Shown here one piece after another: positions 1-64,000 of a stretch of 64,000 bases of DNA. Each line of letters opens with the position of its first letter. The stretch's first letter is position 1. Made by a program: the position numbers and the translations under genes. The notes under the pieces are model-generated. The model was given only the letters and a program-made list of their open reading frames with translations. It made no database searches and was not told where the DNA came from. The stretch spans positions 2,976,001 through 3,040,000 of the forward strand of contig JAEUWY010000004.1 of NCBI GenBank assembly GCA_022059125.1, written 5' to 3'. Source of the DNA: Corynespora cassiicola. Lineage: Eukaryota > Ascomycota > Dothideomycetes > Pleosporales > Corynesporascaceae.

Positions 1-1217
1 CGGCCTCAAAGCATTGGCAAACGTTGACACCATGGTCACTGTTGTAGACGCATTTCGCTTTTTTTCTGAATTCGACACGGCAGAGTTTCTGCAAGATCGA
101 TTCGGACAGGAAGAAGTTCCAGAAGAGGATGAACGCACGATATCCGATTTATTTGCTGATCAAATCGAGTTCGCCAACGTGATCATTATCAACAAGATTG
201 ACATTGTCGACAAGCATACACTCGGTCGAGTTCGTGCCTATGTCAAGGCACTCAACCCCAGTGCCAAGATTATCGAAGCAAAATACTCGAAGGTCGATGT
301 CAGAGAGATGCTCAACACAGGCAAATTTGATTTCGCGGAAGCGATTGCCAGTCCCGGCTGGCTTCAAAGCCTGCACGAGATGACTGTTATGGACATCCAG
401 GGCAGGAAGCGAGTGGCTCCCAAGCCTGAGACATTGGAGTAAGCAAACATCCCAACTGCTTTGACAGACTGGTATCTAAATATGCGCTACTAGGTATGGT
501 ATCGGCAGCTTCGTGTACAGGGCGCGCCGGCCGTTTGACCCGCTGAAACTCTACCGAGCGCTTGAAGGCAAATTCGTCTTGTTGCAACAGTCTCCTGATG
601 CAGATGATGAAGAAGAGCAATTTAGTGACGCAGGCTCCGAATCAGATGACAATACTGCCTCAGCAGACAATTCAGATGAAGCCACAGACGATGAAGATAA
701 TGGTCCACCGCCTGATCCAGCTGAGATTCTCGCTAACAAGAAGGCCGACCCCAACTTCAGTGGCCTTCATCGTAGTAAGGGCATCTTTTGGCTTGCAACC
801 CGCCCATTTCATATGGGCGCATGGAGCACGGCTGGCGCGATGCTGACCTTGGCTTCCGAGATGCCCTGGTTTTGCACTATGCCAGAAGATGAGTGGATGG
901 CAGATGAAGATACTATACGCAACATCAAAGCAGACTTCCAAGGCGAGTGGGGAGACAGACGCCAGGAGCTGGTTCTTATTGGCGAGAAACTGGATGTAGA
1001 CGGCTTGACAAAGCTACTCGATGAATGCCTGCTCAGTCGATCTGAGATGCGGAAGTGGGAAGGTGTTATGCATAGCCCTAAGTTGAGCGAAGGTGAAAAG
1101 GAAGAAAAGCTTCAAGCACTTTGGGATGATTCATACTGGGCAGAGTGGGGAGGAGCATCAGATGAGGATGGACATGACCATCACGGACATAGTCATTCAA
1201 TTAGGCAAAAGCATTAA
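1..1217 (+). CDS. CobW/COG0523 family GTPase metallochaperone, 3' part
   Basis: COG0523 proteins are G3E GTPases that insert or traffic metals such as zinc. This gene runs in from the left edge, so the P-loop and the CxCC metal motif lie outside the window. Exon pieces are <1-438 and 494-1217; the 55-nt intron 439-493 rejoins the frame as LE-YGIGSFVYRARRPF, a typical CobW_C entry. The first part shows the Walker-B-like TVVDAF and the NKID guanine-specificity motif. The C-terminal domain includes the RPFDPLKLY and RPFHMGAWSTAG stretches, interrupted by a long Asp/Glu-rich insertion (bases about 595-715). The tail DGHDHHGHSHS is histidine-rich, a common metal-binding end in this family. The family call is firm; the metal and client are unknown. 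Confidence 0.9.
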
Positions 1218-1349
1218 CCGAGTGTCTGGGTAGATTGGTATCTAAAATCGAACATAATTCCACTTCTCGTGAAATTCACTTAGCCAATGAAGGTTGATAT
1301 CTATACTATCTAGACTCCTGAAGCCCATACCTGAAAGTGTAGACTTTTG

Positions 1350-2021
1350 TTAAGTAACTGAATAAACCATTCTTCCCGATCCCCGCATACTCGCGAGTGC
1401 AATTGCTAAGATCTCTGGGTCATTTACGGGAATGGAGTCTTCGTGTGCAGCAGCTCCTTGGCAGCGGCATACGATAGTCGCCGAATAATCAGTGAAATGC
1501 AAGTCGGATTCACTTATGTCATAAAAAAAGGTCCTAAGACCTAGTTCAGTGTTCTTGTAGCCCGTCGATCGAAAACTGGGCTCTGTAAAACTCTTTATTC
1601 CATTTCTGGACTGCACTTGATGATGACGGTACTCTGGATGTTGACTGTTTCGTTGCGGATTCCCCGGCTGAGTGAATTTTGGCTGCTGCATTATGATGTC
1701 CTGCTCAGAGATGCCTTGCTGATAGATTTGGATGGCTTCTTGAGAGCCTCGTCTATTGATGTGGATCTCTTGTTGAGACACTCCTTTTTGATTGATATAT
1801 AACTTCTGTCGCAAATTTGTCTTTCTCGGCATTTCGTAGGCGGAGGTATCAGGACATTGGAATCCATTCACAGTGGGGATAATATCTCGGGTCCCAGAAT
1901 CATGTCTCGACTTACGACCTGAATGTGAACTTCTCTTTGGCTTTGAATTGACAGGAACATAGTACGGAATGTAAACTGGGCGCCTAGTAGGATTGCGCTC
2001 GATGCTTGCCGCACAACCCAT
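1350..2021 (-). CDS. Hypothetical 223-aa protein with MGC acylation signal and short pseudo-repeats
   Basis: I do not recognise a family. The start MGCAAS is a textbook N-myristoylation signal (Gly2, Ser6) with Cys3 available for palmitoylation, so anchoring on the cytoplasmic face of a membrane is inferred. Residues about 20-45 are basic (KPKRSSHSGRKSR). Residues about 73-112 carry three imperfect 11-13 residue repeats (LYINQKGVSQQEI, HINRRGSQEAI, QIYQQGISEQDI) in which Ile alternates with Gln/Asn around a Gly. This pattern suggests beta-strand stacking. The rest is polar, with a C-terminal segment containing CRCQGAAAHE. Single exon, AT-rich, tandem with the kinase gene whose stop is at 2270. 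The open frame and the coherent acylation start support a real gene. Confidence 0.6.
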   Translation of the reverse strand: MGCAASIERNPTRRPVYIPYYVPVNSKPKRSSHSGRKSRHDSGTRDIIPTVNGFQCPDTSAYEMPRKTNLRQKLYINQKGVSQQEIHINRRGSQEAIQIYQQGISEQDIIMQQPKFTQPGNPQRNSQHPEYRHHQVQSRNGIKSFTEPSFRSTGYKNTELGLRTFFYDISESDLHFTDYSATIVCRCQGAAAHEDSIPVNDPEILAIALASMRGSGRMVYSVT

Positions 2022-2269
2022 GTTTCAAAGGTGCTCACGGAAACACTGGTTCTTTTTGTTGGTTGCTACTTGTATTCAGTTGTCTTATAAAATACTCTGA
2101 TATGTATCCGGTATTACACTTACCTTATAAGTTTAGTATTCTGAGTTTCTAGTCCATTGGAAAGCATTTCGAGTGACTTTATCTAACATTGAAACCCTAT
2201 TCTGGTGAAAAGACAGGAAATACAAGCCTTCATGCCAGCTTACATGAGATCAAGCTGAGATTGCATATA

Positions 2270-4534
2270 TTATAGATTATCTGATCTTGTAAAGAAGTTG
2301 AATACAGTCTTCTTGTCCGATTTCTTTTCCTTATCTTTAATTGCATCCATCTTTTTCACCATGTCAACAGATAAACTCGATTTGATTTGACGATAGCGCC
2401 CCCAGTCAACTTTCGCTCCCTTACTATACAGCTCTCTAACTCCTTCAGGCCAATTCTCTTTACACGCTACCATGATGGGCGAACTTTCCCTTAGACACGG
2501 CTGGTCGATTCTGATACCTTCCATAGCCAGCAAATGCTTCATATAATCGAGATTATGAGCCTGAACTGCTTTCTCTAGTGGATGCGCCTTACAACCTGGA
2601 CACTTTGCCATGCATGAATCTCTGTCATTCCCTAGAGAATACAATAGTCTCAGATTCCCTTTAGCAATTGCTTTACAATGATCGCTGCAGATAGAGACAC
2701 GATTGCTGTCAATTGGGGAAGCCATACTTGGTATTTCCAAATTCCGGGGTTCTTCCATTCTCTTATTGTCATTCGTTGTGCTGATTCCACCATTGTTGCT
2801 CACATCTTTTATACAGATATTCAGAGGGACTTGATCCTCTCTATTTTCAAATCCAATTCCTGAAATCTCAGAGGCTGATTGCATCATTATCAGAGAATTT
2901 CCGTCAGATATATGGGGCACCGGAGATGTACTAGAGGTTGGAGAAGCTGAAATGGTCGTTTTCGGGGGGCACAATGTCCTGAACGACGCCAAATTCATGT
3001 CCGTGCATAGTTTATCTGCAGATATTCTTTCTTTCTCCCTGACAAAGACTTTTTCCAGAAGTTTCTTCTTGACGATGGCTACAAACTTTGCCTCGCTTGG
3101 GCTTTTTGTCTTAACATGCGCTACCAAATTTTTGAACCAGTTTTCTAATCCGGGGTTGGATAGTTTCATTTCCGAGTCGAAGAAACCTCTTCTTTCTATC
3201 CAGTTTTTCATATAATAGCGATAGTCTCCGTTGGTGCTCCATGATGCTGCTAATTCTGTCTGTAGCCCTGCTAGTCCCTTCTGTCCAAGATAGAGGAATG
3301 ACAAGATCTGACATATCAGACAAGCTAATGACCAAACATCGCTTTTACTACTGGCTTTTCCATCCATGATTTCAGGAGCGTCGAAGCATCTTGATTGTGG
3401 TGGAGGTCTGACGGACGAATAATGTGGCGTATGACAAGGACTTTTATCAGTCTCGTCAAGTGAAAATCTGCATGATTCTGACTCTCTTTTTATTTTGGCT
3501 TGGTCGAAATCAGCCAACTTCCAGATTTCTTCATTTCGGTCATCTTCACCGTCGAAAATGAGGATGTTCTCTGGTCTAATGTCGAGATGAATAACAATGT
3601 GCCCAGTAGAACTATGATGGAGCTGCGACAAAGCTTCCATCAATCCCAAAGTATTTTTTATTAACATCCATCTTCTTGTATAGTTCCATGATTTCACATC
3701 CTGTGGAGACCAGAAATACTCTGCAAGGTCGGTTTTGGCAATACGATAAAACAAACATCTAGAAGGACCAATGATGAGGCCTCCAATATCCAGGTTGATA
3801 TGTCTCGGAGAGACAGATTGCCGGATTTTTTCTAGAATTTCTGACTCGGAGGTAAACTTTCGTTCTACTTCGGCGTCGGTTCGATCTTCGATGTGATATT
3901 CTTTCAAGGCTACGTCCCACTCCGGCATTTCGGACCTATGACTATTGATCCAATAACCCTTCGAGATCTTGACCTTATACACGATCCCGGATGAGCCACT
4001 ACCAAGTTTGATGCGCTCCCCCAGGAATGGTAAAGGACAATCAATAGATTCTGGCACCCTATTCAACTGCCCTTCTTTAAGAACAATTGCACACACTATG
4101 TGCTGGTTCATGCAGAAGTTGATACCTCCTGTTATTCCAAATATGTTCTCCGCGTGTTCTTCCCCAATAGGAAGCTCATTATCTGTTGGCAAGGCTAATG
4201 CAGATTCATTTCGACCCAGAAGCTTGTCGAAAAATATCTTAACCCCTTCGATATTGCACGAATAGGCCAAACCCCCAAAGACCCTCAAATATTGAGGCTC
4301 TCTTGTTGCATTGGCCTCCGTACAGCCGACGATTTTGTCAACGGCTCTGATGTGTTCGATGGAAGGTTCGCTATCGATAGTATCGCAGTGATATCCGAAA
4401 ATCTGTAGCACCGCTTCTCGACTTATTATTAGCCCGAGAGTATGAGCAGGTATGAAGTATTGGCCAGAGAAATTTTGATCCTTGCATGCTGCCTTTTTGA
4501 GCCTCTTTGACAAAGTGCTTAGAGCGGTCTCCAT
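2270..4534 (-). CDS. Atypical serine/threonine protein kinase with C-terminal ankyrin-like region
   Basis: A 754-aa single-exon protein. Residues 1-170 form an unrecognised N-terminal domain. The kinase domain spans roughly 174-520. It shows a glycine-rich loop (IKLGSGSSGIVYKV, about 176-189), the ATP lysine in VALKEY (K211), HLDIRPEN (D318, N322) in place of HRDLKxxN, ADFDQ (D342, with D replacing the DFG glycine), DAPE (about 385-388) and SDVWSLACL. The catalytic Asp, Asn and metal-binding Asp are kept, but the HRD arginine and the DFG glycine are lost, so activity may be altered. Residues about 640-715 resemble two ankyrin repeats (HPLEKAVQAHNLDYMKHLL; SSPIMVACKENWPEGVRELY). The tail is lysine-rich. 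Its substrate is unknown. It lies in an accessory-like block beside the acylated protein. Confidence 0.8.
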   Translation of the reverse strand: METALSTLSKRLKKAACKDQNFSGQYFIPAHTLGLIISREAVLQIFGYHCDTIDSEPSIEHIRAVDKIVGCTEANATREPQYLRVFGGLAYSCNIEGVKIFFDKLLGRNESALALPTDNELPIGEEHAENIFGITGGINFCMNQHIVCAIVLKEGQLNRVPESIDCPLPFLGERIKLGSGSSGIVYKVKISKGYWINSHRSEMPEWDVALKEYHIEDRTDAEVERKFTSESEILEKIRQSVSPRHINLDIGGLIIGPSRCLFYRIAKTDLAEYFWSPQDVKSWNYTRRWMLIKNTLGLMEALSQLHHSSTGHIVIHLDIRPENILIFDGEDDRNEEIWKLADFDQAKIKRESESCRFSLDETDKSPCHTPHYSSVRPPPQSRCFDAPEIMDGKASSKSDVWSLACLICQILSFLYLGQKGLAGLQTELAASWSTNGDYRYYMKNWIERRGFFDSEMKLSNPGLENWFKNLVAHVKTKSPSEAKFVAIVKKKLLEKVFVREKERISADKLCTDMNLASFRTLCPPKTTISASPTSSTSPVPHISDGNSLIMMQSASEISGIGFENREDQVPLNICIKDVSNNGGISTTNDNKRMEEPRNLEIPSMASPIDSNRVSICSDHCKAIAKGNLRLLYSLGNDRDSCMAKCPGCKAHPLEKAVQAHNLDYMKHLLAMEGIRIDQPCLRESSPIMVACKENWPEGVRELYSKGAKVDWGRYRQIKSSLSVDMVKKMDAIKDKEKKSDKKTVFNFFTRSDNL

Positions 4535-4870
4535 GGTAATCTGCAGTAGGCGTGGTGCGTATCAAGACGATTAGCCTTGTGGGAACTAGTGATTTGACCG
4601 GTATAACACCGGATGCTTGATATTATATGAACGTGAATGACAGATGTAAGTTCAGGCTACCGCAGGTTTCGAGATGAACAACATAGCCCGCTCACGCCAA
4701 GCCGTAATGAGGTAGCCACGTGGCGGCATGCAATCCCACCAATCCGCTCCATCCGTGCGCTTCCTGTTGGTTGTCCGACTTATAAAGGCCAGAACCTAGA
4801 CAAAGCAGGACTCTGGTCTGGTTCAGCCTTGGAGACTGCTTTAAAGCCAACCTCGATCAATACCTCAAAC
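4535..4870. promoter_or_regulatory. Divergent intergenic region between kinase and CorA-like genes
   Basis: The 336 bases separate two divergently read genes, the kinase starting at 4534 on the minus strand and the CorA-like gene starting near 4871 on the plus strand. The segment carries a TATA-like element close to the plus-strand start. I see no separate gene in it. Confidence 0.5.
4781..4787 (+). promoter_or_regulatory. TATA-like box
   Basis: TATAAAG lies 84 bases before the proposed ATG at 4871, a usual distance for a fungal TATA element. It supports choosing that start for the CorA-like gene. Confidence 0.4.
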
Positions 4871-7030
4871 ATGATGAATCGCTACGTTGTAAGCACTAGA
4901 TATGTTTCGGTCGAAAAACTCAAGATCGTCCTGCAAGAAAGATTTCCCGACTGTGAAGTCGCTCATTTTCGCGTTTCTGTAAGTGTGTATCGTAGGGGTC
5001 CCTCGAATCTTTACTTACGAATCATAAAAGTCCGTCGATGATAGTGGGAGAGTCGAATACTTTGCACCAGTTAAGCTCACGGATGTAAGAAATGCTGTAC
5101 CCAATTCGCCCAGGCTCAACCCGCTGACTGCATATTGTGTTAGGCTGAACTTAAGTAATGACAGTTTGAACTCTGTGCGATTTGATACTGATATCAGTTT
5201 AGGAAGGCGGAGTAGCAGTTCTGACAGGATCGCCATCCAGCCGGTCAGACATAGCTCCGAGGCAGTCTTGGCAGAGGAAAACGTATATAGATACCCCGCA
5301 CTTTAAAGTTACTCCCTGCGTTTCCCTATTATATCATCAGTGTCTAATCTTCATTAATCTGAATACTTTTCAAAATTTCACCCAGAGTATCTGATGAGCC
5401 TAGCTCAACTCTTTATGGCCGATTCTCTGGATGATGAGTTGTTCTCTGCCTGCCCCCAAGATCTGCACAGCTACACAATCACCGAATCTGAAACGTTTCA
5501 ATGTCATATTGAAGTTATCGATATCTATCGCAAAATTTCCGGTTCGTGAAAAGAATATCTCTAAAGTCTTTTCTAAACTGCTATTAGAATCTGCATTTCT
5601 ATTAAGAGAGTGTGTCTTCAAAGATGTGGCAGTTTTGTCCAGCTTCTTAGAGAGCTCAAGCGCCTTAGGATATACAACACGTATATGGTAATCAAAATTT
5701 CCTCTCTAATTTGATTTCGGCTAACCTCTTCTAGCCTGATATCTCAAAATAATTCTTGGTCTCCATTGAACGCTACTTCAGAGATGCTCCGTTGTTTATT
5801 CCATCATCATAACATCAATACCATTTTCTCGGATGCGGTTAGATCTTTCAGAAGCCGGACCTCTCAGACTGAAGATGGATACTGTTCACCTGTCAAGATT
5901 AAGCAATCTCCAGACGCAGTAGGTGAGTGATAAAGTTTTAGCGCGGATTCAATCTGCCTTTAGAGCTCACAGTGATAGAAATATGTTATGTATATAAGTA
6001 CTCAGAGATGAAAACATTGAGTGGTCCTCACAGTTGGGTAATCAGACAAACTGGAATCTACCACAAGTTCGAAAAGTCCCCCAAGCGGTCGACTATCATA
6101 CTCATAAGCCCATCGCCATCAAACGTAGCCGTCAGACGAATCAAGGAAAAACTTTCAAACTCATTAGGACGAGATCAGATTGTCTCTAATCCTATGCTCG
6201 TACATGGACTGATGATAACTTCATACATCTCAAATTGGAGAGGCTACTGTGGTCATATCGAGTCATCTTTGGAAGAAATTGTAGGGTTCCGAGAATATAT
6301 ATAGGATACGACTAACCTAGCACAGTCCGGAAAGGTGGACACTGCAGAACTCGGTTCCACATTAGACATCAATTATGCTATGCTGAGGACAGTAAACCGT
6401 CTCAAGAAAAAGTTCTTGCCCCTTCATTCTATCTTCGCTTCGTCGAACAACATCATACACATTTTGCAGTCACTCGATGTGTTCACCGTAGCAGAAGGTT
6501 GCGATGCTGCCATATGTTCATTATTTATCAATCTCAGCAATGAAATTATGGCCCACGCCGAGAATACGTCATATCTCATCGAATTTGCAGACAGGACACG
6601 AATGCAGATATCGGATACATTGAATCTAATGAATCAAAAAGTCGCGAAAGAACAAAGCCATCAGGTTTTCAAACTTACTGAGTCAAGTGCTGGCGACTCT
6701 GCTGCCATTCGCACAATCACCAATTTGACTTTAATTTACTTGCCATTTTCATTCATCGCGGTGTGTTCAACTCAATTCTATAAGGTTTATTTGCAGATCA
6801 TAGCTGATTAGTTATCATTCCAGACAATAATGGGAATGAGCTTCTTCGAGATGGATACGAAAAGTCAGAAAATTGTCGTATCCCATCAACTCTGGATCTA
6901 TATATGCCTATCCATACCTCTAACTGCCACCACTATCATCATCTCACGATTGATTACTCGGAAAATTACAAGTGATATGGGAGTTTCCAGACCTAAAGAT
7001 AGCTCGACATCTTCTGAGAGCATAGTATGA
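4871..7030 (+). CDS. CorA-like Mg2+ transporter domain protein, multi-exon
   Basis: Fungal CorA-like proteins end in two membrane helices and are common in accessory gene neighbourhoods. The start is the ATG at 4871. Exon 1 is 4871-4978; intron 4979-5030 has good signals (GTAAGT...AAAAG). Exon 2 starts at 5031. Later coding blocks, with approximate borders, are 5440-5690 (LLLESAFLLRECVFKD), 5740-5921 (EMLRCLFHHHNINTIFSDAV), 5945-6300 (HSWVIRQTGIYHKFE), 6335-6784 and 6824-7030. The block at 6335-6784 is a long helical segment ending in a hydrophobic helix. The last block starts TIMGMSFFEMD, matching the CorA GMN loop with Ser for Asn, and continues into a second helix (WIYICLSIPLTATTIIIS). The order of these blocks matches the family. 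Several internal splice sites are unresolved, and frame decay cannot be excluded. The GMN-to-GMS change makes Mg2+ transport doubtful. Confidence 0.65.
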
Positions 7031-7890
7031 GTCAACTACCTACTGCACGTAGATATATGCATATATCATGTTCAACTGAGTTAGATGGATATCTTAGTTT
7101 CCTTTATGAATACATTCTTTGACTATTTAATTCCAGGATCCATGGAACTAAATCTCTGTAACAACTAATTTAGATGAAAACGTCGCAGCCTGCAAATATA
7201 TGATTAATATCTTAGCGAGACTCAGCTTCGAATCGCCACCTGGACATCTTGGTAAGCCGGGCCACGTCATGATTTTAGTCGTGGTTGCCTTGTGTTTCAG
7301 CCTTGCTATAATTTGTGCTATGATTGACTCGGGTATCAACAAAATGCATACGCGAAAAGCCACCTCATAATAAGTATATGATCTCCAGCCTATAACATCT
7401 AGAACTCATATTCATATGCAGAATTTATAGTTGTATCGTCGCATTGACCCCACTTTGCTCTTTTTGAGGATTGGAAGGGACAATTCGTTTTTCTTGCCTG
7501 ATAACAGGCAAACTTGGTACGTGCAACAATGAGTGGTAGGCACAAGGATCATGTTGGACGTCGATCGATCGATCGATGTATCAGGCAGTCAAATATCAAG
7601 TAAAGTGTTTATTGTTGAGCCTTTTGGCTTTCGAGCGAGCTATTTATACTTAGTTGGTTGGGCTTACCTGTTGTAGAGTCCTACGACAGGCGCGTTGGGT
7701 TTCCCCAACAATGAGGCTCTTATACATTCTGAGGCAATAGCTCTCACTCTTTCTCTCTGGTTTCTCATCTGCAGCATAATATTCACAAGCGACTGTTACT
7801 ATTTTCTAACAGGTCACAAAAATTACATTTCGTAACCAACATGTCGTTAGTAATTCTTGAACTAACAGAAGACCTTGGCGCAAGATCTAA
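7031..7890. other. Intergenic, AT-rich, no gene seen
   Basis: It holds a short GATC tandem at 7561-7577 and otherwise only short open frames with no recognisable protein features. The unresolved first exon of the sugar transporter probably lies near its right end; an ATG at 7841 is a candidate, but I could not find a splice that joins it in frame. Confidence 0.4.
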
Positions 7891-10800
7891 TTCCTTTCGA
7901 ATAGCGATCTTCGATTTGAACTCTTGCCACCAGACGAGCTAGTCAGCGTGGCACGAAAATATTTTGAGGAAAATGAACTGGGAGAAGTGGTTACCAAGGA
8001 GGAATTTATTCTTGGTGTGCTAGCGTTCCAAAACCAGCACGCAATTGATTCGCTCAGACATGAGGAGCTGGATCCCAACTCGCCCTTGCGGCCTTTGCAG
8101 ATGATGACACGCCCACAGGAAGCCTCTATCGAGAAGTTTTTCAATGGAACTTACGATAGCAACAAAGAGCCTAACATCATCAAAAATTTTGTTTTTGGTG
8201 TAATTGACATCTGTCTAAACCCTTTCCAATCTCATGGAAATGGGAGATCGAATTGGGATCACATCAAAGCCTTGACTTCAGCGCAATGGATAATCATATG
8301 TACTTGCGCTTTAGCTTCCATCGCCCAGTAAGCTATCAAAAAGCACTGAGTAGCTTTATAGATGTCATACTAATCACTGTAGAGGCTGGGATCAATCTTC
8401 AATGAACGGTAGGCAGATAAATTCGGTAAGACCCACATGGTGCTGATCAGTACGTGAGGAAAGGAGCGAATATATCTTGGCAAGAGCCCCTTGGTTTGGA
8501 TCGTGATAGACCCAATCAATGGATTTGGGTGTTTGGGTGTATGAACGCCGCACCTTTCTTCTCTGGAGCCATGATCGGTAGTCTCATTTCGGATCCCCTT
8601 ATCAATGAGGGCGCTTTTGGGAGGCGATGGGCGATCATCTTTGGGGGGTTCTTCAGTACGGTATCTGTTCTGAGTCAGTATTATCTCATCTACTATATTC
8701 AAACATGAATCGCTTACGACCACTACCATAGTTCCTATTTGGATCCAAAACTGGTTAGCACTCGTTTCCATTAGTCACTCCAGTCCCCCTTTCTCATATA
8801 AAGCCAGGCAATCATTCTTATCTACCCGGGTTCTGTTGGGAATCGGGTACGCATTAAAAAAAATTCTAAACTGGTTTACCCACGCTGATTATAAGAACAG
8901 GATGGGAGCAAAAGCCTCAGTTGGTAAGATCGCAGACCAGATCTTGCAAACTCATTGAGCCGCTAACGCGGGTAGTTCCTATTTACATTTCAGAAATTTC
9001 CCCCTTTGAGATAAGAGGTAGGAAATAAGTATTATTTCTTTCCGTGTTTCTCATGAGGTTGACACAAATTAGGCATGCTTACCATGGGTTGGCAGCTTTT
9101 TGACACTCTTGGAATCTTCCTTGGCAGTCTTGCAAACTTCATCATATACAAAATGGATGAGTCAAATCCTGATTGGCGCGCAATGATAGCTCTGTCTTTC
9201 ATACCTGCTTTACTGTTTCTTTCGCTTGCCATTTTTTGCGTCGGTATGAAGCCCTCAGGTCTATTGAATTCAAGACTAAGAACAAATGTAGAATCTCCTC
9301 GGTGGCTATTGAAGCACGGCAATTCTCGCGAAGCCCTCAGAGCCCTTATTAGGCTCCACGATCTACCAAGTCCGATAATAGCTTGCGGGGAGCTTTATCA
9401 TACCTTTTACAGACTTAAAAAAGAGGAAATGAAGTATTTCCGCAAACTCAGTGAGCATCCATGGTACAAGGGAAGACTTGATGCCGGAAAAGACCGTGGA
9501 AAGGATGTACGACGTAAATCAAGTATGTGGACCCCCATTCATGAAGCAAAATCTGGGGTTAAATAAAACAAAAAGGCCACGTTCCCGGAAGCGAAACTCA
9601 AAATCAGATCATCAATAGGGCGAACGATTATGAGCTTGGACCCATTCAGGAAGCCTCTGCTCGTTCATTTGAGCCAATAGGTGTAAATTCAATCACACTC
9701 CCAGACTCGGTCTCATCATACACCAAGTTGAAAAAGGCGACATTCAGAGAGAGACTGTACCTATTGTTTCTAGTACAACGCATCAAAAAGTAAGCAGAAG
9801 CTGTAAACTTAATCACTAATTGAAAGTCTACTGACAAAGTAAGTGCTTTACATGCTAGCATATGTGTTATGCTGGCGCAACAGGCATGTGGGGTAAGTAT
9901 GCCTAAAAAGCTAAATCTCCAATAAGTTAACTGAAGCTAAGATCAATATACTTGCATTTATGTCAAGCATAATTATAGGTAAACCTATGAATAATCTCAC
10001 TGATGCCAGCGACCCAGATAAGAAGTTGGATGCATTAATCCTTCTAGATGATGGAAAGAAGAAAGCATTGACGTTTTCTCTAATATTTGGGGCTACAAAC
10101 CATGTGTAAGTGCCCTCTACTTTTTCCGATATTGACTAGGCCCTTTCACTCAAGTTTTATTGACCATAATGCTAGCGGGACCTGGATAGCAATTCCGCTA
10201 ATAGACCGCAAAGGCCGCCGTGCCTTACTGAAGATATCATTTCCACTAATGATAACTTTTCTGTCGGTAGCTGGATTCTCGCTCCGCATCAACGACAAGG
10301 AGTCCAGGCTAGTTCTCTTCGAAGTATCCATTCTATTCTTTACTGCAGTATGTCCAAATCCTTGCTTTCGATATTCTTCTTATGTATTAAAGGCATTCTC
10401 TGTCGGCGAAGGCCCTGCAGCCTTTGTGATACCGGCGGAAGTTTTTCCGCTTATAGTTCGTGAACTAGGTATGAGTCAGGCAGTAAGTACTTTCCTTTGT
10501 CACGAGTGAGGAGGTATTCTGTATGCAATATCAATCCACACTTTTGAAATTCCAAGGGGGTAGTTTCATCTCGTCTGGAATTTTCCTTCTTTCTGGATAT
10601 TCGTTGATTGATAGACTTCCCTCAGGTATTTGTTAATTTCTTCGGGGCTGCTGTTCTTAGCATCGCCCTTCCTCTCATGATAACCAACATATGGTCTCCG
10701 TGGTTCTGGTTTATCTTTGCGTAAGTTGGGAACATATCCTGCAAGTTGTGGATGGCTGAGCACTACAGATTCTTGAACCTAATATTCTGGAGAGCCTCAA

Positions 10801-10974
10801 TGCTTCTTGTGAAAGAGACGCAAAAGCAGCCTCTGGAGAATATCGATAAAGCTTGTAAGTTCATTTGTAGTTTTTTTCAAGGGATATCTATCTAATTGAT
10901 GAGTAGACGAGGAGTCTAAGTGGGAAGCCTTTCTTAAGATGACAGAAGGAAAGCTATTGAAGCGGATTTTTTAA
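7891..10974 (+). CDS. MFS sugar transporter (hexose-transporter-like), many introns
   Basis: A sugar/H+ symporter of the Major Facilitator Superfamily with a long cytosolic N-terminus. The clear first block opens at 7891 (DLRFELLPPDELVSVARKY...) and runs to about 8327. Later blocks give GWDQSSMNG, then 8454-8700 (NAAPFFSGAMIGS...FGRRW, the loop 2-3 GRR motif). 8755-9240 gives GMGAKASVVPIYISEISPFEIRG and further helices; about 9290-9560 holds ESPRWLLKHG (PESPR-type motif). 9640-9790 is a loop, and a small exon near 9860-9894 encodes VMLAQQACG. 9940-10110 gives INILAFMSSIIIG and onward; 10120-10480 holds DRKGRRALL and GEGPAAFVIPAEVFP. The last block holds NFFGAAV...WSPWFWF and a C-terminal tail ending at 10974 (KLLKRIF). 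About ten exons are needed. The order of all transporter signatures is intact. The true start codon was not resolved. Confidence 0.8.
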
Positions 10975-11283
10975 GACACGATATTCGAATATAAAGCGAT
11001 GGTGCATGCAGAAGTATCCTCCGCATCATCTATTAGACAGTATAGAATAGGGTTTATTTATCAGTACACAATTTTTGTACGTAGTACTAGAAAATAATGT
11101 GTAAAAAGATAAACACGTTCTCTTCACTAAAATTCAAAACTTAGCTCAACTCATTTTTGCACAAAGCTTGTAATCTCACTATATTTTTCTTTCACTACAA
11201 TCAAGTTAGAGGCGCTCTATAGGTATAACAACGCAATTATATTGTTCCGTGCCATAACACAAGTGCAAAGGCCTGACGTTTTG
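10975..11283. other. Intergenic, AT-rich
   Basis: This segment separates the transporter stop from the SET gene start. I see no gene in it. It probably holds the transporter 3' end and the SET-gene promoter. Confidence 0.5.
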
Positions 11284-12650
11284 ATGAAAAGCTTGACGAG
11301 CCTTTCTGAAGACACTACCACTATCTTGCCGTCTCTAATTCTGCATCACCATAAAGCCATTTCCAAGATGAGTGTAAGATTCTGTGAAATCCCAGAAATC
11401 GACTTTGCTACCCCAATTGCGCTTTCACACTTGATCGCTTTGCATTGGAGAGAGATAAAATCAAGATCTGAAAGCACAACTGATGATTCTGTGTTGTTCA
11501 TGGCAGTACACCAGCATGAGAAGGATTACATTGTCCAATCACTCCAGGACAAGATCTTCCTAATCAAGGACTCATTGGGCTATCCCATCAAAATCGAGAT
11601 ACCCGGAGGCCGGCGCAAGCAACACGGCAACTACCATACCTTTGACCGCAAAGACTGGAAGGAAGTTGAGCATCCCGAGAATCTATTAGGACTCACGTGG
11701 CCTCCAACGTCTGGTGAAAAATTGCTAGAAGCTGACGGCACCGAGCGGTGCGTCATGTGCGAAGTCAAGCAGCACAAACAGGACGACATCAAGATCTGGG
11801 GCTACACGCATGGCCTCGATGCCGGCAACGAGATCGGATTCCGCTCATCAGATGGACCGAAAACCGTCGGCCGCGTGGTCCGTAACCTCGTATACGAAGG
11901 AACCGTCATTGCCACACCGCTAGACTCACCAAACGATGAAGTCTCCCTCAACTGGAAAGCCATCATCCTCCCCCTAGACCACCCACCAGCCACCACCCAG
12001 AGACTCAAGCGCCCATACTCCAGACCATCCGACATGCCCGGCCTAAAATTACCAAGCCGCTCTGCCGACTGCGGCTGCGACATCCGCGCATGGCGCAATT
12101 GCCAATCGACCTGGCACCATGACTTTGAGATCCGCCGCAAATCGCCCACGATAGCCGGCGTCTACGCGCAAAAGTACATTCCCGCAGGTCGCCCAATCGG
12201 TGAGTTTGTGGACGTCCTGACGCCCAACTTTGAGTTTTGCCCCTACAAGGCGGGTGCACAGCGGACGGCTCCCACGTCGCCGAAGGGTACTAGCAAGGCC
12301 GAGCTAATGCAGCATTGTGATGCCATTCCGATTGGGAAGATGAAGCAGGGAAGTGGGGAAAGAGCAAGACGGCGACGTGCTTGGTGGACAATTACACGTA
12401 TGGGAATTTTACGCGGTTCATTCAGCATTCGTGCCATGGGAATGTGGCGAGGAGTGTTGCGCGGTGTGGTGGGGTGCGTGTGAGTGTGTTTTACTCTACG
12501 CGACCTATCGCCAAGGGTGAAGAAATCACGGAGGACTTTGGGGATGAGTGGCTTAAAGAGGTGGGCAGTTGTTCCTGTGGCTCTGCGCGGTGCAGGATAC
12601 CAGGAGCCGCACATGTTGATAGTAGTCCATGGAAAATGAGCCTTGTCTAG
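11284..12650 (+). CDS. SET-domain protein with post-SET cysteine cluster
   Basis: A putative lysine methyltransferase of 434 aa. I chose the ATG at 11284, the first in frame; ATG 11368 is an alternative. Exons are 11284-12286 and 12349-12650. The 62-nt intron 12287-12348 (GTACTA...GCTAATGC...GCAG) repairs an apparent frame break and gives 1305 nt. The N-terminal two thirds are poorly characterised. A Cys-bearing pre-SET-like segment (ADCGCDIRAWRNC) precedes the SET core GVYAQKYIPAGRPIGEF. Next come DNYTYGNFTRFIQHSC, where Gln replaces the Asn of the usual NHSC, and GEEITEDFG. The C-terminus has the post-SET CxCxxxxC zinc cluster (CSCGSARC). The substrate, histone or not, cannot be read from sequence. 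The stop is TAG at 12650. Confidence 0.78.
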
Positions 12651-12696
12651 CTCGTCCCAGTCCTTGAAACTGATATTGAATCGCAATCGTTTGGAT

Positions 12697-13062
12697 ATGC
12701 ACCACCATTTGGAAGGCCTACAAATTATCTCGAAAAAAAAAAGACTTCGAAGTGATCGCTTGCGTATCACTTTGGATTCTCGGTGTCTCCCCTGCATGCG
12801 AGCAGGAGCAGTGGCTAAGCTCAAGTCGGAAATGATTACACTCAAATGCCTTTTCTGTACCAAGTGTGTAAGCCTGGAATACTTGTGTAGTCTGTGTCGT
12901 CTGGTACGGCCGTACCGAATGCTACTAGACGAGCCAGTTGCAACTACGAAATCCTTGCCGAGAACAGAGAACAGGCGAGGCTATTTCGGGAACACGATTC
13001 ATGCGCAGCGTTACTCAATCGGCTGCGTATGCACGTCGCTAGGGCACGAGAATAAGAACTAG
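12697..13062 (+). CDS. Doubtful 121-aa Cys-rich ORF
   Basis: An open frame from the ATG at 12697, just after the SET gene on the same strand. It contains CxxC pairs (CLPC, CLFCTKC, CSLC) within about 45 residues (bases 12788-12900), which could bind zinc. I recognise no family, and the gap from the SET stop is only 46 bases. It may instead be the 3' UTR of the SET gene or a remnant. Reported because the cysteine spacing is regular and codon content is not obviously random. Confidence 0.25.
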   Translation: MHHHLEGLQIISKKKRLRSDRLRITLDSRCLPCMRAGAVAKLKSEMITLKCLFCTKCVSLEYLCSLCRLVRPYRMLLDEPVATTKSLPRTENRRGYFGNTIHAQRYSIGCVCTSLGHENKN

Positions 13063-13398
13063 TCATGTAGTTTGGCCGACGTCGTTTTCGTGGACAGGCA
13101 TTCATATATAGTATTCTGCAGCGTCAGATTTTAGGGTCTCGGCCATGGAGATACTCAAATGGAATCGACAATACGTATCACACAAAATCTACCAGGGGAA
13201 ATCTCTAGGAATAATTCAAGAGCGGGATTAGTGCTTCAGTGCCTGAAGAAACACATTACGAGGTACCCTAGATTTTTCCATTGTAGCCATCAAGCTCTAT
13301 TACTCATAAAATATTCTGTACCCTATGGGTATCGTGTATCCAATTGATTTTTACATCCAAATGCCTTTAGATATTGAAGAATCATCACGCGCACTCAC
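13063..13398. other. Intergenic, no gene seen
   Basis: This AT-rich stretch lies between the doubtful Cys-rich ORF and the 3' end of the secreted-protein gene on the other strand. Only short open frames are present. Confidence 0.5.
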
Positions 13399-14136
13399 TC
13401 AAGAATCCTTGAAAGAGCACTCCCACTCGTTTGGTGTCGGCAGCGGCGCTGTGTTGGGTATATTGGCTGATTCGCGAAATTCGACAATCTTCCTCTTTCC
13501 ATCGACCTCCCTGATGACGGCGAACGAAGCATCAGTGAAGTAGAGGTCACGCTTGAGTGCAGTGTGGTTGCCGCCCTCCCAGCCAAGAATGTAGGCAAAG
13601 CCACCCTTGTCGCCATTGTCATTGGGAACAGCAACCGAACTGATGAAACCGTGTCGGAAGGGTGCGAAATTGGCACCAAGCGTGACATTGAAGCTTTTGT
13701 AGAGGCTCATCCAGCCGTCATAGTTGTAGTGAGTGTCATTGAAGGTGGCCTTGAGGTCCTTAGAGAAGGCGTTCGCGAAGACCAAATCCCAGGGTCCATT
13801 GGCTGGATATGGGAAGAAACCTGGGATGTCAGCCGCCAAAGGAGTACAAGACAAGGTCGAAGTTACCATTGACCTGGCACTCGAGCCACGAAGACAGTTG
13901 AATACTCGCGTTGGCCTTCGGCGAGTCCATGATGGAGCAAGGATTGCTGCCGTCGCGAACTGCTAAACCAAGCATCTCAGATGGCATCGCAAAGGCTAAT
14001 GCAGAGGAAATAAGGCCGCATGCGGCAACTAGAATTGGGTCAATACACGATGGCGACAATGATTTTGGCAGGGCGCTGGCGCTGTTCACTTGGCATATGT
14101 CGGGGGAAGCTCACCTAGAGCCATGGAGAGTCGCAT
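13399..14136 (-). CDS. Small secreted protein, 201 aa
   Basis: Three exons on the minus strand, 14136-14115, 14028-13867 and 13820-13399, total 606 nt and join in frame. Intron 1 (14114-14029, 86 nt) is GTGAGC...TTCTAG. Intron 2 (13866-13821, 46 nt) is GTAACT...GCTGAC...CCCAG. The start MRLSMALVAACGLISSALAFA is a clean signal peptide that appears only after intron 1 is removed, which supports the model. The mature part has three N-glycosylation sequons (NDT, NVT, NHT) and Cys residues that could pair. Its 13440-13790 part has the helix-then-sheet look of an NTF2/SnoaL-like fold, but this is only an impression. Probably an extracellular protein of unknown function; a role as an effector or cell-wall protein is possible. 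Confidence 0.7.
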
Positions 14137-14913
14137 GATGGAAGGGTAGCCAAGCTTTGTTTTGGTGAAAGGCCGATTCGGCGGTTACACCAGAGCAAGA
14201 AGTGCAGAGAGTTAAATAGTGCGAGCCAGGTGCAGGGTTGTGAGATTGTTGGCCAGGTGAAGTAAGATGGTGAATGCAGGAGACAGTGCGTAGGGGTGCG
14301 CCTCTAGTCAGCCAGCCATGTACGTAGGCCGGCTGCACTGTGCTAGCGGAAGCTTTGCCAACGGACCTGTCCTTTCACCGAAGGGTAGCCCGACAGGGCA
14401 AACGCGATCTCGTTCTAAGCATCGCTACTGCGTAGGCAAGGTATCGTAGGATCCATTAAGCTTAAGCGACTATTTGGCGCGGTTTGGGGTCCTTTTTGTT
14501 CCTTGAAGCACTGCAGCCGCGAGGTCCGGTGGCGCGGGTTGCCCGACGTCAGCCCTAAACGGCAAATGGCCGACGGACATGGGCAGCGCACATCAACAAC
14601 ATCCATTCTCGCGCAACTAAAGAAACGGCTGTAGAAACAAGCATTTCATGCCTCGCTTGAGAAACGCCCATAACGGTATGTATGTCGCGGCACGTGGCGT
14701 ATTTTGCAATGATATGAGAATGAGTCTGCCCTAGGCCTTTGGTATGCCGAGTGCGCCTCGCGTGCGGCAGCATCCAACAAGGCGTCGGGCTTCCAATCTA
14801 CTACGCCGTACACTTGTGATTTAATCATAGCTACTGTTCTGCAAGGAACGGGTCCCGAGATTGATCTTCATTCCTCAACCATTGAACTCGGCTCATTCTC
14901 CCCAATCGCTCAA
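14137..14913. other. Intergenic, no gene seen
   Basis: It includes the promoter of the secreted-protein gene on its left side. The remaining open frames are short, overlap on both strands and show no domain or signal features. Confidence 0.4.
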
Positions 14914-15246
14914 ATGTTGGACGACTCGATGCTCCAGCATTATCGGATGAAGCAAAGAAGATATCTGCGGTGGCGTTCAGAGCAGGAAAAAAGGAAAGGG
15001 TCCTGCTACTTCCCGCCATGTTTGCGAACATTGCGCAGTGAATGGTTCGCAAAGCGTTACGCCATATACGGAATCCGAAAGCATTGGAATGTCAATCCAT
15101 CCCCAAAGGACTCGATTCATGATTTTGACCACGACGCAACGGACGAGCCGGATGGCGCTACGAGCAAGATATGGAGGTGGCTGAACTATAGTGACGAAAA
15201 CGAGGAGGAACCGCGTGGAAGATCAAGAACCAGAGACGAGACTTGA
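14914..15246 (+). CDS. Doubtful 110-aa charged ORF
   Basis: An ATG-started frame of 110 aa, rich in Arg, Lys, Glu and Trp (RYLRWRSEQEKRKG; KIWRWLNYSDENEEEP). The same frame stays open upstream for at least 80 bases and reads like protein (GPEIDLHSSTIELG), so it could be the last exon of a longer gene. I recognise no family and no clear upstream exon. Confidence 0.3.
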   Translation: MLDDSMLQHYRMKQRRYLRWRSEQEKRKGSCYFPPCLRTLRSEWFAKRYAIYGIRKHWNVNPSPKDSIHDFDHDATDEPDGATSKIWRWLNYSDENEEEPRGRSRTRDET

Positions 15247-15877
15247 CGCATCTCCCTGTAAGTCGGCGATTAGAGTCGTAGTGGCATTGTTTAACAGTCG
15301 ACAGGGTGACTTTAGAACAAGTTCCATGGATCAGCGTCGTGAACACATGCAATAAATCACGGTGATATATAATTCAGCACGGAGCTCGGGCAGGGCGGGA
15401 GTGGATCGGTGCAACATGGGAGGAAGATGTTCTGATGAGCTTTGAAAAGTAAGATTGCGGGAGAGACGCCAGAGTTGAAGACTTCGGCACTTAGGTACTG
15501 GACTAATAAGTCTCGAGACCAATTCTAGCCATCGCATCACACCTCATGTTGTCTGTCAATTCACTGTAGAGCGGCAGTAAACTAGCATGAATAGTAAAAA
15601 GCCTCAGGTGTATGGGAAGTGCATGGTGCGTATAGATCACTAAAGCTTTCTGCGCCGACAAAGTGCACCGGATCGCGATGGGACGAAAACCAAACCTGCG
15701 ACTCCAGGGTCCGTGCGCGTGGGGAAAAAACCACAGCAGGTTGGGCTGGCACTCGCATGGAAAAATTTTGCAGCACTAGGTGGGCACCGAGCAACTGTTT
15801 CGCAACTTACAAGGTCACAGACAGCTATGGCGATAATATTCATTTTGTGCATCTTCCTTTCATCAAACAAGCAACAA
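15247..15877. other. Intergenic upstream of the tRNA gene
   Basis: I see no gene here. Short open frames on both strands overlap and lack features. Confidence 0.4.
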
Positions 15878-15914
15878 GCCTGGTTAGCTCAATCGGTAGA
15901 GCGTGAGACTCTTA

Positions 15915-15928
15915 CAACCTAAGAGGTC
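15915..15928 (+). other. Canonical pre-tRNA intron
   Basis: Fourteen bases between tRNA positions 37 and 38. The AAGAG inside it complements the CTCTT around the anticodon, giving the usual anticodon-intron helix recognised by the tRNA splicing endonuclease. Confidence 0.8.
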
Positions 15929-15944
15929 ATCTCAAGGCTGCGGG

Positions 15945-15998
15945 GTACGATTCTCTCCTCCTCCAACATTATAACTTATTCTAACATTCAATTAACAG
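15945..15998 (+). other. Spliceosomal-like 54-nt insertion in the tRNA T arm
   Basis: The insertion starts GTACGA, ends TTAACAG and holds TTCTAACA (about 15978-15985) 14-20 nt before the AG. These are the donor, acceptor and branch-site features of introns in protein genes in this same window. It is not at a known tRNA-endonuclease site. Excision restores an unbroken T stem-loop. The 5' junction reads GGTACGATTCT and the 3' junction reads AGTTCGAGCCC; each is within one or two bases of a B-box consensus. Confidence 0.65.
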
Positions 15999-16036
15999 TT
16001 CGAGCCCCGCATCGGGCTTCCTTTCAAGAGGCATTC

Positions 16037-16044
16037 TTTTTTTT
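16037..16044 (+). terminator. RNA polymerase III T-run
   Basis: Eight T residues begin 19 bases after the tRNA 3' end, with a second run of seven at 16048-16054. These are typical Pol III terminators on the coding strand and support transcription of the tRNA gene. Confidence 0.6.
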
Positions 16045-16054
16045 GCCTTTTTTT

Positions 16055-17858
16055 GAAGCATGCGCTGCGCTGATACTGGCCCGGCTCTGCAAGTGTCGGC
16101 GGAGGTTCGGCATAGCGCTCAGCGGGACATGCATCTCCCGCGTCGTCGAGAGTTCGTCGAGGCAACCAACTGATGCTGTAATGCCACAGATCTGCTGGGC
16201 TGGCTACAATGATGTGTATAAAACGCAATCACCATCGTTTTTTCTTCTTCAAAGGAGCAGCATCGCTGAAGAGGCGATGCTCTTGCTGCATATGTTTACG
16301 GGTATGGGGGCTGGCAACGGAATGCTTTTGGGATAGAAGGGAGAAATGACATGCGTTCCGATGTGGGAAATCGGAAGGAGTACTAAGTCATCTGTCGGCA
16401 GTCAGCATGGTGTTTTCTGATGACTGAATTGGACTTACAGCTGCTTAACGGAAGGACCTAGCTCCGCCGTCGCCACTCACAATCGAGCGGCGAGACTCGC
16501 ATCAGAATCCAAAGATTCACGAATTAGACAAGGCTGATTCGACTCGTATTGTCAAAGTGAGCTGGGAGTCCAATCCTGCGATACGAATCGCATCAACAAT
16601 GGGATGAGAGCTGCCACGGTGTTGTCAGGAGCTACATGGGCTAGAGCTCGGGCGGGGTGATCGCCTCGGGGCGGTTCCGCTTGGCATTCCGCGTCCGCGT
16701 CCACGTCGGGGAAGGCCGCGCGATCTCCGACCCCAGAGTCTCTTCCAATACCCAACATTTGGACCCTTGGTCGATGATCCCCAGGACAAGTACACATTTC
16801 AATGATAAGTTCCGTTCAAAAAGGGTCTTCTTCGATCCGCTCTTCCGCGCCTCCGACGGATGGTCTCCGTGAGCCGGTCATCGGAAGGATCCGCAGCCCG
16901 ATACCTTGAGCGCCAGCCGCAGCGGACAAGAGGGCCTTGCAAAGCAAAAGAACCGTCACGAATATACAGATGGCCCGGGATATGCTTATCTCTAAGCTAA
17001 AAAAGATGATCAGTGGCTAGGCAATCAACGTGTCGACTCGACAAGGCTGACAGCAGGAATATGCAAGGCCCCCACAGCCACAGCCTTTTCCATGGTGCGA
17101 TGCACTCAGGATACGAGTGGACTGATCGTCATGACAATGGATGACAGGCCGCTATCAGGTGGGCTATACGCAATCCTTAGCCACCCTTAGTGCATCTTGT
17201 AACCCGTCTAGCTCTGGAGTCATAGAATCGTCGGCAGGCTCATACGGAGAAAGCCTTTGATGGCCGTTGCCGACATGGCTCGTACGAGGAAGAGCGGCAG
17301 AGCCGGGAGTCCAAGCTGGTCAGCCATTACTTGACTTGAATCCCCGCACCAGAAAAATCGATCAACCAGACTCACCAGAGCCGCCCGACTTGAGCCGCAT
17401 ATGGTAGCCCTAGCCGGCCGAGGGCTCGTCCGAAATACAACTCAGTCGGGGCACGGAAACCAAAACCACGAGATGAGCATGTGGAAAGAAGGCAGAAGGC
17501 AGAAACGCAGCATTCTCATTCCCAGCCTTCACACATCCCACATTCAATATCACAATGCGCAACGCCCATTGGCTAGCATCAACACATCTGGCGAATCTCA
17601 CCAAGTGGTGTGACAATCTGGAGACATGAGATGGCGACGTGGGCTGTGAGGGAAATGCCCAAGGCATGCCTCACTATCCAACCCACAGTACTTAGAACGA
17701 GACTCCGCATATTCAAGCTTTACCATCCCCCACAAATCTCCATCCTCCTACCCCATCTAATCCAAAGATCTGGCATCCCAAACCCCCATCTTCAGATACT
17801 CTCGCAGATCCATTACCTATTCTTGGAACCCCCATCACAAGCATCAACAAAAAAAAAT
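16055..17858. other. Intergenic, no gene seen
   Basis: About 1.8 kb of balanced composition. The open frames are under 100 codons, mostly in GC-richer patches, and none has recognisable features. The last 200 bases are pyrimidine-rich and CA-rich, as in fungal promoters and leaders before the small gene at 17859. Confidence 0.4.
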
Positions 17859-18188
17859 ATGCCACCATTAAACCCAGAATCCAAACTCGAGCTCTGCAGC
17901 CTCTTCCTCAGCCTCCCGGAATGCATCGTCGCCCTGATCTGGCTGTCGATCTACATCCGAAGGGTGCTGCTAGACGGCGGTACCGAGGGGAACAGCCCTC
18001 TACTCCCCGTTTTCGAAATCGAAGGCCCCGCAAAGGGTCAGACCCTGATCACCGCGGGATGCCGCCTCACACTCCCCGAGAGCGGGATTGTCCTTCCCGA
18101 GGACCCTGGGAAGAAGTTGCTCGGGTGCGGGTCTGATTATGATGGTTACGAATGCTATTCGGAGCAGGAGTCGGGGTATGCGTATTGA
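17859..18188 (+). CDS. Small hypothetical membrane protein, 109 aa
   Basis: The start MPPLNPESKLE follows an A-rich leader directly before the ATG at 17859, a good fungal context. One hydrophobic segment (LCSLFLSLPECIVALIWLSIYI split around a Pro, residues about 11-33) should span a membrane, followed by a basic RR. The C-terminal half is soluble and acidic, ending EQESGYAY. I do not recognise the family. The frame is open upstream, but the promoter-like composition argues for this start. Confidence 0.5.
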   Translation: MPPLNPESKLELCSLFLSLPECIVALIWLSIYIRRVLLDGGTEGNSPLLPVFEIEGPAKGQTLITAGCRLTLPESGIVLPEDPGKKLLGCGSDYDGYECYSEQESGYAY

Positions 18189-19201
18189 GAGGGCATGTAG
18201 TAAATGGATGTATGATCAAGAGATGTTTGTATCATGTTTTGTTTTTCTTCAGGTTGTCGTATGCAGCGGGTGATACATACCCTCCCCGGTGGTTATGTGG
18301 CATTTCTTTTTTTCGCGGGGGGTATCTGTTCGTTATTTATAGAATCTGCAGTGTTGCACCTTGCGCATAAAGCAGAGAGGATGGGGGGCACTGCATGGCT
18401 GCAGCACCGTCATCAAACAGAACAACGAATAGACCCACTCGTTCTCTGTCGCGGTCGGTGCCTTGTCGTTTGGAAGGGACATACTCCATCATAGCCACCA
18501 TCACGCATCACTTCAACTCTCATCAAGCACACTTCAACTTTGTACAGGTGATTGATCCAATTAAATCTACAATCTATATCTACAAGCACCCATCGCACCA
18601 CCTCACCTCATACTCTTCTCTCTTTGTATTATCCTAAAAAAGAAAGACAAGAAAAGTAAAAAATGGGGAGGGGCTGAGATGAGTTCGAAGGGAAAAAAAA
18701 GGAGATGCTACCACCAAACCATCAAAAAACAAAGCAGACTATTCGATTTCAAATTTGTACAACTCCAAGTATAAATGCCCCGATACGCGAAAGTTATAAC
18801 GCCGATCATCATATGCATAGTAGGTAATACTAGGACTCGGCAATCGTCATCATCGTCATGAATCGTATGTGGCTCACACTTTTTTATGCATCCGGCGGAG
18901 AGGAGAAAACAACAAAAAAGACAAAAACACCTCGCGCTGCCTTTTCGAGAGTCAATCTTTCTGCCAGATACATGATGAGTCGTGAGTCATTGAGATGCTA
19001 CAACGCCGAACAAAGAGGGACAGGAACAACGGGGGAGCAAGGTGAGACGGCCTCGGCCGTCCTCACACTGGGAGGAGAGAGGGTGTGGAAATCAAAAGAT
19101 ATGCAAACATGGGGTCTGACTCGAAAAATCAAAATGGAGTCAAATACCCACTTCGTATACAATCGCCGTTGCGATATGGGAGGTCGGCAAGGCTGCGCAG
19201 A
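18189..19201. other. Convergent intergenic region
   Basis: The 3' ends of the small membrane protein (+) and the GCK-III kinase (-) face each other here. It is AT-richer, with short A and T runs consistent with 3' UTRs, and no gene is evident. Confidence 0.4.
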
Positions 19202-21546
19202 TCAAGATAGAGGCCAACGGCTCTTGAGACCGTTGATCCATTGTCCGTACAGAATATCAGCGAGCAAGCCTTGTTGTTCCATGCCCTTCTCCACGTGACC
19301 GGGCAACCGCTTCTCATCCAAGGCGCCGAGAGCGTCAGTCGGGAGCTTTTCGCCAGTCACGATGGCAGACTGGCGGCGGCGGTGAGACTTGAGATGAGGG
19401 TTGTTCTGAGCCAGCACCAGCTTCGGCCCCTTGAGCGGAGATCCGGACGTTGTGCTTGACGGTGTTCCATCAGGCGATGAGAATGGGGTCTGTATAGGCG
19501 AGGAGCTGTAGTCACCAGAGCTCTTGGTGTACGAGGTCGCCATCGAGGTGGTGTTTGACCTGATGCGCGTGGTGCCAGAGCCGTGTATGGTGGTGCCTCC
19601 ATAGCTGGACTTTGTATCATGCTTCACTGGCACTGGCGAAGGGGCAGGAGATACTGCGATGCCCAGTGCGGAGGCCAGCTTCGAATCGGCTTGGAGTCGA
19701 TCGACCATGGCCTTGAGTAGCATGAACTCGCCATGAGGGTCGAGCTGATCAAGGTGGGCCCAAGCGGAGGCAACCCCACCCATGGCCTCGCGCTGGTGAG
19801 GTGACCCACAGTTAGCATAAGCCTCTTGGAAGACAGAATCAAGGACCTTGCTGTATGCTCGGCGGCCATAGAGGGCGTCCTTGGTGACGGGAATCGGAGG
19901 GTACGCTTGCTCCGGGGGTTCATTCTCGTCATTGACATCCACGTCCAAAGGATGCGCCGAGCTTGGTGGAGAAGGACGGAAAGTCCGTGCCTGCGGGTTG
20001 GGATGGAACGGATTGGCAGGTGGGTTCGATGCTAAGGCAGCACGGCGCTCGCCCGAGGAGACTCGCTTGAAATGGCGCACGGTCGAAGGCGAGTTGCCAA
20101 AAGTCAGGTCCACGCCCAAGGGTTGCTTGGGAGCATTGCTGACGCGGCGAGCGGTAGGAGTAGCCCCGGAAGCTCTACGAATAGCAGTTCCGGATCCTTT
20201 GCGCGGTGAACCACGTCGGCGCTCGGGGAGCGGTGAATCCGTGACACTTCCCAAAGGAGCAGCGTTGAGGTCCATCCGCTGCATGAGAGATGAGTAGTCG
20301 GTAGAATCGCTAGACGGGATACGAGCCGTCTTGCGGCGCCTTGCAGTGTTACGTGCAGGGGTGATGATGGTGGCCTGCTTGACCGTATCGAAGATCCATT
20401 CATCGTCTTCGTTCCTCGGGGAAAGGTCGATCCTGGAAAAATCGGTCAGTGGCTTTTTTGCTTTTTTGCACGAGAGAAACCAACATCGTCTCCTCATAGT
20501 ACTTGGGATGCACCGTAGTCTCCTCCTGTGCATCAAACATTTGCTTGCGTTCAATCATCTCACGCATGCCCTCGACCTTGCCAGCCCGCTGGATGAATCT
20601 GTGTCGGAGCAGCTCCTTTGCACTAGCGCGGCGGTCGGGGTCCTTGATCAAGCACTGAGCCACGAAATCCCTGAAGTCTTTGCTCCACTTGTCGCCCTCC
20701 AGACGGGGCGCGGGGTTCTTGGGGATCGTCAGCAGGATCTTCATGGGATGTTCGCCCGCCAGAGGTGGGGCTCCATTGGCAAGTTCCATGGCCGTGATTC
20801 CAAGGGACCAGAGATCGGCCTTGAAGTCGTAGCCCGCTTCCTGGATGACCTCGGGGGCCATCCAGTATGGGGTGCCCACAAAAGTCATGCGCTGGGACTT
20901 GATGTTTGTCAATTGAGCAGCCACACCGAAGTCGGCCAGCTTGACCTTGCCCGCATCCGTGAGGAGAATGTTGGCCGCCTTGATGTCGCGGTGGATCTTG
21001 CCCGTCGAGTGCAGGTACTCGAGACCCTGGAGGATTTCGCGGCAGACGATTGCGATATGGGGTTCGCTGAAGGGGCCGGGTTTCATCTGCCAGGGTTAGC
21101 AAATGCATTCTCGGTCGAGTGGTGTCAGGTGCGGACCAGATCAAGGGCAGAGCCGCCGCCCAGGAACTCCATGACAATCCATAGCTTGACGCCCTTTACG
21201 AAGCTCGTCTTGTATTCGGTAACGTAGGGGCTCTTGCAGGTGCTGAGCAGGGAAATCTCGGCCTGGATGTCGGAAAGCTCGTCGTTGCTGTCTTCGAGGT
21301 CGATCTGAGGTGGGCGCAGTCAGTAGCTGGGACCTCGGCAGAAAAAAAAGTCGGGCGTGGAAGTGCACACCTGCTTAATGGCAACCGTCTCGCCCGTATT
21401 CCTGTCAATGGCTTTGTACACTTTTCCAAAGCTCCCGCCTGCAATTGTGGTCAGCATGCGGGGGTTTGCATCGCAGCGTGGGCGTGGGCGTAGGCGTGGG
21501 GCGACATACTGCCCAATTCTTCGAGAACCTGGTAGCCTTCGGCCAT
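19202..21546 (-). CDS. GCK-III subfamily Ste20-like kinase (Sid1/MST type)
   Basis: Ste20-family kinases of this group act in septation and morphogenesis signalling (Sid1 in fission yeast, MST3/4 in animals). Five exons: 21546-21510, 21438-21371, 21304-21137, 21086-20503 and 20432-19202. They total 2088 nt, 695 aa. Introns are 50-71 nt. The start [12 protein letters not shown] leads into the glycine loop [11 protein letters not shown], then VAIKQ, a Glu-rich helix ([13 protein letters not shown]), [19 protein letters not shown], the activation loop [12 protein letters not shown] and SLGITAMEL. After the kinase domain comes [12 protein letters not shown], typical of this subfamily. A long disordered Ser/Thr/Pro-rich tail follows, with a helical patch ([24 protein letters not shown]). 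The exon 4/5 junction is inferred from phase and is the least certain; skipping it leaves a frame break. Confidence 0.9.
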
Positions 21547-23184
21547 GGCGGGCTCGGGCGACGGTGTGCTGTCTGAGAATATCGGGGGGCTCAGGAGGAC
21601 CAAGGGGCTGCACAGAGAGCCAGGAATCTCTTGGGACGGCGGTCGCCTTGTCGCAGCGCGGGGGGGGTAGAAATAAGGGTGGTGATTTGGGTGCAGCTGG
21701 CGCGACGCGGTGGTGTATATGGGACGTCGGTTGCAGGGCCGCCCGCCTGATCTCCATGACAACGGCGGCCCGCGACAACACAAAAAGCACGCCCCCCACA
21801 AAGTGACTCGTGCGTGGCGAGGCCGCGACAATTACAGTTCGGAGGGGCGAGTGGGCATCTCGGCGAGGATGGGCGAAGGCTACCAAAGCGCACAGGACTG
21901 GGGCTTTCTGGGCTGTTGTTCTGCGATTAAATGCCCGCGCCTGCCCGGGCGCTGCCCTCGCCAGGTGGCCGCTGGGCCGCCCAAGAGGCCGCACCGGTTC
22001 CTGCAGGCGGGCGCGCTCCATTCTTGCACCCACCCAGGCGCTGACGGCTGCCCTGCATAGCACCCATGCCGTTGTGCGGCCGTGTGTCAGGTGTAGTCGG
22101 GGAGTCGCCAAAGGGCCATCCAGGTACCTAGGGACCTAGGGAGGTAGGGCTGCCAGTCGCCGTGCCAATTGGTGGCGGCCCATGGTCTGGGGTCGGTAAA
22201 CAAGATGCCCCTTTGCGACCAGCCCGCGCACTGGCCAATGACATGCACAACCACCACCACCTACGCCATCCGCGCTCCGCCTCAGCACGCTGCTGCTCCA
22301 GAGCTCCAGTTTTTACCACGCTCACCGCCGGCCCTGGTCCTGGTCGCATCCTGCACGCCTGCGGCTCCTGAACTCCTCCGCGCGCGCTGCTGCGTCGTCG
22401 CATGTGCTGTCTCTCGTGCACTGCCGCATCCGGCGCTGCGCCGCCAGGGGGACCCTTAGGTGCGAGTATTTACATAGTTACCAGCGATCCACACCCGATC
22501 AACACTCGATCAACACTCGATCAACACTCGCTTCCCGTGACGACGTGTGGTAGCGACCGGCGGGGCCCTATGCGTGTCCTGTGTCGCCCACGGTCGAGAT
22601 GATTCAGCAGCCATGCGGCATCGTGTCCCGCTCGCAAAAGCAACCTCTGGGCCTGGCCTGACCATGCACGCCCCCCCTCGGGCGGTGAGAAAGTGAAGCG
22701 CGTGCAGCCGTACACGTCCTGTATATCGTGAAGGGCGACGTCCAGCGCAGTGCCGCTAGCCCCAGCGCGCAGGAGGCTCCAGGCCGGGCCTGCAGGGAAT
22801 GCAAATTGCACACTGCTTCGAGCTCCTGTTTGGCGGTCGGGCCACGGACGCGTGAACAGGCTCGGAACACACAAAAGCTAGGGGACGACCGGCTACCGCG
22901 TGACGGCAGCAATTGCTTCCCCTCCCCCTCCGCCGCCTCGCTGCCCCCCCCTCCCCTCGAGATATGCGTCCTTCAAGGAGTGTGGAATGGGTTCCCGCGC
23001 AGCTGGCCAGACTCTGCTGAGGGCGTGGCTCTCGTGGTTGCGAAGCGGATTCCTGCTGCGCCTGATTGGCCTGCCCGCCGCCCTATTGGCCATCCACCTG
23101 GAGGTCTACGGAAGCTCGCCCGCGGCCACTTCGCTAATCCTCCACCGACTTTCTCGACGCCTACGCCTCAGGAGCCTCATCTGC
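21547..23184. other. Divergent GC-rich intergenic region
   Basis: It lies between the starts of the GCK-III kinase (-) and the DUF4048 gene (+). Overlapping open frames occur on both strands because of high GC; none has domain features. It holds an 11-bp tandem repeat at 22496-22528 and pyrimidine-rich tracts near 22920-22960. The DUF4048 frame is open from about 22900, so its real start could lie inside this interval. Confidence 0.45.
22496..22528. repeat. Three copies of an 11-bp direct repeat
   Basis: The unit CGATCAACACT occurs three times head to tail in the divergent promoter region. It could be a regulatory repeat or simple slippage. Confidence 0.8.
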
Positions 23185-25014
23185 ATGCTGAACAGAGACC
23201 ATGCCACCGGCCTGAACAACCTCTCCTTCCTTGGGGGTGCCGACGTCATGGACCACGCACAGTCACAGCACAAGCCAAATCCAAATCCACTTTCGCGCAA
23301 GCGGTCCATGACCCTGGACGACAAAGACCGCGCTCGGCCAGGCCCATCAGGGGGCTCCTCGACTCGACCTCCAATCTCTTCACCACAACACCTCCCGCCG
23401 TCCTCGGCCTCCACGCTCCCTCATCCCTCTCCGCGCATCCCAATGCCTTCCCATCACGCTCGCTCCATGTCGCATGCCGACGCTGTCCGCCAGGGCAAGC
23501 GCCTCTCTCTGCAATTTCCTATACAACCCGCTGCCGGCAGCAGTTCCCCAGGCTTCTCGCCGCGCTCCCGCCCTCAGTCCTGGGTCGCCGCCCCTGCCGC
23601 CGCCGCCGCCGCCGCCGCCTCTTCCCCCATCGCCTCGCCGGCAGATACGCCCACTTCCTCGACCGAGACCAACATCCTCGCCGTCCTCGCCTCACAAGAG
23701 CGCTACGTGCTCGAGCTCCGAGAGGAGCTCTCCAAGGCCGAGGAGGACCTCAAGACGCTCAAGAGGCACTGGCAGACACACGAAGCTGTCAAGCAGCGCA
23801 ACGAGCTGCGCAAGGTCACCCAGCTGCAGCCGCTCGACACCACCCTGGCCAACTTCCGCCCAGACCAAGACGACGAGGACGGCTCATCGATATGGATGCA
23901 GCGGGAGATGGAGCGAAGGAAAGCCCTGCTCAGCGGCACAAAGCAACCTCAGCGGAAAGTCTTCAGCGGCTCGCGCCACCTGCGCACCTTGTCGTTGTTG
24001 TCGCCAGATAAGGCGTATTCGCCCTCATTTCCCCAGCCACTCGATATTCGCTCCGAGAATCGCAACGAACTCCGCCCCGACGACACCGTCCCGCGCCCAC
24101 GTCCACGCGCGCCCACCCGCCACACCACCTCGCCCGACATTGCAAACGAGATTGCCAACACCGTCACTCTCAATGGCGACAATTACGACCTCGGCGGCCT
24201 TTCCAACATTCAGCGCGACGCCATCCTGCGCACTGGCAAGCAGATGGCCACCGACTTCAAGGACGGGTTGTTGACATTTATCGAAGACATCCGGCAGGCC
24301 ACCGTTGGCGAGGAGGCTGTCAACGGCGTTGACCCTGCAGGGTCTGCTAGTGTCAGGGGTCCCTCGGCCAAAGGCTCCCGGAAACCCTCCGACAGCCGGC
24401 CTACCCTCAGCAGAGCCGCCAGCGCAAGAAAGCCTTCTGCATCCAAGACGGGTGACATTGGCGACGACTTCTGGAAGGAGCACGGTTTGAGTGAACCCAA
24501 GAGCGCGCCCGTGAATAAGAAGACTCACACACTCAAGAACCAACGCACTCCGCAAAAACAGACGCAAGCGCACAAAGTCGCAGACGACTTCGACGACTGG
24601 GATAACTGGGATACCCCAAATGACAAGCATGCCGCCGACGCGGCAGATGGCAGCAACAGCTCCGACGAGTCAGATGCGCCCTCGTCACCCGTGTCGGGTC
24701 CAAACAGTTCTCGGACCAGCACCAGGTACCACTCAAAGCGCCATGACTCCAAAGCTTCGTCGCTCACAAGATCCAGCTCTATGGGCCCTGCCGATGACTT
24801 TGAATCCCGCGATTCCAAGCGCAACTCCATTCCCTGGCCCGACCTCGTGAAGCTCTCGCCCACCCATCTGAAGCGCACGGCCTCGCACCTAATGAAGGAA
24901 TGGGAGAAGAACCTGACGCCGCCTCCCGAGTCCAGAGACGCGCACCATTCCACTGGGGACTACGTTGGACGATCGGCTTCGCCCGCTGGACTTAATGATG
25001 ATGAACGATACTGA
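23185..25014 (+). CDS. DUF4048-domain protein
   Basis: A conserved Pezizomycotina protein of unknown function. The frame is open from about 22900. I chose the ATG at 23185 (MLNRDHATGLNNLSFLGG), giving 609 aa; ATG 22987 and ATG 23248 are alternatives. Recognition rests on the segment MSHADAVRQGKRLSLQFPI (bases about 23467-23523), the Ala-rich linker and the coiled coil ERYVLELREELSKAEEDLKT at about 23700-23760. Further support comes from GDNYDLGGLSNIQRDAILRT followed by KDGLLTFIEDIRQAT (24172-24303). The C-terminal third is acidic and Ser-rich (DDFDDWDNWDTP). The coiled coil suggests self-association or scaffold use; no enzyme motif is visible. Single exon. Confidence 0.75.
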   Translation: MLNRDHATGLNNLSFLGGADVMDHAQSQHKPNPNPLSRKRSMTLDDKDRARPGPSGGSSTRPPISSPQHLPPSSASTLPHPSPRIPMPSHHARSMSHADAVRQGKRLSLQFPIQPAAGSSSPGFSPRSRPQSWVAAPAAAAAAAASSPIASPADTPTSSTETNILAVLASQERYVLELREELSKAEEDLKTLKRHWQTHEAVKQRNELRKVTQLQPLDTTLANFRPDQDDEDGSSIWMQREMERRKALLSGTKQPQRKVFSGSRHLRTLSLLSPDKAYSPSFPQPLDIRSENRNELRPDDTVPRPRPRAPTRHTTSPDIANEIANTVTLNGDNYDLGGLSNIQRDAILRTGKQMATDFKDGLLTFIEDIRQATVGEEAVNGVDPAGSASVRGPSAKGSRKPSDSRPTLSRAASARKPSASKTGDIGDDFWKEHGLSEPKSAPVNKKTHTLKNQRTPQKQTQAHKVADDFDDWDNWDTPNDKHAADAADGSNSSDESDAPSSPVSGPNSSRTSTRYHSKRHDSKASSLTRSSSMGPADDFESRDSKRNSIPWPDLVKLSPTHLKRTASHLMKEWEKNLTPPPESRDAHHSTGDYVGRSASPAGLNDDERY

Positions 25015-25650
25015 TGGGAATTCTATTTCCTTCACGATGTTACGCGACAGACGCAATGTCTCGACGAAATGTTTAGTCTGTATTCTCGGGGAGGCAGTTT
25101 TGCTGGCGGCTTGTCGTTTGCATGGCCATGTCGACAGACGGGCCTTGGATGTGGACCAAAAGCGTTCATATAGATAATTTCTTATCAAACGTAGGGATGG
25201 AGGCGTTTTTGAATATTAATAGCGGATGTCAATGATACCAAGACGATTATCACAAGCTATTCTTGCATACTTCACTCTAGGAGTGGATACCTTGACCATC
25301 GAGCCTCATAGATGGGAACACATTTGGCTTACAATGTGCATTCATCCTTCTCCAACCAACCGCAGGAAACGCCAGAACCGCTATCACAAGTCGCTTCAAG
25401 ATCGTCCAGTCAAATCAGCAGCATCCGAACAACTGAAATAACAAGTTAAATACCATTATACGAGCTTCGTTTAACCTCAAGCCTCGTCCCAAAGTATAAA
25501 GTTTAGAACGGTAAAGGGCATGCGACACCTTTTCGCCAAGACTTGGTCGACTCCCCGGCATATCCCGTCCTCCGCGCCATCTCCGCAAAAAAGTGCGTCC
25601 CTACCCATCGCATCCTCAACACCCAAACCAACACCCTTCCTACCAGCAAA
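25015..25650. other. Intergenic
   Basis: This covers the DUF4048 3' region and the TIM22 promoter. No gene is seen. A short open frame overlaps the TIM22 start on the other strand and is a shadow. Confidence 0.5.
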
Positions 25651-26668
25651 ATGGCGTTCCCAGGCGGACCCGGCGGCATGACAGGTATGCCAGGCATGAA
25701 TCCTAATGCAGGTCTGTCCGAGCAGGAGCAACTCGCCATCAAATACGTACGCGCTCATCCCACGCTGTCAGCACTGGCAGAACCACAGAACAGCAGAGAC
25801 TAACAGCCCACACAGATGCAAGGCGCAATGGAGTCGTGTGCCGGAAAGACTGTGATGGCAGGCGTTATGGGAGGAGGCCTGGGTGCCATGTTCGGTCTGT
25901 TCATGGCGTCGGTATGTCCCCTCGCAAAAGAAACGGAAATATAGGGATAGACGGTCTTCAGAACGATGCCTAACGCGTTGTCAAAACAGATGCGCTACGA
26001 CACTCCCATGTCAGCGCCCCTACCTACAACGACACCCACACCCAGCCCCTCCGATGCCTCTAAGGGAGCAAAGCCTACCCCCGCAGCAGCTGCCGCCAAC
26101 ACCGTAAAACCCGTCCCTCTTGCCGCCTCTGCATCCTCCACCGTCGCCTCGACGGCCACCCCAGCGACCACTGCATCCGCCACATCGACCGCAACGAGCT
26201 CAGCAGCCACCGCGTCCGTTTCGTCTCCGTTCCCCTCTACAAACATCACGGACCTGCCCCTTCGCCAGCAGCTGAAGCATGGCCTGCGCGACATGTACCG
26301 CTCGTCCGTGTCGTCTGGTAAGAATTTTGCAAAGGTCGGCGCCATCTTCTCTGGCACTGAGTGTGCGATCGAGGGACTGCGCGCGAAGAACGATCTCTGG
26401 AATGGTGTCGCTGGAGGGTGCATCACGGGCGGTGTGCTGGCGAGGAATGCAGGACCGCAAGCTGTGGCCGTTGGGTGTGCAGGCTTCGCAGTCTTCAGTG
26501 CAGCTATTGATGCCTATATGGTGAGTTTGATTTTTATCTCTTTCTGTCAGGGAGCCTTACGGCCGATGGTCAATCGAACCAAGGCACACAATGCCATCCT
26601 ACTCTAGATGCTAACGCGCCACTTTACAGAGAATGCCCGAAGACGAACGCAGCCGACCAATTGCTTAG
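25651..26668 (+). CDS. tim22: Mitochondrial inner-membrane translocase subunit TIM22
   Basis: TIM22 forms the carrier-protein insertion channel in the mitochondrial inner membrane. Four exons: 25651-25746, 25816-25911, 25990-26520 and 26630-26668, total 762 nt, 253 aa; every junction has GT-AG and matching phase. The N-terminus is Gly/Met/Pro-rich. Exon 2 encodes [32 protein letters not shown], the first helix with its Gly-zipper and conserved Cys. Exon 3 carries [54 protein letters not shown] in consecutive conserved pieces, then further helices. Residues about 70-150 are an Ala/Ser/Thr/Pro-rich low-complexity insertion between the first two helices. This makes it longer than the roughly 180-200 aa common for the family. 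Confidence 0.93.
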
Positions 26669-27981
26669 ACTACACATTTCTAGACGATAGATTTGTGTGT
26701 TGCATACACACACACACACATCGCATTTAGAGCATTCCACCCTCTGTACCAGTAACTGTACGACCATCATACCCATTTCGAGTCTTGCCCCTCCTCAAGC
26801 AAGGCTTCTGAAATTCCCTTTGGGACAAACCTCAGCATTGGGCGGCGTTAGCGGATAAATCTCAGTCGGGAAGAGCCACGTCATGTAGAATAAATGTATC
26901 CATGTAGACAGACGCAAAGCTTGGACGTTTTCGTGTAGCTGTGGTTTGGTGATTTAATTTATGTCTTTTGTTTATTCGTAATGCATAAGCTACCTAGGTA
27001 GTCAGTCAGTCAATCACTGTGTGTGCGAGGATTCCTTCCTCCCTACCCTCCACTCCATACCTGTCAGATCTATTCATCTTATCAGATCTCCAGCTACTTT
27101 TCCACGGAGCTTCCTGACAGATCGTCGGCGCTGCAAGCATTGATAGACATCGAGTATGCGATTGGCATGGGGGCCGATCGAATGGGAGAGGCAAGGTGAC
27201 ACCAGCTGATAAGACGATGATGCATTAGGCCACCCCCTCCCCTCCCCTCCCTAGTAAGTAGCTATGGGTTGTGCTGGCATACCTGGGTAGGCACTTGATG
27301 AGTCACGAGTGCGAGCCAGCCCCTCCCTGTAGTTACAAGCCACCACCAGCTCATGCGGGTATAGTAGGTACGGAAGCACGAAACCTTACCTCCACGACCT
27401 TGATCCCCTTCGTACTCGACTCTAATCCCACCCGAGTCGCCGCAACCAGGCACGGGACGAGCACTAGGCGGATAAATACGCAACATAAGAGGGTGGAAAC
27501 ATCAAATACCATTGGACAAGGCAGCAACTGCTACTACCTGAACCGAAATAAAACTGGTGCTGGCCTAACCGAAAGGGACATGCGGCAACCCCCCTTCCTC
27601 TTCCCCTCCCGCTCCCCTCGTAGCAATCAAAACAGACCCAAGCAGCCGCAACCTAGACTAGTAGGAAAAGCGTTAGTCGTGGAAATTGGAAACGTATATT
27701 CATATCATCGCGATAGCCACTCGGGAATGGCAGAGCAACAAAACAGCAAGAATAAGCGCGAAGCCATGATTCGCAGAGAAAAAAAGAGAGCGGCAGGGCT
27801 TGGAGATGCCAATGTTAGCCAGTTGGGGATTTTCCCCATACGTGAGAAAAAAAGCCGCAAGTAGCCAGGCACCGGTACAAGGTTACCGTAGTCGAGGGCG
27901 GCAGAAGGGCAGGCGGTCCGGTCCGGGTCTTGGCGGGATGAGTTTATTGTCAACGACAATGTACTGCTCCCATGCTGAGGC
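26669..27981. other. Intergenic with CA repeat and CCCCT tracts
   Basis: It holds a CA microsatellite at about 26704-26718 and CCCTCCCCTCCCCTCC near 27233-27252. A 197-codon frame at 27271-27864 lacks any protein feature and looks fortuitous. It includes the TIM22 3' end and that of the downstream minus-strand gene. Confidence 0.4.
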
Positions 27982-28881
27982 TCAAGGGTAGTACTTGCCC
28001 CACCCTCCATCCTCGAGAACCTCTAAGTCGTGTCTTGCTTCTTGTGGGCATGTATAGACGTAAACGACAACGCCCCTGTCTGCCACGCCTGTTGTATGCG
28101 GTTAGTCCCAATTTACCATATTCGTGGCCATTTAACGTACGTCCGTGAGGGTAACTATGTGTTCTCCAAGCGGAATTCACGAAAAGAAGTGGTAGCACGC
28201 TTGTTAAGCGGTTTGGTTGAAGTGAGAATGCAACAAGTGCAAGAAAGATGGGCAAATCTCCCTTCAGGCCACCATATGTCCCATATGTCGTTCTGCTGGT
28301 TGTGTGGTAGATGTCAGGCAACAACATCCTGGGCCATGATTGATCATTTCTTTGGCATCTGAGAGTTCTATGTTGCCCCGCGTTAGTCAAGTAGGCAGAG
28401 AAGTCGTCCGCGTCATGGTCAAAGCTCAGCGGGTGCCACGCTTCGTCCGGGGGTGGGTTGGTAGCATCCCCTCTTAGGAACTGGAATCCTTGCCCGGCGG
28501 TGTAATAAGCAGAGAAGATTTTATAGGAAGAGGAGCCCGCCGGCAATTGATTTTGAGGAGCTCGTTCGAGCCCCGTCGTGTTACAGTGCCACCAGATGCC
28601 TGTAGCTCCCCCTCCGATCTTGATGTTTGCGTTCTGATCTGTCGAAGGAATCCAATTGCCCCAGTAATCTACAGTATGGAGAGCATTTGGATTCTCGCTG
28701 ATCTCATCGATCCGGAAGTAGAACTGTGGCTGCGCAGGAGATTTTGTCAGTTTGCCCTCTCACATTGAGGAAACCTTACTAACCGACATGGATTATTCAG
28801 CTGGATCCTGCGTGTTGTAGATTCGGGAAAGGCGACCAGAGATGACACTGATACCAAGGCTGTGATTTGCATACTGCACAT
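27982..28881 (-). CDS. Secreted hypothetical protein, 265 aa, three exons
   Basis: Exons 28881-28780, 28729-28141 and 28088-27982 total 798 nt and join in frame. Intron 1 (50 nt) is GTAAGG...ACTGAC...GCGCAG; intron 2 (52 nt) is GTACGT...GACTAACC...CAACAG. Exon 1 gives MCSMQITALVSVSSLVAFP, a signal-peptide-like start; the second Met (28872) is an alternative. Exon 2 begins PQFYFRIDEISENPNALHTV and continues through IPSTDQNANIKIGGGATGIW and PPPDEAWHPLSFDHDADDF. Exon 3 ends YVYTCPQEARHDLEVLEDGG-WGKYYP. The text reads as real protein, with Trp, Tyr and Cys residues and one NTT sequon. I do not recognise the family. The region around residues 150-215 is less convincing and might hide another intron. 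Confidence 0.6.
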
Positions 28882-31800
28882 GCCTATGCCACCCTCCTTT
28901 GTCGGCCCTTTATCCTCAGCCCCCAAAATGCGGCTCTGCTCGCAGAGGCCTCCAAGGGAAGGGATCCATCATGGACGGTCAGCCGACCCATTTAGTCCGG
29001 ACCGTAAAGAACTGAATCAAGCCTAAAGCAAGCCTCAGATAAGGTGCTGGGCCCCATAGGCACACTACAGCGGCCTGATCCTGTACGAGCTGCAGGAGTG
29101 TGGACGGTAACCCCGGCAGACCATTCCTTTACCCCGCCGGCAGGCATGGTGTTCCCCTCGCGGCCGAGCCATCTTCGCGGCGTACGAGACGATTTACTAC
29201 CCGGCTGGGTACTAATGAACCGGGGGTACGAGATTGAGAGCGGCAGGCTGGGGGCTCGGAGTGTGGGTTCGCAAAATTGTAGTGTGCGTGAAAGCTCTTG
29301 AGCTCGTCCGAGTTATGGGTCTCCGCATCTATCGCCAGCATCAACAGCGATTAAGTAACGACAATGTGGTAAGTCGGCCGTCAGTCCCGCCAGTCCCGCC
29401 AGGCGGCAATGCAATGGCTTGCATGCGAGCTCCGGCGGCGTCGACCAACCAGCAGGAGGCCCACGGCGTCGTTGCATGGGACAATCGGGAAGAACATTAG
29501 CCAACTGGCGCTTCTAGCCGGACTCGCTATCTCATAGCGATCAGAGTGCAGATTGGCGCATTGGGATGACCTGGCGCCATTCGATTCGATTCAGCAGGCG
29601 TATCGCTGAGGTGTAGGATCCCGGCAAGACTGCTCCTAACGAGCCTTGATCCAGCAATTTGCCCCGACTGACGTTTGGCAAACCTGAACCGATGCAAGCG
29701 GGGCATCAAGCCCCCGTGGAGAGGGAACGGGAAGCGCAAAAGCCAATTCGGGGGGGGCGCGGACGGAGAAATCGGTACTCAGTGACGCCGTTGTGGTGCC
29801 ATTCGTCCATTGCCAGGCGACTCGCGTTGAGACAATGGGGTGCATGCGCGTCGACGTAGGCGGAAATGATAGGAATGCGGCTCTGCTAGATGGTGGCCCA
29901 AAGAGGGGTTATAAAGAGTTTGATTGTCAAGCTCAAGTGCCGGACAATTCGTGGCAAAAACGCCGATCGAAAATTGGCCATTTGGGAGGTACTCTACCAG
30001 TGCTTGCACACTAGAATGGTTGGGCGAGTATGACTACCCATTGTCAGCGAAACGTCGAAGCAGCTTGCTGATATTCATTTCTCTTGAACAGAGGATCCGA
30101 GGAGCATTAAGTAAAGGCCAGCATCCCTGATCCGCTGACCAATCTGAGAACTGCGGCACAGTTCAAGCGCTAAAGCACAGTCTGAAAGGACCTGCAAGTT
30201 TGCCTTTTTGCCTTCCCAGCCTCTTTTCCCGTCCTGACGAGCCTCTCGCATGCTGCTGGCGAATGAGACTTTACGAGCAGAGTAGGTAGCTTCGACGACA
30301 TCGCTCGGCTACATGCAGCATCAGAGTCTCTCATTCCGTTTTCAAGATGCCAGTCCGGAGTTGCCGATCGAAGAACCAATACGAATGGCGACCCGCAGGA
30401 ATCTAAACCAACGTTCACCGGACGGAAGCGCCCTCTGCTCATGTTGCGCGCACAGAATGGCTCAAATCGTCCATGGACCTTGCAGGTGTTCACCGGTTGT
30501 TACAGCGCGTGGCCTGCTGCGGGTTGTTATGTCGATACAGTTTTGGATCATGCATACATCGTTAGTCAACGCCATTAGGCCACTTGGTCGAGACAGCAGC
30601 CGTCTCCTGTGGCCGCAGCGCAACAGAGCAAGACAGAGAATCCAGCCATCGTAAGACATCGCACAGCCGGTTTCTCTCATACATTTCGCTGACAAGCACC
30701 TGCAGCTGAACAGATAAGAGCTACTAAACCCCGCAATGAATCCATAACGGCCGAATTGGCGTACATGGTCCTCCGAGCTAGCCCGCGAACCTTGCCGCGT
30801 CGCCTTATGGACGGATCGCCAATAACATTGGACACAGTCGCGGTACGTAGTACCCGTCTAGTGTATTCTGGGCAATTGATGCCAGCTCGGGATAAATCTG
30901 GCTGCACAGCGGCCGAGGGAGGGGCAGGCGGGTATTAGGTCGCATGCCTCTGCGGGGAGCCATGGGCCGTGGATTAATTTCGGCAAGACCAAACAGAAGC
31001 TGGACAATGACGCACACTCGACGACGGAGGGGCGACCACGGTCTGAGACAGGCCAAAGAGAAAAGAGTGGCATGTCAGATCCAGCCGTCCAAGGGTCAGG
31101 ACCGAGTTTGCCTTCGAGCCTCTGTTCCAGGCAGGCGGCTTCTCCAGGAATCATGTTTCTGGTTGCCAAGCTCCATATACAGATCAAACGGCTGACACTG
31201 ATGTAGGTCCATCCTGGAGTGTCTGGTCGGAATGTGGTTCTGACTGCCACCTGTGGTAGCGCCGTCGCAAGTCGGTCCTTAGCACCCTTGTCTGTTCGCT
31301 GTCAGACATGCGCGCACGCTCCTAGATGCCGACAAATTCGATCGACGACTTCGGAGTCGACAAAGAGTAAGGTCTAAAAGGACATACGGTGCAGAACATC
31401 AAACAGGCGCGGATAGGACCGTAATTGTTGAACGGGTCGCGCGTCGTCCGGCGAGCTGAATTGGTCTAAGACGCCTTGTTGTTGCACCGGACAGACCATA
31501 CAAGTCCGAATGAATGGATCAACAAGCAGACCCGGCTACCTGGACAAGCGGGTCGTTAGGCTCACGGATGATATCCCACCCGACAGCCGTTCCAGTTCTC
31601 TCCATTTGTCATGGATATCTAGGGCAGTGTCACAGCCTTTCAGGGTCAGATTCATGTGTGGAGCTTCTATAGCCCACCCTTTGGATTGCTGGCCGCGCGA
31701 CTTGATTGGCGCTTTCTGAAGTTGATAATGGCACCAGGCGCGCAAGCATGCTTCCTTAGAATTCGCCAACGCCATCTCGTTGCTTGGACACGGCAGGATC

Positions 31801-32372
31801 TGTGGGTCGGCTATAACGGGAAGTCCATCACCATCAGCTCCTCAAAACATGACCCGCCACGCCCATCGTTGCTGGGCTCGTTGTGGAGCGAGAGTCAGTC
31901 GATTGAGGACGGGATTTCAATATCGGCGGGGGAATCAAGGCGATTGAAGCGACTGGGTAGCGTCTTCGAAATCCCACGGCTATCAGCGTGGTCTTTGATG
32001 AGTTGCGGGGTCCATGGGCTCGCGAACAGCAAGAGTTCAGCTCAGCGGACGTTGAAAGTGGCCTGCGGGAGCTAAATGCGGCAGTACCGCTATGATTGTA
32101 CCTTCCATTGATTAAATAACTTAGTCAGCGGCGATGTTATGTGCCGACCAATCATAGCTGAGGGCGCCCGCAATCGCGTACTAAATTTTTGCCTCAAAAT
32201 GGTGCGCACAACCACCCATCCCACGCCACCATCGTGAAATTTTTGGACTGGAGTAAACGGCGTGCCAGCTCCCATACAGAACTGCAAAAATACGGCTCCA
32301 AACCCCAGGTACTACCAGCGTCCGTCTGCCAGCGTCTTGAGTGTATCATCGTGGTACTCTGCGGCCGTCAAA
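28882..32372. other. 3.5-kb gene-poor region
   Basis: I find no gene that I can support. Open frames are short, occur on both strands and carry no domains, repeats or signal peptides. There are no terminal inverted repeats or transposase-like proteins. The composition is balanced rather than strongly AT-rich, so heavy repeat-induced point mutation is not obvious. The last 250 bases form the NOB1 promoter and leader. Confidence 0.4.
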
Positions 32373-33692
32373 ATGGCGACTACATCCACTGAAAAGCCCA
32401 TCCACTCCCTCATAGTGGACACTGGGCCCCTCATCAAGAACACAATCTCAATTTCTACCATCATAAACCAGGCCGAAGAGCTGTACACCACGCCAGCCAT
32501 CATCTCGGAGATCCGGGACCCCGCAACCAGGGCTAACGTAGAAAACACTCTTTTGCCTTTTCTAAAGGTCCGAAGCCCGTCGCCAGCAAGCTACGAGGCG
32601 GTCACAGCGTTTAGCAAGAAGACGGGTGATTTTCCGGTCCTTAGCAGGCAGGATCTGGGTATTCTTGCCCTTGCGTATGAGATACATTGCCAGAAGCACG
32701 GAGGACCCTGGGGTTTGAGAAATGCGCCAGGCCAGCCGCTGAACGCAAGGCCAGGGGAGAAAAATCAGGAAGACGGTGAAGCCAGCACACAAAGGGAGGG
32801 CACAGAGGCTCCAAACACGCAGTTAAAGAACGAGGCTACTCCAGAGACTGAACAACAAGAAGGGTCGGCAACTGCGCCTACAGAGGCAAAGCCTGTAGAA
32901 CCAGAGGTGACGGCCGAGAGCGCCGCAGTACCACATCCAGCCGAAGCTACGCCAGTTCAAGAATCTCTTGATAAGGGTCTCGCAGATCTTAAAATCTCAG
33001 ACAACGCAGAAGAAGCTCCAGTGGAACCTACCGTCCACTCTGATGAAGACGACGACAGCGACGGCGAATGGATTACACCTGGAAATCTTTCATCACACAA
33101 GGCCAAGGATTCTGGCGTGTCTGCAAAGACAGCTCCCCAAATCCAGATGTCTGTCGCAACCATGACAACAGATTTCGCCATGCAGAACGTTCTCCTTCAG
33201 ATGAACATGCACCTCCTTTCAACCAACCTACAGCGCATCTCCAACCTCCGGACTTACGTCTTGCGTTGTCACGCTTGCTTCCTGACCACCAAGGAGATGA
33301 CCAAGCAGTTCTGTCCGCGATGTGGGCAGGCCACTCTGCATCGTGTTTCGTGCACGACCAATGCCAAGGGCGAGTTCAAGATTCACCTTTCCAAGAATTT
33401 CCAATGGAACAACAGGGGCAACCGATACAGTGTTCCGAAACCAGTTGCAGGTACAGCAAACGGCAAGTACCAAGGCAAAGGCGGTGGTAAAGGCGGATGG
33501 GGAAGGGACCTGATCCTAGCCGAGGACCAGAAGGAGTACACGCGCCAGGTTGACGAGCAGAAGAGGAGCAAGACGAGAGATTTGATGGATGATGATTACC
33601 TTCCCGGTATTCTCACTGGAGATAGAGGCCGAGCAGGTGGAAGACCCAAGGTTGGCGCTGGAAAGAACGTCAATTCAAGGAAGAGGCACTAA
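32373..33692 (+). CDS. nob1: 20S pre-rRNA endonuclease NOB1
   Basis: NOB1 cleaves 20S pre-rRNA at site D to form the 18S 3' end during late 40S maturation. Single exon, 439 aa, from the ATG at 32373. The PIN domain starts at HSLIVDTGPLIKN with its catalytic Asp. It continues through YTTPAIISEIRDPATR and the second acidic cluster (FPVLSRQDLGILALAYE). A long acidic Glu/Pro-rich linker (about residues 140-250) follows. The zinc ribbon is CHACF...FCPRCG. The conserved C-terminus has FQWNNRGNRYSVPKP, a Gly/Lys stretch (GKYQGKGGGKGGWG) and DLILAEDQKEY. It ends 199 bases from the convergent WDR83 gene. Confidence 0.96.
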   Translation: MATTSTEKPIHSLIVDTGPLIKNTISISTIINQAEELYTTPAIISEIRDPATRANVENTLLPFLKVRSPSPASYEAVTAFSKKTGDFPVLSRQDLGILALAYEIHCQKHGGPWGLRNAPGQPLNARPGEKNQEDGEASTQREGTEAPNTQLKNEATPETEQQEGSATAPTEAKPVEPEVTAESAAVPHPAEATPVQESLDKGLADLKISDNAEEAPVEPTVHSDEDDDSDGEWITPGNLSSHKAKDSGVSAKTAPQIQMSVATMTTDFAMQNVLLQMNMHLLSTNLQRISNLRTYVLRCHACFLTTKEMTKQFCPRCGQATLHRVSCTTNAKGEFKIHLSKNFQWNNRGNRYSVPKPVAGTANGKYQGKGGGKGGWGRDLILAEDQKEYTRQVDEQKRSKTRDLMDDDYLPGILTGDRGRAGGRPKVGAGKNVNSRKRH

Positions 33693-33891
33693 AGCGTGAC
33701 TGAACACGGTTATCAGGTTACGAAGGGATGGAACTATGGATAAATGGGCCACATATGGCACGGATCACGATACACCCAAGCATTAGACCGGCGTTCTGGC
33801 AATGAAAAAAAGTCTGTTTCATGTTTTGCTGTTGCTACAGCATAAAATGGGTATCTTGATCATCAGAAAAGGTATCGTCGGATCTTGCGCT

Positions 33892-34908
33892 TCACTCTAC
33901 TCCCCATACGATAACATTCCCATCGCCACCTGCACTTGCCCACTCTTTTCTGTTTGGACAGAATGCCACGGCAGACACTACGTCCTTTTTCCCTTTCGCT
34001 TCCATGTTCGCAGGGCCTGCGCCCGTCACCTCTCGCACTTCGGAGTGCTTAAATATGTGCAGCGCCTCGCTCTCCATGATATCCCATGCGAACACCAGAC
34101 CATTGTCGCTTCCACTGATCATGACGCTATCATGAAGACCCAGCGTGCTCTTGACTCGAAGTTCCTTGTTTACAAACGCCTCGTTTCGGTATGCCTTCAT
34201 TAGATGACCATTCTTTCGATCCATTAACCGCACGGTGGAGTCCAACGAACTGACGAGGATTTCGTCGCCCTTCTTTGTAACCGTCAATGATGTTACAGGG
34301 TGTCCAATAACATCGACGTAGCATGTCCCCATCCTCAAATCATAGCTCCGCACCCTTCCGTCGACTGAGCCAGCGATGATCTCCGATTCGATCACGGTGA
34401 CATCTGATATGGCGTCTTTGGCATCCGTGAGCTTCATGATGGGCTTTCTGTTCTGCGACTTTGTATCCCAAACCATGACATGGCCGTCCAGGCTCCCGCT
34501 CACGAGCACGCTGTCGCTGTCCCCAGCGAACACGCCCCGATTGACGCGCCCGGCATGTCCCTCATACCGTCTTATTGTCTGGGCACTCTGTACGTCTACG
34601 AGGTATACGGCCTTGTCCCCGCCCGTAGACACGAACCTCTCGTTGTCATGGCTCACGTCGATTGACAAGACCTCGTAGCCGTGATGTGCGTACTTTTTGA
34701 CCAAGCCGGGAGCATAGGCAGCGGAGCCTTTTGGGGGTGCTTCGGAGGAAATGGGCGCTTTCTGGGGGTTGTAGAGGCGGACGGTACGATCCGAAGCGCC
34801 GGTGAGAATGTATTGGGAGGATCCGGACGAGTACGCGACGGCGTGTACGATGCCGTTGTGGCCCGTGAGTTTGGCAAACGGTTTTGTCGGAAATGCTGGC
34901 GGAGCCAT
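33892..34908 (-). CDS. WD40-repeat protein WDR83/MORG1
   Basis: The animal homologue is a MAPK-module scaffold that also joins the spliceosome. Single exon, 338 aa, close to the family's usual length of about 315. Seven WD40 blades are visible, starting FAKLTGHNGIVHAVAYSSG and closing with VAFCPNRKEWASAGGDGNVIVWG. Between them are YEVLSIDVSHDNERFVSTGGDKAVYL, NRGVFAGDSDSVLVSGSLDGHVMVWD, VTSLTVTKKGDEILVSSLD and the MISGSDNGLVFAWD blade, each cited in part. It is divergent from the ICln gene across a 286-base shared promoter. Ortholog assignment among small WD40 proteins is good but not proven. Confidence 0.88.
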   Translation of the reverse strand: MAPPAFPTKPFAKLTGHNGIVHAVAYSSGSSQYILTGASDRTVRLYNPQKAPISSEAPPKGSAAYAPGLVKKYAHHGYEVLSIDVSHDNERFVSTGGDKAVYLVDVQSAQTIRRYEGHAGRVNRGVFAGDSDSVLVSGSLDGHVMVWDTKSQNRKPIMKLTDAKDAISDVTVIESEIIAGSVDGRVRSYDLRMGTCYVDVIGHPVTSLTVTKKGDEILVSSLDSTVRLMDRKNGHLMKAYRNEAFVNKELRVKSTLGLHDSVMISGSDNGLVFAWDIMESEALHIFKHSEVREVTGAGPANMEAKGKKDVVSAVAFCPNRKEWASAGGDGNVIVWGVE

Positions 34909-35194
34909 TTTGTCGGACTTGCGGATATTGGCTCGTCAAAGCATGACTGCAACGAGCAAAAGTCGCGTCGCTGAGACGGCAAGTACGTGTGCTTGAGGGT
35001 GGAGGACCCCGCGGTCGTTCACGGGAGCTATGACGTCTTGGCGCGTCGTGTCGCGAAACTTTTTGGATTGCTACCTCGACCCCTCCAAGACCCCAGCATT
35101 GCGCCGACTGATTGCTACGAGCATATCCTTTTCTTCTTTCTGGTCAAAGCATCCCACGCGTCTGACTAACTCCCCATCCTACAATACGGACAGG

Positions 35195-36136
35195 ATGTCT
35201 CTCCGTCACGTCACAGTCTCGCCCAAGGCAACAGACTTTACCCCCCTCCAAGAGCACCAAGAGCAGACTCCCGACACCTTCTTTGGTGGAAAGCCTGTAC
35301 TCTATGCTACCTTCTCAGGATTGACCATCTCGGCCCCCTCAGACAAATTCAAGGAGGATGTTATGTTCGCCAAGTTTGCGACCGAAGAGGAGGCCGGGAC
35401 TGAGAATTTGCTGGTAAAAGATGTAGACATCTGGGTCAACTCCGAGTACGTGCAATATGTTGCGACTCCATTTGAATGATGATCTCGAATCTGTTGCACT
35501 GTCCTCTCGAGGGATGAAGCACGCCACAGCCAGAATGCACAAACAATGCCACCAAAGGGCGTCGCATGCCCTGAATACACAAAATAGCCAATGGGATGAC
35601 ACTGACACCTAAATAGGGACGTTACCTTCTTTCAACAAACGCCCAACCCCACCGGTCTATCGATCCCTTACCCATCAATCGCTCTACACGCAACCATGAA
35701 GTGGAAGTCCCAAGTCGATGCATTGTTCATGAACATTTTACTCAATGACATGGAATCGGTCAATGCGGACGAGGATATCCAAGTCGTCGAGTTGACTGTA
35801 CTTCCTCCGGACTATAGCAGCGCTCCTCAGACAACTTGCATTAAGGAAATCTACAGCGCGATGAATGTCTGTGCCGACTTGCACCCCGACCAGGATCAGT
35901 CGGGCGAGGAAGAAGGAGATTTCGAAGACGAAACCGCCCCCGGCGCGTCAGGCTGGATCACGGCTGAGAACATGCACGAATATGTTGACGAGAATGGCAA
36001 TTTCCGAGGCCAGGTTATCGGTGGGGATGACTTGGGCCCGGGTGCGGGTACGGTGCGGCCAAGGGAAGACGGCGAGGACAACTCTAATGGTGCCAATGGG
36101 GATGGTCACGAGAACAAGTATTACCGTACGAATTAG
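35195..36136 (+). CDS. ICln/Lot5-family methylosome subunit
   Basis: pICln chaperones Sm proteins to the PRMT5 methylosome during snRNP assembly. Exons 35195-35445 and 35617-36136 (771 nt, 256 aa) join S-E-D-V across a 171-nt intron with GTACGT and AAATAG ends. The N-terminal PH-like domain shows DTFFGGKPVLYATFSGLTIS, the conserved exposed edge, and DVTFFQQTPNPTGLSIPYPS followed by IALHA. The acidic loop and C-terminal acidic tail (SGEEEGDFEDET) are family features, as is GWITAENMHEY near the end. The Met at 35195 follows an A-rich stretch. An in-frame upstream extension to 35030 is unlikely because it lacks homology-like content. Confidence 0.88.
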
Positions 36137-37072
36137 GATCGGCGGCAGTATGTCGAGGCTGGATTGAATACCCACAAGGTTGAGGGAATAAGTAAAGCGC
36201 AGGTAACGTAGTAACGAACGACCGTCGTCTGCATTAGTTATGCAATGTCGACACATTGTAAGTGTCTACCCAAATATGAAGTTACTGTCGAGCTCAAACA
36301 AATGCAGACCATGGCAGTCACGAATCGAGGAACGACATTTAGTTTACATGAATTACACGAGTTTAATTGCACTTTCTGGTCCCTTCCCAACCTTGCATAA
36401 TACAAAACATACTATCACTAGAAGATCAAACAGCCTGAAAGCGGAGATTCAGTCTTCTCGGAATTTCTTCCACGCGTCTCAGTGTCCAAGGTAGAAGCAC
36501 TCTGGATTTGATAAGAAATGAGGGAAACGAGGAAGTAACCATTGATTGGGTAGCCTCCTTTGGTATGCGGGGCTCTGATCAGTAACCCTCAGGCGATTGT
36601 GGGTTAATGGGACAAGCATATATGGACTCAAGCAAGATCAACAGGGCGAAGCAAATATTGCGAAGACGGATCTTCGCTCTTGTGTTCCGGTAGCTTGACT
36701 TGGCAGATCCTTGATCACGACCAGCGGGAGAAGCATATTGGAGGGTTGCTTGAAGTCGGGTAAAGAGCTTGATAATTGCCGAGACACACTGAAGGCTTGG
36801 AAAAAGTTGAAACCCGCAGGTTGGGCTACAACTCCACATTGAAAACGACTCACAAATAGCCGTGTTAGAGTAAGGCGTTTTGCGGCACAGTAGAAACGTA
36901 TGAAGCACTGGGTTGGAAATTGGCCTTGATCTTTGTCTATCTGGGCACAACGGCAAGCGATCGAATACTGACACGAGATCAACTATTTACAGGAATTCGT
37001 GACAACGATACATCCTCATCCTCGCATGCAATTCCAGAGAAACAAGCAGTCTGATCAACGCAACTTCTGCAC
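36137..37072. other. Convergent intergenic region
   Basis: The 3' ends of ICln (+) and GH7 (-) face each other here. The longest frame (36638-36982, minus) has no recognisable features and no plausible start context. No gene is called. Confidence 0.45.
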
Positions 37073-38544
37073 TCATGTGCCAGCGGGCTGGGCAAAGGTG
37101 GAACCAATGGGGCCGAACTTGATGTTGCTGAACTTGACCTGTGCGTTGGGGTGCGCCGCCTCAACTTCGGCGGGAACACCGGAAGTAATATCGCATTCTC
37201 CACGAGCAATACCCGGCTTGGATGGATCCTCTTCAGTGGGATAGTTGGAGTCGAGCCACAACATGTTGGCGTAGTGATCGTCCCAGAGCGACATGACAAG
37301 CACCATGCCCATTTCCATACCCTTACCCATGGAGTCCATGCCACCGAACTCGTTGAAGGGGTAGACCTTCTCTGCGAACACCTCCTTCTGGGTGTTGCAC
37401 CACTGCTGGGTGATGGAGTTTCCGGTCATCCCGGGGACCGTTGGCTGTGGGTTAGCAATGACCTTGCCATCCTGGATGTAGAAGCGCTTCAGCTCAGTAA
37501 GCTTGTTACCCGAACCGAGGAATTGGGTAATAACTGTCATCTTCTTGCTCGTATCAACCGTCTTGCCTTTACCGTAGAAATCCTTGACACCGACACGGAA
37601 GGGGTTGAAGTCACATCCGTTGGCATCACAGCTGCCAGCATAACGGTCGACGGAGTATGTTCCCCCGCAGCTTGTATCCTCGCAGACCGAGTAGCCCTCT
37701 GGCTGGCACGAATGAGGAGTCAAAGCAGTGGAAATGGAGTTGGCCTCCCAAACATCCATCTCGGCACAGCAAGCACCCTTCTTACCAATTCCGGCATTCT
37801 GGTCGTTTGAAGAAGCCTCCCAGCCTTCGGCATTGGCCTATGTTCCGTCAGTATTTCCTTCACGATCTGACCTGTGTAGCCATACCTCGCCGTTGATGAA
37901 CTTCAAGTCGCGGGCGCATTGGGCGTCACAGTAGCCTGCACGATTGGTCAGTGCTATGCAGTGTGACAAGGCACAATACACATACCAGTTCCGTATTTAG
38001 CACCAGGGGTGCCGAAGCCCTTCTGGGGCATGGAGACGAAATACAAAGCTCCATTGAGACCGCATGGCAGGGTCGAGAGGTCAACATCAAAGGAAAACTC
38101 ATTTCCGATGAGCTTGAACATCTCGTAGTTGTTGGTATCCTTCATCAGATAAAGGCGCGAGCCAATGTTGGTCGAGTACTGGCCCTTGGTGATGAACTTC
38201 AACGTGAGCGTGTCGGAGCTAGTGGTTACGCCGTATGTTCCACTGTAATCAGCGCCCTCAATCTCGCAATTCTTGGTGCAACTGGCGTTGTCGGGGCAAG
38301 CAGTCGTGTTCCACTTGTTTCCATCGTAGCAGTTGGTGTAGCCGCCCTTTACGTGGAGCCATCGCCAGTTAGAGTCGATCACAACCTCTCCATTCACGTT
38401 GGAGCAACTGGATCCACCCTTGCCAGTGCAGCGCTTCCACGCCATCTTTGGGTGAGTCTCGGTCTGTTGGGTGCCGACCAGCTGGCCACTGGCGGTGGCG
38501 GCGAAAAAGGCCGTAAGGGCCGTAAGGATGGTAGAAGACACCAT
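37073..38544 (-). CDS. GH7 cellobiohydrolase, catalytic domain only
   Basis: A secreted glycoside hydrolase family 7 enzyme that cuts cellobiose from cellulose chain ends with retention of configuration. Exons 38544-37986, 37935-37886 and 37837-37073 total 1374 nt, 457 aa; introns are 50 and 48 nt. A signal peptide of about 19 aa ([19 protein letters not shown]) precedes the [12 protein letters not shown] mature start. The catalytic motif AEMDVWEAN gives nucleophile E229, D231 and acid/base E234, an offset that matches the numbering of classical GH7 enzymes after a 17-aa signal. Tunnel-loop signatures such as [20 protein letters not shown] favour a cellobiohydrolase over an endoglucanase. The protein stops at FAQPAGT, with no linker and no CBM1. 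Confidence 0.95.
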
Positions 38545-41351
38545 GATGGCTCTCTAGTTCAAAAAGACTGAAGGTTTGGTAGGAGGTCGCAGCGGCTCGG
38601 GGGCGGCTCTTCTCCCTTTTATGTGCCATAACTCAACCTACTCCTTGTTTCCCAAAATCGTCGCGGAGGGAGTAAAGTCCCCAGATCGCCATCTCTAAAT
38701 TGCAGTATACTCCTGAAAGCACTCCAAGACCATAAATGGTATGAGAAAGGGTTCATCGGGTCGCGAAGTCGTCGGGCCGGTGGGATCAAGATCCGCCGCA
38801 TACGAATGAGATTTCACGGGAGCATCGCCTGGCCACACCACCTTGTTCATTCGAAATTCGTTTCATCTTCTAGAGCTACTTGGCTGAGCCGAAAAGGCCT
38901 ATATCGTGGCAATGCTGCCAAGCTAAGGATATGATGCTAAGACGAGTAGTATCCTGGCACTGTGCGGGGTTGTTGTACCTTGTTTGGAGGATTCAGTGCT
39001 TGATGAGTGAAGGAGGCAAGTGAGAGATTTAAGCTTTTCTCACGGACATCTTGAGCTTTTAAATGTTCTTGTCCCTGACGCTTGGTGTATTGAAGTCGTG
39101 GTTTTCGGACAGGGGTCGGGCGTGGATATGCACCCCGCTTCATCTATTTAACATGGGTGTGGATGTTCCGGAATTACTCTCGTACTCATGCCAGTGGGTC
39201 ATTCGGTACTCTTCACTACCGGGAGCGATCATGGTTAGATATTGATCGCTTACAGGACCGACCTTCGATTGGATGGCGATATAAGTTGTGACAAAATTCC
39301 GAGTCGAGCTTCTGCATGTTGCATTAATTACATGACCTCGCAGCGGAGGTCTAGTAAGCTCAGACCACGTCTAGAATTTCCCCGCATATCATGGTCCCTA
39401 GTTCAATAAAATCTATGACCAATATGCAAGACTGAACTGATTGGGAGACGTAGGACAGCCCTTACCAAAACCTTACTCAACCTCATTACGGAGGGTCGAT
39501 GGCTATTATTCTGTGCTACTGTTTCATCTGAGTGTACGGGACCCAATATCGTTCGTTTGTTTCCTCCAATCGTACGTTCAATCACAACGCAGCCGTGTCT
39601 GGGCAACAGGGCGAGGTTCTCTTGGTTGTTAAGACACCCAGGCTTGGGTCACGTTCAGTATCTTTCTAGGTTCGCCATCCGTGACCACTACTTGTTTGCC
39701 ATTTCGCTCTCTTAGAAATTTTGCAAGTTTTTCCATACAGCTGAAATTAATTGAAGACAGGAAGTGATGCATGAAAAATACTCTGAGGTAATTGAGGGTA
39801 GATAATGGTAGAGGCTACAAACGCAACATAAGTACAATTCCTACATAAGTACTGTGCTTTTTTGCACCACTGGATAATTGTCAAGAGAATCAGCAGTGAG
39901 CAACTGGAAGATTTCTATATAAGATTTGTAGAAATGCAGGCAATTCTAAGGGCTTGGTGAAAGATTGCTTGTCATTTTTACGGGCAAAATCTTTTTGCTT
40001 TTCGCTGTTCAAAGATCATCCTTTAGCCTTTCTTGAAGCTTCTCATGGACACAGCACTGTTTTCTAATTCTCCAGAATTATGATGTTCGGTACATACTGT
40101 AGACAAACACGGACCCCTTAAATTGTTTGATTGTCTGATGTTGTATATCTCTTTCAGTGCCCGGTCCCTCGTGGTCTGAGATCATCTTCCTTGTTATTGT
40201 AATTGAATCTGACAGAAACACTACAACCTATGGAGCTGGTCTGATAATGTAAAACATAAGCCGCCGGGCTTTTTCTTGCACAGCTTTACCTTTGATTAAA
40301 CGAACATTTGGCGGGCAGGATTCGGAAAACGCGTCCTACGTAGCTCAAGCGTGAGAATCTGAGATAATAGCAACTACCCTGCTTTTTTAAGCTGTTGGCT
40401 TTTACAAGGTTAGAAACCCGTGTACAAGGAGCCAACTGACTCCACCGGTACACGCCAACCTGTTTCACTATATATTTGCAACCGTGCTTGTTGTTCGGTC
40501 ACACCAGAACATAGATATATTGTCACTGAACTTTTGAAGTCGGAAATTTGTCAAATTAGTAGAGCGGACAGCGATTGTTCCAGATTCCGGACGGCCAAAT
40601 CGATGAGTGAGATGCGCGATTCTTCATTTCAAACGTGTCGCCTAGTGTCTCTATCTCTTTGCTCGTATGGCTCCAAAAAGCTCGACAAATCCTTCAAGAT
40701 ATTGGTTAAATTCTTGTATTTCGACTTCCATGCTGAACTTGGCGTCATGTTTCGTGGTATCAGGAGAAGAGAACGGTGATATATCAGGAAGCCAAGATTG
40801 GGAAGCCTGATATGTGCTGCATAACCTTACAAGAGACTTTTATGAGCAAGCAAAGTAGCGGAATCCTTTCCGTTCGCGTCATAGAACTCGATAGGGCTGT
40901 ATGCCATCTTCTACAGGTTGATAACGCATGTTGGTAGCCTACCTTTCAGCTGGCGAGGGGTTGATGCCGATCATTGGTGATCGGCGGGTGGTACTTTCCA
41001 AAAATCGTCCCAAATTTCAAGGATCGATCTTCCACTTGCGCATCATCGAGGCGTATCTGGTTAGATGGTTACTGATAATTTTATCCCCGAGGCTGAGAGC
41101 CACGCACCGCTCAGCAAGGAAGCTCGTACACCAAACCTATACAGGTTAAATCGTCGCTCGGCCGAAGGCGGACATGGCTTAGCCCCACCCCATTCCTATC
41201 ATCAGAATCCACTGCCCCGCTGCACAAGCACCTCTGAGGTAGGCTTAAACCCGGGACCTTACCTGAGCACTATGGTTGCAGCTGAGAGGGAACTTATAAC
41301 TCACTGTCCTCATCCTCACTAACAGTGTTCGTTCGTTAAACCATTTGCAGA
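38545..41351. other. 2.8-kb AT-rich intergenic region
   Basis: It contains the upstream region of the GH7 gene on the left and that of the Zn2Cys6 regulator on the right. The middle (about 39.6-40.9 kb) is distinctly AT-rich, with only short frames. I see no transposase or reverse transcriptase remnant and no terminal repeats, but old decayed repeats cannot be ruled out by eye. Confidence 0.45.
38616..38622 (-). promoter_or_regulatory. TATA-like box of the GH7 gene
   Basis: On the minus strand the segment reads ATAAAAG inside CATAAAAGGG, about 72-78 bases before the ATG at 38544. This is a common arrangement for inducible cellulase genes. Confidence 0.4.
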
Positions 41352-42813
41352 ATGCCTCGCAAAAAGCAGGGCCTCCGTAGTTACCACCACAAGTCTAGAA
41401 ATGGGTGTAGTAATTGTAAGCGTCGGAGGGTGAAGGTCAGTCTGATCAAACTCCAATTGTCAACTATCGCAAAAGCCCCATGCCCGTATACTGATAGACT
41501 TTAGTGTAGCATGCAAACCCCAGCATGTAATAATTGCGTGCGTCGGAACGAGGTGTGCGAGTATCTCGGTCTACAGGACCTAAATGCTCCCAAAATGGCA
41601 GTTGACACGCAGAAAACTGTCTGGTCAGCCGATTCGGGGTACCAAATCAGTAGCCTAGACCCCAGACTCGCGGCAATCTCGTATACCCTCCCCAGTCATT
41701 CGGTACCATATGCAAGTCCACTTACATGGACCATTGAAAGCAACACACCGTCCTTTTCCAACCTGAGACCTTCTCTATCTTTGCTTTTGGGAAATTCCTG
41801 GGTAATAGACCCTTTTGGATCACACATGCCATCCAAAAATGCATGGTTTCGTATAGTTTATATGAATGGGGCTGATCGAATCGTGGAACATGTAGTTCTC
41901 CCAGCAGGAGATAGCTCTTTGGACCCCCGTTCTCGAATTCGAATCGGCAAAATACCCGTACCTACGTCATTCCATTATATCATTGTCATGCCTCATACAT
42001 GACCTAACACAGCCTTCCAGCGATGGATCCTCTCTTAGTGCTGTCCAACACTCGATCGCCGCGACAACCCTGTTTCGCCAGTCTCAGATAGCAGTCGACG
42101 AGTACAATTGGCTGGCTGTCATCTCTTTTGGAGTCATGTTCATCATCTTCCAATGCGCAACACAGCAAGCTTGTCCAGACAGCGAGTTTGATATAATCGG
42201 TACACTGCGTGTATTTCGGGGTTCTGTGGCTGTAGAGGCCACTACCAAGCCGTACCTTCGCAGAAGCCGCTTCTGGCCATTGATACAAGCGCGAAATCGT
42301 GCACTAGCCCAACACCAGGATAACACCAACCTTGGCTCCAATCTCGATACGCTCGAGAAAGTCATCCAAATTGCACTGGAAGAGGTGCACGAAGACAACG
42401 ATGCCGAGGAAAGAGCCGAAATCAATAGGCATGCTTTTTACGCATTGAAGGGCTGGCTGAGAGACTGTAACGGCAATCCGCAGACTTGGGTTCAGTCCTG
42501 CCTGTGGCCTTCGCTCATCAGGTCCGAGTATCTTGACCTTTTTGCCGAGAATGATGACGTTGCGCTTCTCATATTCATTCACTGGTGCGCAATAATGTAC
42601 CGAAGCAGAAAGAGGTGGTTCTTTACGTCATGGTCCAAGCGCGCCGCCTTGAAGGCCATACAAAACCTTTCTGAAGACTGGGGTGAATTGCTCACGTGGC
42701 CGTTGGAAACGTTGTCGGTGGTACCGGACATACCTTTGGAATTTCAGACATGGCACAAAGTTGTTCCGTATCGTAGTGCTGGCGCATCCAATACGACAGC
42801 ATCCGCTTATTGA
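41352..42813 (+). CDS. Zn2Cys6 transcription factor
   Basis: A fungal binuclear zinc-cluster regulator of 445 aa. Exons 41352-41435, 41505-41957 and 42013-42813 total 1338 nt, all phase 0. Intron 1 falls inside the zinc cluster, which reads CSNCKRRRVKC then SMQTPACNNCVRRNEVC. This gives the C-x2-C-x6-C-x5-C-x2-C-x6-C pattern. The basic RSYHHKSRNG stretch precedes it, typical of the UPC2-like small regulators. Intron 2 (41958-42012, GTACCT...GACCTAACACAG) repairs a frame break. The rest is a helical ligand-sensing or dimer domain with Trp-rich patches such as MYRSRKRWFFTSWSKRAALK. No long upstream linker. Target genes are unknown; the nearest metabolic gene is GH7, 2.8 kb away and facing the other way. 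Confidence 0.85.
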
Positions 42814-43021
42814 TGTTGGCGCTGTTCTCACTCGCTTTCGTGGACTGTGGGTTTGCAAATATGGCCAGTGACCGCATTCCTATCATGTATGTATGGTAGT
42901 AGAAACACTATTGCGAAGATGAGAAATTATATAAACTTGAAGATTGAAGAAGCTACAGCATGGAATCGTATATTGTCTATGAACTTTTGGTACTTGTGGA
43001 TTCTCCTGGCCTAAACCACCA

Positions 43022-44377
43022 TTAATTGATATCCATTTCATCGTGTTCCTCTTCAGGTTCTTCAGGACCATCCTCATCATCTGAATTTTTAATGAAGTCG
43101 TCCTCTTCTAAGTGTTCATGAGATTCGACCATGTTCAGATTCGCGTCACCAGGCGCTGGATCTTCCTGAACCCCCCACCTGCCAGCCAACTTCATCAGTA
43201 ACTCCTTCGTTACCTTCTCGTGAAGACGAACGTCCTTCAATGCAGCCTGGCCGTTGTCCGCCCTCAGTCCCTGCACGAATTTGAGATTCTGGCTCGTTTT
43301 CGGATCGACGTGTCCATACAGCACAAAATCCACCAGCCACCTGTGGACATGCAAATGCCTCCTCACACTCTCCTGGATCAGCATGTCCATCGGGCTATCC
43401 ATGCGCGCACCACTATGATGCCAGCCCTCCTTACTCTGAAGACCGCATTCATTTGGCGGGATATCAGTCTCATTCTCATCGTCCAGCCAGGGAAATTCAT
43501 CCAGATTCAGATCCTCCATGACATATGTGCGGACCGCCCAATCCTCAGCATCCAAATAGTCGAATTCTTCGCCCGACAGCAGGTGCAGCAGTGGCGCCAG
43601 CGACTTCTGCGTCAGCATCAGGTGCGCAAGGTCCGCGAAGCCATCGCCCATGACGGGATCGCTGAGCCGCATGTCGAGCTTGACAAGGAACATTTGGAAG
43701 AGGACGAGGTCCTCATCGGTCCACGCTTCGCGGTCTTGCACAAACAGGCGCCGAATCCGCGATGTATCCATGCTCATCAGCACCCAGAACTTCATGACAG
43801 TGAGCTTGGCTCTTTGAGGCAGCCGGTGCGCGTCCAGGGCTAGGGTTGTCATGATCCGGTCCACGATGAAGTCGCGGTGGAGCACCATCCTGGCCCAGCG
43901 CAGGCTGGGAATGTCGCGTGCGAGATGGGGGCGGTGGTCCATCGGGCGGAGCGTTGGATCTGTGATGCAGAGCCCTGGGAAGAGAACCCATGAGAAGGCG
44001 TAGGCTGCGTTAGGCGCATGGTATACAGCATAGTCATGGACGATGGAGATGTAATATTGGTTGAAGCGGTAGTGAAATTCTTTATCGATGGAATAGAGCT
44101 CCACGAGAGATTCATGCCGGAGACGAACCACGAACGGGAAGAAGAGGTTTGGGTGTCGTAGAATTTGTTTATAGATGTTGTAACGCGGCTGGAAATTGGG
44201 GTTCTCATGGCCGGGAAAAGAGTTGCCCCAAATTTCGGCGGCGACATTCGGTTTGCGGTGTATCTCTCGACTCAAGATTTCGGGTGAAGAGTCGCCTTCA
44301 TCCTCACTTTCCGTGTCGTCATCCGAGTCCGCATCCCGCTTCTCGAAGTTAGTCTCAAACCGCGGGTCATCAGCCAT
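43022..44377 (-). CDS. Unrecognised 451-aa protein with acidic ends (F-box-like?)
   Basis: Single exon, start MADDPRFETNFEKRD at 44377. Both ends are acidic: SDDDTESEDEGDSS near residues 18-31 and a Glu/Asp-rich tail ending EEEHDEMDIN. The middle is an alpha-helical, Leu/Trp/His-rich domain, for instance HPNLFFPFVVRLRHESLVEL, DKEFHYRFNQYYISIVHDYA and the later RRHLHVHRWLVDFVLYGHVD. The first of these has some look of an F-box-type helix bundle, but I cannot name a family. It shows no signal peptide or membrane span. A nuclear or cytosolic adaptor role is a guess. Confidence 0.75.
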   Translation of the reverse strand: MADDPRFETNFEKRDADSDDDTESEDEGDSSPEILSREIHRKPNVAAEIWGNSFPGHENPNFQPRYNIYKQILRHPNLFFPFVVRLRHESLVELYSIDKEFHYRFNQYYISIVHDYAVYHAPNAAYAFSWVLFPGLCITDPTLRPMDHRPHLARDIPSLRWARMVLHRDFIVDRIMTTLALDAHRLPQRAKLTVMKFWVLMSMDTSRIRRLFVQDREAWTDEDLVLFQMFLVKLDMRLSDPVMGDGFADLAHLMLTQKSLAPLLHLLSGEEFDYLDAEDWAVRTYVMEDLNLDEFPWLDDENETDIPPNECGLQSKEGWHHSGARMDSPMDMLIQESVRRHLHVHRWLVDFVLYGHVDPKTSQNLKFVQGLRADNGQAALKDVRLHEKVTKELLMKLAGRWGVQEDPAPGDANLNMVESHEHLEEDDFIKNSDDEDGPEEPEEEHDEMDIN

Positions 44378-44904
44378 TGGGCAAACAAAGAATGTAGGCT
44401 TTGACTTGAAGTGGCAGGTTAGAATATCTAGATAAAAATATATCGTTATAATGGGACGGACAGGTCTTGCTTTTCGTGCGTTCTTTTAAATTTGGGGTTG
44501 AGTAGAAATCAGGCAAATGGGGGATTTGTAGACAGAGTTTACCTTGTTGGAGATGGAGCAGCAATGGGTAAACACAATTTCTAATGGCAATTTTAAGCAG
44601 CTGGAGTGAAAGCGCGGTTTATTGACCCGCTATTGCATTGGTAAACAGCGACTACCAACGGCTAATTTGCGTTAACAAGCGACGTCGTGAAAGTGAGAGA
44701 GCTAAAGCGAAATGAATGTATGTGAATGAGAGGCGATGGTTTTTCATCACCATAGTGCCTGTTGAAGGCTAATGCATCTAATCTAAATGCATAACCTGCT
44801 TATGCCCGCCTGCCCATATGGATGTGGATGAACACCGCCCTTAACGCCGTCCCATGGAATCATAGAAATCATAGAGCATATTACAGTTGAACGAAAGCGC
44901 AATT
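44378..44904. other. Intergenic
   Basis: It lies between the 451-aa gene start and the GTP cyclohydrolase stop. It contains T-rich stretches and no gene. Confidence 0.5.
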
Positions 44905-45981
44905 TTACTTGCGGTTGATCAGATTCAGGAATTCTTCCCGAGTTTTGGCTGTGGAGCGCAACCGGCCGAGCATGCAGCTTGTGGTGGTGCTTGCACCTGT
45001 CTTTTGTACGCCCCTCATGACCATGCACAAATGGCTTGATTCTACTACGACGGCGACGCCTTGCGGCTGGAGCATCTCGGAGAGGGCGAGGGCCACCTGC
45101 TTTGTTAGTCGCTCCTGGACCTGCAGGCGGCGGGCAAACATCTCGGCGATGCGGGCAAGCTTGGAGAGGCCTATCACGCGGCGATTGGGGATGTATCCGA
45201 TGTGCATCTGTTCAATTAGCGTGGGGCGCATGGTGTGTTGCTAGTATGCCAACCTTTCCAGTGAAGGGGACGAGATGGTGCTCGCACAGAGAGAAGATCT
45301 CAATGTCCTTGACTATGACAAGTTCATCATGGTCCTCGTGGAAAACGGCACCATTCACAATATCACGAAGGTTCTCCTCATATCCCTTTGTGAAGAACAG
45401 CAGCGCTTTCGCGTAGCGTTCCGGTGTGTTCAACAGACCCTCTCGATCGGGGTCTTCACCAAGGCATTCGAGTATGGTCCTGACAGCGCCCGTCAGCTTG
45501 GTGAGCGTTTCCGCTTTTTGCTCTTCGGTCGCCTCCTTTCTCTCGCGCGTGCCTCGACCTTTTGGGTGGTTAGCGGCGCATACCGGGCTGGCGGTGGCTG
45601 CTGATACTCACTTGGCCAGCTCAAGCCGTCGAAGTCGATGGTGGGGTGCTGGGTGTACGGGCTGTGGGCGCGGCTGGTGGCGAGAGGGGTCCTGATGACG
45701 CCTTCCTCGTTGTAGCCCTCTACATCAATCTCGCTGTGCTCAATCTTTTGTGCTTCGGAGGCGCCGCGACCGTTTACGCCGTTGGCCGAGGCCTTTGGGA
45801 AATAGCCGTTGGGCTCGTCGAAGTTGACTATCTGGCGGCCGCGGTTCGACGTCTCGATGGCAGCATAGAGACTGTCCCTCTCCTTCCTGTCGCGCGCCTC
45901 GGTCGAGATACTGAGTGGCGAGGGTCCATTGGTGAGATGGGAAGGTATCGCGGTCTTGGGACGAAAGGGTGGGGAGTCCAT
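44905..45981 (-). CDS. GTP cyclohydrolase I
   Basis: It converts GTP to 7,8-dihydroneopterin triphosphate, the first step to folate and tetrahydrobiopterin. Exons 45981-45612, 45558-45254 and 45207-44905 total 978 nt, 325 aa; introns are 53 and 46 nt. The first 120 residues are a fungal low-complexity extension. The catalytic fold begins [20 protein letters not shown], followed by [18 protein letters not shown]. Zinc ligands are in [13 protein letters not shown] and [10 protein letters not shown]. The substrate-binding [17 protein letters not shown] and the terminal [11 protein letters not shown] are also present. All active-site elements are intact. It is divergent from the CTD kinase across 2 kb. 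Confidence 0.96.
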
Positions 45982-48002
45982 TGCGAGAAGAGGCGGCAGG
46001 CGGGGCAGACTGGGAAAAAGGAATTTTTGGCGGTGGGTTAGTTAGTATTGTTCCGGCGGGCCAGCAACGGTGCAGAGAGCTGTGAGGGCTAGGGTGTGGT
46101 GGAGGAGCAGGCGCATGGCGAGGGATGAGGGGACTTTTTTGTCGCAATGACTAGGGTCCAAGTTTGGCCCGCCGACGAGAGGGACCTAGCGGCCGCTTGT
46201 GTCATCGCAAACCAGCGCCCACCAGCGCCCGCACTCGGTTCATTTTGCAGAGATCGGAGGTCGGTCCCTGGTGGGCGGGCGCACGGCCCACCACGCCACG
46301 GTCACGGGACGCCGGGACGAGGCAGGTCGCCATGGCGGCCTCGCCAGCAGGGAGAACAGCAACCCGATCCAACCTCACTTCACCACCCAGCGCCCGCTCT
46401 CCGCACAAGCCTGCGCCCTGCAGCCTGCCGGCGATAGAGGTATGTCCATCGCACAGCACGCCCCTCTGATATGCAGGTTCATAATGCCCCGTATAGGATG
46501 GCGGAGGGGGAGGACTTTGTGTGCTGCGACTGCGATCGGTCGCCCTGAGCGAACCCCCGCACGCTGCAGCCACCCACAACAGGCGCGCATCGAGCCTGCG
46601 CCGGCAGCATAACAGCATGATATGCCTCCGCTGGGGGATGTGCCCGGCGGTGCTGCTGCGCTGCCACGCTGCCATGTGCAGACCGCAGACCGCAGAGCGA
46701 GGCCGGGACGGCGTGGAGCGCCTCAGCCTCCGGACAAGCACCGTGACATCCGACTAAGCAGGATTCACGCGCCTCTCATTATTCACTTGCCGGCTCGCAG
46801 ACGCCCGCCGTCACGCTGCGCTGAACATCCATCCCCACGCCCTGCTGTCTTCACCGACTGCTCCCCGAGCATGCCGCGCGCCTGCCCGAGCCTGTTGTCG
46901 CCCTTTTGTCTTCAAACGACCGGGTCGCCGGCGTGCTAAAGCTCTCGCGCCCAAGCACATTTGTGCCCAACGGTCGGCCGCTGCTGAACCATGTGTCCAT
47001 TTTCTCTGCGGGCCTCAACTACTGACTAACCCCCCCGCAACTACGGTGAGCGTTGAACACGCCTGGTGCTTCTCGGATCTGGCGGCGGCAGGCTGTGGGC
47101 GGTTGGGAGGTGGTGGTTGGCGTTCTTGCTTAGGTTTTGATGCCTGTTCCGACTATCTTGAGATGCTGCTGTCCCTGATCGCCACCATTACGGCCCAGCA
47201 GTCTGAACGGACGGGTCCGGTATTCCCATTGAGGACGCGGACGCGGACGAGGGAGGCGCCGTCAAGAGACTACAAAGACGACCATTTCGCGGAGGACTGC
47301 TGCCAGACTGCCCACGACCCCGTCATCGCACTCGCTTTCCCACACCCATGCATGGTAGGACGCCGTCGTACCATTGCACACGGGCAGCGCCCCCCCAACA
47401 AGCATCAGTTCAATGGCCCGACGGCTTTGGCCACCCTGGATGCTGCTTCATTTGCTGTGCGCGCAGCCTCTGTTGCGACATCTGTAGTCTTAAATGTTGC
47501 TTGCATCTTCCCTCCCATCTAGATAGTTCTGTAAAGCGCGTGCTCTGCCCCGCAAGAGGAAGTCGAGTCAGGGTAGAACGGGGGCATTGGAGGAAATGCG
47601 GAAGCTGAAGAGAATGTTCCCCAGGATGAGGAACACTGGAGGGGGACTATCTGATCTGCAGCCGTTCCTCCACAGCTAAGGGCACGTGACGGTGCTTCTT
47701 GGCATCATCGGCAGCCCCCCGAAGGCTGCCCGCTTGGAGAGGAGCGGCGGCACGAGCAGCCCTCTCTGACAACCCGCGAAAGACGAAGAAGCGCGCCTGT
47801 GGCTTCACTTCAGGCGGTTGGCAGCACGAGCAGCACTCTTTCACCTTCACCGCTTGTCTCTTCTTCACCCTCATTATCTGGGATAGCGTTACCTGCGTCT
47901 GAAGTTCTCGAGGCTCGGCTAGTCCGTGACACTTGATCCGCGACCGAACCTTGGACCTAATGCCGCCATCTTCCACCTGCTTCTGATGCCATTCCTGTCT
48001 AC
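45982..48002. other. 2-kb GC-rich divergent region
   Basis: It lies between the starts of GTP cyclohydrolase I and the CTK1-type kinase. Many overlapping open frames occur on both strands, but they are compositional and lack domains. Part of it is likely the long 5' leader of the kinase gene. Confidence 0.4.
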
Positions 48003-51000
48003 ATGGCTGGGTCGCGACGAGCCCAGGATATAGACCAGTGGAGACCAGAGGAACCTTCCATCAGAGAGGGAGACCGCGAGCGGGAGCGGCCACGCGAGCG
48101 ACGCAGCGACTCCAGAGCGGCGTCTCCTCCGCCACGCGCTGCGAGGGACGACAGCAGACGCAGCACACACGACTCCGACACTCGCTCGTCTGCTAAGTAC
48201 ACGAGGGGACGTTCGCGCGATAAAAGCGGAAGCAGGGATCGCGCGCGTCGGCGCAGTCGTGGGGACTCGAGGGAGGACCGCTATCGACCCTCCAGGAGGG
48301 CTCCCAGCACGGACAGAGCCTCGCACCCACATCGCCATCACCACCACACCCACCACCACACCCACCACGCCCATCGCGACGCCACCTCGCCCGCAAAACG
48401 CCATCGCACCCGCTCTCCGACGCCTCACCGGGAATCCCACAAGCGGTCGAAGCGGAGGAGCAGCCGGAGCAGTGAGAGGTCGAGATCGCGAACCCGTCAC
48501 ACAGAGTCCTCCCACCGCCCAGCCGCCAGGGCCTACTCTCCGCGCGCCTCACGTTCCGACCGCGAGCGCCTCCCGCGCCGCCCGACACCTGATCACTACC
48601 TCGCCAGCTCGTCGTCCCGTCGTCGCTCGCCCTCCGCCGACTCCTACTACCGACCCGTGTCACATCGAGGACGCAAGCGGTCGACATCACCCGATAGGGC
48701 TTCGCATAGGGACGAGTCCGCACGCCGACACTCGCCTAGACATCATCACAGGCGGCACCGGACACCTTCCTCAGGGCCCAGGGAGAAGAGGAGCCACCGC
48801 ACATCAACGAGGGATAGGGAGAGGAGTCGCAGCAGGCTATCACGACACGCTCGGTCTCGCACCCCTCGCCGCAGGCACTCACCAACACCTCGCAAGCGAT
48901 CTCCACACCACTCTAGACGCGACAGGGATTCCCCACGGCGAGACCGTTCGCCCCGTGCATCCAACCGCCGCTACTCATCCCACTCACCATCAGCTGCTCC
49001 ATCGAGACACCGTAAGTCTGACAAAGAGAAGGATATTGACCGACCTTCTCGGGCAGCCAAACCCGCCTCTCGGCGAGGTTCACCCCCTGCCGACCCCGGA
49101 TACGCATCCGACTCTCAGAAGAGCAAAGACGGCGAGTCGAAGATGAGAGGCGGTTCCTACCATTATCAGGGTCGTGGAGGCTCCTCAAATTTTTCCCCAC
49201 CATACCCTGGCTCGAACCAGTACTCGCCGCAGAACCAATCACCCTATCAGGGCTCGAGGGGGGGATGGAGTGGCTCCAACCACGGCCACCACAACCAGGG
49301 GTATAGGCGCTCCCGGAACAGGTCACCTCGTCCAAGGCTAACCTCCAATCATAGATCTCCCATGCACGGCTACTCACCTAACCAGTCCCCATACCAGCAA
49401 AATTTCTCCCCAAACCAGCAAGGCCAGTACTATCAAAACCAGTCCTACCAAGGACATCAACACGGCTATCAAAATTCATCCTACCGCGGAGGGCATGGCG
49501 GCTACCGCGGGGGTCATTATGCAGGTCCAGATCGACGAATGTCAGGGCCCGGAAACACTAGCTATTCTTCAGTGCATAGCCAGCGTGGTCGGGGTGCTCC
49601 AATGACGCAGTACTCGAATCTGTCATGGACACCAGCATCAGGCACTCGCGGGGGGCGGCCTGCCACTGAAGCGCCACGACCCGCTCCGAACCCTCCCGTG
49701 CAGCCAGCTAATTCCCAAACAGAGGCTCAAGAGGAGACTGCCGCCGTGGACGCCGATGATAATCCCTTCCGGCCTTCGAAGGAGATGCGCGTCGAAGACG
49801 AGGGCCCCAAGGAAGAGAAGAAAATGGCACCGCCGTCCAAACCAACTGCTACGCCAAGCCAGCCAAAATCGGCCTACAGTTTCTCCTTGAAGCCAAAAAC
49901 ATCCATTCCGGAGGCTAGCAAGAAAGCCAAATTGGGATTATCAGAATCAGAGACCTCGGACCGCTCTACTAAAGAATCCATCTTAGACCCCAAGCCCGCA
50001 GAAGCACCCTCCCGCGAATCTTCGAAGCACCCAGACCATCGGAGCGATCGAGACCGCGAGCGTGATAGGGTATGGGACAGAGAGCGAGACCGCGACCGCG
50101 ACCGAGACCGCGATCGAGACCGCGAGTATAGAGACCGAGACAGGCGATACGAAAAGTACGACAGTCATTACGATCGCAAACCTGCCTATCGCGAGCCTCG
50201 TGATCCGCGCGATAGAGACCCTCGCGATCGAGACCCCCGAGACAGAGACCCTCGCGACATACGAGATTCAAGAGACCTCAGAGATTCTAGGGATTCCAGG
50301 TACAGCCGTGACAGGGAATATCGGGAGACCAGGGATGTTCGAGATTCACGACCACCCCGGGACAATAGAGACCCACGAGACCTGCGAGATTCTAGAGATC
50401 TTAGGGATCCTCGAGACTTGCGAGATCCAAGGGATGTCCGGGATCTTCGTGACCCCCGTGACCCCCGCGACTCCAGAGACTTGCGCGATATACGGGACTC
50501 GAGGGATTATCGGGATCGCGACTACCGTGCTCCTAGGGACATACGGGACATACGGGATAACCGGGACAGTCGGGAGAGGGATCCTAGAGATGCTCCTCCG
50601 CCTAGGCGTCCTGAACCACGACCTGAGAGCCGACCGGAACGTCAGGAACCCCCACCGCCAACGACGAAGATTGAGATCCGCACTCGCCTCAAGCCCCCTG
50701 AGACGCTTCCCCCGGAGTTCGCTGCGTCTTCGTCCGTATATTATCGAAAGCCTGGCAACGAATCGGTTGTTGGATCTGGCACATACGGAAAGGTGTTCAA
50801 GGCTATCCACGTCTACACCAAAGAGCAGGTCGCTCTGAAGAAGATCAGAATGGAGGGCGAACGCGATGGTGTAAGTATCTTTTTGTTCTATGCTTGTCTT
50901 GATTTGACTGACACGTCCAGTTTCCCGTTACGGCGATCCGTGAGATCAAACTCCTCCAATCGCTAAAGCACCCAAACATTGTGAGGCTGCTCGAAGTCAT

Positions 51001-51937
51001 GGTCGAGAAGAACGACTGTTTTATGGTGTTCGAGTATCTCTCCCACGATCTCACTGGTCTTCTGAATCATCCGACTCTGAAGTTGGAACACGCACATAGA
51101 AAAGACTTGGCCATGCAGCTCTTCCAGGGGCTAGAATACTTACAGCGCAAAGGCGTTCTTCATCGAGACATCAAGGCCGCCAACATCCTCGTCAGCAATA
51201 CTGGCCAACTCAAGTTGACTGACTTTGGCCTGGCACGTTTCTACGCCAAGCGTAAAAAGCTTGACTATACCAACCGTGTCATTACCATTTGGTACCGGTC
51301 TCCTGAGCTGCTTTTGGGCGAGACGCAATACGGCGCAGCGGTTGACATCTGGTCAGCTGCATGTGTGTTGGTGGAGATTTTTACCAAGCATGCCATCTTT
51401 CCTGGCGATGGCGGAGAGATCAACCAACTTGACAAGATTTACAACGTCCTGGGCACTCCAAATGTCAAGGACTGGCCTGGCATCGTGGACATGCCGTGGT
51501 TTGAGCTGATGAGGCCGGCGGAGCGCAAAACGAGCACATTCGCAGAGAAGTACAAGGATAAGGTGACGTCGGCAGCCTTTGAACTGCTCAGTGCTATGTT
51601 CCAATATGATCCGGCTGCTCGACCGACTGCATCGGATGTGTTGGAGCACCCATACTTTACGACGGAGCAACCTGCACCTGCGCGAGCCGATATCTTGAAG
51701 GACCTGCAGGGTGATTGGCACGAATTCGAAAGTAAGGCACTACGGAAAGAGAAGGAGCGGCAGGACAAGGAAGCACGACGAGCAGCCAGAGCAGAGGAGG
51801 CCCGAAAGGAGGTTGAGGAGCAAAAGCGAGCTCAGGACGACAGGAAGGATGGTGAGAAGCGCAGGGCCGAGGGTCAGCCTGAAGCCGAGCGCGACACAAA
51901 GCGGGTGCGTGGAATTGAAGAGCAGGCAAGCAAATGA
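48003..51937 (+). CDS. CTK1/CDK12-type RNA polymerase II CTD kinase
   Basis: Phosphorylates the Pol II C-terminal repeats during elongation, with a cyclin-K-like partner. Exons 48003-50870 and 50921-51937 (3885 nt, 1294 aa) are joined by a 50-nt intron with GTAAGT and CGTCCAG ends. The first 400 residues are Arg/Ser-rich, like SR proteins, with a poly-His patch at about 107-125. About 400-560 is Gly/Tyr/Gln/Asn-rich (SPYQGSRGGWSG; GYRGGHYAG). About 680-875 is an Arg-Asp dipeptide repeat. The kinase domain (about 912-1225) has GSGTYGKVFKA, VALKKIRME, the PVTAIRE cyclin helix, [18 protein letters not shown] and TIWYRSPELLL. A basic/acidic helical tail follows. The start ATG at 48003 could be replaced by a later Met, but the SR-like frame is continuous from it. 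Confidence 0.92.
50047..50620 (+). repeat. Arg-Asp dipeptide-coding repeat
   Basis: Degenerate tandem coding repeat within the CTD kinase gene, built from units such as RDPRD, RDLRD and RDSRD. Synonymous codons vary (CGA, AGA, CGC), so the repeat is conserved at protein level more than at DNA level. Confidence 0.85.
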
Positions 51938-54900
51938 AGATGGGAATGGGGTAATGGGCGTTGGACGTGAGGGGCCAATTGCTATCGAGCTTGGGCTTGT
52001 CCATGGTATATCTGGAGCCTGTCAATTATGGTCAGCTTCGCGCACGGATTAGTGGGCAGCGATGAAACCAGACCCTTCTCCAGGAATGGTACGAGATCAG
52101 TTTTTTTTTCGATACATGGGGGCTATATGGCGGCTTGATAGTGTCGTCATGTTGGCATCTTGTGGTGCTCATGTGGCATCGCCTTGGCGGCCACAGTAGT
52201 TCTGCAAGCTGAATGAAATTCTCACATCATCTAAAAGGATCATGGCTTGCGCTCAGTTCCCAGTGCGTGCTGCTCGTGCTGTTCGTGCGTGCCGTGTGGA
52301 TGTGGAGGGACCGGAAGCCAGCAAGATGGACGTGAGGTCGAATCTCAGGCGGCCAGCGACGTCACTCTTTCTCCTTGCTCCATGAGAGCGAAGGAAACGA
52401 GCGAACGGAGGAACGAGGCAGATGGATAATAATAGCACGCAGATCCGAACCCCTCACTTTCCCATGCATGGGTGTGTCCGTGGACGGACGACGACAGTGA
52501 TGACAAGAGCAACCTCGACAGCGGCAGCCATGCACGTGCCTTGTTCCAGTTCCTACAGCTGTCAGGCCCTCGCAGTCGGACTTTTCATGGTCCCTAGGGC
52601 TTGGCTTGGCTCACTCACTCGCAGCTTCGCTCGTTCGCTCGCTCGTCTAGTCTGGTCTGCCCAGTCCTACCCAGGTAGTTCCAGTCAGCATTCAGGCATG
52701 ACATGACATGCATGCATGGCAGGCCTGGCAAGCATAGCGACCAGGCAGGCAAAAAATGTCGCAGAGCAACAAAGCAAAGTCCGTGGATCATTAAGGTAAG
52801 TGGGACATGAGGCAGCCACACCTAGTTTGGTGCTACCGGAGTGGGGAGAGGGGGGGTGGGCGCCTTGGACTTTTGGGATTTTTCTCTGCTTCAAGGCGTG
52901 CCGCAGCACAGCATCGCCGCGGCTGAGTACGACGACCATGACGACTACAATGCGACGGGGGCACGGCGACTTCTCGAGCCGTGTCTCTGGGTGTGCGTGC
53001 GTGCGTGCGTGCGTGCATTGCGTGTATCGTGGTACGAGAGGATCGAGTGTCCCTCCTGCTCGCTCCTGCTTGCCTGCTTGCTTGCCTGGCCTCGTTGGGG
53101 GCCTCCGAGCCTCGGGTGGCTTGGCGACAATGGGTGTGACCTTTGCCTTTGTAAGACTGGTGTCGGGCTTGGGAGACCGCTTTGTAGGTCGCTGGGTTGG
53201 TTAGATGCCTAGGTAGGTTAGGGATGTTGGGTTCTATCGGGTATGCCGCTTGCTCGCTTGCTCTCGCGAACATGATGTTCCCCTTTTTCTCCCCTTCTCT
53301 GCTCGTTCGCCTTCCTTGTGACTTGGCTTCGGGGAGTTAAGGGGGGGGGGGGCAAAAAGGGAGGAGCGTGCTGGGGAGACGGGGGGACTCGGGGATCGAA
53401 GCTTGGGGGGAGAGAACCCGGGGGAGCTTCGTGGAGTATGAGAAAGTTGGGAAAAGAAATGGACGGAAAAGGAAAATGTGATCTACCGGGAGAGGGAGGG
53501 ATGGGACAAGTCGAGCGGCGCGGTTGCATACACCTACCTAGGTACCCATCATGCACGTGCTCGGTGGTGGTGTTGGTGGTGGTGGTGCTCAGGCGGTGGG
53601 CTAGGGTAGTAGACTCGGGATGGAAGGGGAAAGTGGCAGCGTTGGAAATGCCGAATAGTGCCCTACAGCAGAGACGGAATTGCAAACGTGGAGAGGCGCA
53701 CACCCTCCCACACGCACACAAGAACTGGCCCGGCACGCGTGCATTGCGATCGGGCAAGGCGATTGGGTGGAGCGAGGCAGAGCAGGTGGTGATGAGGGTG
53801 GTGGGGAGGGAGATGATTCGTGCGGTAGGTGCGGATGCGCACAGCGACGAGCGGCGGCACTTGTCGTCGGACGAAAAGCAAGCCCCTCGTCGTCCTGCTT
53901 GGGATGACGGCAGCAAGATGCAAAAGTCAGAGTGCGGTGCTGTGAGACGCGGGCAAGACAGCAGCATCGACGCGCAAGACATTGATGGCCGCTCACTGGC
54001 CGGCCGGTCGATCCCCCATGGGAGCGACGACGCACGGTGGCGCAAGGCTCAAACGTCAACGTCAAAGAGTCCACCAACGGGCAGCGTTGCGCAGATGGAA
54101 CGCAGGAAGGGTGCTTTTTGCGCATATTGGGGGTAGATTGGCGCCTCATCTCTCTGGCGCAGCAGCGCCGTGGCCGAATCCAGACGGCTGCCACAAACCC
54201 TGGCCCTCCATCTGGAGCGAGGCCAGATGGGCCGCCAGTGTGGGCGGATTGCGGCGCGCTGAGTGGTGGATGCGCAGCCGGAGCTATTCCTGGAGGGCAC
54301 GCGTGCCAAAAGCGTTAATCTCTGGCCGTGTCTAGGTGCGTCACGGCTGCAGGCGAGGCCTCGATTTGTTGAAGCAGAGTGCAGCGGTGCAGCGGTGCAG
54401 CAGAAGCGTGGAGGCGTGGGAGGGTGCAAGTCCGACCGCGGCAGCCCAGGCCAGGCCAGCGCAGGAGAGCAGCACCGGCACCACCAACAGCAGCACCGCC
54501 CGCACCACGCCCTCGGCCAGCAGCACCACCACCGCCAGAACCACGGCGGGCCCCAGCGCACGCAAAGCTACTCTGTGTGTCGGATGCAGAGCCGCGCCCG
54601 CCATACGCAATCGGCGTGCGACAGCAACACGATGCGCGCACTACCGGAGCACTACTGGAGCACGACGCCGTCACATCCCGCTGCCACGTCTGGGACGACG
54701 GGGGAGAGTCAGTCGCGTACATGGAAAAAACGAAGGGGTCTAAACCTTTTCTCCCAGCAGAAGGTCCCGCTGGGAGGGAGGCTCAGAGGGCAGTACCGCC
54801 CAGTACCGCTGGATCAGGCCGGCGCGCTGGGCCCACACTGCCGGACGGCTCGCGTTGTCCACCGCTCTAACGGTTCTTGAGCCGGATGTGGCGTCTACTA

Positions 54901-56109
54901 TTCTCCACACTGCGCATGGTCCGCGGCGATGTGCTCTCGCGAGCCAGGAGAAATTGTGAGTGGCCGCCGCCCCTGAGCGAGCGGCAGGCGACGGCGCTCA
55001 GAGAGGCATGGCCGGGCGCGATGGCACCACACCGCACTGCGCAGTGACCGCATCGCAGATGAAGGACTGTTGGACGAGCCGTGCGAGCATAGCAACGGGC
55101 GGGCTGGCTTGGGAGCGGCCGGCGAAGGTGCTGGCGGTGCTCGAGGGGAGAGGGCGGTCGGCACCAGGTCGCTTCGCTCAGCGAAGCCGTGCAGGCCCTC
55201 CGTCTCCAGTCGCGTCGGGCGCCCGGGGACGAGGCCAGCCTCTGCTACTGCGACTCCTGCTGCTGCTACTGTACCGCGGCGGCCTGGCGCGCCGACGACG
55301 CTGAAACGCACCTGGCTGGCCAATTGCGCGCGCCGCAGCCGACTACACATACATGGACGGCCGCGCCCTCGCTGCGTGCATGCTGCCAGTCAGGCGGTGA
55401 ATATCGTCGCCTAGTCGGTCGCTAGGCCATGCGCGATGCCAGCATCGATCGAAATCTCTGCGCAGGGCCAGCATATCCCTTCCTCCTCACTGACAGACAG
55501 CGGATGGAGCGTGCGCTGCCCGGACTTGTTCCCAGAGGAGATTGCTATCGGCTAGCGTAACCTGCCATGCCAGCCATGCCAGCCATGGACGCCATGCAAG
55601 CCATGGACGCCCTGAGCGCCCTGAGCTGACTCTTGGATGCGCCTCGTGCTCGTTTCTTGTACTTGAAACCTCCAGTCCTGCCAGCCCTCACGGACGTGCG
55701 CACAGACTGCGGTTCGCCCGCAATATATCTGATAGACACATCCCGGATATTACTACACCTACTGCTGCCGCTGCTGCTGCTTTGCGGTCCCTCGCCCTGA
55801 CAAGTCGCCTCTCTCCCCAACGGCGTCTGCTCCCACACGCTCCACACACTCTGCGTTCAGGCAACGTCTCACTCCGATACACCTGAGCCTGTGTTCCCTC
55901 AGCCACACCGTCTTCTCTTACCATTGGTGCGTTGCTTTTCGTTACATGGCTGCTGGCTGCTGCCCGGGGCCCCTGTCGCCCTCTGCCGCATACATAGCAC
56001 CCGGCATCCCTCTCCCCTCCGAACTTCCACCCCCCCTCCGCCCCTCTCCCTACTTCTCCCATCGTGGACGTGGCATCTCTTCTAACCTACTCGACTATAG
56101 TTTGCAACA
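51938..56109. other. 4.2-kb GC-rich, repeat-bearing intergenic region
   Basis: No gene is supported. Large open frames overlap on both strands (for example 53218-54136) but are low-complexity. Simple repeats include GCGT units at about 52992-53014, a run of 12 G at 53341-53352, GGTGGT units near 53564-53587, GCAGCGGT units near 54383-54402 and ATGCCAGCC-like units at about 55566-55610. The last few hundred bases are pyrimidine-rich and probably the leader of the gene at 56110. Confidence 0.4.
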
Positions 56110-57504
56110 ATGGTCGACGTCGCCGTCTCCTCGCAGCTCCAGCAATGGACTTTTGAAAAGAAGCCCTCGCTGGGGCACCGCTCCGAACGCTCAGATAGTT
56201 CGACTTGCTCACCAGATCTGTACCACAACGAAGCCGAAACCCTGCGGATAGACGCCGCTGCCGTGAACAACGCCCAGAACCTCGACACCAAAGAGCCCAT
56301 GACTCTCCAGGAACGCTACATGAGTAGCGAGGAAGACCTTTCGCCCATGGAGGGCAACTCATCCGATTCCGAATACGACGACGACGAGGAGGTCACCATC
56401 CACGAAGTACAGCAGGAATGCCTTTCTGCTAGGAAGATGTCTGTCTCTCACTTTTCCAAGGGAAAGAGCTGCGATATGGCAGTAACCGTCTCCTACGTGT
56501 CCGCCGGTCGTCCCAAAGTTATCCAACTCGCCAACGCCGGTTCTCAATCGCCGCCGCGCCCAGTGGCTCAACGGTCAGCCTCATTGGCACAGCTGCCAAT
56601 GACATCAGCCAACAAACTTCGCAAACAGGATCAGAGTGCTCGACATTCGCTAGCCGTCAGTGCCACTACCAGCCGCTCACCATCCCCGGCCATGAGCTAC
56701 GATTCGAGACGCCCATCTACCGGCCATGCCCAGCTTCCCTTCAACCACAGCACCAGTAACCTCCACATTTCGGATTCTGCATCATCATTCAGGACCGCCA
56801 GCTCTGTGCGCAGTGCATCGCCCTCTGTGAGCGAGATCTCTACCCGCTCTGTGCGCCCTGCCAGCGCTGCAGCCACCTCGCATTCCCAGCCACGATCTTC
56901 GCTCTATGTTGTTGCCAACGCACACCATGGCATGCCAGGGGGCCCTTTCCCACCCCTCACGCCCCAGTCCCCTGAACCTCACGCCTTCCTGAGTTCCGAC
57001 CCTTACGAAAACTCCACGACCAACGCCGCATCTCCTATCATCAAGCAGGCTCCGCACAGGCGCCTGCGATCCATTTCTCAGAAACTTTCTCTTGCAAAGA
57101 TCGCCATTACGCCATCTACGAAGAAGTGGGACTCGCGCGTGAATGGTAAGCCAAACAATATGCCGCCAACACCAGCGACCCCATACACGCCGGTCACGCC
57201 ACAGACTGCACCGCCCACGATGAATGGCTCGTTTGCATCACCAAAGAACCGACTTCGGCGCAACTCGAAGATCCAGCGACCAGCATCTGTCCGCGGCCCT
57301 TCTCCAGATGCACCCCCGGTTCCTACGCTCATCCCAGACCCGCAGCCACGCAAGCGCATGCACAAGATGGTTGCACGAGGTGCTGGTGAGCGCGAGCCTG
57401 TTATCCAGATTCCTCCCTGCCCAGAAGACGAGCTACCGGACCGTGCAGCAAGCATCAAGTCGCGTCAGATCCGCAAGCGCAAGAGCTTGTTGGACCTCCT
57501 CTAG
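56110..57504 (+). CDS. Conserved Pezizomycotina Ser/Pro-rich protein, 464 aa
   Basis: Single exon. The start is MVDVAVSSQLQQWTFEKKPS after a CAACAATGG context. An acidic patch (SSDSEYDDDEEVTIHE, residues about 84-100) precedes a short conserved-looking core, CDMAVTVSYVSAGRPKVIQL (about 120-139). The rest is disordered Ser/Pro/Arg-rich, with several SP and TP sites, such as PPTPATPYTPVTPQTAPP near the C-terminus. The ending is basic (KSRQIRKRKSLLDLL). No enzyme motif is visible. Many SP/TP sites suggest regulation by proline-directed kinases. I recall similar proteins in other filamentous fungi but know no function. Confidence 0.75.
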   Translation: MVDVAVSSQLQQWTFEKKPSLGHRSERSDSSTCSPDLYHNEAETLRIDAAAVNNAQNLDTKEPMTLQERYMSSEEDLSPMEGNSSDSEYDDDEEVTIHEVQQECLSARKMSVSHFSKGKSCDMAVTVSYVSAGRPKVIQLANAGSQSPPRPVAQRSASLAQLPMTSANKLRKQDQSARHSLAVSATTSRSPSPAMSYDSRRPSTGHAQLPFNHSTSNLHISDSASSFRTASSVRSASPSVSEISTRSVRPASAAATSHSQPRSSLYVVANAHHGMPGGPFPPLTPQSPEPHAFLSSDPYENSTTNAASPIIKQAPHRRLRSISQKLSLAKIAITPSTKKWDSRVNGKPNNMPPTPATPYTPVTPQTAPPTMNGSFASPKNRLRRNSKIQRPASVRGPSPDAPPVPTLIPDPQPRKRMHKMVARGAGEREPVIQIPPCPEDELPDRAASIKSRQIRKRKSLLDLL

Positions 57505-60500
57505 AGGCCGGCCAACGACAAAAAGTAAAAAAAAAAAAAAGACACAAGCCTGGGCATGGTTTCCCCGCATCCTAGATCTCGAGATGGCAGGCATAATTCT
57601 CGGTGTTTCGTTTCGATTCTCGCATCCTCCAACCCCCCTCCCTCTCCTACTCTCGAAAAGCCACTTTTTGCGCAATCATGCGACCCCCCAAACAACCCCC
57701 TGGTCAGGGCAATTACAGGGCTAAGCCCTTCCCCTTCCCGTCCGCGGCGGCGAGTCTTGAGGACCCATATTTTCTCGTTTCCTATCCTGTCGACAGGACC
57801 CACATGCGCTTTCGCTTTTGCCTGCCATGCTGTCTCTTTGTTCCACATTATCCCTACCGGCGTTCTGGGATTATAGGTGCTCCATTACTCGCGGAGCGCA
57901 ACTAGTCCCTCCTCTCAGCCGGCAAACCTTCGGCGCAAAACATTCGGCGTTCACATCTGGCATTCTTGGGGGAACTCTGTACTATCTGATCTCTTTTTTT
58001 GTGCTTTTCCTCTTCTTTTTTTTTCCTTTTATCATCATCTCTCATATTTGCGATTGCAAGAGGTCACGATACCCGCTTGGATACTCATGCTGCTTCTGTT
58101 AGTTGGCTGTCGTCGCAAGTCCGCTCGTACAAGTCTGTTCTCCTTGTTTTCCCATACATTTCATTTTGATCGGCATCACCATCACCATCGTCCAAGAAGA
58201 AGAAGGATGGGCCATTAATCTCGTATGTTGCCTTTTTCGCTTCAGCATGCTGTCTTATGAAATATCACGATTATTATCAACATCATCAAGTTTGCGTAGC
58301 AGTAGTAGCAGAGTCTTAGTAGTAGTAGTCGTAGTAGGAAGAGGCACGGTTATCATTACACGGCCCATCCCAATCCATACACACATACAGTACACACACA
58401 TATCCTACCCAGTAGTAATTGCTAGTTCCTATTTATCCATACCGATAGATGCTCAGCTATAGTTCTATTGCATCAAGAAACTCCACTTCCTTGCCAGAAG
58501 AGGCAATGTTGTTCCTTGTCGGTGATGTTTCGCATGCGACTCAAACACGCCTTTGCATGAACATGACTTCCTTAAGCAAATCTCGGGCTACGTTTCCACG
58601 GCCAAAAGTCCAGGCAACCTCGCCAACTTGTCAAACCTGGACTCTTGGACGCATACTACGACGCGTTTACGATTGCGACAATGCGGTCGGTCGGACTTGT
58701 CTCTTTTTTTTGGTTTTGCTTTGCCTTGCTTTCCCTTCTTTCCCTGCCTATCCTGCACATCCGCACATCCGCACTCGCACTCCCTCACACACCGCACATC
58801 AAGGGAGCAGCGCGGGCCGAGAGCGCCGACAAATCCCGAATTCAATTTGAGACCCAGCGTTCAGACGGCAAGGCGGTGGGAGCGTCTTCTGGGGACATGT
58901 CCCGGCCAAGAATGAGGCAAGATCATCAGATGACAGAGGGGAAGAAAAAAAAAAGATTGTCACGGTCGGCATGCAGAGTTCGGCCTCTCTCTCTTTTTCC
59001 TCGTCTCGCAACGGGAAAGAGAGAGACGCTCGTGGACAAGGGCTAGTCAAGGGAGTCATGAGGGTTGTCGGTCAATCGGTCGGCGGATGCAGCGGCGACG
59101 ATTGATTATGATGATGGAGGGAGGGGGGGAGGGAGGATTCTTTGGGAGATGGGGGAGGAATTATGTGGAGTAAGCCCGAAATCCTACTTGATCCGGGCGT
59201 TTGAAACGAAACAAATTCTTGTGCCCCATTGTGCCCCCCGCGGAGTCGAGTGGGATGATGGGGGTAGATTGTAGATTGGGTGGTGCTGGGGTTGAATGAC
59301 TGACTGACTGACTGCTGAGGGCGCGCGTGCGTGCGTGCGCGCGCGGACTTTGCGCATTGGGCACATTGCGTACGCGGTCGCAGTCGTCGTCGCCATTCGC
59401 GCGCATTCAGGCCTTGTCAGAGGATTGGAATGATTGTTTGATTGGCGCGGTCGTTATCATGGGTGTGGTGTCGCCACCGTTAATGCACTGACAAGAAATC
59501 ACTCTGGTTGTAACGGCGGAGACGACAGCGTCCCCGCATTTTCGAAGGGTTGGAAACATTCGCTTGGTGGCGAAGGGGAGGTAGCATGAATTGTATAGGG
59601 CTGGGTGTTTCCCAGAATACGCGTCTTGAGGGTAGGAGCGGGAACGCGTCCAGGACCGACAGACAGAGAAAGAGAGAAAGAGAGGGGGGGCATCCATGTC
59701 CATGGAAGTCGGGAGGGGAAGGGTTTGACCCTGAGGCCTGCGCTTCTACACCCACTTCTCGCCAGTTTTTTTCTCTCACCCCCATATCCCTCCCGAGAGA
59801 TGCAGATGCACCCCGGGACGACGCGACCGCGACCTGACGTGCTGGTTGGTAGTAGGCGGCTTGCATGGCAGGTACATTGCATCCGATAGCCAAGAACCTT
59901 GGGCCCTGCCTCGACGATGCTGCAAGTGAGATCTGGACTGCGCGATGCAACGGTCGGTCCGTCTGTGGCAATCTCATCGCTCGGACAGGTTGCACCTGGT
60001 TATCGCTGCGATCATAAGAGCAAAATGCCGGCCATTAGCACGATGTTCGCCCCGAGCAGAGGATTGGACGGGAATATTTTGAACGAGGCGGCACGAAGCC
60101 TAGGGTAGGGTCCACGGCCCACGGTCCACAGGTAGCCGTCCGTCGACGGCGGCACGCATCCATGGCCGGGCAGACAGGTCACGACGGCTGAGGGAATGAG
60201 GGAAAAGTGGACGCGTCGCTTTCTAGCGGCCGAAGCGGATCCTCCGAATTTTCCGCCCTCTGCAGCCTCAGGACTCCGCTCCTCAGCTCAGGGTTCAAGG
60301 GTCCTGCTCATTAAAAACGGCTATCTTTGCTGCCTGTACAGGGATGGAGGAATCACAGTTTACGATGGTGATGACGGCATCAAAGTACGCGAGCGGCCAA
60401 GGGGCGGGTATCGCTCGTTTCATGTTGACAGCTCCTTCAGTTGGTATCTCGGGACAGAGAGACGCGACCGAGGGACACGAGAGCACGGGTCGATGGCGCA

Positions 60501-61319
60501 AGTAAGGGTGCGGGAGCTAAACCTTACGGTGGTTTGGGTTTGATGAGGTGAGGTGGGAGATGAGATGGCGGGTCGGAGATGGTGATGCGTGTTTTTGGAA
60601 GTCGCTCAACGTCAAGTCATGAACAGCGTCCGTGTGCGTCTTGCGCGAGTAGTTGGAGATAGCTGAGCATCAAATAGGTCCGATGGCTCGGCGACACGAG
60701 GATATGAGATGGCGGGTCGGAAATGGTGTTGACCGTTTCCTCCTCATCGTCAGGCCATCGACCCACGGCCTAGCTGCGAGCGGGTAATTGCAGATGGCAG
60801 AGGCTGAGGTGCAGCGAGAGGAGGGCGAGACAGGGCGCAGGAAGTCGAGGTCGGTTGTGTGCACGCGAGGTCACGTGGCTTCGGATGGTTTCGGTGCGAA
60901 TGTCGCTGGCGATCGGAACGGGAGGGGACAGCTTTCCCCGCAGTGTGGAGGAGAGCGAGCTGCAGACGCCGAGGTGTTTGGCAGCTTGACGCTGTAGACG
61001 TCGGCTTTCGATGGACAGCACCACAGCCTCTCCGTCTCCTTCCCCTCGCCGTTTGGTATTTGGTTTCCATCTCAATCGTGCTGGTGTTGCTTGACCGCAC
61101 GTCTTGTTGTGAGGCTTGCCCCCCAGCCCCAACAGCCACTTATTGCCGTCGGCTTCCCCGCGCTCAATTGCCGTGTCCACCTCTGCCCGTCCATCCACAT
61201 CCGCCTTCATATATAGACTTCCAGCACATCGCTTTCCCCACTAGAAGCGTCCAACGGTTTCCCTCCGAAAGACTTTAGACTCAATTGCTATTCTTGTGCT
61301 CTTTCCCCCAACTTGGAAG
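57505..61319. other. 3.8-kb intergenic region with microsatellites
   Basis: It begins with the 3' region of the 464-aa gene (14-A run at 57527-57540). Simple repeats include AGT units at 58298-58340, GACT at about 59298-59313 and alternating GCGT at 59321-59344. The open frames of up to 170 codons overlap one another on both strands and show no domain features. The last 150 bases are pyrimidine-rich before the acetoacetyl-CoA synthetase ATG. Confidence 0.4.
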
Positions 61320-64000
61320 ATGACCTCGGAACTCCCCGCCCCCCGAAAGCTGTGGGAGCACCCGGCGCCCAGGTCCACGGCTATGTGGAAGTTCATGCAG
61401 ACCGCCAATTCAAAGAGAGGGCTCGATATGCAGGTAAGATATGGCCTCCTTGTCGCGTCCTTCTTTCTCCCGTCACCCTGAACCCTTTCCGTCTCTATTT
61501 TTTGCTTTCGTTTTGTTCCGCTCCACAATACTGTTGTGTTGAGAAAAATAAACTCTCGGATTCGCGCACCCAGCCCACTATTCCGAGAAGTACAATCAGG
61601 AACCTTTTTTTATTGTATTGTTTGGAGTGTTTGTTTGAGACGCGGCTAGGACTCGCCGTGTACACGCAAACAAGGTTTGTTAGTTCGTCGGAAATCATCC
61701 GAGACACAGACTACTGGAGCTGCATATGGGTGGATACCGGAGCTGCGTCCGCGGCGCAGCCCTCTAGCAGCACGGCCAAGTGGGACGAGATTGCTCTGTC
61801 TCAGTTCAAACATTCTCGACCACGGTTCCGCCAGCAACGGGTTTGTGGGGTTTGTGGGTACTGGGGAAGGAAGAGGCAGAATTTCCAGGAACAACAGCCG
61901 GGATCTTAAGACTTGGGATCTGGATGATGCATTCTGTTGAATCCATGGACGGACATGTGCTGACGCAGGGGTATACAGACGTTCCGCGACTTGTACGATT
62001 GGAGTGTTGGCCAAAGAAGGACGGAGTTTTGGGAGGACATGTGGGATGCGGCGGCGTTGGTGTACGAGGGAAAGTACGAACAGGTATGTTCAGTGCGTTT
62101 GGCTTGTAATTCCCCCTTTTTAGCCCACGGGTCCTGTTCCGGAACTTTGGTGGCGCCACCAAGCAAAAAAACCGTCTGGTCGCATTCATTGTACCCTCTG
62201 AGTGCAGTACCAACTGGCTGTTTCACGTCCTTCCATCACCGTTTTGCGTTTCGGTTCAGCTCTGGGGTTGGTCAAGGGAATGCCTCCCTAGATACAGTCT
62301 GGGGAATACCTAGACTGACTTTTCTTCCCTTTGTACTGTTTTCAAAATGCAACAAGATGTCTGATTGCTTCCTATCGTCAGCTCTGAGACGATACGGTCG
62401 TAGCCTAGACATCTTGGGCTTGATATACCCATACTTTGCAGCCCTTTTGATATCCCTACATTTGATAGCCATCTTGTGCTCTGAAAAGTTATTTAGGCTG
62501 GTAACCCAGGAATTGATGGTAACTCTGATAGGTTGTCGATACAGCACTGCCAATGGACTCAATTCCTTCTTGGTTCGAGGGCACGCGATTGAATTTCGCT
62601 GAGAATATTCTCTATTCTCCATCTGCTAGTGACCCTTCTTGGCGCACTACTTCCAACAAAGAAGATACAAAGATCGCTCTTACCGAGATACGCGAAGGGA
62701 ATACAGAAGTACGCCATATGAGCTATGGTGAAGTCCGTCGCCGTGTCGCCCTTCTTGCCAACGCTTTCAGAGCTCGAGGCGTGAAGAAGGGGGACCGGGT
62801 TGCAGTCGTTGCAAGTACCAGCTTTGACACATTCATTTGTTTCATGGCAATCGTCAGCGTAGGAGGCCTGTTCAGTAGCAGCAGTACAGACATGGGTACC
62901 AAAGGAATATTGGAACGACTGGTGCAGATCCGGCCCGCCTACGTCTTTGTTGATGATTATGCCGTATACAACGGTAAGACCACGTCGTTGATTCCAAAGA
63001 TCAAAGAGATTGTGGCGGGCATGAAGTCCGTTTCTGAGTTCCAAAGCGTTGTTGTTCAGCCACGGTTTCCCAACAATCCTGCATCATTAGATGATACTCC
63101 GAGAAGTATTACTTTGGACGGGTTCTTGAAGGCAGCCAACGGAGACGAGACGGTAAAGTTTGAACGAGTTGCGTTTCGAGACCCATTCCTAGTTGTATAT
63201 TCGAGTGGAACCACTGGCATTCCCAAGTGCATCGTGCACTCCACAGGAGGTGTTCTCATCTCTACCATGAAAGAGGGCAAACTTCACAAAGACCTCGGGC
63301 CAAGAAATGTCGTCTTACAGTACACAACAGTAAGTGACGGAACGCATCCGAGCTACATATCTTACGGAATTGACAGTGGCTGACGACTACTGGTAGACTG
63401 GATGGATCATGTACCTGGTGAGTGTACAATCGCTCCTCTATGGTTGTCGATCGGTTCTCTACGATGGATCTCCTTTCCAACCATCGCCCAAGACTTTCCT
63501 CTCGGTCCTCGAGGAACAACGTGTGACCGACTTTGGAACGTCTCCACGTTTCTTGCAAGAGCTCCAGAAGCATGAAATCGTCCCAAGGGAGCTTTTTGAT
63601 CTCTCTGCTCTTGAATCGGTGACGACGACTGGCATGGTTCTTTCGGAATCGCTGTTCGAATGGTTCTACGATACTGCCTTCCCACCTTCAGTACACTTGA
63701 AGAATATTTCGGGTGGAACAGACTTGGCGGGCTGCTTCGGCATGGATAACCCTCTGGAGCCTGTACACGTCGGTGGCTGTCAGGGCCCCGCACTGGGAAC
63801 TAAGATGGAGGTCTACGACAGCACCATTGAATCTGGCCCCGGACACGCCGTTCCGGACGGCGAACCTGGCGAGCTTGTGGCCACTGCGTCTTTTCCCAAT
63901 CAGCCAGTATTCTTCTACAGTGATCCGACGGGCGAGAAGTATCATAACGCATATTATAAGCGATTTCCGCATGTATGGACACATGGTGACTTCATCCAAA
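61320..64000 (+). CDS. Acetoacetyl-CoA synthetase, 5' part
   Basis: This ANL-family ligase activates acetoacetate with ATP and CoA. Exons in the window are 61320-61433, 61979-62083, 62532-63329 and 63397->64000; all junctions are phase 0 and GT-AG. The start MTSELPAPRKLWEHPAP is followed by TFRDLYDWSVGQRRTEFW, MDSIPSWFEGTRLNFAEN and the nucleotide-binding loop YSSGTTGIPKCIVHS. Next come TTTGWIMYL, SVLYDGSPFQP and ISGGTDLAGCF. The C-terminal catalytic-lysine subdomain lies past the window edge. Introns 1 and 2 are 545 and 448 nt, several times longer than others here, but the protein reads straight across them. No disabling change is seen. Confidence 0.95.

Follow-up and report, generated by a model that had tools for sequence, protein, structure and literature searches.

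The 54-nt insert in the T arm of a tRNA-Lys(CTT) gene in this window is, with a probability of about 0.9, a U2-type spliceosomal intron in a functional nuclear tRNA gene transcribed by RNA polymerase III (Pol III). Sequence comparison places it among at least 12 putative introns that interrupt tRNA-Lys(CTT), tRNA-His(GTG) and tRNA-Ile(AAT) genes at position 53/54. We infer that these introns are removed by the spliceosome. The component parts, a spliceosomal intron and a tRNA gene, are both of known kinds. Their combination appears to be new.

The interrupted tRNA-Lys(CTT) gene of the window

The window is the whole 64-kb stretch of DNA that was analysed (C4:2976001-3040000), in a genome of 44,353,003 bases on 23 contigs. 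The features of the interrupted gene are listed below with the evidence for each. All are on the + strand.

15861..15866, +, CATCAA element directly 5' of tRNA-Lys(CTT), also before many other tRNA genes here (flank comparison)
15878..15914, +, tRNA-Lys(CTT) exon 1: acceptor 5' strand, D arm and 5' part of the anticodon arm (sequence; same in other Lys copies)
15915..15928, +, 14-nt canonical anticodon-loop intron at 37/38, whose TAAGAG can pair with exon CTCTTA (pairing test)
15929..15944, +, tRNA-Lys(CTT) exon 2, with the T-stem 5' strand GCGGG at its 3' end (sequence, T-stem pairing)
15945..15998, +, putative 54-nt GT-AG intron at tRNA position 53/54 (sequence, copy comparison, shuffles)
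15945..15950, +, 5' splice site GTACGA (intron comparison)
15981..15985, +, branch-site motif CTAAC, predicted branch A at 15984 (motif pattern, intron comparison)
15997..16007, +, 3' splice site AG running into AGTTCGAGCCC, which we take to be B-box-like (sequence)
15999..16018, +, tRNA-Lys(CTT) exon 3: T loop TTCGAGC, T-stem 3' strand CCCGC, acceptor 3' strand and discriminator (sequence, T-stem pairing)
16037..16044, +, T8 run, probable Pol III terminator; its TTCTTTTTTTG context is common among the tRNA genes of this genome (flank comparison)

The gene spans 15878-16018. Its two interruptions, the 14-nt intron in the anticodon loop and the 54-nt GT-AG insert at 53/54, had been reported in the preliminary description and are confirmed by the sequence coordinates. 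The insert reads GTACGA...TTCTAACA...AACAG. This agrees with its earlier description as starting with GTACGA, ending with AACAG and carrying a short motif about 17 nt upstream of that end; the predicted branch A lies 14 nt before the 3' splice site. The claim that clean excision leaves a perfect T stem and a 73-nt tRNA also stands. The three exons total 73 nt, the T stem GCGGG/CCCGC forms 5/5 pairs across the insert, and ARAGORN calls a tRNA-Lys(CTT) when the 54 nt are removed. In the 64-kb window as it stands, no tRNA is reported by ARAGORN or by Rfam at gathering cut-offs.

The A box, which we assign to about 15885-15896, lies inside exon 1. At the end of the insert, the AG of the 3' splice site presumably takes the place of the usual B-box GG, giving AGTTCRANNCC. 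A single match in the window has a 5-bp T stem enclosing GTRNG..CTRAC..AG and then TTCRA, and 100 mononucleotide shuffles of the 64 kb contain none. The window also encodes a NOB1 protein, with 100% identity over 91% of the query to Corynespora cassiicola Philippines, and a neighbouring WD40 protein, with 99% identity over 97%. By these matches, the DNA comes from C. cassiicola (Pleosporales, Dothideomycetes) or a very near relative.

Copies, flanks and conservation across the genome

In the genome, site 53/54 is interrupted in 6 of 7 clear tRNA-Lys(CTT) genes, 3 of 3 tRNA-His(GTG) genes and 3 of 5 tRNA-Ile(AAT) genes found, 12 genes in all; these counts are lower bounds, and the assembly may be incomplete. 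The interrupted Lys copies were recovered by DNA searches with the window gene and its intron-free paralogue and lie on C4, C23, C20 and C6, the last with three copies. Homology to the window copy brought up five of the six Lys copies; the His and Ile genes first came up through a motif. The uninterrupted Lys paralogue (C4:4367346-4367432) has a precise empty site, in which GCGGG is followed directly by TTCGA.

The DNA search for tRNA-His(GTG) yields three genes, every one interrupted, and the 71-nt joined tRNA-His used as a query finds the same three only. A pattern combining the His anticodon loop with the T loop has 88 matches (control 88). Five of these have intron-free spacing and were read, and none is a tRNA; the other 83 are spaced for an anticodon intron or extra length. 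The five tRNA-Ile(AAT) genes divide into three interrupted and two uninterrupted copies.

Two of these loci are tandem pairs. At C6:1322950-1323236 (L004, L006), two tRNA-Lys(CTT) genes, both with T-arm introns, are separated by a 17-nt spacer. At C20:1493937-1494199 (L093), an intron-free tRNA-Ile is followed after a 30-nt spacer by a tRNA-Ile with a T-arm intron. Both pairs may be dicistronic.

Pattern searches of the genome return the same genes. The pattern of a branch motif shortly upstream of AG-TTCRANNC has 11 matches (reversed control 13), all of them tRNAs with T-arm introns (5 Lys, 3 His and 3 Ile). A wider branch-motif pattern has 37 matches (control 62), made up of the 12 known genes and 25 non-tRNAs. 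When the branch motif is not demanded, GGGT...AG-TTCRANNCC has 61 matches (control 98), including all 12 genes, and the other 49 matches, at 47 places, yield no tRNA on joining. ARAGORN, run on all GGT...AG-TTCRA joins in the 25 and 49 extra matches (48 and 101 joins), calls no further tRNA, and the same procedure recovers all 12 genes. These patterns require G52-C62 and G53-C61, and T-arm introns of other kinds could escape them. Exact tRNA patterns, one for Lys and one for His, each have 0 matches in the non-fungal collections of IMG/VR and GTDB genomes.

The interrupted genes have the flanks of ordinary tRNA genes. A T7-8 run lies within 70 nt downstream of 11 of the 12; downstream of the twelfth, Lys_C6c, the next tRNA starts after 17 nt. 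ATCAA is found within 30 nt upstream in 9 of 12, and two of the three genes without it are the second genes of tandem pairs. Among 51 other tRNA genes checked, 26 are followed by a TCT6-9G terminator. T4 runs are absent from all 12 introns, which is weakly unusual since the same holds in 10% of shuffles, and this absence is consistent with Pol III transcription. The Pol III signals comprise a terminator T run downstream and none internally.

The five tRNA-Leu(AAG) genes (L025:677-775(-), L071, L072, L073 and L074) have a conserved hairpin trailer directly downstream. It consists of CGTCCG, a stem-loop and CGGGTTTCGGGA (CGGGTATCGGGA in L072) before the T run. Its inner stem varies in sequence with pairing preserved.

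Exons and intron interiors have diverged to very different degrees. The six interrupted Lys genes are 99-100% identical in their exons and 50-90% in their intron interiors. The three His genes have 100% identical exons and intron interiors of 74-92% identity. For the three interrupted Ile genes, the values are 92-97% (anticodon intron included) and 66-72%. The Lys intron interiors align little above shuffles, 0.11-0.28 of which reach the score in the three of 15 pairs tested. The splice signals are kept despite this divergence. In 11 of 12 genes, the T stem is fully paired (5/5) across the intron; Ile_C6 has one mismatch (4/5). In tRNA-Ile, the T stem is ATGGG/CCCAT in the intron-free genes versus GTGGG/CCCGC in two intron-bearing copies. 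The two kinds of gene therefore differ on both T-stem strands together, despite the intervening intron. ARAGORN assigns the correct isotype to 12/12 joined forms and to 0/12 unspliced forms.

It is highly unlikely that the interrupted copies are decayed and non-functional, with intact copies supplying the pool, as the preliminary description had allowed in naming a pseudogene as its alternative. Intact Lys and Ile genes are present in the genome, and an eighth Lys match (C1:1672212-1672301) is truly decayed, with altered exons and without the 3' exon or splice signals. The 12 interrupted genes, however, have intact and near-invariant exons around diverged interiors that keep their splice signals. 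They also have tRNA-like flanks with T-run terminators, and the insert is present in all three His genes found, with no intron-free tRNA-His among the genes recovered.

Splice signals and the route of excision

All 12 T-arm inserts have the marks of U2-type introns, namely GTRNG, CTRAC at a fungal distance from AG, and a length in the range of the host. Each starts with GTANG (GTACGA, GTACGT, GTATGA, GTAGGT or GTAAGC) and ends with AG, and lengths are 48-59 nt. The branch motif is CTAACA in 11 inserts and CTGACA in one, and its branch A precedes the end by 10-14 nt. GTRNG together with CTRAC at the right distance from AG is found in 12/12 inserts, compared with a mean of 0.016 and a maximum of 2 when the interiors are shuffled. 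In two introns (His_C5b and Ile_C6), an AG lies between the branch A and the 3' splice site.

Judged by these signals and by length, the T-arm inserts resemble the mRNA introns of the same genome. The comparison uses 14 tubulin introns, which we take as introns where the joined reading gives recognisable tubulin; one of the 14 is confirmed by a further check. They are 46-90 nt long (12 of them 46-59 nt), and the branch lies 9-17 nt from the end. They start with GTAAGT, GTACGT, GTAGGT, GTATGT, GTAAGC, GTACGC or GTGCGA, and GTACGT, GTAGGT and GTAAGC are shared with the T-arm inserts. Their branch motifs are CTAAC, CTGAC or CTAAT, in a control that is biased to consensus, the candidate scan having demanded GTRNG and YTRAY.

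The T-arm inserts show no catalytic core of a group I or group II self-splicing intron, and the window has no Rfam match at gathering cut-offs. At 48-59 nt, they are too short for introns of these groups.

A second possibility is that the inserts are tRNA-type introns cut ectopically by the tRNA splicing endonuclease at a bulge-helix-bulge (BHB) motif, as in Cyanidioschyzon merolae and archaea. According to excerpts of the literature, position 53/54 also carries an intron in C. merolae tRNA-Ile(UAU), in its T arm, and in some archaeal tRNAs, several introns can occur per tRNA, and many excised introns of the Guillardia nucleomorph lack a defined BHB. Normal anticodon introns are present in the Lys and Ile genes here as well. 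Those excerpts ascribe the C. merolae and archaeal introns to BHB motifs and cutting by the tRNA endonuclease, whereas the T-arm introns of this genome have pairing at chance level and carry U2-type signals.

At the T-arm junctions, exon and intron form runs of at most 3-4 pairs, no better than shuffles in 12/12. The helix that a BHB needs, between the 5' exon end and the intron before the 3' splice site, therefore does not exceed chance in any of the 12, though relaxed forms are possible. Among the anticodon introns used as controls, the six Lys introns have 5-6 consecutive pairs, three clearly beyond shuffles (fraction <=0.01) and three not (0.15-0.27), and the three Ile introns do not stand out. 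With 3 of 9 canonical controls clearly beyond shuffles, the pairing test is only moderately powerful and its control partly sharp. In a fixed-geometry scan, the central helix has 4 pairs in each of the six Lys anticodon introns used as controls and 3 in each of the three Ile controls. At the T-arm junctions, it has 3 pairs in ten genes and 4, G-U included, in two (His_C5b and Ile_C6). A weightier point is that cutting by the endonuclease would not preserve GTANG, CTRACA and AG, which a BHB leaves unexplained in 12/12. Removal of the T-arm introns by the tRNA endonuclease is very unlikely, and the sequences suggest that it is probably not the route used.

Excision by another protein route, for instance hairpin-loop cleavage of the Ire1 type with subsequent joining by a tRNA ligase, is barely conceivable, and most conceivable for tRNA-His. 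The three His precursors are predicted to form a 9-pair exon-intron hairpin with the 5' splice site in a 3-nt loop. This pairing is identical in the three copies and so gains no support from covariation. No such hairpin is predicted in the Lys precursors, two of the three Ile precursors have a different predicted exon-intron pairing, and the spliceosomal signals are common to Lys, His and Ile introns despite the differing folds. In the His introns (L086, L088 and L089), the branch motif lies, by eye, in or beside a possible hairpin loop, with a GCGATA/TATCGC stem in two and a differing stem in the third.

The three intron families show no clear sign of a common origin in their sequences. In six of 45 between-family pairs, the fractions of shuffles reaching the alignment score are 0.044, 0.225, 0.227, 0.314, 0.427 and 0.951. 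Five of the six Lys introns start with GTACG after GGG, and four of these continue with GATTC or GAATC, near the B box sequence GGTTCGANTC. An origin by tandem duplication is not claimed, as the His and Ile introns lack the B-box-like start of the Lys introns.

Maturation, precedents and detection

The preferred reading, a spliceosomal intron in a functional tRNA gene, had been put forward in the preliminary description. It is supported by 12 genes from three isoacceptors, the kept signals, the tRNA-gene flanks and the empty Lys site, from which removal by the spliceosome may be deduced. In the proposed order of events, Pol III would make the precursor tRNA, and U1, U2 and U6 would recognise the primary transcript in the nucleus. 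The spliceosome would join G53 to U54 and restore the T arm. The T arm could fold only after this removal, and its restoration would let the tRNA fold, have its ends processed and receive its T-loop modification. Precursors that also have an anticodon intron would lose it in a separate step, through the tRNA splicing endonuclease and ligase. Early removal of the T-arm intron would matter here too, by analogy with C. merolae, in which excerpts of the literature report that Pus4 leaves U55 unmodified while a T-arm intron remains.

Under this scheme, the supply of tRNA-His would depend on the spliceosome. Because no intron-free tRNA-His gene was found, removal would be obligatory and essential for this tRNA. 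It need not be essential for the Lys and Ile isoacceptors, given that one Lys gene and two Ile genes lack the T-arm intron. It is fairly likely that all cytosolic tRNA-His and most tRNA-Lys(CTT) need the spliceosome before folding and that some precursors also need the tRNA endonuclease. Two unrelated machines would then act on one precursor, and the capacity of the spliceosome would bear directly on translation. Textbooks treat spliceosomal splicing and tRNA splicing as unconnected, and these would, to our knowledge, be the first nuclear tRNAs that need the spliceosome.

If real, the T-arm introns would test whether the spliceosome handles Pol III transcripts more widely. They also bear on the order of nuclear tRNA maturation and on the entry of introns into new hosts, three tRNA families having unrelated-looking introns at a shared site. 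The canonical intron at 37/38 is found in the same Lys and Ile genes and is 13-16 nt long, unlike the T-arm intron, which is 48-59 nt long and has other signals.

The earlier statement that no nuclear tRNA with a GT-AG intron in the T arm had been described agrees with the literature search. Excerpts of the open-licence literature on tRNA and small-RNA introns and on C. cassiicola genomes describe no nuclear tRNA with a spliceosomal intron. The excerpted C. cassiicola genome papers give 164 tRNAs by tRNAscan-SE in one case and 192 and 214 in another, with no mention of such introns, and excerpts of further fungal genome papers (PMC5023194, PMC7181583, PMC4792528) give tRNA counts only. For tRNAscan-SE 2.0, the excerpts describe a search for noncanonical introns for archaeal candidates. 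In the present genome, ARAGORN misses all 12 unspliced genes. The Rfam tRNA model places 2 of 6 Lys copies above the cut-off and no His or interrupted Ile gene, among the 63 of 1206 candidates that were scored; Phe, Tyr, Pro and Glu tRNAs, for example, are absent from the fetched loci. Other genomes may hide T-arm introns as seemingly missing tRNAs.

Among the closest known systems are introns of other small RNAs. Fungal U6 snRNA genes, for example that of Schizosaccharomyces pombe, contain mRNA-type introns reported to be removed by the spliceosome. Like the T-arm introns, these are short, are of GT-AG type and have a branch motif, and their host is a small structured Pol III RNA. In contrast, the hosts here are tRNAs, of three isoacceptors, interrupted at one homologous site. 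Fungal U3 snoRNA introns are likewise of mRNA type in a small structured non-coding RNA, but U3 is not a tRNA. According to the excerpted text of one paper, no small structured RNAs other than U3 and U6 had until then been known to carry introns often (PMC5832005). In this genome, none of the 9 U6 matches contains an intron, and the U6 precedent is not shown here. Six of these nine matches (L051-L059) have GTTCGA, which is B-box-like, within the 40 nt shown downstream.
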